A stretch of DNA of 64,000 nucleotides from Nosocomiicoccus ampullae (GTDB taxonomy: Bacteria > Bacillota > Bacilli > Staphylococcales > Salinicoccaceae). Where the stretch lies: assembly GCF_019357495.1 (NCBI RefSeq), contig NZ_CP079110.1:496001-560000 (forward strand), given 5' to 3'. The position numbers and the translations under genes are program-made. The notes beneath the pieces were generated by a model that was not told the origin of the DNA, made no database searches, and saw nothing but the letters and a program-made list of their open reading frames with translations. How positions within the stretch are numbered: position 1 is the stretch's first letter; every line of letters starts with the position of its first letter. Of this stretch, positions 1-64,000 are shown one piece after another.

Positions 1-30
1 GACGAAATTAAAAAGCGAGTGGACGAATAA
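1..30 (+). CDS. 3' end of upstream gene, probably coaBC (partial)
   Basis: The first 30 bases read as an open frame ending DEIKKRVDE and a TAA stop. The last A of the stop is the first base of the priA ATG (TAATG), a translational-coupling overlap. In Staphylococcaceae and other Firmicutes the gene before priA is usually coaBC (phosphopantothenoylcysteine synthase/decarboxylase), and a charged C-terminal helix ending like this would fit. Only nine residues are visible, so the identity is inferred from gene order alone. Confidence 0.4.
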   Translation, partial: DEIKKRVDE

Positions 31-2405
31 TGTACGCATCAGTCATCGTTCAAATTTCCAGTAAAAATGTCGACCGACTGTACACGTATAAAATCCCAGA
101 TCATTTAAAAGATAAAATTCAACCAGGTTCTAGAGTATTTGTATCTTTTGGTCCACGGATGATTCAAGGGTTTGTCATTGAAGTCAGTCAACATACAGAT
201 TTAGATCCATCAAAAATTAAAGAAATCCAAAAAGTTATGGATATCGAGCCCGTCTTAACAAAAGAACTGATTGAATTAAGTAAAAAACTCGCGGATTATT
301 ACGTTGAGAGACATATTAAAGTTATTGAAGCGATACTTCCAGCAGCGTTAAAAATGAAATCAAAATCCGTGTTAAAACTGTCAAACGAAGCATCACTTGA
401 AGCAGTGAATCAGTTTAAACAGTTTCATAACGATAAAATAAATGTTAAAAATTTAACGATGGATGATTTAAAGTTACTCATTCCGTTTATTAATAGTAAA
501 GATATATACGAAGAAAAAGAATTTGAGCAGCATACAAAAATGAAAACACGTCGGGGTATTGAGTCAAATTATTTAGATGCGAGACCATCTAGTCGTGCAG
601 TAAAACAGATCGAACTTCTTGAACTCGTTGAAAATAAAGGTCCGATGACGTACGAATCTATCGAAGAAGAAGGATACTCTATCGGCATTATCAATGCACT
701 CGTAGACAAAGGTTTCTGTAAAAAAATCGATATATTAGTCGAACGTGATCCATTTGAAGGCCGCGTATTTTATGAAGATAAAAAGAAAGTACTGACTGAC
801 GAACAAGCTCGTGCATTTAAAGCAATCAATCAGTCGATTCAAAATAACACGCACGAAACGTTTTTACTGCATGGAATTACAGGTAGTGGTAAAACTGAAG
901 TTTATCTTCAAGTGATTGAAGAAGTGCTAAATCGCGGTGAAAATGCGATTATGATGGTACCTGAAATTGCACTCACCCCACAAATGGTCAACCGTTTTAA
1001 ATCAAGATTTGGTGATGATGTTGCAGTTATGCATTCGATGTTAAGTCACGGGGAACGGTACGATGAGTGGCGAAAAATTCGTGAAGGTCGTGCGAGAATT
1101 TCAATCGGTGCAAGAAGTAACGTATTCGCACCGTTTGATAATATTGGATGTATTATTATCGATGAAGAACATGAGTCGACATATAAACAAAACGAAAGAC
1201 CTTATTATCACGCAAGAGAAGTTGCGAAGTGGCGTGCGGAATACTTTAATTGTCCGTTAATATTAGGGTCCGCAACACCAAGTTTAGAATCATACGCGAG
1301 AAGTGAAGTAAACGTTTATAAACGTTTAGAGTTAACGAAACGTCCGACAAATCAAACACTCCCAACTCCAGAGATTGTGAGTATGTCTAAAGAACGTGAA
1401 GCAGGGAATACGTCGATTATTTCAAGAAATCTCGACATGAAAATACGTGATCGTATTGAAAAAGATGAACAAATGATTCTTTTATTAAACCGAAGAGGAT
1501 ATGCGAACTTTTTAGTCTGTCAAAACTGTGGACACGTCCCGATGTGCCCAAACTGTGATATTAGTTTAACGTATCATAAGTCTAACGCCTCACTCATGTG
1601 TCACTACTGTGCGTATGAAGAGCCAATGCCTCATGCATGTGGTGTATGTGGTGAACATGATTTAAGTTTAAGAGGTACAGGCACTCAGAAAATAGAAGAA
1701 GTGTTAAGGGACACATATAATGTCGATATTGTTAGAATGGATATTGACACGACGAGACAAAAAGGCGCACATGAAAAACTATTAAAACAGTTTGAAGAAG
1801 AATCTGTCCCGATCTTACTTGGAACACAGATGATTGCTAAAGGCTTAGACTTTAAAAACGTCACGCTCGTTGGTGTGTTAAACGCTGATACAATATTAAA
1901 CTTACCGGACTATAGGGCAAATGAACGAACGTTTCAACTGTTAACACAAGTATCAGGACGCGCAGGTCGTGGTGATATTAAAGGTGAAGTTGTATATCAG
2001 ACATATAACGAAGATCATTACGCGATTCAACTCGCAAAAAATAATAACTACCGAGAGTTCTTTTTAAGAGAGATGGAATTTAGAAAACTCGCACGTTATA
2101 GCCCGTACTATTTTCACATATTATTTACAGTTTCAAGTGAAAATATCGAAGACGTTATAAAAGCGTCGAGTGACGTTCACAAAGAAATTCAAAATCACGT
2201 CTCTAAAAGTTCAATTATTATCGGGCCAAGTCCGTCACCAATTGAACGGATTCAAAACAAATATCGATTTCAAATTATATTAAAATATAAAAGTGAACCA
2301 GAACTTTTTGACGTACTTCACAAACTCGATACAAAATATAGTATTAATTATCAAAAAACAAAAACAGCATTACGTATAGACGTCGATCCAGAATATATTA
2401 TGTAG
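30..2405 (+). CDS. priA: Primosomal protein N', replication restart helicase PriA
   Basis: This 791-residue protein has the length and layout of PriA, the 3'-5' SF2 helicase that reloads the replisome at stalled forks. An N-terminal DNA-binding domain (about 1-110) precedes the helicase core, with Walker A GITGSGKTE near residue 286 and a DEEH box near 375. A cysteine-rich zinc-binding insert (CQNCGHVPMCPNC and later CxxC pairs, about residues 490-545) is diagnostic. Motif VI is QVSGRAGRG near residue 648. The ATG overlaps the preceding stop by one base and fmt begins eight bases downstream, so it sits in an operon. S. aureus has def between priA and fmt; here it is absent. Confidence 0.97.
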   Translation: MYASVIVQISSKNVDRLYTYKIPDHLKDKIQPGSRVFVSFGPRMIQGFVIEVSQHTDLDPSKIKEIQKVMDIEPVLTKELIELSKKLADYYVERHIKVIEAILPAALKMKSKSVLKLSNEASLEAVNQFKQFHNDKINVKNLTMDDLKLLIPFINSKDIYEEKEFEQHTKMKTRRGIESNYLDARPSSRAVKQIELLELVENKGPMTYESIEEEGYSIGIINALVDKGFCKKIDILVERDPFEGRVFYEDKKKVLTDEQARAFKAINQSIQNNTHETFLLHGITGSGKTEVYLQVIEEVLNRGENAIMMVPEIALTPQMVNRFKSRFGDDVAVMHSMLSHGERYDEWRKIREGRARISIGARSNVFAPFDNIGCIIIDEEHESTYKQNERPYYHAREVAKWRAEYFNCPLILGSATPSLESYARSEVNVYKRLELTKRPTNQTLPTPEIVSMSKEREAGNTSIISRNLDMKIRDRIEKDEQMILLLNRRGYANFLVCQNCGHVPMCPNCDISLTYHKSNASLMCHYCAYEEPMPHACGVCGEHDLSLRGTGTQKIEEVLRDTYNVDIVRMDIDTTRQKGAHEKLLKQFEEESVPILLGTQMIAKGLDFKNVTLVGVLNADTILNLPDYRANERTFQLLTQVSGRAGRGDIKGEVVYQTYNEDHYAIQLAKNNNYREFFLREMEFRKLARYSPYYFHILFTVSSENIEDVIKASSDVHKEIQNHVSKSSIIIGPSPSPIERIQNKYRFQIILKYKSEPELFDVLHKLDTKYSINYQKTKTALRIDVDPEYIM

Positions 2406-2413
2406 GTGAAAGC

Positions 2414-3358
2414 ATGACGAATATTATATTTATGGGTACTCCAGATTTTTCAGTACCAATATTAGAAAAATTACATGAACAATTTAACGTAGACTTAGTC
2501 GTTTCTCAACCTGACCGCCCAGTCGGTCGTAAACGTAAGTTAACTCCACCAGCTGTCGCGAAAAAAGCAGCTGATTTAGGGATTGATCTATATCAACCTG
2601 AAAAAATTAGTCATCCAGAGTCCGTTGAAAAAATTAAATCATACAATCCAGACATCATTATCACTGCAGCATATGGCCAGCTTTTAAGTGAAGATGTTTT
2701 AAATATTCCTGAACTTGGGTGTGTCAACGTGCATGCATCACTTCTACCAAAACATCGCGGCGGTGCACCGATTCACCGCTCAATTCTAGAGGGTGATAAA
2801 GAAACAGGGGTCACACTCATGTACATGGCTAAAGAGTTAGATGCTGGAGACATTATCGCTTCAGTGAAAACGGATATTTTAGAGAGTGATACAGTCGGAA
2901 CACTGCACGACCGTTTAAGTGAACTCGGAACGAAAATTTTAATTAAAGAATTACCTGCTATTTTAAATAAAGAAAATAGCCGTACACCACAAAACGATGC
3001 GGACGCTACATTCAGTCCAAATATTGAAAAAGATGATGAATACGTTGAATTTAACCGTTCAGCAAGAGAGATATTTAACCATATTCGTGGATTAAATCCG
3101 TTCCCAGGAAGTTACACAACAATTAACGGCCAGCGTCTAAAATTATATTTATCTAAAATTTTAAAGAGTAAATCTAAAGAAACGCCTGGAACAATTCTAA
3201 AAGATACAAAAGGTGGTTTTATCGTTTCAACAAACGATTACGATGTAGAAATTCTAGAAGTTCAACCGTCCGGACGTAAAAGAATGCCAGCATTTCAGTT
3301 TATTGAAAACAATCAGTCACTAATTGGTCAAGTCTTTGGTGTAGATAATGACAGTTAG
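2414..3358 (+). CDS. fmt: Methionyl-tRNA formyltransferase
   Basis: Fmt formylates initiator Met-tRNA using 10-formyl-tetrahydrofolate. The 314-residue length is normal. The N-terminal formyltransferase Rossmann domain starts IIFMGTPDFSVPIL. The folate-binding and catalytic region shows VNVHASLLPKHRGGAPIHRS (about residues 106-125), which contains the conserved Asn, His and SLLPxxRGxAPI motif. A C-terminal OB-like domain (about 205-310) binds tRNA. A GGTGAA Shine-Dalgarno precedes the ATG. The 3' end overlaps rsmB by 11 bases, so translation of the two is coupled. Confidence 0.97.
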   Translation: MTNIIFMGTPDFSVPILEKLHEQFNVDLVVSQPDRPVGRKRKLTPPAVAKKAADLGIDLYQPEKISHPESVEKIKSYNPDIIITAAYGQLLSEDVLNIPELGCVNVHASLLPKHRGGAPIHRSILEGDKETGVTLMYMAKELDAGDIIASVKTDILESDTVGTLHDRLSELGTKILIKELPAILNKENSRTPQNDADATFSPNIEKDDEYVEFNRSAREIFNHIRGLNPFPGSYTTINGQRLKLYLSKILKSKSKETPGTILKDTKGGFIVSTNDYDVEILEVQPSGRKRMPAFQFIENNQSLIGQVFGVDNDS

Positions 3359-4640
3359 AAAAAAAGCACTCGATGCTTACACAGCAGTTATTGACGATGG
3401 TGGATATTCAAATTTAGTCATAAACAAAATAATTAATGACAGTCAGTTTTCAAGTGAAGACCGTGCGCTCTTTACTGAAATCGTCTACGGTTCAATTTCA
3501 CGAAAACTAACGCTAGAATACTACCTTCGTCCATTTATAAAGACGAAGTTAAAACGCTGGCAACGTCATTTACTCATCGTTAGTATTTATCAGCTTGAAT
3601 TTTTAGATAAAATTCCGTCCTATGCAGTCATCAATGAAGCGGTTGAGATTGCTAAAGAAGGCGGTGGTAAACAAGATGGTAATAAAATCAACGCAATTTT
3701 AAGAAGTTACTTAAGAGAAGAGAAACAAAAAATTTCTGACATTAAAAACGATAAAAAACGACTGTCAATTCAGTATTCAATGCCACTTTGGATTGTCGAT
3801 CATTTAATGCGTCACTATTCAATTCATGAAGTTGAAAATATATTAAATGAATTATTAAAACGTCCAAATATGTATGTTAGGGTGAATAGAAAACTTACCT
3901 CAAGAGATGAGTTACTTGAAAAATTTAGTAGAGAAGGAATCACCGCTCTAAAATCAGATATTCACGAAAATGCAATTATCGTTAAAGGTGGCGGAATCAC
4001 AGATTCTAACCTTTACCGTGAGGGCTTATTCGGTATACAAGACGCAAGTTCAATGTGTGTGAACTACGCACTTGACCCGTCCGGTAATGAGTTAATATTA
4101 GATGCGTGTAGTGCGCCGGGTGGTAAAGGATTCCACGCGTTAGAAAATATGGACGGACACGTTGATTTTTCTGACATATTCGAGCACAAATTGACATTAA
4201 TCGATAACGAATCTAAACGACTCAAACACACAAACTTAAATATATTATTAAAAGATGCAACAACAGATTCCTATGACAAAATTTACGATAAAATAATCGT
4301 AGACGCACCATGCTCAGGGCTTGGAGTTGTTAAACGTAAACCAGAAATTAAATATAATTTAAAAAAGGAAGATATCGATTCACTTGTAGATATTCAGCTA
4401 TCGATACTTCATCATGTTAAAGAGTTTTTAAAGCCTGGTGGGATACTCGTATATTCAACATGTACAATTCATCAAATGGAAAACGAAAATGTTGCGTATA
4501 CGTTTAAAAAACAATCAGATGATATAGAGTTTGGCGAATTTGAAATTCCTCATTTTAAATTTAAAGGAAATCATCGTCAAATTCTCCCACATGAATTTAA
4601 TACCGATGGTTTCTTTATTGCGAAATTTAAGAAGCTATAA
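3348..4640 (+). CDS. rsmB: 16S rRNA (cytosine-967-C5)-methyltransferase RsmB
   Basis: This 430-residue protein has an N-terminal NusB-like RNA-binding domain (about 1-130) and a C-terminal SAM-dependent m5C methyltransferase. The SAM motif is LDACSAPGGK near residue 250. The two catalytic cysteines lie in DAPCSGLGVVKRKPEIKY (about 320) and in the STCT motif (about 368). It overlaps the end of fmt and is followed after 12 bases by stp. In S. aureus rlmN lies between rsmB (sun) and stp; no rlmN is present here. Confidence 0.96.
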   Translation: MTVRKKALDAYTAVIDDGGYSNLVINKIINDSQFSSEDRALFTEIVYGSISRKLTLEYYLRPFIKTKLKRWQRHLLIVSIYQLEFLDKIPSYAVINEAVEIAKEGGGKQDGNKINAILRSYLREEKQKISDIKNDKKRLSIQYSMPLWIVDHLMRHYSIHEVENILNELLKRPNMYVRVNRKLTSRDELLEKFSREGITALKSDIHENAIIVKGGGITDSNLYREGLFGIQDASSMCVNYALDPSGNELILDACSAPGGKGFHALENMDGHVDFSDIFEHKLTLIDNESKRLKHTNLNILLKDATTDSYDKIYDKIIVDAPCSGLGVVKRKPEIKYNLKKEDIDSLVDIQLSILHHVKEFLKPGGILVYSTCTIHQMENENVAYTFKKQSDDIEFGEFEIPHFKFKGNHRQILPHEFNTDGFFIAKFKKL

Positions 4641-4652
4641 GGGAGGAAAGTT

Positions 4653-5384
4653 ATGAATTTTTACGAAAAAAGTATTTGTGGTAATTTTAGAGGAATTAAC
4701 GAAGATACCGTTAGCATTATCAAAAATAATACCGACCAAACAATTGCTTTAATCGCAGATGGTATGGGTGGACACGAACAAGGTGAAGTCGCTTCACAAT
4801 TTGTAGCAACTAAAATTAAAGAAAAGTTCGAACCGACAAACTACTTTAAACCTGAAGATGGTGAAAAGTTCGTAAGAGATCTAATTATCCAAACAAACCG
4901 CGAATTGTACGACTATTCAAGTCAAAATACAAGCGAAAAAAATATGGGAACAACACTTGTTTTAGCTGCCTTTTTCGATGAAATGATTTTTATCTTTAAC
5001 ATTGGAGACTCTAGAGCATACGGTTTAAAACGTTATGAGATTAGACAGATTACTAACGATCATACGTTTGTAAATATGCTCGTTGAATCGGGTGAAATAA
5101 CAAAAGATGAAGCAAAAACACATCCGCAAAAAAACATTGTGACAAAAGCATTAGGCACCAATCGACTCATTCAACCTGATGTGTTTCGTTTAAAAAATCA
5201 TTTATATAACTACATTTTACTGACGAGTGATGGTGTGACGGATGTGTTAGACGATGAATCTATTAAAACAATCGTTTTTGAGTCTGACAATAAAGCAGAA
5301 GCAGTCGTTAAACGTGCAGAGGAACTAGAATCTAAAGATAATATTAGTGCACTCGTCATCGATTTGAAGGCGGGTGAGGTATAA
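4653..5384 (+). CDS. stp: PP2C-family serine/threonine phosphatase Stp (PrpC)
   Basis: This 243-residue metal-dependent phosphatase reverses phosphorylation by the adjacent PASTA kinase. PP2C motifs are present: the N-terminal RGINEDT, metal-binding ADGMGGHEQGE (about residues 34-44), GDSRAYG (about 116), LLTSDGVTD (about 189) and a late metal-binding SKDNIS. A GGGAGG Shine-Dalgarno lies eight bases before the ATG. The stop codon directly abuts the stk start, the usual coupled phosphatase-kinase pair. Confidence 0.96.
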   Translation: MNFYEKSICGNFRGINEDTVSIIKNNTDQTIALIADGMGGHEQGEVASQFVATKIKEKFEPTNYFKPEDGEKFVRDLIIQTNRELYDYSSQNTSEKNMGTTLVLAAFFDEMIFIFNIGDSRAYGLKRYEIRQITNDHTFVNMLVESGEITKDEAKTHPQKNIVTKALGTNRLIQPDVFRLKNHLYNYILLTSDGVTDVLDDESIKTIVFESDNKAEAVVKRAEELESKDNISALVIDLKAGEV

Positions 5385-7367
5385 ATGGAAGGACATATTA
5401 TTTCAGAACGCTACCGCCTTAAAAAATATCTCGGTGGCGGGATGAGTTCTGTCTATTTAGCCGATGATATTATTTTAGACCGAGAAGTCGTTGTAAAGCT
5501 TATTAAATCTGATCCATACAATAAAGAAAAAATGATGGAACGATTTCAACGAGAAGTTCAAAATACGACACGTTTGAATCATCCAAATATTGTGACAGTG
5601 TTAGACGTAGACGACACAAGTGAATATCATGTTCTCGTCACTGAATATATTAACGGACCAAATTTAAAAGTTTATATCGATCAAAACAAACCATTACCAT
5701 TCGATAAAATTGTTGAGTTATCTTTAATGACGCTACGCGGAATTGAACACGCACATAATCGAGGAATTATTCATAGAGATATTAAACCTCAAAACATTTT
5801 AATCGATGAAAATGGCCAGCTAGAGATTACAGACTTCGGAATTGCGAAAGCTTTATCTGAAACGAGACTCACTGAAACAAACCAAGTCATGGGGTCTGTT
5901 CAATATATTTCACCCGAACAAGCAAAAGGTAAAATCGCTGACGAACGTGCGGATATTTACAGTTTTGGGATTATGCTTTATGAAATGATAACTGGAGAAC
6001 TACCATTTCAAGCAGAAACTCAAGTATCAGTTGCATTACAGCATATTCAGTCACCAATGCCTAATATCGATGACGTTCGTGAAGATGTACCGGTTGGATT
6101 AAAAAACATCGTTTATAAATGTACAGAAAAAGATCCTAACGATCGATATAGTGATGCTGGAGAAGTAATAAGTGACTTACTTAATTACCGAAATATGACA
6201 ACCGCTTATGAAACGAATGAGAAAAAAGAAAAAGCGGCTGAACAAACGGTGCCAATCGTACCACCACCAGTGAAAAAAGATCCTATGAAAAAAGAACCAC
6301 AACCCACACCACCTGTTGAAGAAAAGGAAGAGAAAAAGAAAAGACGAAAATGGCCTTGGCTAGTTTTATTACTACTTCTTTTAATTGGTGGTACTGCAGC
6401 AGCAGCTTTATTTATAAAATCTACACCTAAAGAAGTTGAAGTGATTGACGTCAAAGGTATGAGTTTAAATGAAGCAAAAGAAACGTTAGAAGAATCTGGA
6501 TTGAACATTGGAGAAGTGTCGAGAGAATATAATGATTCGATTGAAACAAACCACGTCATTAATACAAATCCAAAATCTGGTAAAATTTTACAAGAAGGCG
6601 ACACGATTGATTTAAATGTTTCTGACGGAGAAGAGCCGTACGAAATGGAAGACTTTACAAATAAATCTGTCGACTCTGTAAAAGAAAAGCTAGACAGTTT
6701 AGAATTTAAATCTGTCAATATTGAAGAAGAGTATTCTGACGATGTCGACAAGGGTGATGTCATCGAACAATCAATTAAACCAGGTACTAAAATCATTCCA
6801 AAAGAAGAGAGTATTACGTTAACAGTATCACTCGGACAAGAGCCAATTGAAATTGAGAATTTTATCGGTAACAGTTTTGAAAACGCAAAAGCAACACTTG
6901 AAAGTCAAGGATTCGTCATTAATATCGTTAACGAAATATATAGTGATGATTACGATAAAGGTATCGTCGTTGGACAAGATCCAAGTTACGGTGCATTTTT
7001 ACCAGGCTCACCAATTAATTTAACAGTATCTAAAGGTAAAGCCCCTAAAGAAGCAAAAGAGTTTCAGCATAATGTCACAATTCCATATGGTGATGATGAT
7101 TCCAAGGATAGCGATTCTAAAGATTCTGATTCTAATGATTCCGTTTCAAAAGATAAAAAAGATAAGAAGAAAAAATCTAAACCGAAAAAAGTCACAGTGT
7201 ATATTGATGACAAGACACGTAGTATAGATGATGTTGAAGATTCATTTGAGATTAATGAAGATACACCGTATACAATTAACCTTGTACTTGATGAAGGTAA
7301 AACTGGACGTTATAAAATCGAAGTAGATGGGAATAAGGTATTCGAAGAGTCAATAAAAAATGAATAA
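5385..7367 (+). CDS. stk: PASTA-domain eukaryotic-like Ser/Thr kinase Stk1 (PknB/PrkC)
   Basis: This 660-residue membrane kinase has a cytoplasmic Hanks-type kinase domain (1-265) with Gly-rich GGGMSS at 17-22, catalytic Lys38, HRDIKPQN with Asp132, DFG at 150-152 and the activation segment GSVQYISPEQAKG. A basic juxtamembrane stretch leads to one membrane helix (about 322-345). Three extracellular PASTA repeats follow (about 350-418, 420-489 and 490-557); such repeats bind muropeptides and lipid II in relatives. Then comes a Ser/Asp-rich linker (DSKDSDSKDSDSNDS), a lysine block, and a small C-terminal beta domain. It is likely to control cell-wall and division physiology with Stp. The Ser-Asp linker is an unusual detail. 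Confidence 0.96.
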   Translation: MEGHIISERYRLKKYLGGGMSSVYLADDIILDREVVVKLIKSDPYNKEKMMERFQREVQNTTRLNHPNIVTVLDVDDTSEYHVLVTEYINGPNLKVYIDQNKPLPFDKIVELSLMTLRGIEHAHNRGIIHRDIKPQNILIDENGQLEITDFGIAKALSETRLTETNQVMGSVQYISPEQAKGKIADERADIYSFGIMLYEMITGELPFQAETQVSVALQHIQSPMPNIDDVREDVPVGLKNIVYKCTEKDPNDRYSDAGEVISDLLNYRNMTTAYETNEKKEKAAEQTVPIVPPPVKKDPMKKEPQPTPPVEEKEEKKKRRKWPWLVLLLLLLIGGTAAAALFIKSTPKEVEVIDVKGMSLNEAKETLEESGLNIGEVSREYNDSIETNHVINTNPKSGKILQEGDTIDLNVSDGEEPYEMEDFTNKSVDSVKEKLDSLEFKSVNIEEEYSDDVDKGDVIEQSIKPGTKIIPKEESITLTVSLGQEPIEIENFIGNSFENAKATLESQGFVINIVNEIYSDDYDKGIVVGQDPSYGAFLPGSPINLTVSKGKAPKEAKEFQHNVTIPYGDDDSKDSDSKDSDSNDSVSKDKKDKKKKSKPKKVTVYIDDKTRSIDDVEDSFEINEDTPYTINLVLDEGKTGRYKIEVDGNKVFEESIKNE

Positions 7368-7384
7368 ATTATTTTCGTGAAATA

Positions 7385-7414
7385 TTGGCGTTTACAAAAA
7401 ATCTTATTTATAAT
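7385..7414 (+). promoter_or_regulatory. Predicted sigma-A promoter of the P450 gene
   Basis: A perfect -10 TATAAT (7409-7414) has TTGGCG 18 bases upstream (7385-7390), which matches the -35 consensus in four of six positions. It lies after the stk stop and before the P450 Shine-Dalgarno at 7434. No terminator separates stk from this point, so the P450 could be transcribed both from here and by read-through. Confidence 0.55.
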
Positions 7415-7448
7415 GAAACTAAGACTTCAATTTGGAGGATGGAAATTT

Positions 7449-8717
7449 ATGGCAAAAATTAAAAGACATAAAGGTCTAGACAATACTTTAAAAGTATTTG
7501 GTCAAGGATACCTTTATACGACAAATCAAAGAGAACGTTTAAATGCGGAAGTGTTTGAAACACGCGCACTTGGTGGTAAAAGTTACGTTGTTTTAAATGG
7601 TAAAGAAGGTGCTGAACTTTTCTACGATAACGATAAAATCGAACGTGAAGGTGGATTACCTAGACGTGTTGTAAACACTTTATTTGGTAAAGGTGCAATC
7701 CATACAACAACTGGTAAACAGCACATCGACAGAAAAGCATTATTCATGTCATTAATGACTGAAGGTAACTTACAATATGTACGTGAATTAACACGTAACT
7801 ACTGGAAAGCGAATACTGCACGTATGGAACAAATGGGAGACGTAAACGTCTACCACGAATCAGTTGTTCTATTAACACGTATTGGTATGCGCTGGGCAGG
7901 AGTAACTGCACCAGAAGAAGAAATTGAAAGAATCGCAGAAGACATGGATATCATGATCGACTCATTCAAAGGTCTTGGTAACGCGTTTAAAGGTTACAAA
8001 GCATCAAAAGATGCACGTAAACGTGTCGAAGACTGGCTAGAAGAGCAAATTATTCAAACACGTAAAGGTGAAATTAATCCTCCGAAAGGAACACCACTTT
8101 ACGAATTTGCACACTGGAGAGATTATGAAGGTAACCACATGGACTCTAGACTTGCGGGAATTGACTTAATGAACACATTCCGTCCATTAATCGCAATTAA
8201 CCGCTTCGTATCATATGGAGTACTTGCGTTACACGAGCATCCAGAAGCATTCCGTAAAATGAGTACAGTTGAAGATTATCCTTATATGTTCGCTCAAGAA
8301 GTAAGAAGATATTACCCATTCGTACCATTCTTACCTGGTAAAACGAAAGTAGAAGTTGAACATAAAGGTGTAACTATCCCTAAAGACCAACGTCTCGTAA
8401 TTGACGTATACGGTACACTTCACAGTGAAGATTTATGGGATAAGCCAAACGAATTCATTCCTGAACGTTTTATCGACTGGGATGGTTCACCGTTTGACAT
8501 GATCCCTCAAGGTGGCGGAGACTACTGGACAAACCACCGCTGTGCAGGTGAATGGATTACAGTAATCATCATGGAAGAAACGATGAAATACTTCGCAAAT
8601 GAAATCACTTGGGACGTACCAGAACAAGATTTAACAATTAATCTAAACAGTATCCCTGGTTACATCAACAGTGGTATGGTTATTAATAACGTAAGAGAAA
8701 AAGTAGACCGTTCTTAA
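7449..8717 (+). CDS. oleT: OleT-type cytochrome P450 fatty acid decarboxylase/peroxygenase (CYP152)
   Basis: This 422-residue soluble P450 of the CYP152 peroxygenase family uses hydrogen peroxide and needs no redox partner. The haem ligand lies in GGGDYWTNHRCAGEW at Cys365. The substrate-carboxylate Arg245 is in NTFRPLIAI. His85 (FGKGAIH) and Phe79 are the residues that distinguish the alkene-forming OleT of Jeotgalicoccus from hydroxylating relatives, which have Gln at position 85. All four fall at the same residue numbers as in that enzyme and the total length is identical. The chosen ATG has GGAGG ten bases upstream; an upstream in-frame start adds 24 unrelated residues. Its predicted product is terminal alkenes from free fatty acids, plus hydroxy acids. 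It has its own promoter and terminator inside the stk-rsgA interval. Confidence 0.93.
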   Translation: MAKIKRHKGLDNTLKVFGQGYLYTTNQRERLNAEVFETRALGGKSYVVLNGKEGAELFYDNDKIEREGGLPRRVVNTLFGKGAIHTTTGKQHIDRKALFMSLMTEGNLQYVRELTRNYWKANTARMEQMGDVNVYHESVVLLTRIGMRWAGVTAPEEEIERIAEDMDIMIDSFKGLGNAFKGYKASKDARKRVEDWLEEQIIQTRKGEINPPKGTPLYEFAHWRDYEGNHMDSRLAGIDLMNTFRPLIAINRFVSYGVLALHEHPEAFRKMSTVEDYPYMFAQEVRRYYPFVPFLPGKTKVEVEHKGVTIPKDQRLVIDVYGTLHSEDLWDKPNEFIPERFIDWDGSPFDMIPQGGGDYWTNHRCAGEWITVIIMEETMKYFANEITWDVPEQDLTINLNSIPGYINSGMVINNVREKVDRS

Positions 8718-8727
8718 TATAAGTTTT

Positions 8728-8760
8728 CCCTCTAGACGAAAGTTTAGAGGGATTTTTTTA
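8728..8760 (+). terminator. Rho-independent terminator after the P450 gene
   Basis: Stem CCCTCTA (8728-8734) pairs with TAGAGGG (8745-8751), followed by ATTTTTTTA. It ends the P450 transcript and isolates it from rsgA. Confidence 0.9.
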
Positions 8761-8819
8761 TCTTTCTTATAGAAATACGTTTGATATAATTTAATTAGAA
8801 AGAATTTCTAGGAGGAATT

Positions 8820-9683
8820 ATGCAGACAGGTAAAATTGTAAAAGCACTTGCCGGATTTTATTATGTAAAAAATGGAGATGACGTGTACCAAACACGTGCG
8901 AGAGGAATTTTTCGTAAACGTAAACTCAGTCCTTTAGTCGGTGATATCGTGGATTTTGAATCAGATAATTTAAAAGAAGGTACAATTACTCATATCCATG
9001 ATAGAAAAAACAGCTTAGTCCGACCACAAGTCGCAAATGTCGATCAGTTACTTATAACAATGAGCATTAAAAATCCAAATTTTAGTTTTTATTTAATGGA
9101 CCGCTTCATTGCCTATAGTGAATCTCACGGTATAGATCCCGTATTAATTATTACTAAAATCGACTTAAATAGCGACGAAGCACTCCAAGATAAAATAAAA
9201 GAAACTTATAATATGTACGATATCTTTTTTACTGAAAAAGACACAGTCAATGAATCGTTAAAAGATATTTTTCCAAATAAGTTATTAGTACTTGCTGGTC
9301 AAACAGGTGTCGGTAAAAGTACGCTATTAAATACACTTCTTCCAGAGTTAAACTTAGAGACAAATGAAATTAGTGATAAGTTAAACCGCGGTAAACATAC
9401 GACGCGTCACGTTGAACTTATCGATAAAAATGGCGGTGAAATCGCAGATACACCGGGATTTTCAACAATTGATTTTACACATATTGAAAAAGAAGACTTA
9501 AGATTTTATTTTAAGGAGTTTAATGACTATATTGACAACTGTAAATTTAGAGGATGCGTACATATTAACGAGCCGAAATGTGCAGTAAAAGAAGCAGTCA
9601 ATAACGGTGACATTAAAGAGAGTCGCTATAACAGCTATGTAGAAATTTATGAAGAGATTAGTAATTATAAGGAGAGATATTAA
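8820..9683 (+). CDS. rsgA: Ribosome small-subunit-dependent GTPase RsgA (YloQ)
   Basis: RsgA is a circularly permuted GTPase that checks late 30S subunit maturation. The 287-residue protein has an N-terminal OB fold (about 1-70). The permuted G motifs come in the order TKID (G4, near residue 116), GQTGVGKST (G1, near 160) and DTPG (G3, near 209). A C-terminal zinc-binding region contains CKFRGCVHINEPKC. The start is supported by GGAGGAAT directly upstream. A TATAAT at 8785-8790 probably serves as -10, with a weak -35. The stop overlaps rpe (TAATG). Confidence 0.96.
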   Translation: MQTGKIVKALAGFYYVKNGDDVYQTRARGIFRKRKLSPLVGDIVDFESDNLKEGTITHIHDRKNSLVRPQVANVDQLLITMSIKNPNFSFYLMDRFIAYSESHGIDPVLIITKIDLNSDEALQDKIKETYNMYDIFFTEKDTVNESLKDIFPNKLLVLAGQTGVGKSTLLNTLLPELNLETNEISDKLNRGKHTTRHVELIDKNGGEIADTPGFSTIDFTHIEKEDLRFYFKEFNDYIDNCKFRGCVHINEPKCAVKEAVNNGDIKESRYNSYVEIYEEISNYKERY

Positions 9684-10333
9684 TGGTTAAAGTATTACCA
9701 TCATTATTAGCGAGTGATTTTTTAAATTTAGAAAGTGAAATGACGAGAATGGAAGAAGCGGGTGTAGACATCTTTCATTTAGATATTATGGATGGTCAGT
9801 TTGTACCAAATATTTCCTACGGTATTCCAGTATGTGAAGCAATTAGTAAAAAAACGAATATCCCTCTTGATGTTCATTTAATGACTGAAGACCCAGATCA
9901 GTTCGTTCGAGAATTTCGTGATATGGGCGTCGAGTATTTATCGTTTCATATTGAAGCAACACCTCATGCGCACCGTTTAATTACGCATATTAAAGATAAT
10001 AATATGAAAGCTGGAATTGTGTTAAACCCACAAACACCAGTTAAAGATATCGAGTACGTATTAGACATCGTTGACTTCGTACTTGTGATGACAGTAAATC
10101 CAGGATTTGGTGGACAGTCATTTATCGAGTCAGGTGTGAAAAAAATCGCGGAACTGGATTCAATTCGTACAAGAGAAAACTACGATTACTTAATTGAAGT
10201 AGACGGAGGTATTAATGACGAAACTGCAAAAGTTTGTCGTGATGCAGGTGCAGATCTTTTAGTCAGTGGATCTTACTTATTTAAAGCAGATGACTTAAGA
10301 GAAACAATTAAAGACCTTAAAGGTGAACTATGA
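9683..10333 (+). CDS. rpe: Ribulose-phosphate 3-epimerase
   Basis: This 216-residue TIM-barrel enzyme of the pentose phosphate pathway interconverts ribulose 5-phosphate and xylulose 5-phosphate. Family signatures are visible: LLASDF at the N-terminus, HLDIMDGQFVPN with a metal-ligand His and catalytic Asp, MTVNPGFGGQ near residue 137 and EVDGGIN near 174 with the second catalytic Asp. It is coupled to rsgA (1-base overlap) and thiN (ATGA overlap), as in S. aureus and B. subtilis. Confidence 0.97.
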   Translation: MVKVLPSLLASDFLNLESEMTRMEEAGVDIFHLDIMDGQFVPNISYGIPVCEAISKKTNIPLDVHLMTEDPDQFVREFRDMGVEYLSFHIEATPHAHRLITHIKDNNMKAGIVLNPQTPVKDIEYVLDIVDFVLVMTVNPGFGGQSFIESGVKKIAELDSIRTRENYDYLIEVDGGINDETAKVCRDAGADLLVSGSYLFKADDLRETIKDLKGEL

Positions 10334-10941
10334 AAATAAACGTCGTGATGAGAGACGTTGACTTTATTAATGATACGAATAACTATGCTGGTGTTGATAG
10401 AGGGGTATATAGATTATTGAAAAAAGGGATTATCCCGAAATTTACGTACGGCGACTACGACTCAGTAAGCGATGAAGAACGTGAATTTATTGAATCGCAA
10501 TTAAAAATTAATGCAGTAAATAGTGAAAAAGACTATACCGATAGTCATTTAGCATTATTTGATTTAGTCGATAAAGGTTACACTGAAATTGATGTGTACG
10601 GTGCATTAGGCGACCGGATCGACCACGAATTAATGAATATCCAACTTCTATTAAACGAAAAGTTTAAAAATGTTGATATTCGGTTAATTGATAAGTTGAA
10701 CGTCATATTTAAAGTAATGGGCAAAAAAGAATTAAAAAATATCGGCTATAAATATGTGTCATTCATACCGTTTTTTAACGGTACAACGTTAACTTTAGAC
10801 GGATTTAAATACGACGGAGAAGTTGAAATATCTATTGGAAGTACTCTAACAGTGTCCAATGAATTTATAGACCAAACTGCGACGGTTGAAACAAATCAAC
10901 CCGTCATCGCGATTTACTCAAACGATAAAGGTAGGGGATAA
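10330..10941 (+). CDS. thiN: Thiamine pyrophosphokinase
   Basis: ThiN transfers pyrophosphate from ATP to thiamine to make thiamine pyrophosphate. The 203-residue protein has the typical N-terminal DRGVYRLL and FTYGDYDSVS (substrate and Mg binding), EKDYTDSHLAL (about residues 63-73) and GALGDRIDHEL (about 93-103), all conserved in the family. Its ATG overlaps the rpe stop as ATGA, so it belongs to the rsgA-rpe-thiN operon. The position after rpe is the usual one. Confidence 0.93.
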   Translation: MKINVVMRDVDFINDTNNYAGVDRGVYRLLKKGIIPKFTYGDYDSVSDEEREFIESQLKINAVNSEKDYTDSHLALFDLVDKGYTEIDVYGALGDRIDHELMNIQLLLNEKFKNVDIRLIDKLNVIFKVMGKKELKNIGYKYVSFIPFFNGTTLTLDGFKYDGEVEISIGSTLTVSNEFIDQTATVETNQPVIAIYSNDKGRG

Positions 10942-10945
10942 GAGT

Positions 10946-11647
10946 ATGTTATTACTTGGACCATTCGTCAATGGTTTAGCAATAATTATCGGTGGTTCAC
11001 TCGGGTTAATTTTTACATTTATACCAGAACATATGAAAGACTCTATACTTAAAGCACAAGGTCTAGTAGTAATTGGGCTTGGTATACAAATGATATCCGC
11101 TTCTACAGATGTGATTATCACTTTACTTAGCTTAATTATCGGTGTCGTAATCGGTGAAATACTAGACTTAGAAGGTCGATTAAACGGAGTTGGACACTGG
11201 TTAGAATTTAAACTCGGCGATAAAAATGCAGGTAATATCTCTCAAGGTCTCGTATCTGGATCGATGATCTTTATCATCGGAGCGATGGGGATTGTCGGTG
11301 GTTTAGATGCGGGTATGCGCGGAGATAATACAGTATTTTACACAAAGTCTTTTATGGACTTCTTCATTGCGCTAGTTATGACAACGACTTATGGTCTAGG
11401 AGTAATCATCTCTGGAATTCCAGCATTTTTATATGAAGCATTAATTACGTTAGGTGCCAAAGGATTTGCACAATTTATACCAGAGTCGGTATTAAGTACG
11501 ATGACAAAACAAGTAAGTGCAACAGGAGGAGTTATCATATTTGCGATCGGCTTAAATATGATGAACGTCACAAAAACACGTGTTGGTAATATGATTCCAG
11601 CAATATTTGTTGCGATGATTGCCGTGTATATTATAAGTTTATTTTAA
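10946..11647 (+). CDS. DUF554 family integral membrane protein
   Basis: This 233-residue hydrophobic protein has about seven predicted membrane segments, starting MLLLGPFVNGLAIIIGGSLG, as in the DUF554 (YdfK/YqgA) family, whose function is not established. The chosen ATG has GGGGATAAG upstream and starts four bases after the thiN stop; a longer reading would overlap thiN by 56 bases without a ribosome site. A strong terminator follows directly. It is the last gene of the rsgA-rpe-thiN transcript and is not a usual member of that operon in S. aureus. Confidence 0.85.
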   Translation: MLLLGPFVNGLAIIIGGSLGLIFTFIPEHMKDSILKAQGLVVIGLGIQMISASTDVIITLLSLIIGVVIGEILDLEGRLNGVGHWLEFKLGDKNAGNISQGLVSGSMIFIIGAMGIVGGLDAGMRGDNTVFYTKSFMDFFIALVMTTTYGLGVIISGIPAFLYEALITLGAKGFAQFIPESVLSTMTKQVSATGGVIIFAIGLNMMNVTKTRVGNMIPAIFVAMIAVYIISLF

Positions 11648-11683
11648 AAAAGATGAACTCTTTTATAGAGTTCATCTTTTTTA
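11646..11683 (+). terminator. Rho-independent terminator after the DUF554 gene
   Basis: AGATGAACTC (11651-11660) pairs with GAGTTCATCT (11668-11677), flanked by A5 on the left and T6 on the right. It could work in both directions and closes the rsgA-rpe-thiN-DUF554 unit. Confidence 0.9.
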
Positions 11684-11727
11684 TGTTTGTAGTGCTTTTT
11701 ATCTTGTTGGAATTGAGAATAGAGGCG

Positions 11728-12192
11728 TTTTTGTTAACGAGTGAGAATGTGTGTTGATGCAAATCGTTTTTACGTCAACAGTTTAAAATTACGTTAATGC
11801 AATTTGGATTTACGTAAACGATGAAACCATTACGTGTACAATTAAAAGATTTGCGTTAAATTAATGGACCATCTGTTAACGCTAACGGCTTTTACGTTAA
11901 CGAAAGTCCAAAATGACTCATTAATTTACATCAAATAAGACGATTATATTTACAGTAGGACTAAACAATCCTTGTTTCAAGAATTTTATCTTATAAATAT
12001 AAATGCGGAGGACTTTTTTGTTAAAGAGAGAGAATGTATGTTGACGCAAAAGGGCTTTGCGTGAAAAGAATTGAATTAATTTAACATAACTTCGATTTGC
12101 GTAAACGACCATCTCGTTACGTTGACGATTCAGCGATTTGCGTCAAACTAACGCCACTCTCTTTAACGCAAACTCATTTTGCGTTAAATTAA
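11728..12192. repeat. Cluster of about 14 degenerate TTTACGTTAACG / TTTGCGTTAA motifs
   Basis: This gene-free stretch between the DUF554 terminator and rpmB is filled with short related units in both orientations: TTTACGTCAAC (11769), ATTACGTTAAT (11788), ATTTACGTAAACGA (11808), TTGCGTTAA (11851), TTTACGTTAACG (11891), TTGACGCAAA (12041), TTTGCGTAAACG (12097), GTTACGTTGACG (12116), TTTGCGTCAAAC (12137), TTTAACGCAAA (12162) and TTTTGCGTTAAATTAA (12177). A longer block at about 11728-11763 (TTTTGTTAACGAGTGAGAAT and on) recurs in degenerate form at 12014-12049. Spacing is irregular, so this is not a CRISPR array. No credible ORF is seen. A related cluster lies at 40569-40677. Confidence 0.7.
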
Positions 12193-12289
12193 ATCAAAAA
12201 CACGAATGACATTCCAACTCCTTTACAAGACAAAAAGCCTACTCCGACCAAAATCATACATCCGAACCGATAAACGAGCATGTGTACAC

Positions 12290-12338
12290 ATAAAAAAAGA
12301 GATTTGTACGAATCTATCGCACAAATCTCTTTTTTTTA
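12290..12338 (-). terminator. Bidirectional terminator after rpmB
   Basis: AGAGATTTGT (12298-12307) pairs with ACAAATCTCT (12321-12330). The A run at 12292-12298 supplies the T tract on the minus strand for rpmB, and T8 on the right would terminate + strand transcripts. Confidence 0.88.
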
Positions 12339-12344
12339 TTTTAA

Positions 12345-12533
12345 TTATACACGTTGTACTTTTCCAGATTTTAAAGCACGTGCTGAAACCCAAACACGTT
12401 TAGGTTTTCCATCTACCATGATTCTTACTTTGTGTAAGTTAGCACCAAAAGTTCTTTTATTAGCATTTAGTGCGTGAGAACGGTTGTTACCTGATCTAGC
12501 ACGGCGACCTGTAACGTAACATACTTTAGCCAT
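12345..12533 (-). CDS. rpmB: 50S ribosomal protein L28
   Basis: This 62-residue protein has the L28 N-terminus [20 protein letters not shown] and the C-terminal [11 protein letters not shown]. It is the only housekeeping gene on the minus strand in the first 32 kb, as in other staphylococci. The start at MAKV is preceded by GGAGTGGGACGA on the minus strand; an upstream in-frame ATG would add MGR and destroy the spacing, so it is rejected. A bidirectional terminator follows. Confidence 0.97.
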
Positions 12534-12668
12534 TCGTCCCACTCCTTCATTTAGTTTTTAATTGATAATTCTTATTGTCGAATACTATAATATAATACAT
12601 GAATATAGTTTAAAACACAATAAGAAATATTATGTCATTCTATATAATCATGCAGTTTATAGAAGGAC

Positions 12669-12698
12669 TTGTCAAACGGAGTACTTTACATCTATAAT
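12669..12698 (+). promoter_or_regulatory. Predicted sigma-A promoter of yloU-fakA
   Basis: TTGTCA (12669-12674) and a perfect TATAAT (12693-12698) are separated by 18 bases. The AGGAG of yloU follows at 12711. This promoter diverges from rpmB and drives yloU and fakA. Confidence 0.75.
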
Positions 12699-12722
12699 AA
12701 AATGATGATTAGGAGTGAGTTT

Positions 12723-13088
12723 ATGTCACTAAAAATTAATAATGAGCTTGGTACAATCGAAGTTTCAACAGACGTTATCGCAAATATCGCTGGTGGCGTT
12801 GTAAGTGAAAGTTACGGTGTCGTTGGAATGGCTTCAAAAACATTCCGCGATGGATTTGCTGAGTTATTAGGTAAAGAAAACTATGCACGCGGTGTAGTAG
12901 TAGAAAATGAAAATGACAGTTTAAAAATTGATTTGTATATTATCGTTCTGTACGGAGTTAAAATTTCAGAAGTTGCATCAAACGTACAATCAACGGTGAA
13001 GTATACGCTAGAAAAAACATTAGGACTTAAAATTGATTCTGTAAACATCCACGTTCAAGGTGTTAGAATCATTGATTCGGATGAGTAG
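12723..13088 (+). CDS. Asp23/Gls24 family envelope stress protein YloU
   Basis: This 121-residue Asp23-family protein starts MSLKINNELGTIEVSTDVIANIAGGVVSES. Family members are small soluble proteins tied to membrane or envelope homeostasis, and YloU is almost always encoded just before fakA, hinting at a link to fatty acid handling. The ATG at 12723 has AGGAGTGAG seven bases upstream; an earlier in-frame start would lie inside the promoter and is rejected. Confidence 0.93.
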   Translation: MSLKINNELGTIEVSTDVIANIAGGVVSESYGVVGMASKTFRDGFAELLGKENYARGVVVENENDSLKIDLYIIVLYGVKISEVASNVQSTVKYTLEKTLGLKIDSVNIHVQGVRIIDSDE

Positions 13089-13107
13089 TTAGGGAGGATT
13101 TTTGGAA

Positions 13108-14757
13108 ATGAATAAAATAGATGGACAACAGTTTCGCAAAATGATTTTAAATGGTGCGAACAATTTAAAAAAGCACGCGGATTATGTTGATTCACTGAAT
13201 GTCTTCCCAGTACCAGATGGAGACACAGGAACAAATATGAAGTTGTCAATTGTTTCAGGTGCTTCGGAAGTTGAAAATTTAAGTAGTAATCACGTTGGTG
13301 AAGTTGGTAAACATTTCTCTAAAGGTTTACTAATGGGAGCTAGAGGTAACTCAGGTGTTATTCTCTCACAGTTATTTAGAGGGTTCTCTAAACAAGTAGA
13401 AGCACTTGAGACTATCGATCACGCTTCGTTTAGTGACGCGTTTCAAGCTGGGGTAAAAACAGCTTACAAAGCTGTCATGAAGCCAGTTGAAGGTACAATT
13501 TTAACAGTCGCTAAAGACTCAGCAGATAAAGCAACAGAAGTTTCTAAAGAAGAAACAAATATTGTTAAAATTATGGAAGCAGTATTAGAAGAAGCGAAAG
13601 CTTCACTAAAACGTACACCAGACTTATTACCTGTACTAAAAGAAGTTGGTGTTGTCGACTCTGGTGGTCAAGGACTCGTTTACGTTTATGAAGGTTTCCT
13701 AAAAGCACTTAAAGGTGAAGAAGTCGAAGAAACTGATTCAGTAGAAAAAACTGACTCAGTAAATACTGATGAGTTCGTAAATGACGTTCATGAATTCGAT
13801 GAGTTCATGACGGTTGATGATATTGAATTTGGATTCTGTACAGAATTTATGGTGCGCTTTGGTGACGATAAAAAGAAATTTGACGAAGACGAATTTAGAA
13901 ATGATATGGATAAGTTCGGTGATTCTTTACTCGTCATTAACGACGACGAGATCGTAAAAGTTCACGTACATACTAATCGCCCAGGTGAAGCATTAACTTA
14001 TGGTGCGGAGTACGGTGAAATTATTAAAACAAAAATTGAAAACATGCGTGAACAGTTTAGAGCTTTAGAAGCTAAGCGCGGAGAAAACAATAAAAAAGAA
14101 GCGATTAAAACAGCAATTATCGCTGTTTCAAGTGGTGAAGGTATCGATAATCTATTAAAGAGTATCGGTGTAACGCACTTAATTAGCGGTGGACAGACGA
14201 TGAACCCTTCAACTGAAGATATCGTAAATATTATTAAAGATGAAAATGTTGAAGAAGTTATTATCATGCCAAACAACAAAAACATTATTATGGCAGCTGA
14301 ACAAGCGTCAGAAATAATAGACGTCAATTCTGCGGTTATTCCTACGCGTTCTATTCCTGAATGTGTATCTGCGATGTTCTCATTTAATCCAGAAGCTTCA
14401 TTAAAAGAAAATAAAGCATCAATGGTGGAAGCAATCGAACATGTACAAACAGGTCAAGTGACTTACGCAGTTAGAGATACTAAAATTGATGACGTCGAAA
14501 TTAAAAAAGATGAACATATGGGTATTGTTGACGGGAAGATTGTTACGTCAAATAAAGACGTTAAAGTAACGTTAAATGAGTTACTTGAAACGATGATTGA
14601 TGACGAGTCAGAAATCGTGACAATCTTCACTGGTGAAGGTAGTGAAGATTCACTCGTTGATGAACTAGTAGAGAAATTTGAAGATTCTCATGACGTTGAA
14701 TTTGAAATTCACGATGGTAAACAACCAGTATATAGTTATTTAATTTCTGTAGAGTAA
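13108..14757 (+). CDS. fakA: Fatty acid kinase catalytic subunit FakA (DAK2 family)
   Basis: FakA phosphorylates exogenous fatty acids bound to FakB, making acyl-phosphate for PlsX/PlsY. The 549-residue protein has an N-terminal DhaL/DAK2 nucleotide-binding domain (about 1-205) with NVFPVPDGDTGTNM, in which the Asp residues bind Mg-ATP, and GARGNSGVILSQLFRG. A middle domain and a C-terminal FakB-binding domain follow. The ATG at 13108 lies ten bases after GGAGG; the TTG six bases earlier is too close to the Shine-Dalgarno. FakA is relevant to the nearby P450, since both use free fatty acids. Confidence 0.95.
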   Translation: MNKIDGQQFRKMILNGANNLKKHADYVDSLNVFPVPDGDTGTNMKLSIVSGASEVENLSSNHVGEVGKHFSKGLLMGARGNSGVILSQLFRGFSKQVEALETIDHASFSDAFQAGVKTAYKAVMKPVEGTILTVAKDSADKATEVSKEETNIVKIMEAVLEEAKASLKRTPDLLPVLKEVGVVDSGGQGLVYVYEGFLKALKGEEVEETDSVEKTDSVNTDEFVNDVHEFDEFMTVDDIEFGFCTEFMVRFGDDKKKFDEDEFRNDMDKFGDSLLVINDDEIVKVHVHTNRPGEALTYGAEYGEIIKTKIENMREQFRALEAKRGENNKKEAIKTAIIAVSSGEGIDNLLKSIGVTHLISGGQTMNPSTEDIVNIIKDENVEEVIIMPNNKNIIMAAEQASEIIDVNSAVIPTRSIPECVSAMFSFNPEASLKENKASMVEAIEHVQTGQVTYAVRDTKIDDVEIKKDEHMGIVDGKIVTSNKDVKVTLNELLETMIDDESEIVTIFTGEGSEDSLVDELVEKFEDSHDVEFEIHDGKQPVYSYLISVE

Positions 14758-14760
14758 TTT

Positions 14761-14796
14761 AAAGCCACATCGGTATTCATCGATGTGGCTTTTATA
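14761..14796 (+). terminator. Terminator-like hairpin between fakA and sdaAB
   Basis: AAAGCCACATCG (14761-14772) pairs perfectly with CGATGTGGCTTT (14781-14792). The T tract is short (TTTTAT), so it may terminate partially. Confidence 0.75.
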
Positions 14797-14811
14797 TGAT
14801 GAGGTGAATTT

Positions 14812-15483
14812 ATGAAATATAATAGTGTGTTTGATATTATTGGACCAGTAATGGTTGGTCCATCGAGTTCACATACTGCAGGGTCTGTTAAAATTGGACA
14901 GACGGCGCGCAATCTATTTAAAAAGCAACCAGAAAAAGTCGATATCTATTTATATGGATCATTTAAAGACACGTATAAAGGTCACGCGACAGATGTTGCA
15001 TTAATTGGTGGATTACTTGGCTTTTCTACAGATAATCCTAAAATTAAGTACGCATACGAAGAAGCTGAAAATAGAAATATGCGTGTCAAAATTATTGAAA
15101 TGGCAGAAGAAAGAAGCCATCCAAATACTGCATCACTTCACTTATATAGTGGCGATGAAGAGTTAATCGTTGAAGCGATTTCTATCGGTGGTGGTATGAT
15201 TCAAGTCGTTTCTATTAATGATTATCCGATTTCTTTATCTGGAAATTTACATTCACTACTCGTCTTTCATAAAGATAGTTTCGGTACAATTGCGAACGTG
15301 ACAAGTATTTTAAAAGATGCTGAGTTAAACATCGGAACGATGAATGTTTCTCGTAAAGAAGTTGGTGAGACAGCTCTCATGACGATTGAAATCGATGGTA
15401 AATGTGATGAAAAAACTGTTCAAGCAATCGAAGCGGTTGAAGGTGTCGAACGGGTGATAGAACTAAAAGAGGAAGATGCGTGA
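14812..15483 (+). CDS. sdaAB: L-serine dehydratase, beta subunit
   Basis: This is the small subunit of the iron-sulfur L-serine deaminase, which makes pyruvate and ammonia. The 223-residue protein starts with the beta-domain signature SVFDIIGPVMVGPSSSHTAG and ends with an ACT regulatory domain (about 148-220, LLVFHKDSFGTIANVTSIL). GAGGTGAATTT lies before the ATG. The last bases overlap the start of sdaAA. Confidence 0.95.
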   Translation: MKYNSVFDIIGPVMVGPSSSHTAGSVKIGQTARNLFKKQPEKVDIYLYGSFKDTYKGHATDVALIGGLLGFSTDNPKIKYAYEEAENRNMRVKIIEMAEERSHPNTASLHLYSGDEELIVEAISIGGGMIQVVSINDYPISLSGNLHSLLVFHKDSFGTIANVTSILKDAELNIGTMNVSRKEVGETALMTIEIDGKCDEKTVQAIEAVEGVERVIELKEEDA

Positions 15484-16364
15484 TAGATATGAACGAATTT
15501 AGTAGCATTAACCAGTTAATATCTAAAGCAGAGTCTCAAGGGAAGTCTGTCGCGGATATTATGATCGAGCAAGAAGTAAACACGTCAGGACTTACTTATG
15601 AAAAAGTATGGCAGAAAATGGAACGAAACTTAAGTACGATGGAATCAGCAGTAAAAGAAGGTGTTGAAGGTGTCGAAAGTACAACTGGGTTAACCGGTGG
15701 AGATGCTTTCAAAATGAAGCGTTACATAGAATCTGGCCGAGGGTTAAGTGGAGATTTAACACTGCATGCGATTTGTTACGCAGTATCGACGAACGAAGTA
15801 AATGCTGCAATGGGTCAAATATGTGCGACACCAACAGCAGGTTCAGCAGGTGTTGTACCTGGTGTATTATTTGCAATGAAAGAAAGTCATCCGGAGTTTA
15901 CGCATGAAGATATGGTTAAATTTTTATTTACAGCGGGTGCTTTTGGAATGGTCGTTGCGAATAACGCGAGTATTTCTGGTGCAGCTGGTGGATGCCAAGC
16001 AGAAGTTGGGAGTGCATCTGCAATGGCAGCAGCTGCAGTGACTGAAATGGCTGGAGGTAGCCCTGAAATGTGTGCACATGCTTTTTCAATTGCTCTTAAA
16101 AATATGCTCGGCCTAGTGTGTGATCCAGTTGCTGGTCTTGTTGAAGTGCCGTGCGTAAAACGTAATGCAGCGGGTGCGTCAAACGCATTAACAGCAGCAG
16201 ATATGGCGCTTGCTGGTATTAAATCTAGAATCCCTGCAGATGAAGTTGTTGAAGCGATGTTTAAAATCGGTTTAACAATGCCGTCACAGCTACGTGAAAC
16301 TGGCCGTGGAGGGCTTGCTGCAACTCCGACAGGTGAACGAATTAAAGAAGAGTTATTTGGATAG
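15480..16364 (+). CDS. sdaAA: L-serine dehydratase, alpha subunit
   Basis: This is the catalytic, 4Fe-4S-containing subunit of L-serine deaminase. The 294-residue protein shows GLTGGDAFKMKRYIESG, ATPTAGSAGVVPGV, SISGAAGGCQAEVGSASAMA and VCDPVAGLVEVPCVKRNA, with the conserved cysteines that hold the cluster. GTG at 15480 overlaps the sdaAB stop (GTGA) and lies seven bases after GAGG; an ATG at 15489 is possible but would be 16 bases from it. It acts as a heterodimer with SdaAB. Confidence 0.95.
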   Translation: MIDMNEFSSINQLISKAESQGKSVADIMIEQEVNTSGLTYEKVWQKMERNLSTMESAVKEGVEGVESTTGLTGGDAFKMKRYIESGRGLSGDLTLHAICYAVSTNEVNAAMGQICATPTAGSAGVVPGVLFAMKESHPEFTHEDMVKFLFTAGAFGMVVANNASISGAAGGCQAEVGSASAMAAAAVTEMAGGSPEMCAHAFSIALKNMLGLVCDPVAGLVEVPCVKRNAAGASNALTAADMALAGIKSRIPADEVVEAMFKIGLTMPSQLRETGRGGLAATPTGERIKEELFG

Positions 16365-16368
16365 TTAA

Positions 16369-18327
16369 ATGACAGAATTATATGAAGTCATTACACCATC
16401 GGTCGGCGTTGAAACATTAAAAGGTGTCGGCAAAAAAACTGAAGAAAAGCTAAAAAGTATAGGGATTCACACAGTCAATGATGTTGTATTTCATCTGCCT
16501 AACTCTTATCTCGATCAAAATCCAACGGATGTTAATTTAGTAAAATTAGAAGAAACGATTACCGCACTTGGTGTTGTAAAAACAGAACCAACAGTGACGT
16601 ATTTACGTAAAGGGTTAAACCGTATGAGTTTCTTTATGGAAGCAAATAACGTCTATTTTAAAGTGACATTTTTTAACCAAGCGTATTTGAAAAAGAAAAT
16701 TGAAGTCGGTGAGATGATTAAAGTTCATGGTAAGTTTAACCGTGCAAAACTTGAAATGTCTGGGCGAAGTATTATAACTTCACACGGTGATTCTGTAGAT
16801 ATGCGTTATGCATTAAACAAGGTCATGAACAATAAGACGTTTAGTAACATCGTAAAAGAAGTGTTTCGAACACAAGTCTTTAACCAAGATTTACCAGACT
16901 ATTTAATTAAAAAGTATAAGTTGATGCCAATCAAACAAACGCTTTATTTGTTACACTTTCCAGATAATATGGATGATTTACGTCAAGCACGACGTACGAT
17001 GAAATTTTATGAATTATTTATGTTCCAAGTAAAAATCATTGAAAAGCGTAAATCAGAAAGAGTCAAAGATGAATCGTCTATTATTCATTACGACATCGAA
17101 CAATTAAAAGAATTTATTGCGACACTACCGTTTGAGTTAACGAAAGACCAAAAGCGAAGTGTCAACGAAATTTGTAAAGACTTACTTACCGAGTATCCAA
17201 TGAATCGATTGCTTCAAGGAGACGTCGGAAGCGGTAAAACAATTGTCGCTGGAATTTCAGTATATGCACTAAAAACAGCTGGGAAACAAAGTGCGATTAT
17301 GGTGCCAACTGAAGTACTTGCAAATCAGCACTACGAAAGTTTAGTTGAGTCTTTTGACGATAGACTTACAATCAGCAAACTAACAGGTACAACTTCATCA
17401 AAAGAAAAGCGTGAAATTAAAGAACGCTTAATGTCTGGAGAAATCGATCTAATCGTTGGTACACATGCGTTATTTGAAGATGATGTTATTTTTAAGGATT
17501 TAGGGCTCGTAATTACAGACGAACAACACCGGTTCGGTGTCAATCAGCGTGAGAAGCTTAATAAAAAAGCGGCGAGTCGAAACGTTTTATATATGACAGC
17601 AACACCAATTCCGAGAACTCTGTCTATTACAGCATTTGGTGATATGGATGTTTCTCTAATTAAAACGATGCCAGCAGGACGACTGCCGATTGAAACGTTT
17701 TGGAAAAAGGAAAAACAAATTGATGAAGTTATTGAATTTATCCGTAAAGAAGTCAATAAAGGTCATAGTATATACGTTGTAGCACCGTTAATAGAAGAGT
17801 CTGAAACGCTAGATTTAATGACGACTGAAGAAGTTTACATGATGTTTAAAGAAGCTTTTGGAGAAAGTAAAGTCGAACTCGTTCACGGTAGAATGAAACC
17901 AGATGAGAAAAACAAAGCAATGGAACGATTCGAATCGTTAGAAGTACCGATACTTGTTTCAACAACAGTTATTGAGGTTGGTATTAACGTTAAAAATGCG
18001 ACTGTAATGACAATCTTTAACGCAGAACGTTTCGGGTTATCTACACTCCATCAATTAAGAGGTCGAGTCGGTAGAAATGATTTACAAAGTTATTGTATAC
18101 TTATCAGCGAAGGTAAAACAGAACAAGCTGAAATGCGCATGAATATTATGACTGAAACGACAGATGGTTTCGTCTTATCTGAAAGAGACTTAGAAATGCG
18201 CGGACCCGGCGACTTTTTCGGTGTGAGACAAAGCGGCTTACCAGAGTTTAAAGTCGCAGATCTCGTCGAAGACTATAGAATTTTAGAAGTCGCACGAACT
18301 GAAGCGATAGAATTATTCAAGGAGTAA
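16369..18327 (+). CDS. recG: ATP-dependent DNA helicase RecG
   Basis: RecG remodels stalled forks and branched DNA. The 652-residue protein has an N-terminal wedge/OB domain (about 1-235) with TLKGVGKKTEEKL. The SF2 core contains Walker A GDVGSGKT near residue 284, the RecG-type DEQH box (ITDEQHRFG, near 384), MTATPIPRT and motif VI HQLRGRVGRN near 562. It is slightly shorter than the usual 680 residues. It starts four bases after the sdaAA stop with a weak Shine-Dalgarno, implying read-through coupling. Confidence 0.95.
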   Translation: MTELYEVITPSVGVETLKGVGKKTEEKLKSIGIHTVNDVVFHLPNSYLDQNPTDVNLVKLEETITALGVVKTEPTVTYLRKGLNRMSFFMEANNVYFKVTFFNQAYLKKKIEVGEMIKVHGKFNRAKLEMSGRSIITSHGDSVDMRYALNKVMNNKTFSNIVKEVFRTQVFNQDLPDYLIKKYKLMPIKQTLYLLHFPDNMDDLRQARRTMKFYELFMFQVKIIEKRKSERVKDESSIIHYDIEQLKEFIATLPFELTKDQKRSVNEICKDLLTEYPMNRLLQGDVGSGKTIVAGISVYALKTAGKQSAIMVPTEVLANQHYESLVESFDDRLTISKLTGTTSSKEKREIKERLMSGEIDLIVGTHALFEDDVIFKDLGLVITDEQHRFGVNQREKLNKKAASRNVLYMTATPIPRTLSITAFGDMDVSLIKTMPAGRLPIETFWKKEKQIDEVIEFIRKEVNKGHSIYVVAPLIEESETLDLMTTEEVYMMFKEAFGESKVELVHGRMKPDEKNKAMERFESLEVPILVSTTVIEVGINVKNATVMTIFNAERFGLSTLHQLRGRVGRNDLQSYCILISEGKTEQAEMRMNIMTETTDGFVLSERDLEMRGPGDFFGVRQSGLPEFKVADLVEDYRILEVARTEAIELFKE

Positions 18328-18331
18328 ACAT

Positions 18332-18958
18332 ATGCGAACTTTTACTAGAATACTCGGTGTTTTACTTATTATCACAGCACTCGTCTTATTCTTTTGGCAA
18401 GATATTCGGGAATTCGTCACAGATATCGTGAATGACCGTATGATCGAGGCATATGAAAACGGAGATGATGACGTTAAAGTAAACTCGCTTGAGAAGTTTA
18501 TTACAGGTATTGAACCGAGCGATAAAAAAGGTGTAAAAATTAAAGATGATATGGCCGGCATTTTAAAAATTGAAAGTGCAGGTATTTCTGAACCCGTATT
18601 TTACGGACCGTTAAGTGAAGATAAACTTAGAAACGGTGTAAGTATGTTAGAAGAGACTGACAACTTAGATATGCAAAATATCCCAATCGCAGGTCATAGA
18701 GTTGAAGGCGCAGGAATTCGATTTAACTATATTGACAAAGCAGATGTTGGAGACGAAATAAAATTTATTACACGAGATAAAACACTTAAATACGAAATTA
18801 CAGACATATTTGAAGTGACTCCTGACAGAGTAGATATTCTAGAACAAACTGAAGGAGATCCTCAAATACTGACGCTTATTACTTGTGAGGATTACAATCC
18901 AGATACATTATTATTTGAAAAGCGTCTCATTGTACAAGCAGAAATTGTTGAAGAATAG
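18332..18958 (+). CDS. srtA: Class A sortase SrtA
   Basis: SrtA anchors LPXTG surface proteins to peptidoglycan. The 208-residue protein has one N-terminal membrane helix (about 6-23) and a sortase barrel. The catalytic triad is visible: His122 in PIAGHR, Cys185 in LTLITCEDYN and Arg198 in FEKRLI, each within two residues of the S. aureus SrtA positions (His120, Cys184, Arg197). It starts five bases after recG, so it is co-transcribed, and is followed by a terminator. In S. aureus srtA is elsewhere, so the location between recG and fapR is unusual. Confidence 0.94.
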   Translation: MRTFTRILGVLLIITALVLFFWQDIREFVTDIVNDRMIEAYENGDDDVKVNSLEKFITGIEPSDKKGVKIKDDMAGILKIESAGISEPVFYGPLSEDKLRNGVSMLEETDNLDMQNIPIAGHRVEGAGIRFNYIDKADVGDEIKFITRDKTLKYEITDIFEVTPDRVDILEQTEGDPQILTLITCEDYNPDTLLFEKRLIVQAEIVEE

Positions 18959-18988
18959 GTGATTAGCTAATTGCTAATCACTTTTTTT
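18959..18988 (+). terminator. Rho-independent terminator after srtA
   Basis: GTGATTAGC (18959-18967) pairs with GCTAATCAC (18973-18981), followed by seven T. Confidence 0.92.
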
Positions 18989-19008
18989 ATATAAAATTAT
19001 TGAAACAT

Positions 19009-19037
19009 TTGAAAAGGCACGCATGATTTTATATACT
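19009..19037 (+). promoter_or_regulatory. Predicted sigma-A promoter of the fapR-plsX-fabD-fabG operon
   Basis: TTGAAA (19009-19014) and TATACT (19032-19037) are separated by the ideal 17 bases. Transcription would start about 19044, inside the FapR operator. Confidence 0.8.
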
Positions 19038-19040
19038 AAA

Positions 19041-19060
19041 ATTAGCACCAACTACTAAAT
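19041..19060 (+). promoter_or_regulatory. FapR operator (malonyl-CoA-responsive)
   Basis: ATTAGCACCAACTACTAAAT is a near-palindrome in which TTAGCA is mirrored by TACTAA. It resembles the FapR box core TTAGnACC. It overlaps the predicted transcription start directly upstream of fapR, as expected for autoregulation released by malonyl-CoA. Confidence 0.8.
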
Positions 19061-19071
19061 GGGGAGATTAC

Positions 19072-19638
19072 GTGGTTAAATTAAAAAAAGATGAACGGCG
19101 TGAAGAAATTAAACGTCAACTAGAAGAAGATCCATTTTTAACAGATGAAGCACTCGCTAATCTTTTAAGCGTCTCAATTCAAACGATTCGTCTCGACCGA
19201 GTTGAAATGAATATTCCTGAATTAAGAGTACGCATTAAAGAAGTGGCGAAAAAGAATGCTGATGAAATTAAAAGTATTCCGCTTCAAGACGTCATCGGAG
19301 AACTTATACATATCGAAGTAAATAATGAAGCGTCATCTTTTTTTATTGTTGAAAAAGAACACGCATTCCAAAACTACGATATTATGCGTGGACACTTCCT
19401 GTTTGGTCAGGCAAATTCACTCGCCGTTGCGGTGTTAGGTAAAGAGATGGTGCTGACAAAAGAAGCAAATGTGAAGTACTTAAAGTCAGCATCAGTTGGT
19501 GATAGAGTCACCGCTCAAGCAAAAGTATTAAAAATTAAGCAAAATGAAGCACTTATTTTAGTGGAATCATTTGTAAATAATGAAACAGTATTTTTTGGAC
19601 ATTTTGTCATGCATTTTAAAAATGAAGGTGAAAAGTAA
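19072..19638 (+). CDS. fapR: Fatty acid biosynthesis transcriptional repressor FapR
   Basis: This 188-residue regulator has an N-terminal helix-turn-helix (about 20-48, FLTDEALANLLSVSIQTIRL) and a C-terminal hot-dog domain (about 75-188) that binds malonyl-CoA; GHFLFGQANSLAVAV belongs to that fold. It starts with GTG after GGGGAG. It controls its own operon through the operator at 19041-19060. Its stop overlaps plsX by one base (TAATG). Confidence 0.96.
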   Translation: MVKLKKDERREEIKRQLEEDPFLTDEALANLLSVSIQTIRLDRVEMNIPELRVRIKEVAKKNADEIKSIPLQDVIGELIHIEVNNEASSFFIVEKEHAFQNYDIMRGHFLFGQANSLAVAVLGKEMVLTKEANVKYLKSASVGDRVTAQAKVLKIKQNEALILVESFVNNETVFFGHFVMHFKNEGEK

Positions 19639-20618
19639 TGAAAACAATCGCAGTCGATCTCATGGGTGGAGATCATGCACCAAAAGTAGTTGTAGAAGGA
19701 ATTAAATCTGCTTTAGAAAAGTACGATAATCTTAAAATAAAAGCATACGGCACTGCAGGTAGCTGGACAGACAATCACGATAGAGTTGAGTTTATTGAAG
19801 TCACTGAAGTAATTACGAGTGAAGATGATCCGGTACGTGCAGTGCGTCGTAAAAAAGATTCGTCAATCGTCCGTGCAGCTAAAGCTGTAAAAGACGGTGA
19901 AGCGGATGCGTTTGTATCTGCCGGAAATACAGGCGCTTTACTTACTGCAGGACTATTCGTTATTGGACGTATTAAAGGAATTGAACGTCCAGCACTTGCG
20001 TCAATGATTCCAACAACGAGCGAAAAAGGAATGTTAATGTTAGACCTTGGCGCTAACTCTGAAAATAAACCAAACCACTTATTACAGTTTGCTCATATGG
20101 CATCGATTTATATGGAAAATATTATTGGACGTAAAAATCCTAAAATTGGTTTAATTAATAACGGTAGTGAAGACATTAAAGGAACACCACTCACTAAAGA
20201 AACACATCAGTTATTAAAAGAATCTAACTTAAACTATAGTGGTTTCTTTGAAACAAGAGATGTATTAACTGGTAAATACGACATTGGAGTTACAGATGGA
20301 TTTACTGGGAACGTAATTTTAAAAACAATCGAAGGTACAGCAAGCAGTATACTCGGTGAAGTGAAAAAAATCTTTTTATCATCATTCTTTAATAAGCTAT
20401 CTGCTTTAGCTGTGAAAAAAGATTTAAGTAAATTAAAAGATGTTATGGACTATCGTCAATTTGGTGGTGCACCGCTTCTTGGTGTAAATGGTCACGTCTT
20501 AAAAGCACACGGTTCTAGTGACGCGCTCGCAATTGAGAACGCGATTCGAAACGCGATTACAATGGCAGAAAGTGACGCGATTGAAAAAATTAAGGAGGCC
20601 ATTTCTACAGATGAGTAA
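19638..20618 (+). CDS. plsX: Phosphate acyltransferase PlsX
   Basis: PlsX converts acyl-ACP and phosphate to acyl-phosphate for phospholipid synthesis, a peripheral membrane step. The 326-residue protein starts with IAVDLMGGDHAPKVVVEG and contains AFVSAGNTGAL, MLDLGANSENKP and VTDGFTGNVILK, all PlsX signatures. It lies between fapR and fabD with overlaps on both sides, so it is translationally coupled. Acyl-phosphate from FakA feeds the same pool. Confidence 0.96.
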   Translation: MKTIAVDLMGGDHAPKVVVEGIKSALEKYDNLKIKAYGTAGSWTDNHDRVEFIEVTEVITSEDDPVRAVRRKKDSSIVRAAKAVKDGEADAFVSAGNTGALLTAGLFVIGRIKGIERPALASMIPTTSEKGMLMLDLGANSENKPNHLLQFAHMASIYMENIIGRKNPKIGLINNGSEDIKGTPLTKETHQLLKESNLNYSGFFETRDVLTGKYDIGVTDGFTGNVILKTIEGTASSILGEVKKIFLSSFFNKLSALAVKKDLSKLKDVMDYRQFGGAPLLGVNGHVLKAHGSSDALAIENAIRNAITMAESDAIEKIKEAISTDE

Positions 20619-21516
20619 ACTTATACTATTTCCTGGTCAAGGTGCACAGTATAACGAAATGGCAAAAGACTTATATGACAATAATAGTGACGCGCGTGAG
20701 TTACTCGATACAATTTTTAGTCTTGTCGACTATGATTTAAAAGAAATTATGTTTTCTGAGAGTGATGACCGACTGAATGATACTAAATATACACAACCTG
20801 CATTATTTGCACATTCACTCGCAGTCCTTAAAGCAACAAATATTAAAGGTGACTTTTTACTCGGGAATAGTTTAGGTGAACTACCAGCACTTGTACATGC
20901 GGGTGTTTTATCGTTAGAAGATGGAGTAAAAGCAGTTGTTAAACGCGGACAATTAATGAGTGAAACAAAAGCTGGTAAAATGGCAGCGGTCATCGGTATG
21001 GACCGACAAAACTTAGAGGACTTATGCAAAGAATTAAGTGACGACAATGAAAAAGTAAGTCCAGCGAATATTAATACTAGAGATCAAATCGTCGTTTCAG
21101 GAGATGCATCAAAAGTTGAAGCATTTATAGACGTTGCAAAATCTAAAGGTGCGAGACGTGTAATCCCGTTAAAAGTTTCGGGGGCGTTTCATTCACATTT
21201 AATGGAAGATGCGAAAGTGAAATTTGGAGAGTTTTTAGAAGATATAGAGTTTCACGATGCAAAAATTCCAGTCATTCAAAACGTTTCAGCTCAAGCTGAG
21301 ACTGATAAAAGAACGATTAAAGAGAATTTAATTGAACAAATTACGTCACCAGTTAGATTTGTCGAGTGTGTCGAACGAGCAGTTGAAGCGGGCGCGACGG
21401 AGTCAATTGAAGTTGGTCCGAAAAAAGTGCAGACTGGCTTACTTAGAAAAATTACAAAATCAGTAAGTACATCACATATCGACACGATAGAAGAGGTGAA
21501 TAACTATAATGAGTAA
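20611..21516 (+). CDS. fabD: Malonyl-CoA:ACP transacylase FabD
   Basis: FabD loads malonate onto ACP. The 301-residue protein has FPGQGAQ at 8-14, the nucleophile Ser87, the conserved Arg in VKRGQLMSE and the active-site His in GAFHSHLM. The Ser motif reads GNSLGE, where the family almost always has GHSLGE, so the residue before the nucleophile is Asn in place of His. The ATG at 20611 lies after AAGGAGG and overlaps plsX by eight bases; an earlier in-frame start would run 93 bases into plsX. Confidence 0.95.
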
Positions 21517-22246
21517 AGTTGCGTTAGTCACAGGCGCTTCTCGCGGAATTGGACGCGCGGTAGCGTTACGTTTAAGTGAAGACGGTTATACAGTAATCGT
21601 TAATTATTCAGGAAATAAAGAAAAAGCAGACGCAGTCGTTAAAGAAATTGAAGCAAAAGGCAGCAAAGCAGAAAGTTATCAGTGCCAAGTTCAAAATCAT
21701 GACGAAGTAAAAGAAATGATTAAACATATTAAAGATACGTATGGTCAACTTGACGTTGTCGTAAATAACGCAGGAATCACTAAAGACACGCTTTTAATGC
21801 GTATGAAACCTGAAATGTTTGAAGATGTCATTAACGTTAATTTAAAAGGGGCGTTTAACGTCATTCAAAACGTATCAAGAATGATGATTCGTGCAAAATC
21901 AGGTCGTATCATTAACATTTCAAGTATTGTTGGAAGTCTTGGTAATGCTGGTCAAGCGAACTACGTTGCGAGTAAAGCAGGTATTGACGGGCTGACAAAA
22001 AGTGTCGCACGAGAGTTAGCAAGTAAAAATATTACTGTAAATGCTGTTGCACCAGGATTTATTGAAAGTGATATGACAGACGTTTTAAGTGACGATTTAA
22101 AATCTAAAATGCTCGAGCAAATTCCACTTCAAAAATTTGGTCAAGCGGAAGACATCGCTGAAGCAGTAGCATTTTTAGCATCAGACAATGCGCGCTATAT
22201 TACAGGGCAAACGATTCACGTTAACGGTGGAATGTACATGGGTTAA
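21509..22246 (+). CDS. fabG: 3-oxoacyl-[ACP] reductase FabG
   Basis: This 245-residue short-chain dehydrogenase reduces beta-ketoacyl-ACP with NADPH. It shows the cofactor motif [14 protein letters not shown] (about residue 88), the catalytic Ser in ISSIVG and YxxxK as YVASKAG (about 151-155), plus [15 protein letters not shown] at the C-terminus. It overlaps the end of fabD by eight bases (ATG at 21509). Confidence 0.97.
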
Positions 22247-22377
22247 CCCCTGTGGTATTATGAACACATTGTAAATTTAAGGTGTTCTATTAGTGAAGTA
22301 TTAATAAGGAATTTTATCTCATTAAAAATAGTAGAAATATATGAATTCCAATGAATAATTTTGGGTATAAGATAATA

Positions 22378-22444
22378 GACTCTTGCTAGAAGAGTCTTGG
22401 TAAAGTAAATCTTTACCTCTACCATTTTAAGGAGGTGAAATGGT
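22378..22444 (+). promoter_or_regulatory. Structured 5' leader of acpP: three perfect hairpins, SD in the last loop
   Basis: Three perfect 7-bp stem-loops follow each other. GACTCTT/AAGAGTC (22378-22396) has a 5-nt loop. GGTAAAG/CTTTACC (22399-22417) has a 5-nt loop. ACCATTT/AAATGGT (22421-22444) has a 10-nt loop TAAGGAGGTG that is the acpP Shine-Dalgarno; the last stem ends at the base before the ATG. None has a T tract, so they are not terminators. Control of acpP mRNA stability or translation is an inference. Confidence 0.7.
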
Positions 22445-22681
22445 ATGGATAACTTTGATAAAATTAAAGACATTATTGTCGATAAATTAGGTATTGATGA
22501 AGATCAAGTAACGAAAGATGCAACATTCAAGGATGACCTTGGTGCAGACTCTTTAGATATTGCTGAACTTGTAATGGAATTAGAAGATGAATTTGATACT
22601 GAAATTCCAGATGAGGAAGCTGAAAAAATCGTTACTGTTGGTGATGCTTTAGATTACATTGAAAAGCTTGAAAACCAATAA
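22445..22681 (+). CDS. acpP: Acyl carrier protein
   Basis: This 78-residue acidic protein carries the growing acyl chain on a phosphopantetheine arm. [20 protein letters not shown] contains the modified serine (DSLD). The sequence is a typical staphylococcal ACP. It is separated from fabG by 198 bases of structured leader, so its expression can be set apart from that of the upstream enzymes, and it is followed by a strong terminator. Confidence 0.98.
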
Positions 22682-22691
22682 AATAATAGAT

Positions 22692-22722
22692 AAAATCCAC
22701 TTTTAAATAAGTGGATTTTTCT
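22692..22722 (+). terminator. Rho-independent terminator after acpP
   Basis: AAAATCCACTT (22692-22702) pairs with AAGTGGATTTT (22709-22719), followed by TTTTTCTTTT. It ends the fap/fab/acp unit. Confidence 0.9.
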
Positions 22723-22779
22723 TTTATGTATTGCTATTACTAAAGCGATAAGTTTAGTAAAATATACTAGGGTGAGATT

Positions 22780-23541
22780 ATGGAAAAAGTTTTAAAAGCA
22801 ATTGACAATGACTATCACTCATCTGAACAAGTGAAGTTATTTTTTAAAAAGCTTGATCAGTTTATGAAAAAAAGTCATGTCAATTATGATAATAAAGAAT
22901 TATTTCTACAAGCATTTATGCATAGTTCGTTTGTCTATAATATTCATTTAGACAGAATACATTCAAACGAGCGTTTAGAATTTTTAGGTGACGCAGTATT
23001 AGAATTGATGGTCTCAGAATATATATTTGACGCTTTTAAAGATTGGCCAGAGGGCGATTTAACAAAATTGCGTGCAAATGTTGTTTGTGAGCCTTCACTT
23101 GTAATATTTGCGAACGACTTAAAAATGGAAGAGTTACTACTACTTGGTCCAGGAGAAGAAAAAACAGGTGGTAAAAAACGTCCATCGATTATTTCAGATA
23201 TGTTCGAAGCATTTTTAGGTGCATTGTATATCGACCAAGGATATGACGCAGTATGGAAGTTTTTAAGTACACATGTATTTCCTAAAATTAAAAATGATGA
23301 ATACATGGGAATTACAGACTTTAAAACTGCACTTCAAGAATATGTTCATAAAGCATACAAAGAAGAAGTGTACTACCACTTAATTGAAGAAACAGGTCCG
23401 TCACATGACAAAAATTTTGTCTCAAGTGTCACGTTAAAAAATGAAGAAATCGGTCAAGGTGCGGGGCGTTCAAAAAAAGAATCTGAGCAACTCGCAGCAA
23501 AACGTGCGCTATATTATTTAAAAGAAAAGGCTAAAAGATAA
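22780..23541 (+). CDS. rnc: Ribonuclease III
   Basis: RNase III cleaves double-stranded RNA in rRNA maturation and mRNA decay. The 253-residue protein carries the signature NERLEFLGDAVLELM (about 68-82) with catalytic Glu and Asp, a second acidic cluster SDMFEAFLGALYID, and a C-terminal double-stranded RNA-binding domain (about 180-250). GGGTGAGATT precedes the ATG. The stop overlaps smc by one base. Confidence 0.97.
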   Translation: MEKVLKAIDNDYHSSEQVKLFFKKLDQFMKKSHVNYDNKELFLQAFMHSSFVYNIHLDRIHSNERLEFLGDAVLELMVSEYIFDAFKDWPEGDLTKLRANVVCEPSLVIFANDLKMEELLLLGPGEEKTGGKKRPSIISDMFEAFLGALYIDQGYDAVWKFLSTHVFPKIKNDEYMGITDFKTALQEYVHKAYKEEVYYHLIEETGPSHDKNFVSSVTLKNEEIGQGAGRSKKESEQLAAKRALYYLKEKAKR

Positions 23542-26500
23542 TGGTATTTTTAAAAAGCATTGAAGCAAAAGGGTTTAAATCTTTTGCAGATAAAACTTCT
23601 ATAAAATTTAATACAGGAATCACTGCAGTCGTAGGACCAAACGGTAGTGGTAAAAGTAATATTATCGACGCTGTAAGATTTGTACTCGGTGAAACGAGTG
23701 CACGATCATTTAGAGGATCGAAAATGGAAGACGTTATATTTAACGGAACGACTGAACGTAAATCACAAAACAGTGCCGTCGTCGAATTAAACTTAGATAA
23801 TCGTAAAAGATATTTAGATATCGACAAAGACGATATTTCTATTAAACGTGAGTTATTTAGAAATGGTGAAAGTAACTACTACATCAATAACGAACGTATG
23901 AAATTAAAAGATATTACTGAGTTGTTTATGGATTCAGGATTTGGTAAACATGCGTACAATATTATTTCTCAGGGCGAAGTCGATACAATTTTAAATCAAA
24001 AGCCTGAAAAAAGACGTGAAATTATAGAAGAAGTCGCCGGTGTGATGAAATATAAAACACGTAAAAAAGAATCTGAGCGTAAACTTGACGACACACTTTT
24101 AAACTTAAGCCGTATTCACGATATTACGAGTGAATTAGAATCACGTGTCTCAAAACTTGAAAAAGAAAGTGCAGTCGCAAAAGAGTATTTAGCACTCGTT
24201 GAAGAAATGAAGCAAAGTGATATTGAAGTGTCTGTGTATGATATTAAAAACTTATCAGACACACTTGAATCGTTAAACAAAAAATATTTAAACGATAAAC
24301 GCACAATCGAAGAAGCGAGAAATCACGTCAATTTACTCGATATTTCGATTAATAACTATAGAGACAAACGTGAACGACTCACGATTCAAGAACGTGAAAA
24401 TAACGAATCATACATTCAACTGTCGCGTGAACAAGAACAAATTATCGGTAAAATCGAATTATCTAAAGAACGTCATACGAGTCGCTCTGAACGTCATACG
24501 AGTCTTTTAAACGAAAAAGATAATAAGTTACAACATAAAAAACAATTAGAAACTCGTTTTAAAGAAATCGAAACGTCTTTAAAAAAGTCAGAAGAAAATT
24601 TAGAACATCTAAACGATGAAATTAAATCTGTTCAAAAGTCATTAAAGTCATTGAACACATCACACGACACAGACGTTGAAACGTTAAAAGATGAATATTA
24701 TGCACGTATGGTTGAAAAAACATCACTTGAAAACCAACTTAAAGATCACACGCAGCGTGAAGTCAAAGATTCTAGAAAGCGTGAAGATCTATTCAACCGA
24801 TTAAACGAGTTTAATGACACACTTAAAACACTAGAAAGAGAAGAGTCACAGCTAAACGAAACGTTAAATACACTAAATACAAACTTAACGGATAAAAGAG
24901 ACGTATTTAAACAATTACTCGAATCATTAAATGAGAAAAAAGCAAATGCTAATTCATTAAATGATAAGTATGATAAAGCAACTCGCTACATCTCTCAGTT
25001 ATCCTCTAAACGTGATATGTATAACTCGATGATGGCAAATTACGAAGGCTACTACCGAGGCGTTAAAGCAGTCTTAAAACGAAAAAATAAGATGCCAGGT
25101 ATTTTAGGTGTGGTGATTGAACTTATCCAAATTGACGAGTTGTTTATAACAGCACTTGACGCAGCGCTTGGCGGTCAGTCTCAAAGTATTGTGACTAAAT
25201 CTGAAAGTGATGCAAAACGTGCAATATCATATTTGAAAGATAAAAATCTCGGCTTCGCGACGTTTCTACCGCTCGATACAATACAAAAGAGAGATTTATC
25301 TGAAGAGATTAAATATAAACTTTCAAATACGTCAGTGAATCACTATATTTTAAAAGATTTAATTGAAACAGAATACGACGCGCTGCTTAATCACTTATTT
25401 AATACGACGATTATCGTAGATAACTATGACGACGGATCAAAATTATCTCGTGAGTTAAATTTTAGAGGAAGAATCGTCACAAAATCTGGAGAAATCTTTA
25501 ATCCAGGTGGAGCAGTTAGTGGAGGAAGCCGTCAAAGTGGTAACTCAGCACTTAAATTACGTAAAGAAAAAGAATCACTCGACGAAAAAATAAAAGCATA
25601 TACGTTAGAAACGAATCGCTTAAAAGAGGAAAACGATGAATTAACTCATACGATTCAAACACTCGAAACAAAGCTTAAAGAAGAAGAAACGCTTGGTACC
25701 TCGTTAAAAGAAGAATACGACGAAACAATTAAACAACTTGAGAAAAATAAAAACGAGAAATCACTCACTACTGAGCGTATCGCACTATTAAATAATGAAT
25801 TAGAATCTATTGGTGGTGTACTGAGTTATTCATCTTTAGAAAAAGAAATTGATGAAAAGACAAAAGCGCTTGATGCACTCCAAGAAAGAATTACGTTACT
25901 TAGTAAAGAAAAGGGCGACATTGAGAATTTAGAAAAAGAATATGAAGAAAATCGTCAAAAACTGTTAGAAAGTCGTATCGCACTTGAGTCAAATATTCGT
26001 TATGAGAAAGAGAATTTAAAAGATTATAATGAAAGAATCAATAATGTATCTCTAGATATTAAAGATATCGATGAACGTATCGAGTTACTCGACTCAAACT
26101 ATGAGTCGATTGACATCGACGCGTTAAACAGTCGCTTAGATGAGATTAGTGAAACTCTTGAAGCACTCGGTAAGAAATCTCGCACATTAAAAGACGAAAT
26201 AGAAACGGTGACTAAAACATCGACTGAAGATATGAATTTACGACAAGTTCATTTAGAGACGATTGAAACACTTTCAGAAACACTTCGAGAAACGCACGGT
26301 GAGAAAGAACGTACCGAGTCATTATTAAGTATTAAACTCGACTACTTATCTGAAACATACGAGATAACATTTGAAAAAGCATCCGAAATGTATACAGATC
26401 TTTCAAATATTGAGAGTAAACGTGAACGTATCCATTTAAATAAAAAGAGTATAGAAGAACTTGGTAACGTCAATTTAAACGCAATTGAAGAGTTTGAAAC

Positions 26501-27086
26501 TGTCAATGAACGCTACACGTTTTTAAAACGTGAAGAAGAAGACTTACTAACGGCACGTGAGACGTTACTTAAAGTCATTAAAGAGATGGATTATGAAGTG
26601 TCTAAACGATTTAAAGAGACGTTTAATGAAGTAAATGAACAATTTAAACAAGTCTTTAAAACGATGTTCGGTGGCGGTGAAGCCGAGCTTCGTTTAACTG
26701 AAGACGGCGACTATTTAAATGCAGGGTTACTTATATATGCCGAACCACCAGGTAAAAAGCTGACGAATATGTCATTATTAAGTGGTGGAGAACGTGCATT
26801 AACTGCGATTAGCTTATTATTTAGTATACTAGAAGTGAGAAGTAGTCCATTCATCATATTAGATGAGGTGGAAGCGGCACTCGACGAAGCGAATGTACTT
26901 AGGTTCTCTCACTATTTAAGAAACTTAACATCATACAGTCAGTGTATCGTCATAACGCACCGCAAAAAAACGATGGAACAAAGCGACAGACTATTTGGAA
27001 TTACGATGCAAGAAAAAGGTGTGTCTGAACTCATTAGTGTCGACTTAAAAACATATAAAGAAAGAGAAATAGAGGGGGAATATTAA
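23541..27086 (+). CDS. smc: Chromosome segregation ATPase Smc
   Basis: The 1181-residue Smc protein condenses and organises the chromosome with ScpA and ScpB. The N-terminal ATPase half has GPNGSGKSNIIDAV (about 32-45). Two long coiled coils flank a hinge (about 500-660, GILGVVIELIQID to NPGGAVSGG). The C-terminal half has the ABC signature LSGGERALTA and Walker B FIILDEVEAALDEANV. The order rnc-smc-ftsY is conserved in Firmicutes. The ATG overlaps the rnc stop. Confidence 0.98.
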   Translation: MVFLKSIEAKGFKSFADKTSIKFNTGITAVVGPNGSGKSNIIDAVRFVLGETSARSFRGSKMEDVIFNGTTERKSQNSAVVELNLDNRKRYLDIDKDDISIKRELFRNGESNYYINNERMKLKDITELFMDSGFGKHAYNIISQGEVDTILNQKPEKRREIIEEVAGVMKYKTRKKESERKLDDTLLNLSRIHDITSELESRVSKLEKESAVAKEYLALVEEMKQSDIEVSVYDIKNLSDTLESLNKKYLNDKRTIEEARNHVNLLDISINNYRDKRERLTIQERENNESYIQLSREQEQIIGKIELSKERHTSRSERHTSLLNEKDNKLQHKKQLETRFKEIETSLKKSEENLEHLNDEIKSVQKSLKSLNTSHDTDVETLKDEYYARMVEKTSLENQLKDHTQREVKDSRKREDLFNRLNEFNDTLKTLEREESQLNETLNTLNTNLTDKRDVFKQLLESLNEKKANANSLNDKYDKATRYISQLSSKRDMYNSMMANYEGYYRGVKAVLKRKNKMPGILGVVIELIQIDELFITALDAALGGQSQSIVTKSESDAKRAISYLKDKNLGFATFLPLDTIQKRDLSEEIKYKLSNTSVNHYILKDLIETEYDALLNHLFNTTIIVDNYDDGSKLSRELNFRGRIVTKSGEIFNPGGAVSGGSRQSGNSALKLRKEKESLDEKIKAYTLETNRLKEENDELTHTIQTLETKLKEEETLGTSLKEEYDETIKQLEKNKNEKSLTTERIALLNNELESIGGVLSYSSLEKEIDEKTKALDALQERITLLSKEKGDIENLEKEYEENRQKLLESRIALESNIRYEKENLKDYNERINNVSLDIKDIDERIELLDSNYESIDIDALNSRLDEISETLEALGKKSRTLKDEIETVTKTSTEDMNLRQVHLETIETLSETLRETHGEKERTESLLSIKLDYLSETYEITFEKASEMYTDLSNIESKRERIHLNKKSIEELGNVNLNAIEEFETVNERYTFLKREEEDLLTARETLLKVIKEMDYEVSKRFKETFNEVNEQFKQVFKTMFGGGEAELRLTEDGDYLNAGLLIYAEPPGKKLTNMSLLSGGERALTAISLLFSILEVRSSPFIILDEVEAALDEANVLRFSHYLRNLTSYSQCIVITHRKKTMEQSDRLFGITMQEKGVSELISVDLKTYKEREIEGEY

Positions 27087-28202
27087 GTGAGTTTATTTGA
27101 TCGTTTAAAAAAGAAATTCTCTGGCCAGACAGATAAAGAAGGATTTGAAGATACACCAGTCACTGAAGAAACGAAAGATGCAGATCTTGATGGTGACGGT
27201 TTAATATCGATTGAAGAATTTGAAGAGTGGGAACAAGAACAAGTCGGTTACAAATTTAAGCAAGGTCTTGAAAAGTCTCGTGAGAAATTCCAAGACCAAA
27301 TTAACCAACTGATGGCGACGTATCGTACAGTTGATGAAGATTTCTTTGAAGCACTTGAAGAAGTACTAATTACTGCAGACGTCGGATTTGAAACAGTGAT
27401 GGAGTTAACAGATGAGTTAAGAGATTATGCAAAACTTAAAAATATCACTGAAACGACAGAACTTCGTGAAGTTATCGTTGAAAAGATGATTGAAATATAC
27501 GAACGTAACGGTGACTTAGACGAAGGTATGAACATGCAAGACGACTTAACGATTATTTTAGTCGTTGGGGTAAATGGTGTCGGTAAAACAACGTCAATTG
27601 GTAAGCTTGCGCACCGTTATAAATCTGAAGGTAAAAATGTCATGTTAGCAGCAGCAGATACGTTTCGTGCTGGTGCAATTAACCAGCTTCAAGTTTGGGG
27701 AGACCGAGTCGATGCTGACGTTATTAAACACCAAGAAGGCTCTGATCCAGCAGCAGTTGTATTTGACGCAGTAAACGCTGCAAAACGTCGAGGTACAGAT
27801 GTTTTAATCGTCGACACAGCTGGACGCCTACAAAATAAAGGTAACTTAATGAAAGAGTTAGAAAAGATGAAACGCGTCATTCAGCGTGTTGATGAAAATG
27901 CGCCACACGAAGTATTACTTGTGTTAGATGCAACGACTGGTCAAAACGCAATGCTTCAAGCAAAATCATTTAACGATGTGACTGAATTAACAGGGATTGT
28001 CTTAACAAAACTCGACGGCACGGCTAAAGGTGGTATCGTACTTGCAATTAAAAACGAACTCGGTATACCAGTTAAATTTGTCGGACTCGGAGAGAAAATT
28101 GATGACCTCGAGATATTTAGTGCAGAAAACTATGTTTACGGACTATTTGCCGATATGATAGATGAATCAGGAGAATCATCAGATGACGAACGAACTGAAT
28201 AA
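27087..28202 (+). CDS. ftsY: Signal recognition particle receptor FtsY, with an EF-hand-like loop
   Basis: FtsY is the membrane-associated GTPase that docks SRP-ribosome complexes at the translocon. The 371-residue protein has an amphipathic start ([10 protein letters not shown]), a short acidic region, then the NG domain with [29 protein letters not shown] and [10 protein letters not shown]. Residues 33-44 ([12 protein letters not shown]) match the 12-residue EF-hand calcium loop at D1, D3, D5, G6, I8 and E12, which I do not know from FtsY proteins. It begins with GTG after AGAGGGGG, and its 3' end overlaps ylxM. Confidence 0.96.
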
Positions 28203-28512
28203 GACACTACGTATGAACTACTTATACGACTTTTATAATGGCTTATTAACAGATAAGCAAAAAGATTATGTTAAACTATATTACTTAATGGATTTACAGT
28301 TTTCTGAAATTGCTGATGAGTTAAACGTAACGCGTCAAGCAGTATACGATAATTTAAAGCGTACGACTGAAGTGTTAGAATCGTATGAAGAAAACTTAGG
28401 TATGTACAAACATTATTTAAAACGCCTAGATTTACTTGAAACATTAAGAGAATCATTAGATGATAAAGACAAAGCATTAGAGATTATAGAAAAACTCGAA
28501 TCACTCGATTAG
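28183..28512 (+). CDS. ylxM: YlxM/p13-like SRP-associated DNA-binding protein
   Basis: This 109-residue helix-turn-helix protein of the UPF0122 family contains [18 protein letters not shown] and [20 protein letters not shown]. The family is encoded beside ffh/ftsY and is thought to modulate the SRP pathway. The ATG at 28183, nine bases after AGGAG and overlapping the ftsY end by 20 bases, fits the length of homologues better than the ATG at 28162. Confidence 0.92.
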
Positions 28513-28523
28513 GAGGAAAAAAC

Positions 28524-29870
28524 GTGGCATTTGAAGGATTAGGTTCAAGACTTCAAAATATCTTAGATGATATTAAAGGTAAAGGTAAAGTCACTGAACA
28601 AGACATAAAAACGATGATGCGTGAAGTACGTTTAGCACTACTTGAAGCGGACGTTAACTTTAAAGTCGTGCGTCAATTCATTAAAGACGTATCAAAACGC
28701 GCAGAAGGTTCTGACGTGATGAAATCATTAACGCCAGGGCAACAAGTCATTAAAATTGTACAAGAAGAATTAACAGAATTAATGGGTGGAGAAAACGCTA
28801 AAATTAATTTAGCGAAAAAGCCACCAACAGTCATTATGATGGTTGGTTTACAAGGGGCAGGTAAAACAACAACAGCAGGTAAGCTTGCATTACTTTTACG
28901 TAAACAACATAACAAAAAACCATTACTCGTTGCTGGTGACATCTACCGCCCAGCTGCGATTGACCAATTAGAAACAATCGGTCGCCAATTAGACATTCCA
29001 GTCTATTCAATGGGCGATAAAGAAAAAGTTGAAACGATCGTAGAAAACGCAATGAACTACGCTAAAGACGAACATCTCGACACAGTCATCATCGATACAG
29101 CGGGTCGTCTTCACATTGACGAAGCATTAATGGAAGAGTTAAAAAACGTTAAAGAAATATCAAATCCAGACGAAATTATGCTCGTTGTTGACTCAATGAC
29201 CGGTCAAGACGCAGTAAACGTCGCAGAATCATTTAACGATTTATTAGATATTACAGGAGTTACATTAACTAAATTAGATGGTGACACACGTGGGGGTGCG
29301 GCACTTTCAATTCGTAGTGTCACTGAAAAACCGATTAAATTTATCGGGGTTTCAGAAAAATTAGATGGCTTAGAACCATTCCATCCTGAGCGTATGGCGA
29401 GCAGAATTCTCGGAATGGGAGACATTTTATCAATCATCGACCGCGCGCAAGCAAACGTCGATATGGAAGAACAAGAAAAGCTTGAACAAAAATTAAAAGA
29501 AAACTCATTTACGTTAGACGACTTTTTAGACCAAATGGATCAGGTGAAAAGTATGGGACCACTGGATGAGTTAATTAAAATGCTTCCAGGTGCAAATAAA
29601 ATTAAAGGTCTCGATAAAGTTAAAATGAGCGGTAAAGAAATCGATCACGTCCAAGCAATCATTCGCTCGATGACGATGGAAGAACGTGAAAATCCTGAGA
29701 AACTAAACATTTCAAGAAAGCGTCGTATCGCAAAAGGATCTGGACGTTCACTTCAAGAAGTGAACCGTTTATTAAAACAATTTAACGAAATGAAAAAGAT
29801 GATGAAACAATTTACAAACCAAAAAGGTAAGCGTAAAAACCCATTTAGCGGTATGGGACTACCTTTTTAA
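28524..29870 (+). CDS. ffh: Signal recognition particle protein Ffh
   Basis: Ffh binds signal sequences and 4.5S/6S RNA. The 448-residue protein has an N domain (about 1-90), a GTPase G domain with GLQGAGKTTTAGKLA (about 107-121), DIYRPAA, DTAGRLH and TKLDGDTRGG, and a methionine-rich M domain (about 300-448) that ends with a basic tail. It starts with GTG after AGGAGG. It forms an operon with ylxM and ftsY. Confidence 0.98.
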   Translation: MAFEGLGSRLQNILDDIKGKGKVTEQDIKTMMREVRLALLEADVNFKVVRQFIKDVSKRAEGSDVMKSLTPGQQVIKIVQEELTELMGGENAKINLAKKPPTVIMMVGLQGAGKTTTAGKLALLLRKQHNKKPLLVAGDIYRPAAIDQLETIGRQLDIPVYSMGDKEKVETIVENAMNYAKDEHLDTVIIDTAGRLHIDEALMEELKNVKEISNPDEIMLVVDSMTGQDAVNVAESFNDLLDITGVTLTKLDGDTRGGAALSIRSVTEKPIKFIGVSEKLDGLEPFHPERMASRILGMGDILSIIDRAQANVDMEEQEKLEQKLKENSFTLDDFLDQMDQVKSMGPLDELIKMLPGANKIKGLDKVKMSGKEIDHVQAIIRSMTMEERENPEKLNISRKRRIAKGSGRSLQEVNRLLKQFNEMKKMMKQFTNQKGKRKNPFSGMGLPF

Positions 29871-29889
29871 ATTGGTAAAGGAAAACCTC

Positions 29890-29918
29890 TTTACAACTGT
29901 AAAATCATCTGTTATTAT
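29890..29918 (+). promoter_or_regulatory. Predicted promoter of rpsP-khpA
   Basis: TTTACA (29890-29895) and TATTAT (29913-29918) are 17 bases apart; an overlapping TATAAT at 29916 would give 20. The -35 lies in the right arm of a small hairpin (GTAAAG 29875-29880 with CTTTAC 29889-29894) that has no T tract. Confidence 0.6.
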
Positions 29919-29954
29919 AATATAAGTAATTTTGAACATGAGAGGTGTATATAA

Positions 29955-30227
29955 ATGGCAACAAAAATCAGATTAACTCGTATGGGTTCTAAAAGAAATC
30001 CTTTCTACAGAATCGTAGTTGCGGATTCAAGAGTAAAAAGAGATGGTCGTATTATCGAACAACTTGGTTACTTTGACCCATTAAAAGAAGAAGATAACGT
30101 CAAATTAGACGATGAAAAAGCATTAGAATGGATGTTAACAGGTGCAAAACCTTCTGACACTGTTCGTTCTATCTTTAGTAAGCGTGGTTTAATGGAAAAA
30201 CTACACAACGCTAAACAAGGTAAATAA
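29955..30227 (+). CDS. rpsP: 30S ribosomal protein S16
   Basis: This 90-residue S16 protein starts [20 protein letters not shown] and contains [12 protein letters not shown] and IEQLGYFDP, all conserved. A GAGGTG Shine-Dalgarno precedes the ATG. It leads the rpsP-khpA transcript before the terminator at 30458. Confidence 0.98.
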
Positions 30228-30229
30228 TA

Positions 30230-30457
30230 ATGAAACAACTACTACAAACGATTTTACAACCTATCGTCCGTCATCCTGAAAGTCTTACAATTACTGAGAC
30301 GACTGAAGATAGAAAAGTGGTTTATACTGTCAACGCACATGAAGATGATGTTGGCAGAATCATTGGCAAAGGCGGTCGTGCCATCAAAGCGGTGCGCACG
30401 ATTATGACTGCAGCTAATGATGACCCGTCAGTAAGAGTGTTTGTTGACGTAGAATAA
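30230..30457 (+). CDS. khpA: KH-domain RNA-binding protein KhpA (YlqC)
   Basis: This 75-residue single KH-domain protein has the GxxG loop in RIIGKGGRAIKAVRTIM. In other Firmicutes KhpA pairs with KhpB and affects cell elongation and mRNA control. It starts two bases after the rpsP stop, and a terminator overlaps its end. Confidence 0.94.
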   Translation: MKQLLQTILQPIVRHPESLTITETTEDRKVVYTVNAHEDDVGRIIGKGGRAIKAVRTIMTAANDDPSVRVFVDVE

Positions 30458-30487
30458 AACACATCCGACTCGGGTGTGTTTTTTTAT
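30458..30487 (+). terminator. Rho-independent terminator after khpA
   Basis: AACACATCCG (30458-30467) pairs with CGGGTGTGTT (30471-30480) around a 3-nt loop, with one G-T wobble, and runs into T9. Confidence 0.9.
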
Positions 30488-30503
30488 TCAGAAAGGATTA
30501 ACT

Positions 30504-30995
30504 ATGATAGATATCGGAACTTTAGTAAATTTTCACGGTGTGCGTGGAGAAGTAAAAGTGTTAAGTAGCAGTGACTTCGCATTCGAACGCTTTTCAAAAG
30601 GCCAAACAGTCACAATTAAAAATGAAACGTATACGATTACGAATTATCGTAAACATAAAAATTTCCATTTATTAACGTTTGAAGGTATTAGTAACATTAA
30701 TGAAGTTGAACATTTAAAAGGTGAAACAGTGTACCAAGCGTTTGACGCAGTAGACATGGAATTACCTGAAGGACAGTATCATTTTAATGATATTATCGGT
30801 TGTGAAGTAGTGAATTTAAATACAAATGAAGTACTCGGTACTATATCAACAATCCTTCCAACAGGGAGTAAGGACGTCTTTGTTATTGGTGATTATAAAT
30901 ATATGATTCCAAATGCTGAAGACATTGTAAAATCGATTGATGTTGAAAATAAAACAATTGAAATCGAACCAATAGAAGGACTGTTAGATCTATGA
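30504..30995 (+). CDS. rimM: 16S rRNA processing protein RimM
   Basis: RimM assists maturation of the 30S head with S19. The 163-residue protein starts [19 protein letters not shown] (N-terminal RimM domain) and has a C-terminal PRC-barrel-like part ([22 protein letters not shown]). The ATG at 30504, seven bases after AAAGGA, is chosen over an earlier GTG that lies in the terminator. It overlaps trmD as ATGA. Confidence 0.95.
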
Positions 30996-31666
30996 ATATA
31001 TACTATTTAACACTATTTCCAGAAATGTATGAAGGTATATTAAGTTCATCTATTTTAAAACGCGCGGAAGACAAGGGACTCGTCAACTATCAGACGTTAA
31101 ACTTTAGAGAATATGCGAATAATAAGCACAATCAAGTCGATGATTATCCATACGGCGGAGGTGCTGGAATGGTATTAAAACCTGAACCAGTATACCGAGC
31201 GATGGATGAAATAGATTTAGACAATGCACGTGTTTTACTTATGTGTCCATCTGGACGCCGGTTCGATCAAACGTTCGCAGAAGAACTATCTACTGAAGAA
31301 AATATTGTATTTATAAACGGTCACTACGAAGGCTATGACGAGCGTATTCGAAAACTTGCGACCGATGAAGTTTCAATTGGAGATTACGTATTAACAGGTG
31401 GAGAAATTGCGTCGATGGCAATGACAGATGCGATTGTACGACTCATCCCTGGTGTAATACAAAAAGAAAGTCACGAAAACGACAGCTTTTCTACTGGAAT
31501 GCTCGAACATCCACATTACACGAGACCAAGAGAATATAGAGGTATGAAAGTACCAGACGTATTACTTAGTGGAGATCATAAAAAGATTGAAGAGTGGCGC
31601 TACGAAGAATCGTTAAAACGCACGCGAGAACGTCGCCCAGATTTATTAGAAGAAAACGAAAAATAA
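30992..31666 (+). CDS. trmD: tRNA (guanine-37-N1)-methyltransferase TrmD
   Basis: TrmD methylates G37 next to the anticodon. The 224-residue SPOUT enzyme has [13 protein letters not shown], the SAM trefoil-knot region [12 protein letters not shown] and [14 protein letters not shown], and the C-terminal substrate region ([18 protein letters not shown]). It is slightly shorter than the usual 240-250 residues at the C-terminus. It is coupled to rimM by a four-base overlap. Confidence 0.96.
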
Positions 31667-31667
31667 G

Positions 31668-31696
31668 TTGAATACAATCACTGATTATGCTAAAAT
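31668..31696 (+). promoter_or_regulatory. Predicted promoter of rplS
   Basis: TTGAAT (31668-31673) and TAAAAT (31691-31696) are 17 bases apart, with an extended -10 TGC directly before the hexamer. It gives rplS its own transcript with an 80-base leader. Confidence 0.75.
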
Positions 31697-31702
31697 AAAT
31701 AG

Positions 31703-31780
31703 GTCTATGAGGACGAAAATCACAACCATCCGCTGTATAGTTGCTATATAAGATAGTTGGTAGGAAGAGGAGAATTTAAT
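31703..31780 (+). promoter_or_regulatory. Probable L19 autoregulatory mRNA leader
   Basis: The leader between the rplS promoter and start codon contains short complementary segments such as TATAGTTGCTATA (31736-31748). Its position and length match the L19 leader described in Bacilli, in which the protein represses its own translation. The structure was judged by eye only. Confidence 0.5.
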
Positions 31781-32134
31781 ATGTCACAACAATTATTACA
31801 AGACATTACAAAATCACAATTAAAAACTGATCTACCAGAGTTTAACACTGGTGACACAGTAAGAGTACACGTACGTATCACTGAAGGTGAACGTGAAAGA
31901 ATCCAGGTGTTCGAAGGTGTAGTAATTCGTCGCCGTGGTGGAGGAATTTCTGAAACATTCACAGTAAGAAAAATTTCTTACGGTGTTGGAGTAGAAAGAA
32001 CATTCCCAGTTCACACACCAAAAATCGATAAAATCGAAGTGACTCGTAAAGGTAGCGTACGTCGTGCGAAATTATACTACTTACGTAGCTTACGTGGTAG
32101 AGCTGCACGTATTAAAGAAAAACGTGAAAACTAA
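31781..32134 (+). CDS. rplS: 50S ribosomal protein L19
   Basis: This 117-residue L19 starts [19 protein letters not shown] and contains [39 protein letters not shown] and [17 protein letters not shown]. The ATG at 31781 lies seven bases after AGAGGAGA; an earlier in-frame ATG inside the leader is rejected. A strong terminator follows. Confidence 0.98.
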
Positions 32135-32144
32135 TTCTCGTTAT

Positions 32145-32180
32145 AAAAGCACTGAAGATAATTTCTTCAGTGCTTTTTTT
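32145..32180 (+). terminator. Rho-independent terminator after rplS
   Basis: AAAAGCACTGAAG (32145-32157) pairs perfectly with CTTCAGTGCTTTT (32165-32177) and runs into T8. It marks the end of the conserved housekeeping block. Confidence 0.93.
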
Positions 32181-32191
32181 ATAACAAATAA

Positions 32192-33415
32192 TTATTTATT
32201 AATTAAATTTAAAACATATTGTAGATCTAAATCATGCTCTATTTGTTCAGGAGTCCATGGAATATAAATATCTGGAACAACACCTGTTTGATTGTAATGA
32301 TATTTTTCATGCATTTTTGATATTGAGTAATCAAACTCATAATTATCAAAATGTACTGTTATTACATTAAAATAATCCATAATCCCCATCGTTGGTCGGC
32401 CGACTACAGTAACTTTCGAAGACTTTTTTACATTTGATACAAAGGTTTCTCCTGAACTTCCACAAAATACATCGGATAAAACATAGATGTTTTTAGGTTT
32501 ATTTTTTCCACAAATCATATGATCAGTATCTTCTGGTACTAGTGTCATACCTTTATCATAATTTTTTTCAACCATTTTTATTTCTTCTTGAATTAACCGT
32601 TCTGTGCTTTCATCTAAATTTTGTTTCAAATATTCTTTTAATTCTTCTAACCATAGGTCGCAATTCCTTTTTGTATAGTTAGTATACATAGTTTCATCAT
32701 CTTCAAATAAATCTTGAAACGAAATATTTTTATCGAAAATATAATCGAGAAGAGGGAAGTAGAATGTATCATTACCTCCATGATTGATTCTTACATCGAT
32801 AATTAAATTACTTGATTGAGTGATTTCTAAGCTATGTTCTTGCAAAAGTTTTTGTATTGGTTCAGCATCAGCAAAGCTCTCAATCTTTAAATAAGTTGTT
32901 TTTGCATCTATCTGTTTAAAAGTAAAAGTAGGGATATAAGACTCCCATTCATAATTCTTTAGATGAAAAATAAGTTCGTCATTATCTCTAACTAATAAAA
33001 TTTTATCAGCATTTTGTAACCCTACATTCCAATATTGCCTCTCGTGAATATGATCTTCTAATAATTTTAAGTGTTTATTTGCAAATTCATTTATTGTTAG
33101 GTCGTCGATTTTAATGATTTTATCACCTAACTTAAAACGTGAGTCCTTTGTAACTTCTGTTACATATAATGAATTTTCATAGCGTCTAACTTTAAAACCT
33201 CTATTAGTCGTGGCTGCATCAGATTTATTGAAATAAAGATGACCATCATTAAAGTCTAATAAATAGGATTGAACTGTTTTGACAAATTCTTCATCTGTCA
33301 TTTCATTCGTAATATGATATTTTTCAGGTTGATTAAGGTGTTTCTTAGCAGAGTAACCGGCATAATCATTATTTAAAATTTCTACTATCTCATTAAAGAT
33401 ATTTATTTTGTTCAA
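32192..33415 (-). CDS. S41-family (C-terminal-processing/tricorn-like) peptidase
   Basis: This 407-residue protein has features of S41 serine peptidases: DFNDGHLYF near residue 54, a short PDZ-like stretch (FKLGDKIIKIDDLTI), LIIDVRINHGGND, the nucleophile motif FCGSSGETF near residue 325 and the late TGVVPDIYIPW. No signal peptide or membrane helix is seen, so it is probably cytoplasmic; its substrate is unknown. The assigned start is TTG with a weak ribosome site; the frame stays open 69 bases upstream to 33484 with coding-like sequence but no ATG, GTG or TTG, so the true N-terminus is uncertain. Its base composition is more AT-rich than the ribosomal genes before it. Confidence 0.8.
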   Translation of the reverse strand: MNKINIFNEIVEILNNDYAGYSAKKHLNQPEKYHITNEMTDEEFVKTVQSYLLDFNDGHLYFNKSDAATTNRGFKVRRYENSLYVTEVTKDSRFKLGDKIIKIDDLTINEFANKHLKLLEDHIHERQYWNVGLQNADKILLVRDNDELIFHLKNYEWESYIPTFTFKQIDAKTTYLKIESFADAEPIQKLLQEHSLEITQSSNLIIDVRINHGGNDTFYFPLLDYIFDKNISFQDLFEDDETMYTNYTKRNCDLWLEELKEYLKQNLDESTERLIQEEIKMVEKNYDKGMTLVPEDTDHMICGKNKPKNIYVLSDVFCGSSGETFVSNVKKSSKVTVVGRPTMGIMDYFNVITVHFDNYEFDYSISKMHEKYHYNQTGVVPDIYIPWTPEQIEHDLDLQYVLNLINK

Positions 33416-33774
33416 AGAATCATTCCATTCATTTAAATTTGTTGTATCAATAAAAATGGGAAACTTTTGTAGTACTGTTTGAAGTTAGAAATAATATTAT
33501 TGGATATTTTTGTAAATATACATTTAAAATTCATTAAATTAATATTAACATAAAAATAACTGAAAATTCAGAAGTCAATTCATTTAAATTATTTTAACTT
33601 TTAAGTACATTAGTTCATTATCTTTATTAATTAATAGAACAATATGATTTATGAAATAGAAAATTTTCGAAGAAGAATGATAAGATATTAATTAAATATA
33701 TAAAAGAAATTGATTAATATTTTAACCAGTACCTTAACATCTATGGTATACGTATTATTATTCGGAGGTCTATT
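33416..33774. other. AT-rich divergent intergenic region, no gene seen
   Basis: This very AT-rich stretch separates the S41 peptidase (- strand) from the cupin gene (+ strand). It must hold both promoters. TATAC-like elements near 33747-33758 could be the -10 of the cupin gene, but no convincing -35 was found. No ORF with a ribosome site, no repeat and no terminator is seen. Confidence 0.5.
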
Positions 33775-34257
33775 ATGAAAAACAGTCAATATTGGATTGA
33801 ACATTTAAAACTAGAACGTCATGTTGAGGGCGGTTATTATAGACAAGTGTTAAAGTCAGAAGATCGCCACGATAATCGCGCACTTTACACGAGTATTTAC
33901 TTTCTTTTAGAGCACGGAAATCCTTCTCACTTACATCAGTTAACAGCAGACGAAGTATGGTATTATCACGCTGGACATTCTCTTACCATTCATACAATTT
34001 CTAAAAGTGGAGAATACGAAGCAATTAAACTTGGAACAGATGTCGAAAATGGTGAAGTACTACAAGCACTCGTTCCTAAAGGGACAATTTTTGGATCATC
34101 AGTTGAAAATGAAGGAGAGTATGCGCTCGTCAGTTGTATGGTCGCACCTGGATTTGAGTTCGATGATTTTAAACTATTCACTCAAGATGAACTCATGAAG
34201 CAATTTCCACAACATGAAGAGATTATTAAAAAATATGCATTAAAAGAAGAAATATAG
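33775..34257 (+). CDS. Cupin_5 (DUF985) family protein
   Basis: This 160-residue single-domain cupin starts with IEHLKLERHVEGGYYRQ and contains SIYFLLEHG, SHLHQLTADEVWYYHAG and LVSCMVAPGFEFDDF, the pattern of the DUF985/cupin_5 family (yeast YML079-like). The His and Glu residues of HLHQLTADE could bind metal or a small ligand; no reaction is assigned to the family. CGGAGG lies before the ATG. It is monocistronic, with a terminator downstream. Confidence 0.88.
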   Translation: MKNSQYWIEHLKLERHVEGGYYRQVLKSEDRHDNRALYTSIYFLLEHGNPSHLHQLTADEVWYYHAGHSLTIHTISKSGEYEAIKLGTDVENGEVLQALVPKGTIFGSSVENEGEYALVSCMVAPGFEFDDFKLFTQDELMKQFPQHEEIIKKYALKEEI

Positions 34258-34281
34258 ATATAACAAAATACATGATAATTG

Positions 34282-34316
34282 TTGAGAATCCAGTTTTATA
34301 GGGTTCTCAATTTTTT
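34282..34316 (+). terminator. Rho-independent terminator after the cupin gene
   Basis: TTGAGAATCC (34282-34291) pairs with GGGTTCTCAA (34301-34310), with one T-G wobble, followed by T6. Confidence 0.88.
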
Positions 34317-34347
34317 AATCTTTTTTATCACCAAAAACTTTTGTAAG

Positions 34348-34383
34348 TCATGTATACTTATACATGAATGGGTAAATTACCCA
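34348..34383 (+). promoter_or_regulatory. Two adjacent palindromes in the ppdK promoter region
   Basis: TCATGTATA and TATACATGA form a perfect 9-bp inverted repeat with a 2-nt spacer (34348-34367). Two bases later TGGGTAAATTACCCA (34369-34383) is a perfect 7-bp inverted repeat around one A. They lie 53-88 bases before the ppdK ATG. The tight spacing suggests dimeric repressor sites; a gluconeogenic regulator such as CcpN is one possibility, but this is inference. I could not place a clean -35/-10 pair. Confidence 0.6.
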
Positions 34384-34435
34384 CTCAATACAACTGCATA
34401 TAAAGTAATCTAACATTAACTAAGAGGTGGCTTAC

Positions 34436-37057
34436 ATGTCAAAATTAGTCTATTCATTTGATGAAGGAAAAACTCAGTCGAAAGAGATTTTAGGGGGAAA
34501 AGGTTATAACTTAGCTGAAATGAAATCTCTTGGATTACCTGTTCCAGATGGCTTTACTATCACAACAACAGCGTGTATGAATTACTTAAATGAAGGTGAA
34601 GTTGTAACACCATCATTAAAAGAAGAAATTGAGAACGCTGTCAAAGATTTTGAAGAAAGAGCAAAGAAGGCATTTAATAGTGAAGACTCTTTACTGCTTG
34701 TTTCTGTAAGAAGTGGTGCTAAGTTTTCAATGCCTGGTATGATGGACACAATTTTAAACTTAGGTTTAAACGACAAAAATGTAGAAACACTTGCAGAAAA
34801 AACTGGAGATCGTCGATTTGCGTATGACTGTTATAGACGACTATTACAAATGTTTGGAGAAGTCGTTTATAAAATTCCAATGGTTGCATTTAACTCATAT
34901 TTTGACCGTTACAAAGAAAAACATAACTATGAGTTAGATACTGACATTCCAGCAGAAGGCTTAGAACATATTGTCAATTACTTTAAAGAATTATACTTAA
35001 GTGAAGCGGGGAAACCATTCCCACAAGAACCAGAAGTTCAACTGATTGAATCAGTTGAAGCTGTATTTAAATCATGGAATAACGACCGTGCACGTGTGTA
35101 CCGTGAATTAAATGATATTCCACATGATATTGGTACAGGTGTAACTGTACAAGAAATGGTATTTGGTAATAGTGGTGAACATTCAGGAACTGGTGTTGCA
35201 TTTACTAGAAATCCAGCGACTGGAGAAAACAAATTATACGGCGAATATTTAATTAACGCTCAAGGTGAAGATGTAGTTGCAGGTATTCGCACGCCTAAAG
35301 AAATATCAACATTAAAAGAAAAAGCTAAAGATCTTTATGATGAATTTGTTGATATTACTAAAAAGTTAGAAGCTCATTATAAAGATATGCAGGATATTGA
35401 GTTTACAATAGAAGACGGCAAATTATTCATTTTACAAACGAGAAATGGTAAACGTACAGCAAAAGCTGCAGTAGAAATCGCGACAGACTTAGTTGAAGAA
35501 GGACTGATTAAAAAAGAAGAAGCAATTATGATGATTGAACCAAAATCATTAGACCAATTGCTTCACCCATCATTTAATGAAAAATCTTTAGAGTCTGCAG
35601 AATTAATTACAAAAGCAGGATTACCCGCAAGTCCTGGTGCAGCTTCAGGAAAAATTGTATTTAGTGCAGAAGAAGCTAAACATTCAGCTGAAAACGGTGA
35701 AAAAGTAATTTTAGTACGTCCTGAAACTTCACCAGAAGATATTGAAGGGATGATTGCAGCAGAAGCAATCGTTACTACACATGGAGGAATGACTTCACAT
35801 GCTGCTGTAGTTGCAAGAGGTATGGGTAAATGCTGTGTAACAGGGGCATCTGATTTAAAAATAGATGGTGAAACTCGCACAGTGACTTATCCAGGTGGCG
35901 AAATTAAAGAAGGACAAGTCATTTCAGTCGATGGTGCAACTGGTAAATTATATTTAGGTGAAGTTGAAACAACTGCAAATGAACAAAGTGAAGCATTCAC
36001 TAGACTGATGAATTGGGCAGAAGAAATTAGTGATATGGCAGTTAGAATGAACGCTGAAACGAATGATGAAATTACAGCGGGCTTTGACTTTGGTGCTGTA
36101 GGAATTGGACTCGTGAGAACAGAGCATATGTTCTTTGGTGAAGAGCGTCTCGTTCAAATGAGAAAATTCATCATTGCTGAAACGAAAGAAGAAAGAGTAG
36201 AAGCGTTAAATAAAATTTTAGCGTATCAAAAAGAAGATTTTGAAAAAATATTTAGACAAGCGGATGACCGACCAGTCATTGTAAGATTACTCGATCCACC
36301 ATTACACGAATTTTTACCTCAAACTGAAAAAGAAACAAAAGAAGTGGCTGAAACGTTAGATATTACACCTGAATTTTTAAATCGACGTATTAGAGAACTA
36401 TCTGAAGTGAACCCAATGCTTGGTCATAGAGGATGTCGATTATCAATTACTTATCCAGAGTTAACAACAATGCAAACAGAAGCAATGATTGAAGCACTTA
36501 TTAAAGTAAAAGATGACGGTATTGAAAGTAATTTAGAAATCATGGTACCACTAATTTCTACATTTGAAGAGTTTAAAACACTTAAAGACGTGATTGAAAC
36601 ACGTGCAAAAGAATTAATTGAAGCGTCTGGTCAAACAGTAAACTATTCAATTGGAACAATGATAGAAATCCCAAGAGCTTGCTTTATTGCAGATAAAATC
36701 GCAAAAGAATGCGACTTCTTTAGCTTTGGTACAAATGACCTCACTCAACTTACATTCGGATTCTCTAGAGATGACGTCGGTAAATTTATCGGTGAATATG
36801 AAGAAAAAGGAATATTAGAAAACGATCCATTCCAAACAATTGATGAAGCGGTCGGAGAACTCGTTAAAATGACTGTCGAAAAAGCGAGAAGTGTTGACCC
36901 TGATTACAAGCTTGGTGTCTGTGGTGAACTTGGCGGAGACCCTCGCTCTATAGAATTCTTCAATGAAATTGGAATGTCATACGTTTCATGTTCACCATTT
37001 AGAGTTCCAGGTGCAATTCTCGCATCTGCTCAGAGTAAGGTTAAACAAGATGTCTAA
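34436..37057 (+). CDS. ppdK: Pyruvate, phosphate dikinase
   Basis: PPDK interconverts pyruvate, ATP and phosphate with PEP, AMP and pyrophosphate. The 873-residue protein has an N-terminal nucleotide-binding domain (about 1-340, LGGKGYNLAEMKSLGLPVP, VRSGAKFSMPGMMDTILNLG). The central swivelling domain carries the phospho-His in HGGMTSHAAVVARGMGKC, where the neighbouring Thr is the regulatory site. The C-terminal PEP-binding barrel (about 520-870) has GFGTNDLTQ-type sequence (SFGTNDLTQLTFGFSRDD) and CGELGGDP. The ATG at 34436 lies five bases after AGAGGTGG. It is coupled to its regulator. Confidence 0.96.
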   Translation: MSKLVYSFDEGKTQSKEILGGKGYNLAEMKSLGLPVPDGFTITTTACMNYLNEGEVVTPSLKEEIENAVKDFEERAKKAFNSEDSLLLVSVRSGAKFSMPGMMDTILNLGLNDKNVETLAEKTGDRRFAYDCYRRLLQMFGEVVYKIPMVAFNSYFDRYKEKHNYELDTDIPAEGLEHIVNYFKELYLSEAGKPFPQEPEVQLIESVEAVFKSWNNDRARVYRELNDIPHDIGTGVTVQEMVFGNSGEHSGTGVAFTRNPATGENKLYGEYLINAQGEDVVAGIRTPKEISTLKEKAKDLYDEFVDITKKLEAHYKDMQDIEFTIEDGKLFILQTRNGKRTAKAAVEIATDLVEEGLIKKEEAIMMIEPKSLDQLLHPSFNEKSLESAELITKAGLPASPGAASGKIVFSAEEAKHSAENGEKVILVRPETSPEDIEGMIAAEAIVTTHGGMTSHAAVVARGMGKCCVTGASDLKIDGETRTVTYPGGEIKEGQVISVDGATGKLYLGEVETTANEQSEAFTRLMNWAEEISDMAVRMNAETNDEITAGFDFGAVGIGLVRTEHMFFGEERLVQMRKFIIAETKEERVEALNKILAYQKEDFEKIFRQADDRPVIVRLLDPPLHEFLPQTEKETKEVAETLDITPEFLNRRIRELSEVNPMLGHRGCRLSITYPELTTMQTEAMIEALIKVKDDGIESNLEIMVPLISTFEEFKTLKDVIETRAKELIEASGQTVNYSIGTMIEIPRACFIADKIAKECDFFSFGTNDLTQLTFGFSRDDVGKFIGEYEEKGILENDPFQTIDEAVGELVKMTVEKARSVDPDYKLGVCGELGGDPRSIEFFNEIGMSYVSCSPFRVPGAILASAQSKVKQDV

Positions 37058-37874
37058 TCAGTTAAATATTTTTATAGTATCAGATAGTGTTGGTGAAACT
37101 GGAGAGTATATGCTACATGCTGTACTCTCACAGTTTCCAAATATTACAGATGATGAAATAAACATTGTAAAATACACATTTATAGATACGATTGAAAAGC
37201 TAGAACCTGTACTAACTCTCGCAAAAACAAAAAATGCAATCGTCATTACAACTTTAGTATGTCCAGAGTTAAATCAATTTGGTCAGATGTTTAAAGAAAA
37301 AGAAAATCTAACAGTTATAGACTATATGTCGCCGTTAATGAGAGAAATTGAAAATCATTCTGGGAAAACTGCCGTATTAGAAAGTGGTGCAGTACGTAGA
37401 TTAGATCGTGCGTATTTTAGACGAATTGAAGCGATGGAATTTGCTGTAAAATATGATGATGGTAAAAACTTTGACGGTATAGAAGAAGCCGATGCAATCA
37501 TTATTGGAGTTTCTAGAACTTCAAAAACACCACTGACGATGTTTTTAGCAAATAAAGGCTATAAAATCGCAAATATTCCACTCGTTCATGAAGTGAATTT
37601 ACCAAAAGAAATCTATGAATTTAATCATCTACCAATATTTGGTCTTACAGCAAGTCCAGAATATATTCTTAACATTCGTAAGAAAAGAATGGAAGTATTA
37701 GGGTTAAGTGACTCAACAAAATATGTCAGTCTTTCAAAAATTAAAGAAGAATTAAGCTACGCTGAAGAAGTATTTAGACAAGTGAACGCAACAGTAATAT
37801 CGACTGAATTTAGATCGATAGAAGAGTCTGCACATTATATTGAAAAACATTTAAAACATTATGTAGATTTTTAA
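37050..37874 (+). CDS. PPDK regulatory protein (bifunctional kinase/pyrophosphorylase, DUF299)
   Basis: This 274-residue protein of the PDRP/DUF299 family uses ADP to phosphorylate, and phosphate to dephosphorylate, the regulatory Thr of PPDK. It starts NIFIVSDSVGETGEYML and has the P-loop-like GVSRTSKTPLTMFLANKGYK near residue 150. The ATG overlaps the end of ppdK by eight bases, with AAGG nine bases upstream, matching the kinase-target pairing seen elsewhere. A perfect bidirectional terminator follows. Confidence 0.94.
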   Translation: MSNQLNIFIVSDSVGETGEYMLHAVLSQFPNITDDEINIVKYTFIDTIEKLEPVLTLAKTKNAIVITTLVCPELNQFGQMFKEKENLTVIDYMSPLMREIENHSGKTAVLESGAVRRLDRAYFRRIEAMEFAVKYDDGKNFDGIEEADAIIIGVSRTSKTPLTMFLANKGYKIANIPLVHEVNLPKEIYEFNHLPIFGLTASPEYILNIRKKRMEVLGLSDSTKYVSLSKIKEELSYAEEVFRQVNATVISTEFRSIEESAHYIEKHLKHYVDF

Positions 37875-37907
37875 AAACCAGGTGTCATTGACACCTGGTT
37901 TATTTAA
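37873..37907. terminator. Bidirectional terminator between convergent ppdK-regulator and ABC operons
   Basis: AAACCAGGTGTC (37875-37886) pairs perfectly with GACACCTGGTTT (37890-37901) around a 3-nt loop. A-rich sequence on the left and T-rich sequence on the right let it serve both convergent transcripts. Confidence 0.85.
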
Positions 37908-38503
37908 ATATCTTTTCTTTTAATAATGATTAAACATACAAACCAAGATACGACGTAGAGCACACATGAGACAATAAATGCAATATGCACAAGTAGTGTA
38001 AATGGATGAGTGCTATCTGATAGTTTTTGTATATTTTCTACCGCATATCCAAAAAATACGGCTTGAAGCATAAATAGTGTGAATACGGCGTACATCGAAA
38101 TTAATAAAGCTTTTTCTGTATTGAGTGCAAAGTTTAACGGGTAGAATACAACGGAAAGCCCGAATGTCAGTTGTAACGCGAATTCTAAATCTAAAATTGT
38201 AACTTCATACCCAAATACTTTTAGTATAAGTGTGATTAAAGCTCCACAGATAATTGCATATAATAATGTACTCATATATCGGTAATTAACGATATCATTT
38301 CTTGAAGAAGGGAGTGTTAAATCAAAATGATTGATATTTGATTTTGTGAGTAAATAGATTGCGTTAACTGGTATATATACCATTGCAACTGAAAGTATTG
38401 TATTGATTGGTGACTTCATAAAAAGCATAAACACAATGAGTACAGGGAATAATAGCAAGTATCCTGTTTGAATTTTAATATCTCTCATCATATAATTTAA
38501 CAT
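37904..38503 (-). CDS. ABC-2 type transporter permease
   Basis: This 199-residue membrane protein has about six hydrophobic segments (starting IQTGYLLLFPVLIVFMLFM) and the short SSRNDIVNYRYMSTLLYA loop typical of the ABC2_membrane_5 permeases that pair with YtrA-controlled ATPases. AAGGAGG precedes the ATG on the minus strand, within the end of the ATPase gene. It resembles PmtB of the staphylococcal phenol-soluble-modulin exporter, but the second ATPase-permease pair (PmtC/PmtD) is missing here. Confidence 0.82.
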   Translation of the reverse strand: MLNYMMRDIKIQTGYLLLFPVLIVFMLFMKSPINTILSVAMVYIPVNAIYLLTKSNINHFDLTLPSSRNDIVNYRYMSTLLYAIICGALITLILKVFGYEVTILDLEFALQLTFGLSVVFYPLNFALNTEKALLISMYAVFTLFMLQAVFFGYAVENIQKLSDSTHPFTLLVHIAFIVSCVLYVVSWFVCLIIIKRKDI

Positions 38504-39364
38504 TTATTTTTCCTCCTTAAGATGATAGAGTAAGTCATCGATTTTAATCGGTTCTATGACGACAGAATTTCCAAAGACGTTTTCAACTTCATTTGGATGA
38601 GTGGTTAATGCTTCAAAATTAATGCCATCTTTGTTAATCGATGAAAAATAAGTTTCAGTATCTCTATCTAATAATTCGTTATTTCCACGAACGATAAAGT
38701 AATTTTCTGCGAGTTCATTTTTAGATTCGTTCAGTATAATTTTTCCATCATCAATCATGACAACATAATCCGCAAGTTTTTCTAGGTCTTCAGTAATATG
38801 TGTTGAAAATAAAATTGTTTTATCTTCATTGATCATAAGTTCTCTAAGAGTATCAATAATTTCTCTTCTAACGACTGGATCTAGTCCGGTTGTCGGCTCA
38901 TCCATTATAAATAATTCTGCATTGTGAGATAGGGCAATCGCAATCGATACTTTCGCACGCATTCCTGTAGAGAAATCTTTAAGTTTTTTGTTTAAAGGTA
39001 AATTAAATGTTTCTATATAATAGTTACACGTGTCTTTATCCCAATTAGAATACGTACGTGAAACATATTTAATAATATCTTTTAATTTAAAGTTTTCCAT
39101 GTAATTATTCGCGGCATCTACATAACCAATTCTATCTTTAATTGTTGTTTCATAGTCTTCAATATCTAAACCAAATACTTTTACTTCGCCAGAATTTGGA
39201 CGTGTTAGATTCATAATCATTTCGATTGTCGTAGATTTTCCGGCACCATTTCGTCCAACAAAGCCTGTAACAAATCCCTTTTTAATATTTAAATTTAAAT
39301 CTTCAATTGAAAAATCTTTATAATGTTTATTTACATTTTTAAGTTCGACTACATGTTCAATCAT
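38504..39364 (-). CDS. ABC transporter ATP-binding protein (PmtA/YtrB-like)
   Basis: This 286-residue ATPase has Walker A GRNGAGKSTTIEMIM, the signature FSTGMRAKVSIAIALS (FSTGM replaces LSGGQ), Walker B LFIMDEPTTGLDPV and the switch FSTHI. The FSTGM form is common in ABC-2 exporters of antimicrobial peptides. The ATG at 39364 has GGAG nine bases upstream; the GTG three codons earlier directly abuts the GGAG and is rejected. Substrate is unknown; PSM-like or host peptides are possible. Confidence 0.9.
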   Translation of the reverse strand: MIEHVVELKNVNKHYKDFSIEDLNLNIKKGFVTGFVGRNGAGKSTTIEMIMNLTRPNSGEVKVFGLDIEDYETTIKDRIGYVDAANNYMENFKLKDIIKYVSRTYSNWDKDTCNYYIETFNLPLNKKLKDFSTGMRAKVSIAIALSHNAELFIMDEPTTGLDPVVRREIIDTLRELMINEDKTILFSTHITEDLEKLADYVVMIDDGKIILNESKNELAENYFIVRGNNELLDRDTETYFSSINKDGINFEALTTHPNEVENVFGNSVVIEPIKIDDLLYHLKEEK

Positions 39365-39369
39365 CGATT

Positions 39370-39741
39370 TCACTCCTCATATAAAATATTGATTAATTCA
39401 AGCAATTCATTTTTTGACAAATTCATAGATTTACTGTTATGAATCACGTCTTCAATCATCTCTTCAAGCATCTTTAATTTTCTTTCGCGAATTTGCTCGA
39501 TGTTTTGTTCTTTTACAAATGAACCTTTTCCGACGACAGAATACGTATAACCTTCGTTTTCTAACTCCTCATACGCACGTTTTGTAGTGATGACACTGAC
39601 TTTCAAATCTTTAGCGAGTTGTCGCATCGAAGGTAGCGCATCACCTTCATTTAAAGTACCGTTCATAATACTCTCTTTAATTTGATTTACAATTTGTTCG
39701 TAAATCGGAGTTTTACTCGTATTGTCAATGAGAATATCCAT
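39370..39741 (-). CDS. GntR-family (YtrA subfamily) transcriptional regulator
   Basis: This 123-residue regulator has a winged helix-turn-helix (about 10-75, PIYEQIVNQIKESIMNG, LPSMRQLAKDLKVSVITTKRAYEEL split by a short turn) and only a short C-terminal dimerisation helix, as in the YtrA subfamily. It leads the operon and should repress it by binding the inverted repeat that overlaps its own promoter. It corresponds in position and type to pmtR of staphylococci. Confidence 0.9.
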   Translation of the reverse strand: MDILIDNTSKTPIYEQIVNQIKESIMNGTLNEGDALPSMRQLAKDLKVSVITTKRAYEELENEGYTYSVVGKGSFVKEQNIEQIRERKLKMLEEMIEDVIHNSKSMNLSKNELLELINILYEE

Positions 39742-39769
39742 GGCTATAACTCCAATCTAAATTTAATAA

Positions 39770-39819
39770 TGTATATATACTCTATATACACTATACACAG
39801 TAAAATAATATTGTGTCAA
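39770..39819 (-). promoter_or_regulatory. Promoter and GntR operator of the ABC operon
   Basis: On the minus strand, TTGACA (39819-39814) and TATAGT (39795-39790) are 18 bases apart. The perfect inverted repeat TGTATATA-N5-TATATACA (39770-39790) overlaps the -10 end and the transcription start, which is a good place for autorepression by the YtrA-type regulator. Confidence 0.72.
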
Positions 39820-39901
39820 CAAATAAATGACACTTTATAATAAAATAGGGTTTAAAAAATCAAATGATAGTGTATAAATTTAATAAGAAAGGAGTCGACA
39901 G

Positions 39902-40372
39902 ATGATTATCAGACGACTTGAAGATAAAGACATTGAACCATTAATGCATTTAGTAAATATTACGATGAGAAAAATAAATACTGAAACGTATCCAGATGAG
40001 TTAGTCGAGCAATGGGTCGACGAACAAAAAGAAGATCATTATAGAAATGAAGCGAAAGACTCGCATGTTTACGTAATTGAAAAAAATGGAAACCTAATAG
40101 CAAGTGGCGGTATTTCAAAACCGGTAGACGGTGTATCGACACTTAAACTTGTTTACGTTCACCCAGATCACGGTGGTGAAGGGCTCGGTCGTAAAATTAT
40201 GGAGACTGTATTAGATGATGAGTACGGTAAAGACGCCGACAAAATTATTGGTAGTGCGTTAATTAATGCGATTCGTTTTTATAAGAAGTTTGGTTTTAGA
40301 ACAAAAGACGATGAATATATATTTAACGAAGACGGAACGATTGAAATTGAAAAAGATGTTTCAAATGAATAG
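39902..40372 (+). CDS. GNAT family N-acetyltransferase
   Basis: This 156-residue GNAT protein begins MIIRRLEDKDIEPLM and has the acetyl-CoA-binding motif LVYVHPDHGGEGLGRKIME (Q/R-x-x-G-x-G/A region, about residues 84-102) and AIRFYKKFGF near the end. The substrate is not predictable. AAGGAG lies about seven bases before the ATG. Confidence 0.88.
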   Translation: MIIRRLEDKDIEPLMHLVNITMRKINTETYPDELVEQWVDEQKEDHYRNEAKDSHVYVIEKNGNLIASGGISKPVDGVSTLKLVYVHPDHGGEGLGRKIMETVLDDEYGKDADKIIGSALINAIRFYKKFGFRTKDDEYIFNEDGTIEIEKDVSNE

Positions 40373-40389
40373 TTAAAGAAGGTAAGCTT

Positions 40390-40469
40390 ATGACATTAAA
40401 AGAAATTTGGAATCAGTTACTAGAGAAAAAGATGAGTACGTTAAATCTTTAAATGAATTACTTGATTAA
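40390..40469 (+). pseudogene. Tiny frameshifted ORF after the acetyltransferase (doubtful)
   Basis: An ATG at 40390 after GAAGGTAAG opens MTLKEIWNQLLEKK and stops at 40452. A second frame over the same bases reads TREKDEYVKSLNELLD and stops at 40469. Together they look like one small charged helical protein of about 27 residues split by an indel near 40417-40425. It is followed by a terminator. It may be a remnant or chance. Confidence 0.25.
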
Positions 40470-40477
40470 TAAATTTT

Positions 40478-40508
40478 AGCCACACATCAAATGATGTGTG
40501 GCTTTTTT
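40478..40508 (+). terminator. Rho-independent terminator
   Basis: AGCCACACATC (40478-40488) pairs with GATGTGTGGCT (40493-40503) around a 4-nt loop and runs into T6. Confidence 0.92.
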
Positions 40509-40568
40509 GTATACAATTTGGTCGGTACTTTAATGCAAATAAAAGTTATGTCCACGAATTTATATTTC

Positions 40569-40677
40569 ATTAACGTAATTAAGATATACATAAAAGACGA
40601 CTTCAATTCGTTAACGTAAATTCAATAATCATTCACTTAATGAAATTTATTTTAACGTAAATTTCTTTATCGTTAAA
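40569..40677. repeat. Second cluster of TTAACGTAAAT motifs
   Basis: The 300-base gap between the terminator at 40508 and the YfcC gene holds ATTAACGTAATT (40569), CGTTAACGTAAATTC (40609), TTTTAACGTAAATTTC (40650) and CGTTAAATTG (40671). These match the TTTACGTTAA-type units in the cluster at 11.7-12.2 kb. No ORF is seen. A TATAAT at 40767-40772 is the likely -10 of the YfcC gene. Confidence 0.6.
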
Positions 40678-40808
40678 TTGTCTACAAGATAAAAAAATCA
40701 ATGTCAATCAATTTCTTAAGCGCTCTCAATTTTCTAACAATTGTATGAATTTAATTCGAACATGTGTATAATTAAAACAAACTCTATACTATCTAGGAGG
40801 CAATACTC

Positions 40809-42227
40809 ATGGATAAACACGATGCTAAAAATAAGAAGAAATGGGAATTCCCAAATGTTTTCGCGTTATTATTTGGACTAATCGTGCTCGCAACTGCTGT
40901 TAGTTACATTATCCCATCAGGTAGTTTTGAGCGTGTAGAAAAAGAAGTGAATGGCAATGTTCAAACGTTAGTTGTTCAAGGGACTTATCAAAGTGTAGAA
41001 GCAGAGAGAACGACGTTTTTTGGAATTTTTGAAGCAGTATTTAAAGGAATGGAAAATGCTGCACCGATTATATTTTTCATATTTATAGTTGGAGGCGCAT
41101 TCGGAATTCTAGCAAAAACAGAAGCAATTGAAACTGGGTTAGAACGACTGGTTTATAAAATGGAAGATAAAAAATTTTTACTCATTCCGATAATTATGTT
41201 ATTATTCGCACTCGGTGGTGCGACGTTTGGAATGAGTGAAGAGACAATTCCATTTCTATTTATATTAGTCCCACTCGCAATACGACTCGGTTATAACCCG
41301 ATGATTGGTGCATCGATTGTAATACTTGGATCAGTTTCAGGATTTACTACAGCATTTTTAAACCCATTTACAGTTGGTATCGCTCAAGGAATCGCGGAGT
41401 TACCACTCTTTTCAGATAAAGGGTATAGAATTATTATGTGGATTATTATGGTCAGTGTGACAATCGCATGGGTCATGTTTAAAGCAAAGAAAATTGGAAA
41501 GTTAAGGCAAGAAGGTAAATTAGACGAAGATGAACTCGACTTATCAAATTATCAAGACGAAACATATTCATTAAAAGACGTTGTATTTACGACGCGACAA
41601 AAATTAATACTTGTTATATTTACGTTAACTATTCTATTTTTAGCAATCGGCGTGACGAAGTTTGGTTGGTATATTATGGAAATTGCGTCACTATTTTTAC
41701 TTTCTGGAATCATTATGGGAATCATTGGCAAAATGAACTATAACGAAATTGCGGATAGTTTTATCGATGGGTGTAAAGGACTAGTCCCTGGGGCATTAGT
41801 TGTAGGATTTGCATATGGGGTACTCGTGATACTAGAAGAAAGTATGACAATCGATACAATTTTAAATTTCCTTGCAAGCTCAATTAACGGCTTACCATCA
41901 TTAGTCTCTGCGATTGCAATGCTAATTACTCAAAGTGGATTAAACTTCTTAGTCCCGTCAGGAAGCGGTCAAGCGGCACTATCGATGCCGATCATGTCGT
42001 CAATTTCAGACTTAACAGAAGTCTCTAGACAAACTGCAGTACTTGCGTTCCAACTTGGTGACGGTATTTCAAACGCAATCACACCGACAAGTGGTGTATT
42101 AATGGCAAGTTTAGCAATTGCTAAAATCGAATGGACAAAGTGGGCGAAATTCGTACTTCCGATTATTTTAATCCAGTACTTACTCGCAGCAATCTTTGTG
42201 ACAATCGCACATTTATTTGTGTTTTAA
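40809..42227 (+). CDS. YfcC family (C4-dicarboxylate/amino-acid type) membrane carrier
   Basis: This 472-residue carrier of the YfcC/DcuC-related family has about 12 membrane segments. It shows VSYIIPSGSFERVEKEVNG at the N-terminus and FALGGATFGMSEETIPF (about residues 134-150) and ITQSGLNFLVPSGSGQAA near residue 380, typical of the family, which includes peptide/amino-acid exchangers. CTAGGAGG precedes the ATG. The amidohydrolase directly downstream suggests that it imports an amide or N-acyl/peptide substrate, but this is inference. Confidence 0.85.
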   Translation: MDKHDAKNKKKWEFPNVFALLFGLIVLATAVSYIIPSGSFERVEKEVNGNVQTLVVQGTYQSVEAERTTFFGIFEAVFKGMENAAPIIFFIFIVGGAFGILAKTEAIETGLERLVYKMEDKKFLLIPIIMLLFALGGATFGMSEETIPFLFILVPLAIRLGYNPMIGASIVILGSVSGFTTAFLNPFTVGIAQGIAELPLFSDKGYRIIMWIIMVSVTIAWVMFKAKKIGKLRQEGKLDEDELDLSNYQDETYSLKDVVFTTRQKLILVIFTLTILFLAIGVTKFGWYIMEIASLFLLSGIIMGIIGKMNYNEIADSFIDGCKGLVPGALVVGFAYGVLVILEESMTIDTILNFLASSINGLPSLVSAIAMLITQSGLNFLVPSGSGQAALSMPIMSSISDLTEVSRQTAVLAFQLGDGISNAITPTSGVLMASLAIAKIEWTKWAKFVLPIILIQYLLAAIFVTIAHLFVF

Positions 42228-42264
42228 TATATAAATTAAAACTTTAAGAGCTAGGATGAAATTT

Positions 42265-43428
42265 ATGGAAATTACTTTACAAGATTACGAAACAATAAAA
42301 AAAGATTTAGAACATAATGCGATTGATATGTATAGAAATCCTGAACTTGGTGATGAAGAATATCGAGCGATGCGCTTATTAACGAGTGAATTAGAAAAGC
42401 ATGGCTTTATAATTGATACAAATATCGTCAATCGTCCAACAGCATTTATCGCAAGCTACGAAAGTGAAAAAGAAGGTCCGACAATTTGTTACCTCGCTGA
42501 ATACGACGCACTAAAAGGATTAGGACATGCGTGCGGTCATAATTTAATCGGTAATATGAGTGTCGGTGCTGGAATTTTACTTAGTAAACGAGTCGATGAA
42601 ACCGGTGGAAAAGTCGTCGTCGTTGGTACTCCTGCTGAAGAAACAAACGGCGCAAAAGTAACGATGGCAGAAGAAGGGATATTTGACGATATGGACGTAG
42701 CACTTATGGTGCACCCGTCAGACGTATCCTCTGAAAGCGGAGATATGCTTGCAATCGATCCATTACAATTTGACTTTTACGGAAAAGCAGCACACGCGGC
42801 AGGCAATCCTGAAGAAGGTATTAACGCACTAGACGGCGTCCTTCAACTATTTAACGGTATCAATCCGCTAAGAGAACATTTAAAAGACGACGTAAGAATC
42901 CACGGAATTATAATAAACGGTGGAGATGCAGCAAACATCGTCCCAGAACACGCAACGGCTCAGTTTTACATTCGTGCAAACGAAAGAGACTATTTAGATG
43001 AAGTCGTAGAAAAAATTAGAAACGTTGCAAAAGGTGCTGCATTAATGACAGGTACAGAAGTCGTTATATCAAACTACGAATTAAGCTACAACAACTTAAT
43101 ACCAAACGATACACTGTCAGAGCTTTTTACAAAACATCATAAGAAATTTACAGATCGACCAATCAATAAAAAAGAAAAATCAACAGGCAGCGCAGACATC
43201 GGAGACGTTTCACACCGAATCCCAGCACTCCATCCATATGTCGGCATGAACTGCCCCGGCGTAAAAGCACACACGCCAGAATTCAGAGAACAAACAATTT
43301 CAGAAGACGGCTTTAAAGCACTAGAAGAAGCGGTATTAGCACTATCAAATACAGGGTTAGAATTGCTAGAGAATAGAGAAGTGCTTGAAGCGGTGAAAAA
43401 AGAACAAGCAGAAAGACTTAAGAAATAA
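42265..43428 (+). CDS. M20-family amidohydrolase/peptidase (M20D type)
   Basis: This 387-residue zinc hydrolase of the AbgB/HipO-like M20D branch has YLAEYDALKGLGHACGHNLI with the metal-binding HACGHN, then GTPAEET and ALMVHPSD. A dimerisation domain (about residues 165-280) contains FYGKAAHAAGNPEEG. The ATG at 42265 lies eight bases after AGGA; the ATG nine bases earlier overlaps the AGGA and is less likely. It probably cleaves an N-acyl or aminoacyl amide imported by the upstream carrier. Its native terminator appears to have been split by an insertion. Confidence 0.9.
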   Translation: MEITLQDYETIKKDLEHNAIDMYRNPELGDEEYRAMRLLTSELEKHGFIIDTNIVNRPTAFIASYESEKEGPTICYLAEYDALKGLGHACGHNLIGNMSVGAGILLSKRVDETGGKVVVVGTPAEETNGAKVTMAEEGIFDDMDVALMVHPSDVSSESGDMLAIDPLQFDFYGKAAHAAGNPEEGINALDGVLQLFNGINPLREHLKDDVRIHGIIINGGDAANIVPEHATAQFYIRANERDYLDEVVEKIRNVAKGAALMTGTEVVISNYELSYNNLIPNDTLSELFTKHHKKFTDRPINKKEKSTGSADIGDVSHRIPALHPYVGMNCPGVKAHTPEFREQTISEDGFKALEEAVLALSNTGLELLENREVLEAVKKEQAERLKK

Positions 43429-43440
43429 TCGCACGCGAAA
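43425..43440. repeat. Left 16-bp direct repeat of the 5.4-kb inserted segment
   Basis: ATAATCGCACGCGAAA is identical to 48833-48848. Here it overlaps the M20 stop codon and holds only the left arm and loop of a hairpin (GCACGCGAAA); the right arm is missing. At the other copy the hairpin is complete and followed by T6. Confidence 0.9.
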
Positions 43441-43792
43441 TCGATATATTATCCAAAATTAGGATTGGTTTTTTGAAATAGGCTAATTTAAGGTATGTAT
43501 CTTGATTGCTTCAAGATACATACCTTAATTTTTTAATTTTAAAAAATCAACGTTACATTCTTACTATATTTTCTTTTTTAAGCTAAAGAACTGTTGGATA
43601 AAAGTGAGATAAATTAGATATTTGCAAGGTTGTATTATATAAATTATGTCAAATTCACTTGTATGAATGATAATTTTTATTCGTAAGCACTTGATTAATG
43701 TTAAATCTTGTTTAAATATTAATATATGGGAATTAATTATAAGCGTAATACTTACTAATTAATTTGAAATCACTTTAAAGAGGAGTATGTGT
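43441..43792. other. Intergenic region at the left edge of the insertion
   Basis: This 352-base stretch has no gene. It holds a very strong hairpin at 43488-43528 (annotated separately) and AT-rich sequence that presumably includes the promoter of the BCCT gene. AGAGGAG before 43793 is the BCCT ribosome site. Confidence 0.5.
43488..43535 (+). terminator. Strong hairpin with T tract at the left edge of the insertion
   Basis: A perfect 17-bp stem (43488-43504 with 43512-43528, core AAGGTATGTATCTTG) around a 7-nt loop is followed by TTTTTTAA. It is a functional-looking terminator although no gene of the inserted segment ends before it, so it may belong to a gene lost at the junction or stop read-through from the M20 gene. 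Confidence 0.85.
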
Positions 43793-45310
43793 ATGAATAA
43801 TAAAGCAAAAGTTGATGTGATGATATTTTGGCCATCAATAATCGTTCTTTCTGTGCTAACAGTATTATTAGTAATTTTTAGAGAATCTGCTGAAGGTATT
43901 TTAAATGCAATCATAAGAGGTGTGAACACTCGATTAGATTGGGTATTTGAGTTTATGACGTTTGGCCTATTTATTTTCTTACTATGGCTTATTTTTGGTA
44001 AGTATAAAAATGTAAAATTAGGACTAGGGGAAAGAGAATTTAGCAACTTCTCTTATGGTGCAATGCTGTTTTGTGCTGGTATGGGAACGAGTATTATGTT
44101 CTGGTCAATTATTGAACCGATGTATTATTTACAGGGACCACCGTTTGGAATAGAAGCTGAGACAGCTGAAGCGACTGAGTGGGCATTACCTTACGCAATG
44201 TTCCACTGGGGAATTTCAGCATGGTCGATTTATGCATTCCCATCGATTGTAATTGCATATTCATTTTTCAATAAACAGAATAAGTCATTAAAAGTCAGTC
44301 AATCAGTTAAGGGAGCTATAGGTAAGCATGCTGATGGCTGGTTAGGTAAAGTTATTGATATTTTAGTGATATGGAGTTTAGTTGGTGGTCTTGGAACATC
44401 TTTAGGGCTTGGGGTTCCTATGATATCAGCTGGTATTAGTCACATATTTGGCCTTGAAGAATCTATATTTTTAAGTATCATAATCATTGCAATCTGGACA
44501 GTTATATATCTAACGAGTGCATCATTAGGACTATATAAAGGTATTAAGAACTTAAGTAACTTTAACGTATATATAGCACTAGGTTTAGCAATATTTGTTA
44601 TCATTGTAGGACCAACTTCATTTATAATTACCTATTTTACAGATAGCTTTGGAATTATGGCTCAAAACTTCTTACGTATGAGTTTCTATACTGATGCAAT
44701 TAATGGAAGTTTATTCCCACAAGACTGGACTGTATTCTACTTTGCTTGGTTTGCAGCAACAGCCCCTTTTATGGGATTATTTATTGCTCGCATTTCTCAA
44801 GGTAGAACTCTTAAAAGTATGGCAATCAACATTCTTGGCTGGGGAAGTTTAGGTTCATGGATTTACTTTGCTGTCTTTGGAGGTTACACTATGAATCTCC
44901 AATTAACAGGTAAATTTGACGTTTTAGAAAGTATGGCAAAATATGGAGATGCTGCCACAGTAATAAACGTAATTAATACATTACCACTTGGATTCTTAGC
45001 AGTTGTATTTTTTGTTATTCTAGGGTTCATTTTCTTAGCAACTTCTTTAGACTCAGCTAGTTACGTTTTAGCATCAATAGCATCTAAAGATATTGATGAT
45101 AATAAAGAACCACCTCGATGGCACATAGTTCTATGGGGAATCATTATGGCTGGACTTTCAATTTCATTGTTATTAATTGGTGGACTATCTGTTGTACAAA
45201 CCTCAGCAGTCGTAGTGTCTGTACCTGTAGTAATTATTTACTCATTACTGTTTATTTCTATAATAAGATGGCTTAAAACAGATAAACATAATTATGAAGG
45301 AGAGGAATAA
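43793..45310 (+). CDS. BCCT family transporter (betaine/carnitine/choline type)
   Basis: This 505-residue transporter has 12 predicted membrane helices. BCCT signatures are the glycine-rich FCAGMGTSIMFWSIIEP (about 92-108), the tryptophan-rich WSLVGGLGTSLGLGVPMIS and WFAATAPFMGLFIARISQG. It lacks the long charged C-terminal osmosensing tail of BetP, so nutrient uptake is more likely than osmoprotection. The ATG at 43793 is seven bases after AGAGGAG; the ATG at 43787 is too close. The hydrolase starts two bases after its stop, so the two act together. Confidence 0.93.
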   Translation: MNNKAKVDVMIFWPSIIVLSVLTVLLVIFRESAEGILNAIIRGVNTRLDWVFEFMTFGLFIFLLWLIFGKYKNVKLGLGEREFSNFSYGAMLFCAGMGTSIMFWSIIEPMYYLQGPPFGIEAETAEATEWALPYAMFHWGISAWSIYAFPSIVIAYSFFNKQNKSLKVSQSVKGAIGKHADGWLGKVIDILVIWSLVGGLGTSLGLGVPMISAGISHIFGLEESIFLSIIIIAIWTVIYLTSASLGLYKGIKNLSNFNVYIALGLAIFVIIVGPTSFIITYFTDSFGIMAQNFLRMSFYTDAINGSLFPQDWTVFYFAWFAATAPFMGLFIARISQGRTLKSMAINILGWGSLGSWIYFAVFGGYTMNLQLTGKFDVLESMAKYGDAATVINVINTLPLGFLAVVFFVILGFIFLATSLDSASYVLASIASKDIDDNKEPPRWHIVLWGIIMAGLSISLLLIGGLSVVQTSAVVVSVPVVIIYSLLFISIIRWLKTDKHNYEGEE

Positions 45311-45312
45311 TA

Positions 45313-47310
45313 ATGGGAGTATTTGACGTTGATTATACAAAAATAACAGAAAGAACAGATTTTCCATTTGAGGTTGAGATTATTGAACACGAATGGATTA
45401 CGTTAAGTGATGGCGTGAAACTCTCTGCTAAATTATGGAAACCTATAACGCATGGTAAAACAAAAGGAGCGGTCCTTGAGTATTTACCTTATAGAAAAGA
45501 TGATTTCACAGCATTAAGAGATGAAATAAGACATAAGTATTTTGCAGGATTTGGTTATACGGCGATTCGTGTAGATATTAGGGGAACTGGTGATTCAGAA
45601 GGGATTATTTTAGACGAATATCCTAAACAAGAACAAGACGATGCACTTGAAGTGATAGATTGGATTACGTCACAGGATTGGTCTAATGGGTCAGTAGCTA
45701 TGATTGGTAAGTCTTGGGGAGGATTTAACGGATTACAGGTAGCTGCGAGACAACCAGAAGCATTAAAAACAATTATTAGCTTATGCTCAACAGATGATCG
45801 TTATGCAGACGATGTTCACTATAAAGGTGGGACGTTAATGGCGTCTGACATGTTATGGTGGGCCTCAACGATGTTTGCTTATAATACAAGGCCACCAATG
45901 AAACAGTTTGTTGGTGATAACTGGCGCGAAATGTGGTTAGATAGATTAGAAAACACACCACCTTTCGTCGTTGAGTGGGTAAAACATCAGACGAGAGATG
46001 ATTACTGGAAACATGGTTCAGTGTGTGAGAATTATGATGACATTAAGATTCCAGTCTTAACGATGAGTGGTTGGGCAGATGGATATACGAATCCAGTATT
46101 CCGTTTAATGGAAAAACTAAATGTTCCAAAGAAAGCAATGGTTGGACCTTGGGCACATGAGTTTCCAGACTTAGCAATTCCTGGGCCACAAATTGGATAT
46201 CTGCAAGAAGTCCTTGAATGGTTAGATAAATGGATGACTAAAGAAGACACTGAACACGAAGACGAATTCTTAGTATATGTTCAGGATAGTGTGAAGCCGT
46301 CAACAAGTTTTGAATATAGAGAAGGTAAGTGGATTGACTTCTTAAATTCTAAGACAGAAACTAAAGATTTACTAGAATCATTTAATGGGGAAGTTAACTT
46401 AAAGAACAATACCCATCATGGTCTCTATTCAGGAGTGTTTTGTCCATTTGGACAAGATGGAGATTTACCTGATGATCAAACAATTGATAATAGTTTAGCA
46501 ACAAGTATTTTAACTGACAAACTTGAAAATGATTTAGAAATAATTGGTCAACCGAATTTCAGTGTAAAAGTAAAATCAAAACAAGCCGAAGCTAACATTC
46601 ATGTTAGAATTTCTGATGTTCATCCAACAGGTGAGAAGACGTTAATTACTAAAGGACAGTTTAACTTAAACCACTTTAACTCTCATGAATTCCCTGAGAA
46701 TTTAGAGTTAGATAAATTTTATGAAGTTAATATACCTTTAGATGTTATCGGATATACTATTCCAAAAGGACACAAAATTGAAATTTCAATATCACCATCG
46801 TACTGGACTCAAGTATGGCCTTCTAAAGAGTTAGAAGAGCTGACAGTAGACCTAAGTGAATCTAAACTTATGATACCAATATTGAAAGAAGAAGTACTAA
46901 AAGAACCAAAATATAAAGATTCTGAAACAGCAGAACCACTTGAAAAGTTTGTACATCGTGAAGGTAAAAGAACAAGAGTAATTGAAAAAGAACTTACGAC
47001 TGGTGAATGGAAATTAAAAGATTTCTCAGATGAAGGATTGCGTAAATTGAAAATTAACGGAATCACATATGGAACTGAAAACTATAATACATTCACAATT
47101 AAAGAGAATGATCCACTATCAGCTCATGTTCAGTGTGATTGGAACGTTATTGTTAAAGACGATGATATTGATACTAAAGTAATTACTACAAGTTCTATGT
47201 ATTGTGACCTAGATTATTTCTACTTAGATAACTACTTAGAAGCATATGAAGATGATAAGCTTGTGTTTACAAAAGAATGGAACGATAAAATTAAACGTAA
47301 TTTTAGTTAA
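45313..47310 (+). CDS. CocE/NonD family hydrolase (S15-type)
   Basis: This 665-residue alpha/beta hydrolase has DIRGTGDSEG, the nucleophile elbow MIGKSWGGFNGLQ, the acid SGWADGYTNP and the His in VGPWAHEFPD, which together form the Ser-Asp-His triad. A C-terminal jelly-roll domain (about 360-560, X-Pro dipeptidyl-peptidase C-terminal type) follows. Family members hydrolyse esters or N-acyl amides. Coupling to a BCCT transporter suggests cleavage of an ester of a quaternary amine such as an acylcarnitine or acylcholine, an inference. No signal peptide is seen. Confidence 0.9.
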   Translation: MGVFDVDYTKITERTDFPFEVEIIEHEWITLSDGVKLSAKLWKPITHGKTKGAVLEYLPYRKDDFTALRDEIRHKYFAGFGYTAIRVDIRGTGDSEGIILDEYPKQEQDDALEVIDWITSQDWSNGSVAMIGKSWGGFNGLQVAARQPEALKTIISLCSTDDRYADDVHYKGGTLMASDMLWWASTMFAYNTRPPMKQFVGDNWREMWLDRLENTPPFVVEWVKHQTRDDYWKHGSVCENYDDIKIPVLTMSGWADGYTNPVFRLMEKLNVPKKAMVGPWAHEFPDLAIPGPQIGYLQEVLEWLDKWMTKEDTEHEDEFLVYVQDSVKPSTSFEYREGKWIDFLNSKTETKDLLESFNGEVNLKNNTHHGLYSGVFCPFGQDGDLPDDQTIDNSLATSILTDKLENDLEIIGQPNFSVKVKSKQAEANIHVRISDVHPTGEKTLITKGQFNLNHFNSHEFPENLELDKFYEVNIPLDVIGYTIPKGHKIEISISPSYWTQVWPSKELEELTVDLSESKLMIPILKEEVLKEPKYKDSETAEPLEKFVHREGKRTRVIEKELTTGEWKLKDFSDEGLRKLKINGITYGTENYNTFTIKENDPLSAHVQCDWNVIVKDDDIDTKVITTSSMYCDLDYFYLDNYLEAYEDDKLVFTKEWNDKIKRNFS

Positions 47311-47339
47311 TAAAAGGCGTGTTAGATTTATTGCACTAA

Positions 47340-47369
47340 CCCCCTAAATCCGGACACGGATTTAGGGGG
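47340..47369 (+). promoter_or_regulatory. Hairpin at the IS left end that captures the orfA SD
   Basis: CCCCCTAAATCCG (47340-47352) pairs perfectly over 13 bp with CGGATTTAGGGGG (47357-47369) around GACA. The G5 at the end of the right arm is the only ribosome site for the orfA ATG at 47378. Transcripts that enter from outside would fold and hide it. Confidence 0.7.
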
Positions 47370-47377
47370 TTATTCGT

Positions 47378-47934
47378 ATGTCAAAGTATAGTTATGATTT
47401 GAAGTTAGAAATTATAAGAAGATATGAAGAAGGTTTTGGAGCAATCATTCTTTCAAAAGAGTTTAATATAAGCCATGACACGATCAACAATTGGATAATG
47501 GCTTATAATCTCTATGGCGAAGTTGGTTTAAAGAAAAGTTTATCTAAAACACGTTATTCTGGTGAGTTTAAGTTATCCGTATTAAAATATAGGATAAATA
47601 ACGAAACTTCAGGATAAATAACGAAACTTCCTATTCAGAAACAGCTCAAGTCTTTGGGATCAAGAATCCATCTACAATAGCTGGTTGGCAGCGAAAGTAT
47701 GATTTGGAAGGCTATAGCGGCTTATGTGGTACTTTAGGAAGACCTAGAAAACGTGAGGGAACGACTATGCCTAAGAATAACCATGAACCAAAAAAACTAT
47801 CAAAGTCTGAAAGAGAAGAACTTATTGAACTAAGAGAAAGAAATGAGTACCTTGAAGCAAAACTGCTTTACCAAAAAAAGTTGGATGCCTTGCTTCGGGA
47901 AAAGCGTGCTCAAACAAAGAAAAGACGCAAGTAG
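47378..47934 (+). pseudogene. IS3-family OrfA, frameshifted by a 20-bp tandem duplication
   Basis: The frame starts MSKYSYDLKLEIIRRYEEG, an IS3-type OrfA with helix-turn-helix (AIILSKEFNISHDTINNW), and stops at 47617. The bases 47591-47610 are repeated exactly at 47611-47630. Removing one copy restores a 178-residue OrfA that runs through YSETAQVFGIKNPSTIAGWQ and a coiled-coil end (ELIELRERNEYLEAKLLYQK) to the stop at 47934. Transposition should be impaired unless the duplication is lost. Confidence 0.9.
47591..47630 (+). repeat. Perfect 20-bp tandem duplication inside orfA
   Basis: AGGATAAATAACGAAACTTC occurs twice head to tail. As 20 is not a multiple of 3 it shifts the frame. Slipped-strand loss of one copy would restore orfA. 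Confidence 0.97.
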
Positions 47935-48791
47935 TACTAGAAGTAAGGCAAATTAAAACAGAAGTTAAACTGAATACTTGGTTAGAGATTTCTGAGTTAC
48001 CAAGATCTTCATTTTATGAATGGAAAGAAAAATTAAATCAGGTAAATGAATCTGAGCAGCGATTAGTTCAACAAATACAATCCATCATTCAAGAATCTAG
48101 ATTTACTTACGGCTATAGAAGAGTTGTACTCGCACTGAAGAATCTAGGTATTATTGTGAACCATAAAAGAGTGCTCAGACTTATGAAGAAGTACAATTTA
48201 TTGTGTACGAAATTCACAACAAGAAGTAGAAAGTATAGTTCGTATAAAGGTGAAGTTGGAAAAATTGCAGATAATGAGCTAAACAGAGCATTTAACGTAG
48301 ATCAGATGAATGAAGTTTATGTCAGTGATGTAACTGAGTTCAAAGTGGACAACTCAGATGTAAAAGTGTATCTCTCACCCATTATGGACTTATATAATAG
48401 TGAGATTGTGTCATTCAGTATCTCTACATCACCTACAGTAAAATTTACTTGTGAGTCCCTAGAGAAAGCTATTAAGAAGCTGCCTATAGAGCATAATCTC
48501 ATGATTCATACAGATCAAGGGTTTCATTATCAGCATGTCAAATGGACACAATTACTAGGTCAGAATAATATCAAGCAGAGTATGTCTAGACGTGGAAATT
48601 GTTTAGATAATTCACCTATGGAGAATTTCTTTAGTTTGCTTAAACAAGAAATCTATTACGGTGTTAAATATCAAAGTGTTCAAGAATTAATCGAGGCATT
48701 AGAAGAATATATTGATTGGTACAACAACAAAAGAATAAAAGAGAAATTAAATGGCCTGTCTCCTGTTCAATACAGGAAACAAGCCATATAA
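47880..48791 (+). CDS. IS3-family OrfB transposase (DDE), made by -1 frameshift
   Basis: This frame, -1 to the end of orfA, has no good start codon near its beginning and would be fused to OrfA by slippage on A AAA AAG (47874-47880: CAA AAA AAG read in orfA). It carries the IS3 HTH_21 region (FTYGYRRVVLALKNLG) and the rve integrase core, with catalytic Asp in YVSDVTEFK, Asp in IHTDQGFHYQ and Glu in NSPMENFFS. It appears intact; an internal ATG at 48156 gives only a 211-residue C-terminal piece. Confidence 0.88.
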   Translation, partial: VGCLASGKACSNKEKTQVVLEVRQIKTEVKLNTWLEISELPRSSFYEWKEKLNQVNESEQRLVQQIQSIIQESRFTYGYRRVVLALKNLGIIVNHKRVLRLMKKYNLLCTKFTTRSRKYSSYKGEVGKIADNELNRAFNVDQMNEVYVSDVTEFKVDNSDVKVYLSPIMDLYNSEIVSFSISTSPTVKFTCESLEKAIKKLPIEHNLMIHTDQGFHYQHVKWTQLLGQNNIKQSMSRRGNCLDNSPMENFFSLLKQEIYYGVKYQSVQELIEALEEYIDWYNNKRIKEKLNGLSPVQYRKQAI

Positions 48792-48832
48792 GAATTCACG
48801 GACAAGAATGTCCGGATTTATGGGTTCGGTAC

Positions 48833-48848
48833 ATAATCGCACGCGAAA
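48833..48848. repeat. Right 16-bp direct repeat of the inserted segment
   Basis: Identical to 43425-43440. Its first base is also the last base of the IS right inverted repeat, so the host copy may be 15 bp (TAATCGCACGCGAAA). Confidence 0.9.
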
Positions 48849-48861
48849 CGCGTGCTTTTTT
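48839..48861 (+). terminator. Complete rho-independent terminator, probably the original M20 terminator
   Basis: GCACGCG (48839-48845) pairs with CGCGTGC (48849-48855) around AAA, followed by T6. The half of this structure left behind the M20 gene at 43431-43440 shows that both were once contiguous. Confidence 0.93.
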
Positions 48862-48921
48862 AATGGTTGAGAATAAAAATATTTAGTGGTGTAATATAAC
48901 TAACAAGAGAGTGGTGATATT

Positions 48922-51900
48922 ATGTCATATGAACGTTTTGATAATGACTCAATTATCCATGAAGCGATGGAAGAATATAAAACAACATCTAAATATTTAC
49001 TGAATAAAAAGTTACTAAGTAATCGAGCATCGATTGAATATTTTCATAATAAACATGAAGCAAAAACAGAAGATGAAATTCAGCAATTTAAAAATAACAC
49101 TCATTATTCTGTCAAAGATTTAGTGAGTTATATGAATGAAAGAGTATCTGGAGAGTTAAAAACTTTTCCGCTTGCATTATCACTATATGGAAATGAATAT
49201 CTAGATGCTTATAAGTATGAATTGACTGATGATTTTCAATTAATGGAAAGTAAATTAATAGTGAATGATCATTCGACAGGTGATTTTTTACTTAACCATT
49301 TAAAAAATGAATTATTAACATGTTCAAGCTTTGACATTATTGTAAGTTTTGTGAGAGGCTCTGGACTTAATCTACTCATAAATACACTAGATTTACTCCG
49401 AGAATATAATATTAAAGGGCGCATTATTACAACGACTTATATGAATGTCACAGAACCAGCGGCAATGCGTGTATTAAATAGTTATGAAAATATAGAATTA
49501 AAAGTGTATGAAAGTAGTAATCCAAAAGATAGTTTTCATACAAAGGGTTATATATTTCATAGAGACAATAACTATGGTTCGGTAATTATTGGTTCATCTA
49601 ACATATCTGAAGCTGCACTTAAAACAGGTGAAGAGTGGAACGTTAGAACTTATGAACGTGCAAGTGACTCAATATATGACAATATGTCGACGCGCTTTGA
49701 AAGACTATGGAATCATGATAATACAGTAGAAGCAACAGATGCATATATTAATAAGTACGCACACTTTTTAGAAACAAAAAATATTTTAACACCTATAAAA
49801 TCATCATTTAATAGTAAGTTAGAATCTAGAGATCAATCAAAAGAGATTATACCAAACTCTATGCAGATGACGGCGATTAAAAATATGCTTGAATCTATTA
49901 ATGAAGGTTATAAAAGAGGTCTCGCGATCGCAGCAACCGGCACTGGAAAAACATTTTTGTCTGCAATGTGTGCAAAAGAATTAAATCCTAAAAATGTTTT
50001 ATTCATTGCCCATCGTATTGAATTATTAAATGGTGCGAAAGAAACTTTTAAAACGATATTTAAAAATGACAGTGAAGACAATTTCAAAATTTATAAAGGA
50101 AGTAAAAGAGAAGTAGCGAAATTTACATTTGCTTCTATTCAAACATTAATTAATGACTATGAAAAATTTAACCCGAATGATTTTGATTTAATCGTCATTG
50201 ACGAATTCCATCATGGAACGTCCCCCACATATAAAGCAATTATTGATCACTTTACACCGAACTTTTTATTAGGACTAACTGCAACACCAGACCGTACAGA
50301 TGGTGGAAATATTTATGAACTATCAGATTATAATATTATTGTTGATGTAAGACTTCAGCACGCGCTAGAAAGTGAGTTGCTCGTACCGTTTCAATATTAC
50401 GGTATTAGTGATCGCACGATTGATTTAGCTGGAAAAGATGATATTAACGAAAATGAACTCGTAAAGATTTTAAATACAAATCGACGTGTAGATTTCATCG
50501 TTGAAAAGATGAATCAATACATACTAACAGATACGAGAAAATGTTTAGCATTTTGCCAAAATATTGAGCATGCAGAATATATGAATACTGAATTTCAAAA
50601 AAGAGGATTTTACTCAACAGTTCTAACAGGAAAAGATAATGACAATACACGTTCACAAGTGATTAAAAAGTTAGAAGATGACAATCATCCATTAGAAATT
50701 ATATTTATCGTTGATTTATTTAACGAAGGTGTCGATATTCCTAAAGTAAATTTAATTCTATTTTTACGTCCGACTGAATCTGCGATTATATTTACACAAC
50801 AACTCGGTCGTGGACTACGTAAAGCTGAAGATAAAGAATATTTAACAGTGCTCGATTTCGTTACTAATAGTAGAAATAATTACCTCATTCCTATCGCATT
50901 AAACGGTAACAAAGAATTTATTGATAAACAAAAGCTTAAAAATAGCGTTAAAAAGAACTTCGTAAACTTATCAAATTCTATTCATATCGAGCTCGATCAT
51001 ATTTCTAAAGAACGAATTTTACAAAGTATCGATACAACAGACTTTATGAAAGCAGAGTTCATTCAAAAAGATGCAAGGCAATTTTTAGAAGTGATACGAT
51101 TAGAAACTAAAAATGACGAAAAGAAACTATCTATCATGGACTTTTATAGTCATGAGCAAGCACCGTCATTATCTAGATTATTTAAAGGTACTTATAAAAA
51201 TTTATCGATATTAAATAAAAGAATAAAAGCAGAACGAGAAGTCGACAAAGAAATTAATGAGTCGAAACAATTAACATTTATAATGGATCAAATTATGAAA
51301 GCTATACCAGTGAAAGTTCTATATGATCCAATAATATTTATATTAATTTTATTAAATAAAAAATTAAAAGAAAGAGAAGTCATTCACTTCCTTGAAGATA
51401 AGTTAAAAGTAAAACTTAATAATCAGGCAAAAGAAAAGATTCATTATGCATTTGTAAGAACGTCAAAAATTAACTATAAAAAGAAGAGATTCTTCAATTA
51501 TGAAGACGGAGTTTTAAATTCAAAATACGAGTTATCTAATAATGTTCAAAAAGAACTTAAAGAGTTTCTAGAATTTATACAATTGAGTTATAGACAAAAT
51601 TATCCCGAGAATAATTTAAATTATCAAAATGAATTATTATTATACGAACAATATTCAAGAAGTGAAACCCTTGCATTAATTGGTTATGACAAAGATATCA
51701 ACTCACTACGTGAAGGTGTACTACAATATAAAGGCGATCATTACTTATTCGTAAACTTAGATAAAAACGAAAAAACGGTAGAAGAGCATCTACTATACGA
51801 TGATTATTTTATATCTCAATATAAATTTCATTGGCAATCACAAAATCAAACACATGAAAATACGCCAACCGGACAACAATATATCCACCATAAAAAGAAT

Positions 51901-52077
51901 GATAATAAAATACATCTATTCGTACGACGAGAAAACAGTGAAGACAAACTCACTCTACCATTTTATTATCTCGGCGAAGTAGAATACGAATCACATGAAG
52001 GTGGAAAACCAATGTCGATTATATGGAACTTTAAACAACCAGTTCCAAAAGACGTTATGGATGATTTAGAAAGTTAA
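48922..52077 (+). CDS. PLD-nuclease / SF2 helicase / DUF3427 protein
   Basis: The 1051-residue protein has three parts. An N-terminal phospholipase-D-like nuclease domain (about 105-280) carries one HKD-type motif, HTKGYIFHRDNNYGSVIIGSSN (near 205), written here to show His, Lys and the later Gly-Ser-Asn. An SF2 helicase core (about 310-660) has ATGTGKT, VIDEFHHG, GLTATPDR and QQLGRGLRKAEDK. A C-terminal DUF3427-like region (about 880-1045) includes YEQYSRSETLALIGYD and FYYLGEVEYESHEGGKPM. Similar multidomain helicases occur near restriction and defence genes. It has its own terminator before the next gene, so it is a separate transcript. Likely a DNA-cleaving or remodelling effector. Confidence 0.86.
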   Translation: MSYERFDNDSIIHEAMEEYKTTSKYLLNKKLLSNRASIEYFHNKHEAKTEDEIQQFKNNTHYSVKDLVSYMNERVSGELKTFPLALSLYGNEYLDAYKYELTDDFQLMESKLIVNDHSTGDFLLNHLKNELLTCSSFDIIVSFVRGSGLNLLINTLDLLREYNIKGRIITTTYMNVTEPAAMRVLNSYENIELKVYESSNPKDSFHTKGYIFHRDNNYGSVIIGSSNISEAALKTGEEWNVRTYERASDSIYDNMSTRFERLWNHDNTVEATDAYINKYAHFLETKNILTPIKSSFNSKLESRDQSKEIIPNSMQMTAIKNMLESINEGYKRGLAIAATGTGKTFLSAMCAKELNPKNVLFIAHRIELLNGAKETFKTIFKNDSEDNFKIYKGSKREVAKFTFASIQTLINDYEKFNPNDFDLIVIDEFHHGTSPTYKAIIDHFTPNFLLGLTATPDRTDGGNIYELSDYNIIVDVRLQHALESELLVPFQYYGISDRTIDLAGKDDINENELVKILNTNRRVDFIVEKMNQYILTDTRKCLAFCQNIEHAEYMNTEFQKRGFYSTVLTGKDNDNTRSQVIKKLEDDNHPLEIIFIVDLFNEGVDIPKVNLILFLRPTESAIIFTQQLGRGLRKAEDKEYLTVLDFVTNSRNNYLIPIALNGNKEFIDKQKLKNSVKKNFVNLSNSIHIELDHISKERILQSIDTTDFMKAEFIQKDARQFLEVIRLETKNDEKKLSIMDFYSHEQAPSLSRLFKGTYKNLSILNKRIKAEREVDKEINESKQLTFIMDQIMKAIPVKVLYDPIIFILILLNKKLKEREVIHFLEDKLKVKLNNQAKEKIHYAFVRTSKINYKKKRFFNYEDGVLNSKYELSNNVQKELKEFLEFIQLSYRQNYPENNLNYQNELLLYEQYSRSETLALIGYDKDINSLREGVLQYKGDHYLFVNLDKNEKTVEEHLLYDDYFISQYKFHWQSQNQTHENTPTGQQYIHHKKNDNKIHLFVRRENSEDKLTLPFYYLGEVEYESHEGGKPMSIIWNFKQPVPKDVMDDLES

Positions 52078-52083
52078 TTTGAA

Positions 52084-52112
52084 GAAGTCTCCTTAAAAGA
52101 GGCTTCTTTTTT
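52084..52112 (+). terminator. Rho-independent terminator after the PLD-helicase gene
   Basis: GAAGTCTC (52084-52091) pairs with GAGGCTTC (52099-52106), with one wobble, then T6. Confidence 0.85.
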
Positions 52113-52206
52113 GTTTAAAACTTCAAGATCTTTACTAAAAATTTAAAGTGTGATCTAATTTATATAAGTGAAATATCGTTTTCATTAGTATTAGTAGAGG
52201 TGTAGT

Positions 52207-54117
52207 ATGAGTAAAGCATTTCAATTTGCAAAAATAAGTCAACTTGAGCAATATAACTTCGATAACTCTTTAGAAGGGTTTAGAAGAAATGGTGTTGAAG
52301 GGACTATTAAAGAAAATTTACAAAACTCGCTAGATGCGAGATTACATAAAGATTTCGAAAAACCAGTAGTTGTAACAATTAGGAATACTAATGTTAGAAA
52401 AAGCGACTTACCAGGAATTGAGGAGTTATTTGAACATATTTACTCAATGGAAGGACAAAATGAATACACAAAAGAAACTGTTGAGTTTATGCAGAGTAAG
52501 TATGAATTAGAGACTATTCCAGTTATTTCTTTTGAAGATGAAAATACTAAGGGTCTTACTGGGGCAAATAATGGTCAGACTGATAATCCTGAGGATACGT
52601 ACGGTATTTATGCATATAAAAAAGGATTCCACTCAGTATCTAAAGATAAAGATCATGAAATCACACGTGGTGGATCGCATGGTATTGGTAAGATTGCAAA
52701 TAACGCAGCTTCAGAAATTCATTTAATGTATTTTGCGAATTGTGACGCAGAAAATAACCAGCATTTAGGTGGTTCGGTTCATTTAATTGAACATGAATAT
52801 AATGGTCAAGGCTATCGTTCAACAGGTTATTATACGGATGTTATGGAAGATAATGGTAATAAGAAATTCATACCATTTAAAAACTTAAATAATCATAAAG
52901 TATTTAATAAAGATACACGTGGCTTAAAGATTATTATTCCATATGTAAGAGAAGAATTAGCGAATAAAAATAATATTATAAAAGCAATCTGTGATAACTA
53001 TTTTTTAGCTATTTTAGATCAGAAGCTTATTGTAAATTATTATGACGAAGAAAATGAATTAACTGTGATTGATCATGAAAACTTAGAAAATCTAGTGAAT
53101 AATCCAGAGATTTATGAAGTAGACTACGAAGAAATAAGAGAACATTTTACTCCGATATATGTAGATACATATTTAAATGAACAAAAGCATAGTATCACAG
53201 TTGACAGTAGAGACGAGAGTTATAACTTTGATATTTACTTTAAATATGATGAATCGATTCGCACCGGACGACTTGCGATATTAAGAACAATTGGTATGAA
53301 GATAGAAGATTTCAAAGTAAAAGGTAACGTTAGAAAACCATTTAATGCGATTTTAATTGGTGGTATGAAAGAAGATAATTACTTGAAATCATTAGAAAAC
53401 GAATCACATACAGCTATTTCTGCAGAAGATATACGTGATAAAGAAGAAAATAGAAATGCAGTTCGTTTTATAAACAACTTAAACAAAAAGATGGCCGAAC
53501 TTATTAATGAATATTTTGAAAAAGCCAACCCTACTGAAGGGGAATTAGACACAGGTGACATCTTATTTACAACAGAATCAAACTTCACATCAAAACTTAA
53601 AGATATCGGTAATAAAGTTTCATTATCAAAAGGTGAAGAAATCACAAAAACTCCAAGTCAAAAAGAAAAACGAGGAAAAGGAAACAAAACCGGAACAACT
53701 TCAAAAAAACAAAGACAAGTAACAAGAACTCCGATAAAGAAAAATACTAATAAAACCAGTGAATATGTTAACTATTCAACACCAACAAACTTAGTTGATA
53801 GAATTGACATTGGTCGAAAAGAAATTGTTCAAATTGATCTTACAGAATTTATTAACAGCAACATGATTAAAGATGATCATATAAATCTAAAACTCTTTGT
53901 GATTGATGGTGAAGGTAAGACAGAATCTAATACGATAAGATTAACAGATATTTATAATTCAATTGAAGATTTAGATAATCACTCAAATTATATTATCGAA
54001 AATAATGTAATTAAAAATATTAAAATCAATAATAATAGAGTTCATTTAGGATTTAATAAATATAATAATGAAATTAACAATTTAAAATTTGAATATGTAT
54101 TGGAGGTATTGAAGTGA
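52207..54117 (+). CDS. GHKL (histidine-kinase-like) ATPase, MORC/MutL/Hsp90-like, putative defence
   Basis: This 636-residue protein has the Bergerat ATP fold: N-box KENLQNSLDAR (about 35-45, with Glu and Asn), a G1 box FEDENTKGL (about 109) and a G2 box RGGSHGIGKIANNA (about 154-167) followed by IHLMYFAN. A middle domain of the S5/transducer kind may follow. A lysine- and threonine-rich linker (about 480-520) leads to a C-terminal beta-rich domain of about 115 residues. There is no histidine-kinase phosphoacceptor region. Such ATPases occur in MORC-type restriction systems. It overlaps the next gene by four bases, so it forms a tight operon. Confidence 0.82.
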   Translation: MSKAFQFAKISQLEQYNFDNSLEGFRRNGVEGTIKENLQNSLDARLHKDFEKPVVVTIRNTNVRKSDLPGIEELFEHIYSMEGQNEYTKETVEFMQSKYELETIPVISFEDENTKGLTGANNGQTDNPEDTYGIYAYKKGFHSVSKDKDHEITRGGSHGIGKIANNAASEIHLMYFANCDAENNQHLGGSVHLIEHEYNGQGYRSTGYYTDVMEDNGNKKFIPFKNLNNHKVFNKDTRGLKIIIPYVREELANKNNIIKAICDNYFLAILDQKLIVNYYDEENELTVIDHENLENLVNNPEIYEVDYEEIREHFTPIYVDTYLNEQKHSITVDSRDESYNFDIYFKYDESIRTGRLAILRTIGMKIEDFKVKGNVRKPFNAILIGGMKEDNYLKSLENESHTAISAEDIRDKEENRNAVRFINNLNKKMAELINEYFEKANPTEGELDTGDILFTTESNFTSKLKDIGNKVSLSKGEEITKTPSQKEKRGKGNKTGTTSKKQRQVTRTPIKKNTNKTSEYVNYSTPTNLVDRIDIGRKEIVQIDLTEFINSNMIKDDHINLKLFVIDGEGKTESNTIRLTDIYNSIEDLDNHSNYIIENNVIKNIKINNNRVHLGFNKYNNEINNLKFEYVLEVLK

Positions 54118-54962
54118 TTTTCTCAAGAGATTCGATATTTCCATATCCTGTAATGACGAATGATGGAACAAGCTATAAAAACAACTTATTTGAGTTTGAA
54201 ATTGAAGATTTATTCGATACAGAAACTGAGTACACCTTCAAAATTAAATACGAACTTGGAAGTTCATTTTTAAAAGAGAAACTTAAAGAAGGTTATGCTG
54301 AGCTCGTATTTGTTATAAATTCCCAAGATAGTTATTTTAAAAAATTAGATTATGATGAAGAAACAGTTACGATTCCTAAAAGTAGGTTAACGCTTTTAAG
54401 TCGAACGAAAATTCAACTACAAATTCGTGCACTAAACACACTTTACTTTGCAAATAATAATGATCTACATAATTTTTATAATGATTATAAGACAGATATT
54501 GTTGTTCAAAGAAACTCAATATTAGGCTATAGCAATATTGAAGAATTTAAAGGATCACAAACGAATCCATTTACATTATTTGAAACAGCGGTTAATTCTA
54601 ATCAAGAAGAACTATTTAAAGCTGATATAAGGGAGAATATTATAGTTCTCTCATTTAAAGATAGTAAATATCTATTAAATCAGTATAGTAGTGAACTTAA
54701 AAATATGTTTATATACACAGGACTTAGTAGAGCTCTTGTAGAATTTTTAAATTATAATGCACATGGTGATGAGGCAATTGATTTATACGAGTTAAATGAT
54801 ACCAATTCTGCATTAGACTCTAAGCTTTACGAATTAATGTTAAATAAAGGGATCACTGAACTTTCATATAGCAATATAGATTATGTAATATCAAAAATAT
54901 CTTATAAAATTATTGAAAGTTTTGTTGACTCAATTGAGAGGTTGAGTAGCCATGAGGATTAA
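54114..54962 (+). CDS. Unrecognised protein of the GHKL cassette
   Basis: This 282-residue protein starts with GTG (overlap GTGA with the GHKL gene) after GGAGG. It begins MIFSRDSIFPYPVMTNDGTS and seems beta-rich in the first 120 residues (FEFEIEDLF, YTFKIKYELG, IQLQIRALN) and helical in the rest. I recognise no catalytic motif, signal peptide or membrane helix. The tight coupling suggests a subunit or adaptor of the GHKL ATPase. The 3' end contains the ribosome site and start of the next gene. Confidence 0.75.
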   Translation: MIFSRDSIFPYPVMTNDGTSYKNNLFEFEIEDLFDTETEYTFKIKYELGSSFLKEKLKEGYAELVFVINSQDSYFKKLDYDEETVTIPKSRLTLLSRTKIQLQIRALNTLYFANNNDLHNFYNDYKTDIVVQRNSILGYSNIEEFKGSQTNPFTLFETAVNSNQEELFKADIRENIIVLSFKDSKYLLNQYSSELKNMFIYTGLSRALVEFLNYNAHGDEAIDLYELNDTNSALDSKLYELMLNKGITELSYSNIDYVISKISYKIIESFVDSIERLSSHED

Positions 54963-55682
54963 GCTTTTAAAAAAGGTTATTTTAATGATGAAGAATCAAA
55001 GCAACAAATTTATACGGACTTTCTAAATGGTGAAATCGAAGTATCTAAAGATTATTTCTCTGAAGACAGTGTAAATATCGATGAACCATTTGAATTTCCA
55101 ATATACCTCGCGAACGCCCCTGTAGAAGATTTTGTAAAAGCAATTACTGTTTTAAGAAAAAATATGGTACATACAGAGCGCTCAATACATTTAGATAGAA
55201 GGTTTTGGCATTCATACTTAATACAAGTGATGAGAAATTATATTTTGGATCATTATCCTCAAATCAAAGAAAGTTTAAAAGAATTTAATAATATAGTTTT
55301 TAAGAAGTTTGACTGGGAAAACTATATTTATAAATGTATGATTGCTGCTGAATATATTGAAAATAGTGGTCTAACTTCAGAAGAAGAAAAAATTAGAATG
55401 AGTGAGATTATTTTTGAGAATTTAGACTTATATAACTATCTCATCAAATATAATATTTTTAGAAATAAGCAATTTATATTAAATTTACTTATGATTATTG
55501 ATGAAGAAGGACTATCTGAAGAATTAAAAAAGAAAGTTGAAAATGAAGCAGGTAAAGACCTAAGACTGAGTCGTATGATCGTATATGAGATGAACAAACG
55601 TTATCCAGTCGTTATGTATCCGCTTCTTGATAAAGAAGAATTAAGAGATGAACTTTATAATATGAAAAAGATTTATAGTTAA
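54952..55682 (+). pseudogene. Unrecognised cassette gene, out of frame at an A6 tract (phase-variable or broken)
   Basis: The ATG at 54952, ten bases after GAGAGG and overlapping the previous stop, opens MRIKLLKKVILMM and stops after 24 codons. A well-formed reading frame without a start begins right behind it (AFKKGYFNDEESKQQIYTDF) and runs to 55682. With one more A in the A6 tract at 54969-54974 the two join as MRIKLLKKGYFNDEESKQQI, a 243-residue protein. The alternative, starting at the internal ATG 55164, gives 172 residues but lacks a clear Shine-Dalgarno. The product is helical and acidic at its start (VNIDEPFEFPIYLANAPVED); no family recognised. Confidence 0.75.
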
Positions 55683-55694
55683 AGGATGTAAAAT

Positions 55695-57383
55695 ATGGCA
55701 ATTATAAACTCACAGTTTTCAGGCATAGGAACAGTTTTACAAAGTAGTTTTTCTGTACCTGAATATCAAAGAGGTTACTCCTGGGAGAAGGATCAAGTAG
55801 ATGACTTTTGGTCAGATTTTATTCAATTATATGAAGATGATGATTTAAATGAACACTTTTTAGGACAGGTAGTTATTCATAAAGAGGGTAATAAAACTAG
55901 AAATATCATTGATGGACAACAGAGAATTACAACTTCATTAATATTTTTAGATGCATTTAGAACAAAAGCACTTGAATTTCTTAATTCCACAAAAAATGTA
56001 AAAGCTGTGGAATATGCTAGAGAGATTGTTCAGGAAGTTAATGTTAACCACTTAAAAAATAGTACGTTCAAAAAAGAAGTCAAATTAAGACTCGGAGAAG
56101 CAGATGATGATTTCTTCCAAAAATATATTGTTCCAGAAATGGGTTATAAAAAAGAAATCGTTATTAAAGATTTATCTAGCTCTGAAAAGTTGATCTATAA
56201 TTCTAGTAGCTACCTAAATAAGCAATTAGAAGAATATTTAAATCAATTCAATGAAGATGTAGAAAAAGCAAATCATCTATATGATATGTTCGATGAATTT
56301 TTAAAAAATATGATTGTGATGTATGTAGAAACAAATAGTTTAAATGAAGCATTTATTATATTTGAAAGTTTAAATGCTCGTGGAAAAGATTTAGAAACAT
56401 CAGATTTATTAAAAAATCACCTCTTTAGAGTAGGACAAAATAGAATTGAAGAAGTAAAATCTAATTGGTCAAAAATGGCATTAGATTTAGATGGTATAGA
56501 TTTAACAGCATACATTAGGTATCTTTGGAATGCTGAGAATCATTTTGTTACTAGAAATAAACTATATATGAATATTCGTTCAAAAGTAAATACAGTAGAA
56601 GATAGTGTAAATTTAAGTGAGAAATTATTAGAGCTTTCACGGTTATACAGAGCTTTAGTATTGCCTGAAGAAGAGAATTATTTTAATAAACCAATTACTG
56701 AGACACTTATAAAACTTCATGAACTAAATGCAAAAACTTACTATCCGATAATTATAGCAATGAAATTAAAAAAATATGAAGATGATGATATTGGAAAAGT
56801 ACTAAAAGCGATTGAAGTGTTATTAGTTAGAAATGTTGTCGTTGGTGGTATGACAGCAAATACTCTTGAAAAGGAATTTGCTAAAATAGCACTAAAAATA
56901 TCTAAATCTGAACTCAAAAATGCTGAAAATATTGTGGCTGAACTAAAGAAACTTACACTTTCAGATGATGAATTTAAAGCGAATTTCGAAACATTTACAG
57001 TGAGAAGACCTCAAACAGTTCGTTACTTATTAAGAGAATTAGAAAACTTTGAAGAACGTGAGATTAGAGTTAATGAAGATAATATGAAAGTTCATATTGA
57101 ACACATCATGCCGAAATCGCCAAAAAAGAATGATTGGGGTATTATTAAAGAAGATCATGAGCAATATTTACAAAGATTAGGTAACCTTACATTACTGGGT
57201 GATGAGAAAAATCAGAGTGCATCAAACGCAAAGTTTGACCGCAAAAAAGAAATTTACTCTGAATCTAAAATCTCCATGACGCAAGAGCTGACTAAAAATA
57301 AAACATGGACTATAAAAGATATTGAAAGACGTCAAAAAGATTTAGCTAATAAAGCTATAAAAGTTTGGCCTAAAAACTCTTAA
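55695..57383 (+). CDS. DUF262-DUF1524 protein (GmrSD-like restriction endonuclease)
   Basis: This 562-residue protein has an N-terminal DUF262 ParB-like NTPase domain with FSVPEYQRGYSWEKDQVDDF and the signature NIIDGQQRITT (about 70-80). Its C-terminal DUF1524 HNH nuclease domain has VHIEHIMPKSP (His residues near 467), RLGNLTLLG and a final NAKFDRKKEIY. GmrS and GmrD fused in one chain are type IV enzymes that cut modified (glucosylated hydroxymethylcytosine) phage DNA; related SspE and BrxU act with other systems. It starts 12 bases after the previous gene with AAAGGATG, so it belongs to the same operon. Confidence 0.9.
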   Translation: MAIINSQFSGIGTVLQSSFSVPEYQRGYSWEKDQVDDFWSDFIQLYEDDDLNEHFLGQVVIHKEGNKTRNIIDGQQRITTSLIFLDAFRTKALEFLNSTKNVKAVEYAREIVQEVNVNHLKNSTFKKEVKLRLGEADDDFFQKYIVPEMGYKKEIVIKDLSSSEKLIYNSSSYLNKQLEEYLNQFNEDVEKANHLYDMFDEFLKNMIVMYVETNSLNEAFIIFESLNARGKDLETSDLLKNHLFRVGQNRIEEVKSNWSKMALDLDGIDLTAYIRYLWNAENHFVTRNKLYMNIRSKVNTVEDSVNLSEKLLELSRLYRALVLPEEENYFNKPITETLIKLHELNAKTYYPIIIAMKLKKYEDDDIGKVLKAIEVLLVRNVVVGGMTANTLEKEFAKIALKISKSELKNAENIVAELKKLTLSDDEFKANFETFTVRRPQTVRYLLRELENFEEREIRVNEDNMKVHIEHIMPKSPKKNDWGIIKEDHEQYLQRLGNLTLLGDEKNQSASNAKFDRKKEIYSESKISMTQELTKNKTWTIKDIERRQKDLANKAIKVWPKNS

Positions 57384-57391
57384 ATATATGG

Positions 57392-57425
57392 ACTCCTCTA
57401 ACTATTGTGTTTAGGGGAGTTTTTC
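57392..57425 (+). terminator. Rho-independent terminator of the defence cassette
   Basis: ACTCCTCTAA (57392-57401) pairs with TTAGGGGAGT (57411-57420), with one wobble, then T5. Confidence 0.9.
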
Positions 57426-57564
57426 ATTTGAGAGAAATTATTAACAGTTTAATTATGGAAATATATGTTAATATTTATCATTATTAAATAAAATATTGTT
57501 AAAAATTATCAAAATAGTTTACAACTTGTGAAATAATCAATACAATAAAAATTAGGTGATGCGA

Positions 57565-58314
57565 TTGTCTAAGGAATCTAGAAAGTCTAAAATTATAGAG
57601 TTTTTAAGTGAACATGAAACTTTGACAATTACGTCTATTGCAAAGCTTCTTGAAGTATCTGAAATGACAGTTAGAAGATACTTAAAAGAGCTAGAGGATG
57701 ACGGGATTGTTCTTGGTACTAATAATGGTTATATGCTTATGGATAATATAACAACTGAGTTGCCTTTTTTTAAAAAGCAGTTAGTTAAGGTGGACGAGAA
57801 AAAAGAAATTGCTATTAAGGCGCTTAGTTTTATTAAACCAAATGATCATATATTTTTAGATGCTGGAACCACAACGTTTGAATTAGCTAAATTACTGAAG
57901 GATGTGAATTTTCCTTTAACAATTGCGACTAATGATATTAAATCTTCGTCTATTTTAGTGGATAGTCATCACACTGTAATTTTAACCGGAGGCATTATTC
58001 AGAACAATGTAGGTTCTATGTATGGGGTACATACCATTAAGTATTTAGAAGAATCTAAGTTCGATATCTCTTTTGTTGCAACAGAAGCGGTTTTTGACGG
58101 TTCAATTTATGCGCCAACAAGAGAAAAAGCGTTTATCAAAAAGCTAATGATTGATAGTGGATATTCTTCGTACTTATTAGTCGATGATAGTAAGTTTGAC
58201 CGTTATTCTTATTCTAAAATTGCAAGCTTAGACAAATTTGATGGTATCGTCGTAAACAGTGAGTTAGATGGTGCTACTAAGAACTATATACAGCAATTTA
58301 CAAAAGTGATTTGA
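57565..58314 (+). CDS. DeoR-family transcriptional regulator
   Basis: This 249-residue regulator has an N-terminal winged helix-turn-helix (LTITSIAKLLEVSEMTVRRY) and a C-terminal DeoR sugar-phosphate sensor domain (about 75-245) with IFLDAGTTTFELAKLL, TNDIKSSSIL and LTGGIIQNNVGSMYG. It should control the adjacent acid-sugar operon, sensing a phosphorylated intermediate. TTG at 57565 is preferred because AGGTG lies six bases upstream; GTG 57556 and ATG 57559 fall within that ribosome site. Confidence 0.9.
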   Translation: MSKESRKSKIIEFLSEHETLTITSIAKLLEVSEMTVRRYLKELEDDGIVLGTNNGYMLMDNITTELPFFKKQLVKVDEKKEIAIKALSFIKPNDHIFLDAGTTTFELAKLLKDVNFPLTIATNDIKSSSILVDSHHTVILTGGIIQNNVGSMYGVHTIKYLEESKFDISFVATEAVFDGSIYAPTREKAFIKKLMIDSGYSSYLLVDDSKFDRYSYSKIASLDKFDGIVVNSELDGATKNYIQQFTKVI

Positions 58315-58326
58315 GGAGTTATCTAA

Positions 58327-59607
58327 TTGAAAATTGGAATTATAGCAGACGATTTAACAGGAGCGAATGCAACTGGTGTACGTATGAGTAAAAGTGGGTT
58401 TCGTCCAGCAACTTACTTTTATAATAAAGATATTATAAGTAATAAAGATATCGATACTGTAATTATTGATACAGATAGTAGATATTTAAATAAAGATATC
58501 TTAAAAACACGTATAAATCAATCGCTTGAGAGCCTGTTTAAATGTGACATTGATTTTATTTGTAAGCGGATTGATTCGACGATGCGTGGTAATGTTGGCA
58601 ACGAAATTGACTTACTACTTGATTATGTTGGTGAAGATAATGTAGCTGTTGTTGTACCTTCATTCCCAGATTCTGGTCGAGTTACTATTGGTGGATACTT
58701 AGTTGTTAATAACATTCCATTACATAAAACGGATGTAGCAAATGATCCAATTATGCCAATTAACACATCTTGTATTTCAGAGATAATAGAAAGTCAATCG
58801 AAATATGAAGTTGGTTTATTGACGATTAATGAATTATCAGGTAACTGTGATGATTTTATTGAAAAGTTTAAAAGTATAACTCAATCTGGTAAAAGAATTG
58901 TTGTGATTGATGCAGCGACAAATCAAGATATTGAATTTATTGCAGAGTCATTATCGAAGGTAAATTTACCTATTATACCTGTAGATTCGGGTCCTTTTAC
59001 ATCAGCTTATTCAAAATTTAAAGCAAATCAAAAAGTAGATAATAGCAAAATTATTGTAACAGTCGGTAGTGCAACAAAAGTGACAGAGAAGCAATTAGCT
59101 TATCTCATAGATCGTATGGATATTAAACCGATTGTTCCAGATATATATAAGCTTGCTTCTTTTGATGATAATTTTGAAAATGAAATTAACCGTTGTGTAA
59201 GACAAGCAAAACTAAAATTAAAAACAAGTGAAACAGTTATTATTACTACTAATGAAGAGAATCTAGTCATTATTGATATACAAAAGCTAGCGAAAGAAAA
59301 TAATGTACAACCAGAAGCAGTTACTAAACGAATTACTGACGGTTTAGCAATAATTACTAAAAAAATAATTGATGAAACTGATTATACTATAAAAGGTTGC
59401 TTTACTAGTGGTGGGGATGTGACTGCGTCACTAACTACTATTATGAATGCAAACGGTATTACTTTGATAGATGAGGTTGCTCCATTAACAGCGTATGGAA
59501 CGCTCATTGATGGTGAATACGACGGTCTGCCAATTATTACTAAAGGCGGTATGATTGGTGATATTAGAACTATATATGAAGCAATACAATATTTAAAAGC
59601 GACTTAA
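58327..59607 (+). CDS. Four-carbon acid sugar kinase (DUF1537, DtnK-like)
   Basis: This 426-residue kinase of the DUF1537 family phosphorylates D-threonate, D-erythronate or 3-oxo-tetronate. The N-terminal half has IGIIADDLTGANATGVRMSK and CKRIDSTMRGNVGNEI; the C-terminal nucleotide-binding half has VTVGSATKVTEKQL, CFTSGGDVTASL and the final ITKGGMIGD. The start is TTG after GAGGAG. Pairing with a PdxA-type dehydrogenase is the known signature of D-threonate (dtnK-pdxA2) catabolism, giving dihydroxyacetone phosphate. Confidence 0.91.
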   Translation: MKIGIIADDLTGANATGVRMSKSGFRPATYFYNKDIISNKDIDTVIIDTDSRYLNKDILKTRINQSLESLFKCDIDFICKRIDSTMRGNVGNEIDLLLDYVGEDNVAVVVPSFPDSGRVTIGGYLVVNNIPLHKTDVANDPIMPINTSCISEIIESQSKYEVGLLTINELSGNCDDFIEKFKSITQSGKRIVVIDAATNQDIEFIAESLSKVNLPIIPVDSGPFTSAYSKFKANQKVDNSKIIVTVGSATKVTEKQLAYLIDRMDIKPIVPDIYKLASFDDNFENEINRCVRQAKLKLKTSETVIITTNEENLVIIDIQKLAKENNVQPEAVTKRITDGLAIITKKIIDETDYTIKGCFTSGGDVTASLTTIMNANGITLIDEVAPLTAYGTLIDGEYDGLPIITKGGMIGDIRTIYEAIQYLKAT

Positions 59608-59625
59608 AATTAGGAGGAAATTTTT

Positions 59626-60627
59626 ATGAATAAAAAAGCAATTATCGCAGTACCAATGGGAGATCCAGCTGGAATTGGTCCAGAAATTACAGTTAAATCA
59701 TTTTTAAATAAAGATATTTTAAATGACTCTAACATCGTAGTTGTTGGGGATAGTAATGTGATCGAACGTGCACTTGAAATAACGGGTGTTGAACTTAAAG
59801 TTAATGTGATTAAATCTGTTAAAGATGCGAAGTTTGAAACGGGCACAATTGATTTAATAGATATGAAAAATGTTAATATGGATGAGTTTGAATTTGGTGA
59901 AATTCAAGCACAATGTGGACAAGCAGCGTTTGATTATATTGAAAAAGCAATTGATCTTGCTATGAAAAATGAAGTTGATGCACTGGCAACAACTCCTATT
60001 AATAAAGAATCGTTATATGCGGCTAAAGTTCCATTTATCGGGCACACAGAAATGTTAGAAGAATTAACTAACTCTCATGATCCATTAACAATGTTCCAAG
60101 TTTTAGATTTACGTATCTTCTTCTTAACACGTCATCTATCTCTAAAAGATGCAATTGCACAAATGACGAAAGAACGTGTACGTGACTATGTTGAACGTTC
60201 ACATGATGCTTTAATTAAACTTGGTGTTGAAAATCCTAAACTTGCTGTTGCTGGACTAAATCCACATAGTGGAGAAAATGGCTTGTTCGGAATGGAAGAG
60301 GTTGATGAGATTACACCTGGTATTGAGTGGGCTAAAAAGGATGGCTATGATGTAACAGGACCAGTACCCGCTGACTCTGTATTCTTCCAAGCGTTAAATG
60401 GTAAATATGATGCAGTAATTTCTCTATATCACGATCAAGGACACATCGCAGCAAAAATGACAGATTTCCATAAAACTATTTCTATTACAAATGGTTTACC
60501 TTTCTTAAGAAGCTCAGTTGACCATGGAACAGCTTTTGATATTGCAGGTAAAAATATAGCATCGAGTGAATCAATGGAAGAGGCTATTAAACTAGCTGGA
60601 AAATATGCTTTAAGCTTTAGAAAGTAA
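59626..60627 (+). CDS. pdxA2: PdxA2-type 4-phosphothreonate dehydrogenase
   Basis: This 333-residue NAD-dependent enzyme resembles PdxA. It starts IIAVPMGDPAGIGPEI and has the metal-binding residues in PFIGHTEMLEEL and SLYHDQGHIAAK, plus RSSVDHGTAFDIAGK. Next to a DUF1537 kinase and without other pyridoxine genes, it should oxidise and decarboxylate 4-phospho-D-threonate (or the erythronate epimer) to dihydroxyacetone phosphate, not make vitamin B6. GGAGGAAAT precedes the ATG. Confidence 0.92.
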   Translation: MNKKAIIAVPMGDPAGIGPEITVKSFLNKDILNDSNIVVVGDSNVIERALEITGVELKVNVIKSVKDAKFETGTIDLIDMKNVNMDEFEFGEIQAQCGQAAFDYIEKAIDLAMKNEVDALATTPINKESLYAAKVPFIGHTEMLEELTNSHDPLTMFQVLDLRIFFLTRHLSLKDAIAQMTKERVRDYVERSHDALIKLGVENPKLAVAGLNPHSGENGLFGMEEVDEITPGIEWAKKDGYDVTGPVPADSVFFQALNGKYDAVISLYHDQGHIAAKMTDFHKTISITNGLPFLRSSVDHGTAFDIAGKNIASSESMEEAIKLAGKYALSFRK

Positions 60628-60633
60628 ATTCAT

Positions 60634-60663
60634 AAAAGGCGCAATAGGTTATGCGCCTTTTAT
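60634..60663 (+). terminator. Intercistronic hairpin between pdxA2 and the GntP permease
   Basis: AAAAGGCGCA (60634-60643) pairs perfectly with TGCGCCTTTT (60652-60661) around an 8-nt loop. The T tract is only T4, so partial termination or 3'-end protection of the upstream mRNA is likely. Confidence 0.7.
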
Positions 60664-60686
60664 ACTCATACATAGGAGGATCTATT

Positions 60687-62078
60687 GTGGAAGTATCTTC
60701 ATCACAAATGATTTTTGGTCTTATCGTTGCGATTATATTACTAATATTATTAGTGCTTAAGACAAGGGTTCATGTATTTTTAGCTCTTATTCTTTCAGCT
60801 ATTGTGGCTGGGTTAATAGGCGGTATGGAACCAACTGAAGTAGTTACTGCTGTGTCAGAAGGTTTTGGATCAACGTTAGGTTCAATTGGTATTATTATTG
60901 GTTTTGGTATCATGATTGGAAAAATTATGGAAATATCAGGTGCCGCTGAAAGACTTGCTTATCAGGTTGTCAAATTTGTTGGAAAGAAAAAAGAAGAGTG
61001 GGCAATTGCTATTGCAGGTTATATTATTTCAATACCTATATTTGTAGACTCAGCATTTGTTATTTTACATCCCCTTGTTAAAGCATTATCACGTCAGACG
61101 GGTAAATCGGTAATAACTCTCGGTGTTGCACTTGGTATTGGATTAGTAGCGACTCACCACGCAGTTCCTCCAACACCTGGACCGTTAGGTGTTGCAGGTA
61201 TTTTTGATGCGGATATTGGTTTAATGGTATTAGTAGGATTAGTTATATCCGTTCCGGTTGTTATTTCTGGTGTATTATACGCTCAGTGGATTGGGAAAAA
61301 GATTTATCAATTACCAAATGAAGAAGGAGAAGGATATTACCGTCCAACTTCTAAAGAGGTATTTGAAGATTTTAAAAATCAAGCGGTTGAACGTGAAAAA
61401 GAATTACCAAGCTTTACATTATCTTTATTACCTATTTTAATTCCCTTATTATTAATTTTTGGTAATACTGCGGTTAATGCACTAGTTGAAACAGATGTGT
61501 TACATATTAATGAAACGATTTATTCCTATATAACATTTTTAGGTAGTCCGATAATTGCGGTTGCACTTGGTTTGTTATTTTCATTATTCACTTTAGCCAA
61601 AAAATTTACGGTTGAAGAAACACTAAATGAATTAGAAGTCGGTCTAAACAATGCGGGTATTATTCTACTTGTAACAGGAGCTGGTGGCGCATTTGGTGCG
61701 GTGTTAAGAGAAAGTGGTGCAGGAACAATTATTGCAGAAGAAGTAGTAACTTGGAGTGTTCCAGCAGTACTTATTCCTTTCTTAATTGCAACATTTGTGC
61801 GACTCATCCAGGGATCAGGTACAGTTGCTATGATTACGGCAGCTTCAATTTCTGCGCCAATACTCGGTAACTTAGACATTAATCCAGTACTCGCAGCTCA
61901 AGCAGCGGCATTTGGTGCAATGATTTTTTCTTACTTTAATGATTCTTTATTCTGGGTTGTTAATAGAATGATGGGAATCAAGAAAGTTAAAGAACAGGTG
62001 CTTGTTTGGTCCGTTCCGACAACAATTGGTTGGGCTGTATCGGGAATTACTTTAGTTATTTTAAGCTTATTTATATAA
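60687..62078 (+). CDS. GntP-family acid-sugar permease
   Basis: This 463-residue transporter of the GntP gluconate:H+ symporter family has about 12-14 membrane helices. Visible motifs are GFGIMIGKIMEISGAAERLA, SIPIFVDSAFVILHPLVKAL, THHAVPPTPGPLGVAGIF and LIQGSGTVAMITAAS, all conserved in GntP proteins. It starts with GTG at 60687, six bases after AGGAGGA; an ATG at 60651 lies inside the preceding hairpin and is rejected. It probably imports the acid sugar used by the two upstream enzymes. Confidence 0.93.
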   Translation: MEVSSSQMIFGLIVAIILLILLVLKTRVHVFLALILSAIVAGLIGGMEPTEVVTAVSEGFGSTLGSIGIIIGFGIMIGKIMEISGAAERLAYQVVKFVGKKKEEWAIAIAGYIISIPIFVDSAFVILHPLVKALSRQTGKSVITLGVALGIGLVATHHAVPPTPGPLGVAGIFDADIGLMVLVGLVISVPVVISGVLYAQWIGKKIYQLPNEEGEGYYRPTSKEVFEDFKNQAVEREKELPSFTLSLLPILIPLLLIFGNTAVNALVETDVLHINETIYSYITFLGSPIIAVALGLLFSLFTLAKKFTVEETLNELEVGLNNAGIILLVTGAGGAFGAVLRESGAGTIIAEEVVTWSVPAVLIPFLIATFVRLIQGSGTVAMITAASISAPILGNLDINPVLAAQAAAFGAMIFSYFNDSLFWVVNRMMGIKKVKEQVLVWSVPTTIGWAVSGITLVILSLFI

Positions 62079-62095
62079 TTAATTATAATATGTTT

Positions 62096-62128
62096 GCTCT
62101 CTTCAAAGTATTATGAAGAGGGCTTTTT
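62096..62128 (+). terminator. Rho-independent terminator of the acid-sugar operon
   Basis: GCTCTCTTCA (62096-62105) pairs with TGAAGAGGGC (62114-62123), with one wobble, followed by T5. Confidence 0.88.
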
Positions 62129-62169
62129 AGTTTTCACATTATACAAAATTATTGGGAGGGGGAAATTTT

Positions 62170-62634
62170 GTGACTGGTAAAACACATGCAAGCTGTGGAT
62201 GTATGATTGGGATGTATTTTGCGAAGGACTACGGTGTGTCTTTAGAGTCTGTTGTTATTTTATCTGCAGCGGTGACTGGGGCTGTAGTTCCGGATATTTG
62301 TCACACGAAAAGTTATATTGGTCGACGTCTCCCTATTGTTAGCTTTATTTTTAGCGTAATTTTTGGACACAGATCGTTTACACATTCGTTATTATTTTTA
62401 TTATTAAATTTTATGATTTTAGATATTATCGGTGTGCCGACGGTGTTTATAGTGAGTTATACAGTTGGGATTTTGTCGCATCTAATATTAGATATGATGA
62501 CTAAAACGGGAGTGTCTTTATTTTACCCGTTGAAAAAACGAATGTCGTTATCGATTTACTTTAAAACAGGTGGTATTGTCGATTATTTACTGTTTTTTGT
62601 TTTTATCGGTATGTCTTATTACATTTTAATGTAA
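62170..62634 (+). CDS. YdjM-like membrane-bound metal-dependent hydrolase
   Basis: This 154-residue membrane protein of the YdjM/DUF457 family has THASCGCMIGMYF at the start, AVVPDICHTKS, FGHRSFTHSLLFLL with His residues and SHLILDMMTKTGVSLFYP, the metal-ligand pattern of the family, and four or five hydrophobic segments. In other bacteria relatives are regulated by LexA, but no SOS box is seen here. GTG at 62170 is used, because GGGAGGGGG lies seven bases upstream. Confidence 0.87.
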   Translation: MTGKTHASCGCMIGMYFAKDYGVSLESVVILSAAVTGAVVPDICHTKSYIGRRLPIVSFIFSVIFGHRSFTHSLLFLLLNFMILDIIGVPTVFIVSYTVGILSHLILDMMTKTGVSLFYPLKKRMSLSIYFKTGGIVDYLLFFVFIGMSYYILM

Positions 62635-62641
62635 TTTAGTA

Positions 62642-62712
62642 TTGTCAAGGTGTTACTTATTTATTAAATAAAAATACATAGACAATAATCTATATAGATG
62701 TTAATCTATTAA
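62642..62712 (+). promoter_or_regulatory. ars promoter and ArsR operator
   Basis: TTGTCA (62642-62647) with TAAATA (62665-62670), 17 bases apart, is a possible promoter. Downstream lie the perfect palindrome ATCTATATAGAT (62688-62699) and the partial repeat TTAATCTATTAA (62701-62712), which together fit a dyad operator for the dimeric ArsR. Confidence 0.55.
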
Positions 62713-62730
62713 CCATCAGGAGGGTGATTA

Positions 62731-63048
62731 ATGTCTTATAAAGAATTATCAAAAATATTAAAAGTCTTATCAGATCCAAGTCGGTTGGAGATACTAGATT
62801 TACTATCTTGTGGGGAATTATGTGCTTGTGACTTGCTGGAATACTTTCATTTCTCACAACCAACACTCAGTCATCATATGAAGTCTTTAGTAGATAATGA
62901 ATTAGTTACAATAAGAAAAGACGGTAACAAACATTGGTATCAACTGAATCATGATAATTTAGAAGATATTATCAAAAATTTAAATATCATTAATACATCG
63001 ACCGAAAGATGTGTATGTAAAAATGTGAAATCAGGTGATTGCTGTTGA
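62731..63048 (+). CDS. arsR: Arsenical resistance operon repressor ArsR
   Basis: This 105-residue ArsR/SmtB regulator has a winged helix-turn-helix and the arsenite-sensing [11 protein letters not shown], in which the two Cys match the ELCVCDL motif of plasmid ArsR proteins. [12 protein letters not shown] is the recognition helix. Extra Cys at the C-terminus ([12 protein letters not shown]) may join As(III) binding. AGGAGGGTG precedes the ATG. It overlaps arsB by one base. Confidence 0.95.
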
Positions 63049-64000
63049 TGATTTTAGCAATTATAATTTTCCTTTTAACTTTAACTTTTGTTATATGGCA
63101 ACCAAAAGGTTTAGATATTGGTATTACAGCTCTAATTGGGGCAGTTGTAGCTATCGTTACAGGAGTTGTAAGTTTTTCTGATGTTATAGAAGTAACAGGT
63201 ATTGTTTGGAATGCCACTCTAACTTTTGTAGCTGTTATTTTAATTTCATTAATATTAGATGAAATTGGATTTTTTGAATGGTCTGCAATACATATGGTCA
63301 GAGCTTCAAATGGTAATGGTTTAAAAATGTTTGTTTTTATCATGTTACTTGGAGCAGTTGTAGCAGCATTTTTCGCAAATGATGGTGCCGCTTTAATATT
63401 AACGCCTATTGTATTAGCAATGGTAAGAAATTTAGGGTTTAATCAAAAAGAGATTTTCCCTTTTATTATTGCTAGTGGATTTATTGCTGATACGACATCA
63501 CTCCCTTTAATTGTCAGTAACTTAGTGAATATTGTTTCTGCAGATTACTTCGATATTGGATTTATTGAATATTTTAACCGTATGATTGTTCCTAATATAT
63601 TCTCTTTAATTGCTAGTATTGTCGTTTTATGGTTATATTTCAGAAAATCTATACCTAAAACATTTAATGCAGAAAATCTACCTGATTCTAAAAATGCAAT
63701 TAAAGATCTTAAACTATTTAAGGTTTCATGGATTGTATTAATAATATTACTTGTTGGTTATCTTGTGAGTGAATTTGTTCAGATACCTGTATCTTTTGTT
63801 GCTGGTACGATTGCTATAATATTTGTGCTATTCGCTCGAAATTCTAAAGCAGTGAATACAAAACAAGTGATTACAGGTGCACCATGGAATATCGTTCTGT
63901 TTTCTATTGGTATGTATTTAGTTGTATTTGGGTTAAAAAATGTAGGTATCACAACATTTTTAGCTGAAATATTAACTAATATTACAAGTTATGGATTATT
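63048..64000 (+). CDS. arsB: Arsenite efflux pump ArsB (partial, cut by window end)
   Basis: The frame is open from ATG 63048 (AGGTGAT eight bases upstream, TGATG overlap with arsR) to the window end, 317 codons. It starts [20 protein letters not shown] and contains [17 protein letters not shown] and [20 protein letters not shown], the half-repeat motifs of ArsB-type arsenite/H+ antiporters. About 110 C-terminal residues are missing. arsC may lie beyond the window. Confidence 0.95.

Follow-up and report, generated by a model that had tools for sequence, protein, structure and literature searches.

OleT enzymes have been studied for biofuel chemistry; our interest here is the biology of their hosts. 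Three of them are the closest described systems for the protein considered below. First, OleT_JE (CYP152L1) comes from Jeotgalicoccus sp. ATCC 8456 and is represented by the structures PDB 4L40 and 4L54. Second, OleT_LA of Lacicoccus alkaliphilus (PDB 9JQM) is a decarboxylase with the same conserved residues as our protein (PMC12284513). Third, the CYP152 of Nosocomiicoccus massiliensis was characterised in 2026 as OleT_NS, an H2O2-driven alkene former that passes through Compounds I and II and yields 1-alkenes together with hydroxy acids (PMC13049924). The same source places its activity peak at 20 °C, where alpha-hydroxy products are undetectable and the decarboxylation/hydroxylation ratios are 4.8, 4.4 and 5.2 for C10, C12 and C14, respectively, and reports that temperature shifts the alkene : hydroxy-acid ratio. 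The hydroxylase comparator is P450-BSbeta/CypC (CYP152A1; PDB 1IZO). For the active site, we took the roles of Arg245-Pro246, His85 and Phe79 from PMC5818669, PMC5377825, PMC6452516 and PMC12284513, with the meaning of the Arg-Pro pair in CYP152s following PMC5818669 and the listing of His85, Phe79 and Ile170 as conserved for decarboxylation following PMC6452516.

The oleT locus of Nosocomiicoccus ampullae

We analysed a stretch of 64,000 nucleotides (the window) from the genome of Nosocomiicoccus ampullae, a small, salt-tolerant bacterium related to the staphylococci. In it, an oleT gene lies between stk and rsgA with the following features:

5385..7367, + strand: stk (pknB), PASTA Ser/Thr kinase, upstream flank (NF033483, 575 bits, cut-off 450)
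7385..7414, + strand: sigma-A-type promoter-like site, TTGGCG-18-TATAAT (10/12 consensus matches)
7434..7438, + strand: ribosome-binding site GGAGG (direct sequence reading; GGAGG also in the upstream regions of relatives examined)
7449..8717, + strand: oleT, CYP152L-type fatty-acid peroxygenase/decarboxylase, 422 aa (intact ORF, 74% identity to OleT_JE, key residues, placement in the OleT group)
8727..8762, + strand: intrinsic-terminator-like hairpin and T-run (11 pairs, 5 of them G-C, then TTTTTTTATC)
8820..9683, + strand: rsgA, ribosome small-subunit GTPase, downstream flank (TIGR00157, 247.6 bits, cut-off 100)

The oleT reading frame runs from the ATG at 7449 to the TAA at 8715-8717 and has no internal stop. 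An alternative GTG at 7377 in the same frame would give a protein of 446 aa; we favour 7449 because this ATG and its ribosome-binding site are conserved among relatives. The product (Pfam PF00067, 57.1 bits against a cut-off of 22.8) is the sole P450 found in the genome, which comprises 1.55 Mb in two contigs. The closest genome contigs are those of Candidatus Nosocomiicoccus stercorigallinarum (99%), followed by N. massiliensis NP2 (94%), and the proteins encoded beside oleT differ by 2-6% from those of the nearest relative.

The best PDB matches of the window protein are 9JQM (741 bits) and 4L40 (740 bits), with E-values of ~1e-222. OleT_JE, likewise of 422 aa, aligns without gaps over residues 1-421 with 74.3% identity (421 aligned residues) and identical key residues; the alignment with 4L40 confirms the correspondence of Phe79, His85, Arg245, Cys365 and overall length that had been noted in a preliminary description of this DNA. 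By P450 naming convention, more than 55% identity to CYP152L1 defines CYP152L, and the window protein lies above that threshold. OleT_LA is 73.2% identical and has two extra residues near position 33.

Judged by sequence, OleT_NS of N. massiliensis, rather than the Jeotgalicoccus enzyme (74%), is the characterised enzyme closest to the window protein: identity to the strain NP2 protein, the sequence of which may differ from the assayed one, is 94% (25 substitutions). The catalytic residues are the same in both. The temperature-switch residues of OleT_NS found in the window protein are Tyr59, Thr77, Lys96, Ser101, Ser172, Ser186, Glu219, His363 and Ser401. Asp398 of OleT_NS, the site of a contact favoured at 30 °C, is replaced by Asn, and the position given as Asp242 is Asn242 in the window protein, the NP2 protein and OleT_JE alike (PMC13049924). 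The window enzyme is a further OleT of an already known type, with its chemistry known from a 94% identical ortholog. By homology, it should both decarboxylate and hydroxylate C10-C20 acids; exclusive alkene production would be unexpected because OleT_NS makes hydroxy acids too, and the alkene : hydroxy-acid ratio of the window enzyme is unreadable from its sequence.

Transcription signals and codon adaptation

The preliminary description had credited oleT with its own promoter and terminator, and comparison of sequences across the family favours this. First, a TTGGYR-type hexamer and, 17-19 nt further on, either TATAAT or TATACT were found in 25/26 family stk-oleT spacers, a count that overstates independence, as the pattern was set after inspecting the sequences and the loci are related by descent. 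The expectation from dinucleotide shuffles was 0.03. In these 25 loci the motif ends 30-34 nt before the ATG, and outside it the spacer varies among family loci. Second, the hairpin and T-run, scored in the window, have counterparts in most of 16 downstream regions read by eye. The conserved promoter-like motif of the family oleT loci may be a new feature. Its position between the genes disfavours an stk-oleT operon; some read-through from stk into oleT is possible given the gap of 68-104 bp (32 family genomes measured).

We then considered codon usage. We derived codon weights from 27 ORFs for ribosomal proteins and elongation factors (4557 codons), whose own median CAI is 0.715; on this scale oleT reaches 0.724. 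Among 216 sampled ORFs no shorter than 150 aa, taken from the window and 11 stretches, the median CAI is 0.524 and only two values lie above that of oleT; the flanking stk and rsgA score 0.530 and 0.515, respectively. Further, in the comparisons with three relatives, no other measured gene has a dS as low as that of oleT: 0.14 versus 0.27-0.39 for its neighbours against L002, 0.69 versus 0.91-3.42 against L003 (strain NP2), and 1.06 versus 1.33 or more, with three genes saturated, against L004 (Phocicoccus). The codon comparison covered 34 loci and the motif comparison 26. Within the former, oleT has the top fraction of C-ending codons among its neighbours in 22/24 family loci and in 5/10 loci of Staphylococcaceae (Macrococcus, Macrococcoides, Mammaliicoccus). 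The strong codon bias of oleT is not general beyond the family. Codon adaptation, an indirect indicator of expression, points to high expression of oleT in the family and does so less strongly in some Macrococcus and Macrococcoides. The adaptation of oleT to the level of ribosomal-protein genes may be another new feature.

The low dS and the codon bias might instead reflect recent interspecies transfer or gene conversion, and the position of oleT below every measured neighbour in all three comparisons is what this would predict. We consider it unlikely: the codons resemble those of the ribosomal reference set, the leading C-ending fraction recurs in nearly all family loci, and the OleT gene tree follows that of RsgA (see below).

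Active-site residues and family placement

In OleT_JE numbering, Phe79, His85, Ile170, Arg245, Pro246 and Cys365 are all present in the aligned window protein, with the heme thiolate Cys365 located within the P450 signature region and Arg245-Pro246 replacing the acid-alcohol pair. All but Ile170 (40/43) are kept in 43/43 OleT-type rows. P450-BSbeta, at 39.9% identity, has Phe79, the Arg-Pro pair and the heme Cys in common with the window protein, whereas it differs by Gln85 and a shorter F-G region; the OleT-type F-G loop of the window protein is 4 residues longer. Thus, among the residues that the preliminary description had offered as marks of an OleT, His85 does separate OleT from BSbeta, and Phe79, Arg245 and Cys365 are common to both; the features that set the window protein apart from BSbeta are His85 and the longer F-G loop.

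In a tree of 51 rows, the window protein is placed among the OleTs and apart from the CypC/BSbeta group, and a family-level split is apparent. The branch that parts the OleT rows from the 8 rows of CypC/BSbeta type, on which the root was imposed, has 100% SH-aLRT support. This CYP152 phylogeny, which the preliminary description had proposed as a check, gave no placement in the P450-BSbeta clade. The residue table and the tree leave aside L001 (the window's own genome), L041-L043 (distant P450s), L039 (interrupted by a run of N) and rows unmatched over 300 residues, including L049 and L054; the tree additionally leaves aside L035, which is cut by a contig end. Taken with the identity values, the residues and the tree support the description of the protein as an OleT-type peroxygenase and probable former of terminal alkenes.

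The best NCBIfam match is CypC (NF053744), at 480.7 bits and below the equivalog cut-off of 600, and position 85 is His where CypC/CYP152A has Gln85. We reject a BSbeta-type identity on the strength of residues, tree and family cut-off. A related reading, in which the enzyme functions as an alpha/beta-hydroxylase of the CypC/P450-BSbeta type and alkene is a minor product, could draw on that best match, on the Arg-Pro pair and heme Cys common to CYP152s, and on the hydroxy acids that OleT_NS also yields. It appears quite improbable to us in view of the sub-threshold CypC score, His85, the longer F-G region, the placement in the tree and the preference of OleT_NS for decarboxylation, by factors of 4.4-5.2 for C10-C14 at 20 °C (PMC13049924).

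Second CYP152 genes in the family

A CypC-like CYP152 (31-39% identity) occurs at a separate place in several family genomes and shows decay in some family members, with some copies carrying a stop and others reduced to fragments. The N. massiliensis version (L047, G017 C1:6000-7990) has one in-frame TGA and Ser at position 79; fragments are found in G009 (C1:950994-954616), and G022 and G002 each have a single stop. The window genome yielded no such gene. Among the oleT copies of the 33 family genomes we saw no internal stop, two copies being shortened by contig ends. A further paralog, L044 (G012 C1:94400-96000; 39% identity), combines His85 and Leu79 with an extended F-G region on a long branch and may represent a separate CYP152 subgroup.

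Conservation and history of the locus

An OleT match was found in 33/33 genomes searched of the window's family. Across the order, 74 of 157 genomes gave a match, of which 71 are OleT-type (identity of 54% or more) and 3 are weaker CYP152s or other P450s. These 71 comprise all 33 of the window's family, the single genome of a second family (1/1), 24/24 from four genera of a third family and 13/84 from the largest genus of that third family, which we infer to be Staphylococcus; in a fourth family the count was 0/15. In this Staphylococcus-like genus oleT is dispensable, because 71/84 genomes are without an OleT-type gene.

The preliminary description had interpreted oleT as a lineage-specific insertion and had suggested gene order in relatives as a check. 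The outcome speaks against an insertion: stk precedes oleT on the same strand in 69/71 OleT-type genomes, the remaining two having it on another contig, and rsgA follows oleT in the same orientation in 67/71 among the matches listed. The rsgA exceptions are two genomes with the gene on other contigs, one without it among the matches listed, and G067, where a rearrangement has left rsgA (C1:1160970-1161839) ~759 kb from stk-oleT on the opposite strand, with the order otherwise constant. The stk-oleT-rsgA order spans three families and was seen on named contigs of Jeotgalicoccus, Salinicoccus, Lacicoccus, Phocicoccus, Aliicoccus, Macrococcus, Mammaliicoccus lentus and Staphylococcus massiliensis. 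The statement that oleT interrupts a conserved order is right in so far as other lineages are without the gene; within its own family, oleT is itself part of that order.

We also compared the OleT and RsgA trees over 35 loci, with L051 left out because of the opposite orientation of its gene. The two trees have 20/32 splits in common, against a mean of 0.155 and a maximum of 3 with random labels; at support of at least 90, there are 13 common splits and one conflicting pair. In the OleT-less Staphylococcus-like genomes, no more than 700 bp separate stk from rsgA in 36 of the 44 measured (46/71 had near-full-length stk rows), which makes an oleT-free interval a frequent state in that genus. The family-wide presence and the fixed stk and rsgA flanks across the order are explained most simply by one ancestral gene, inherited vertically and later lost in some lineages, and the most likely direction of change at the stk-rsgA interval is loss rather than insertion.

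A history in which several families each gained oleT independently at a single hotspot would account for the patchy presence in the Staphylococcus-like genus and for the variable spacing of the interval; we regard it as very improbable given the agreement of the OleT and RsgA trees and an orientation to stk that is constant wherever measured (69/71). A lineage-specific insertion by horizontal transfer is to our minds extremely improbable: the short stk-rsgA distances in OleT-less genomes and the entry of other genes into this interval could be cited for it, and against it stand the presence in every family genome searched, the occurrence at this locus in two other families as well, and the near absence of conflict between the trees.

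Several individual loci differ in their spacing. In Salinicoccus halodurans, oleT and rsgA are separated by a rhodanese-domain gene read from the opposite strand (L008:8371-8676, -); the oleT-rsgA gap in the window, at only 105 bp, is too small for such a gene. The corresponding Phocicoccus interval (L004:8295-11869) holds a TRAP-type transporter set of an NMT1-like binding protein, DUF1850 and DctM, and in Macrococcoides bohemicum a 288-aa ORF with no Pfam match lies between stk and oleT (L026:6083-6949). The apparent interruption of oleT in Staphylococcus massiliensis (L039) is a run of N, and no insertion can be claimed there.

Proposed function and significance

Overall, we hold it very probable that the window gene is, at once, an OleT (CYP152L) of Nosocomiicoccus by identity, an OleT by reaction type and a vertically inherited gene. 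In the mechanism that we envisage, a free fatty acid would enter past the F-G loop and Arg245 would hold its carboxylate next to the heme. The heme, with its Cys365 thiolate, would convert H2O2 to Compound I by the peroxide shunt, and hydrogen abstraction mainly at C-beta would then give a Cn-1 terminal alkene and CO2, with beta-hydroxy acids and some alpha-hydroxy acids as side products. The gene would be transcribed from its own promoter to its own terminator and probably expressed strongly, with a housekeeping role for the enzyme. Our analysis itself establishes sequence, residues, clade, codon bias and the conservation of locus and promoter motif, and for the window enzyme we infer reaction, expression level and role from comparison; the reaction has been demonstrated in other work with the N. 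massiliensis protein (PMC13049924).

OleT might remove peroxide along with free fatty acids, and a detoxification role of this kind is a tentative suggestion that we would not yet bet on. With similar reserve, we put forward as possible, if somewhat short of probable, that in the family of Nosocomiicoccus, Salinicoccus and Jeotgalicoccus OleT is a core enzyme and not a curiosity of secondary metabolism. Its fixed locus would then supply amounts like those of ribosomal proteins, and even genomes of 1.5 Mb would have retained the gene, probably for the disposal of free fatty acid and H2O2 in one reaction. Judged from search listings, we found in the open-access PMC literature no paper on OleT codon bias or on the stk-oleT-rsgA arrangement, and no account of the role of OleT for its host bacteria.

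The locus adds little to knowledge of catalysis, since a 94% identical enzyme has already been assayed. Rather, the family-wide presence, the fixed locus, the promoter-like motif and the ribosomal-level codon bias make the role of OleT in its hosts a testable question. If the reading as a core enzyme is true, hydrocarbons would be released in bulk as the by-product of a function in stress or membrane maintenance. The question worth keeping is why these bacteria retain, and apparently strongly express, an alkene-forming P450.

Follow-up and report, generated by a model that had tools for sequence, protein, structure and literature searches.

A BCCT-CocE gene pair between the outward right ends of two different IS3-family elements in a split terminator of Nosocomiicoccus ampullae

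Introduction

IS1397 and ISKpn1 are IS3-family elements that insert at REP or palindromic units (PMC1525189), and they resemble the two insertion sequences (ISs) described here, N1 and N2, in combining an IS3-family transposase with insertion into intergenic palindromes (PMC1525189). Their targets belong to one repeat family, whereas those of N1 and N2 are intrinsic terminators of unrelated sequence. IS1272, an IS1182-family element of staphylococci, targets inverted repeats irrespective of sequence (PMC5678879), a property that N1 and N2 share; however, IS1272 replaces the stem-loop without leaving a duplication, whereas N1 and N2 leave both halves of the hairpin in place and duplicate 3 bp. 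ISEnfa3, an IS3-family element of Enterococcus, has similar ends and is approximately 69% identical to N1 at the DNA level in its 3' part. Like N1 and N2, it was found in hairpins at both of the distinct sites that were read, on Enterococcus plasmids, with target-site duplications TAA and TTG. These two distinct sites are the only ones read, one of the hairpins is weak, and no cargo was found with ISEnfa3, unlike the segment analyzed below. The paper on ISSau2, an IS150-group element of S. aureus, makes no mention of terminators. A search of openly accessible literature returned no paper on terminator targeting by the IS3 clade to which these elements belong. N1 and N2 combine IS3 chemistry with general terminator hairpins as targets.

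The DNA studied here, referred to as the window, is a stretch of 64,000 nucleotides from Nosocomiicoccus ampullae, in which a 5.4-kb segment separates a gene for an M20-family amidohydrolase from a gene for a PLD-helicase. The segment resembles composite transposons in that cargo lies between IS ends and was inserted as a block. It differs from them in that its ends come from two different ISs, one N2-like and reduced to a remnant and the other N1, and in that the flanking repeat is 15 bp long instead of the 3 bp usual for these ISs.

Results

The segment is bounded by a 16-bp direct repeat, ATAATCGCACGCGAAA, with copies at 43425-43440 and 48833-48848, as the first-pass annotation of this DNA had reported. 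A search of the 1.55-Mb genome that tolerated up to 2 mismatches revealed no further copy; shuffles of the window give 0.01 expected chance matches, and a 12-mer is common to only 13 of 20,000 random pairs of 60-bp windows. In agreement with the same annotation, the right copy lies within the intact hairpin GCACGCG-AAA-CGCGTGC-TTTTTT (48839-48861, forward strand), a complete intrinsic terminator that its fold and an equivalent hairpin in N. massiliensis identify as the ancestral terminator of the M20 gene, while the left copy holds only the 5' arm and the loop of that terminator. The M20 gene itself (42256-43428, forward strand; Pfam M20_dimer and Peptidase_M20) ends within the repeat. The left copy had been placed immediately after the M20 stop codon; it does adjoin the end of the gene, but the stop codon TAA constitutes the first three bases of the 15-bp repeat and does not precede it.

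The length of the repeat also requires adjustment. The A at 48833, the 16th base of the repeat, is the terminal base of N1, and since all five N1 copies end in GGTACA, the host-derived repeat amounts to 15 bp (TAATCGCACGCGAAA). Its left copy (43426-43440, forward strand) contains the M20 stop codon together with the 5' arm and the loop of the terminator, and its right copy (48834-48848, forward strand) abuts the IS right end directly. The repeat proposed as a duplication of 15-16 bp exists, but its host part is 15 bp and need not represent a single target-site duplication.

An empty site was found in N. massiliensis (G002), where the M20 stop codon is followed by the complete terminator and then by the PLD-helicase gene; the repeat is present there only once. 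BLAST matches of this genome to the window end at 43440 and start again at 48833, overlapping by exactly 16 bases; identity between the two species is 79-90% across the region and 89% at the DNA level for the M20 gene. The comparison provides a clean single site in one relative, N. massiliensis. Because the repeat is single there, insertion in the lineage of the window is far more likely than precise loss from the other lineage. In the third Nosocomiicoccus genome (G001), which is 86% complete, neither the M20 nor the helicase region was found, so this genome is uninformative about the site. This empty site bears out the view that the segment was inserted into the M20 terminator, and the left joint does lie in the loop, where entry had been proposed.

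The right end of the segment is formed by N1, an IS3-family element at 47332-48833 (forward strand; TGCACT...GGTACA). Its OrfB is an IS3-family transposase (NCBIfam NF033516, transpos_IS3, E=6e-72, above the cut-off), and its terminal inverted repeats, TG...CA, are IS3-type ends. Four further full copies, each of 1482 bp, are present in the genome; all have the same TGCACT...GGTACA ends and 3-bp duplications, so that the flanking repeat is indeed, as had been argued, too long for a normal IS3 duplication. The copy in the window has no matching 3-bp duplication, as it is preceded by TAT and followed by TAA. Intact N1 copies carry two consecutive open reading frames, a possible orfA/orfB arrangement with programmed frameshift; in the window copy orfA is frameshifted by a 20-bp tandem duplication (47591-47610, forward strand), which is absent from the four other genomic copies and from the N1 of N. 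massiliensis, and this copy is probably inactive. A mosaic test on the window N1 revealed no clear breakpoint between two parents. At its left end, a perfect 16-bp inverted repeat (47337-47372) precedes orfA directly and may keep outside transcription from reading into the element. In another genome (L105:355-405, G006), two N1-type left ends stand alone as an inverted pair that folds into a single hairpin and carries no transposase, possibly a miniature element.

At the left end, approximately 130 bp joined to the terminator loop (43441-43570, reverse strand) constitute the decayed 3' end of an N2-like IS3-family element, with its right inverted repeat (IRR) facing outward. Aligned with the 3' ends of the four full N2 copies of the genome (L016-L019), this stretch is identical at 91 of 135 alignment columns (67%) and reaches a Smith-Waterman score of 86, whereas none of 300 shuffled sequences scored above 61. 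The alignment starts no more than 2 bases from both the segment boundary and the IS terminus, so the left boundary is an IS end as well. A position weight matrix of IS ends placed this boundary at a rank fraction of 0.004, which is weaker than the direct alignment, and a 17/26 identity to the N2 right end was selected post hoc over 16 candidate ends, so the shuffle-tested alignment was used instead. Assignment of the left end to N1 itself was rejected, the scores of 27 and 18 not being significant; the match is to the sister IS N2. No transposase gene lies between 43441 and 43786, and the left element is thus a remnant and not an IS. Both ends of the segment are therefore right ends of IS3-family elements facing outward, N2-like on the left and N1 on the right. 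The first-pass annotation had not recognized the left IS end, and its picture of cargo and a passenger IS moved by some other element is not supported. A second old N2-like 3' end remnant is present in the same genome at approximately 1,495,700 (L032:1470-1600).

The contents between these ends had been given as a BCCT transporter, a CocE hydrolase and an IS, and Pfam and NCBIfam matches agree. The cargo consists of a BCCT-family transporter gene (43787-45310, forward strand; Pfam BCCT, E=2.5e-148; TIGR00842) and a gene for a CocE/NonD-family (S15) hydrolase (45313-47310, forward strand; Pfam Peptidase_S15 and PepX_C; TIGR00976). The two genes are adjacent in at least 9 genomes of the order, with 67-74% protein identity, and form an ordinary gene pair in relatives; a quaternary-amine-type transporter paired with an esterase-like hydrolase might import an ester or amide of such a compound and then cleave it. 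In the comparison of the gene pair itself, no copy was found together with an integrase. A close donor was not found either, the best match within the order having approximately 70% DNA identity; plasmid matches to the pair were partial only, and the left non-coding part of the segment had no plasmid match.

The M20 gene has lost the 3' arm of its own terminator and has gained a hairpin from the IS remnant. This strong hairpin, followed by a T-rich stretch (43488-43534; predicted fold -25.5 kcal/mol), could serve as a replacement terminator, so that termination is probably preserved on both sides, by the remnant hairpin after M20 and by the original terminator before the helicase gene. To the left of N1, the sequence AAAAGGCGTGTTAGATTTAT (47311-47331, forward strand) is a putative 5' arm of a CocE terminator cut by the IS, whose other half is absent here; this assignment is plausible because several relatives have a terminator approximately 20-60 bp after CocE. 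To the right of the insertion, positions 48922-57383 hold a candidate defence cluster, in which the PLD-helicase matches PADLOC mREase_IV, a GmrSD-type protein matches HEC-06, and PDC-M33A/B candidates are present.

Every other full N1 or N2 copy examined (four of each, 8/8) lies in a terminator hairpin with a 3-bp duplication. When the flanks are rejoined, these sites form hairpins of the terminator type, all perfect or nearly so and with stem lengths of 11-16 bp; the duplications (AAA, GAT, ACG, GAC, TCT, TAC, ATT and AAA) fall in the hairpin loop except for one, which lies in the adjoining stem. Three of the N2 copies are 99.5-100% identical in the pairs compared, and one is approximately 97% identical. 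Hairpins of this kind cover 8.1% of intergenic positions and 1.0% of all positions in the window, and on the intergenic background the chance of eight such sites is approximately 2e-9, a figure that is itself approximate, being based on 64 kb of the same genome and on our own hairpin rule. The N1 copy of N. massiliensis, reconstructed from the ends of two contigs, is likewise inserted in a long hairpin. Of 18 related copies in other Staphylococcaceae, 8 pass the same strict rule (P ~4e-5), the failures including unfound ends and rearranged flanks as well as true absence of a hairpin, and their duplications are 3-4 bp where readable. The preference in these other Staphylococcaceae is real but not absolute. 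Since the targets are intrinsic terminators of unrelated sequence, it seems to be the hairpin structure, and not the sequence, that N1 and N2 recognize.

In a further genome (G069, L132:283-7693), a related IS3 element is present in two direct copies, and between them lie genes for an ArsR-type regulator, a CadA-like P-type ATPase and a resolvase. This unit lies in a terminator with an ordinary CGG duplication and outer flanks aaaccccacgtCGG and CGGccaacgtggggttt, and its inner flanks each supply one half of a different hairpin. With its metal ATPase gene, the arrangement offers a precedent for IS-borne cargo entering a terminator.

Discussion

The left joint of the segment lies in the loop of the M20 hairpin, and the right joint is displaced from it by 12 bases in the 5' direction, to the foot of that hairpin. 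The loop is the usual insertion place for these ISs, which makes the left joint ordinary. The 15 bp would then probably represent the interval separating two distinct IS joints within the same hairpin and not the product of one staggered cut. In the explanation that we favor, to which we assign about an even chance, the segment is a pseudo-composite element, with BCCT-CocE held between the outward right ends of two different IS3-family elements, and it arose when two alleles recombined through N1, the 15-bp repeat being most likely a by-product of terminator-seeking ISs. An N2-like IS would have entered the loop of the M20 terminator in one lineage, and BCCT-CocE, with N1 in the CocE terminator, would have accumulated or arrived beside it. 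In another lineage, a second N1 copy would have entered the same M20 terminator at the 5' foot, at TAA. Homologous recombination between the two N1 copies would finally have produced the present arrangement, with its left half taken from one allele and its right half from the second. Under this scheme, the N1 flanks TAT and TAA differ because they come from different insertions. However, two independent IS insertions in one terminator are needed, which counts against it; neither parental allele was found in any genome, the window N1 is not clearly a mosaic of two parents, and the 5' foot lies outside the stem, whereas the other genomic N1 copies sit in the loop or the adjoining stem.

A shorter account invokes a single aberrant transposition, which we regard as possible but less probable than recombination between two insertions. 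Here, a transposase would have paired the N2-like and N1 right ends and inserted the complete 5.4-kb segment into a hairpin in extruded form. Joining would have taken place at the loop on one strand and at the 5' foot on its partner, and repair would have duplicated the 15 bp from foot to loop. One event would account for the two joints, for the empty site being single and for the IS end lying directly against the repeat. The hairpin scheme proposed for IS1272, in which strand transfer at the 5' foot duplicates the stem-loop and transfer at the loop duplicates the loop only (PMC5678879), makes it physically reasonable, since a mixed event would give the 15-bp product. Against this stand the 3-bp duplications at all eight sister insertions, the 3-4 bp of relatives where readable, and the ordinary CGG duplication of the composite precedent in G069; moreover, N2-type and N1 right ends differ considerably, which makes their shared use by one transposase uncertain. 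Recombination between two insertions is tentatively preferred.

A two-step origin appears improbable. It would have BCCT-CocE entering by an unspecified mechanism that left the 15-bp repeat, followed by insertion of N1 at the right boundary with a TAA duplication whose left copy later mutated to TAT. The two flanking triplets differ at only one base, and the joined flanks GGCGTGTTAGATTTAATCGCACGC contain, by visual reading, the partly complementary arms GCGTG/CACGC, although the predicted fold favors the ordinary terminator hairpin. However, this origin calls for a single-base coincidence between N1 and the boundary, a mutated duplication and a separate integration, and the extra integration is unnecessary since the left end is already an IS end. 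Least credible of all is that an integrase-driven island with an attachment core of 15-16 bp left this segment behind. The repeat length is typical of such cores, and there is one empty site. However, each copy of the repeat directly adjoins an IS end with no spacer, the repeat occupies the stop codon and terminator of a protein gene, open reading frames and family searches of the segment revealed no integrase gene between the repeats, as had been noted at first, and two IS ends together with terminator targeting make a lost integrase unnecessary.

A broader proposition, which we consider rather unlikely, is that an IS3 clade of Staphylococcaceae and Enterococcus recognizes the terminator hairpin, probably in extruded form, and joins its ends at the loop and the 5' foot, thereby giving duplications of approximately 15 bp set by structure and bringing chromosomal gene pairs into terminators as units with heterologous ends. 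Long repeats generated by recombination between two insertions could be mistaken for integrase activity. If terminator targeting is general in the clade, it would explain how these elements spread without breaking genes, and terminators would act as landing sites for foreign operons.
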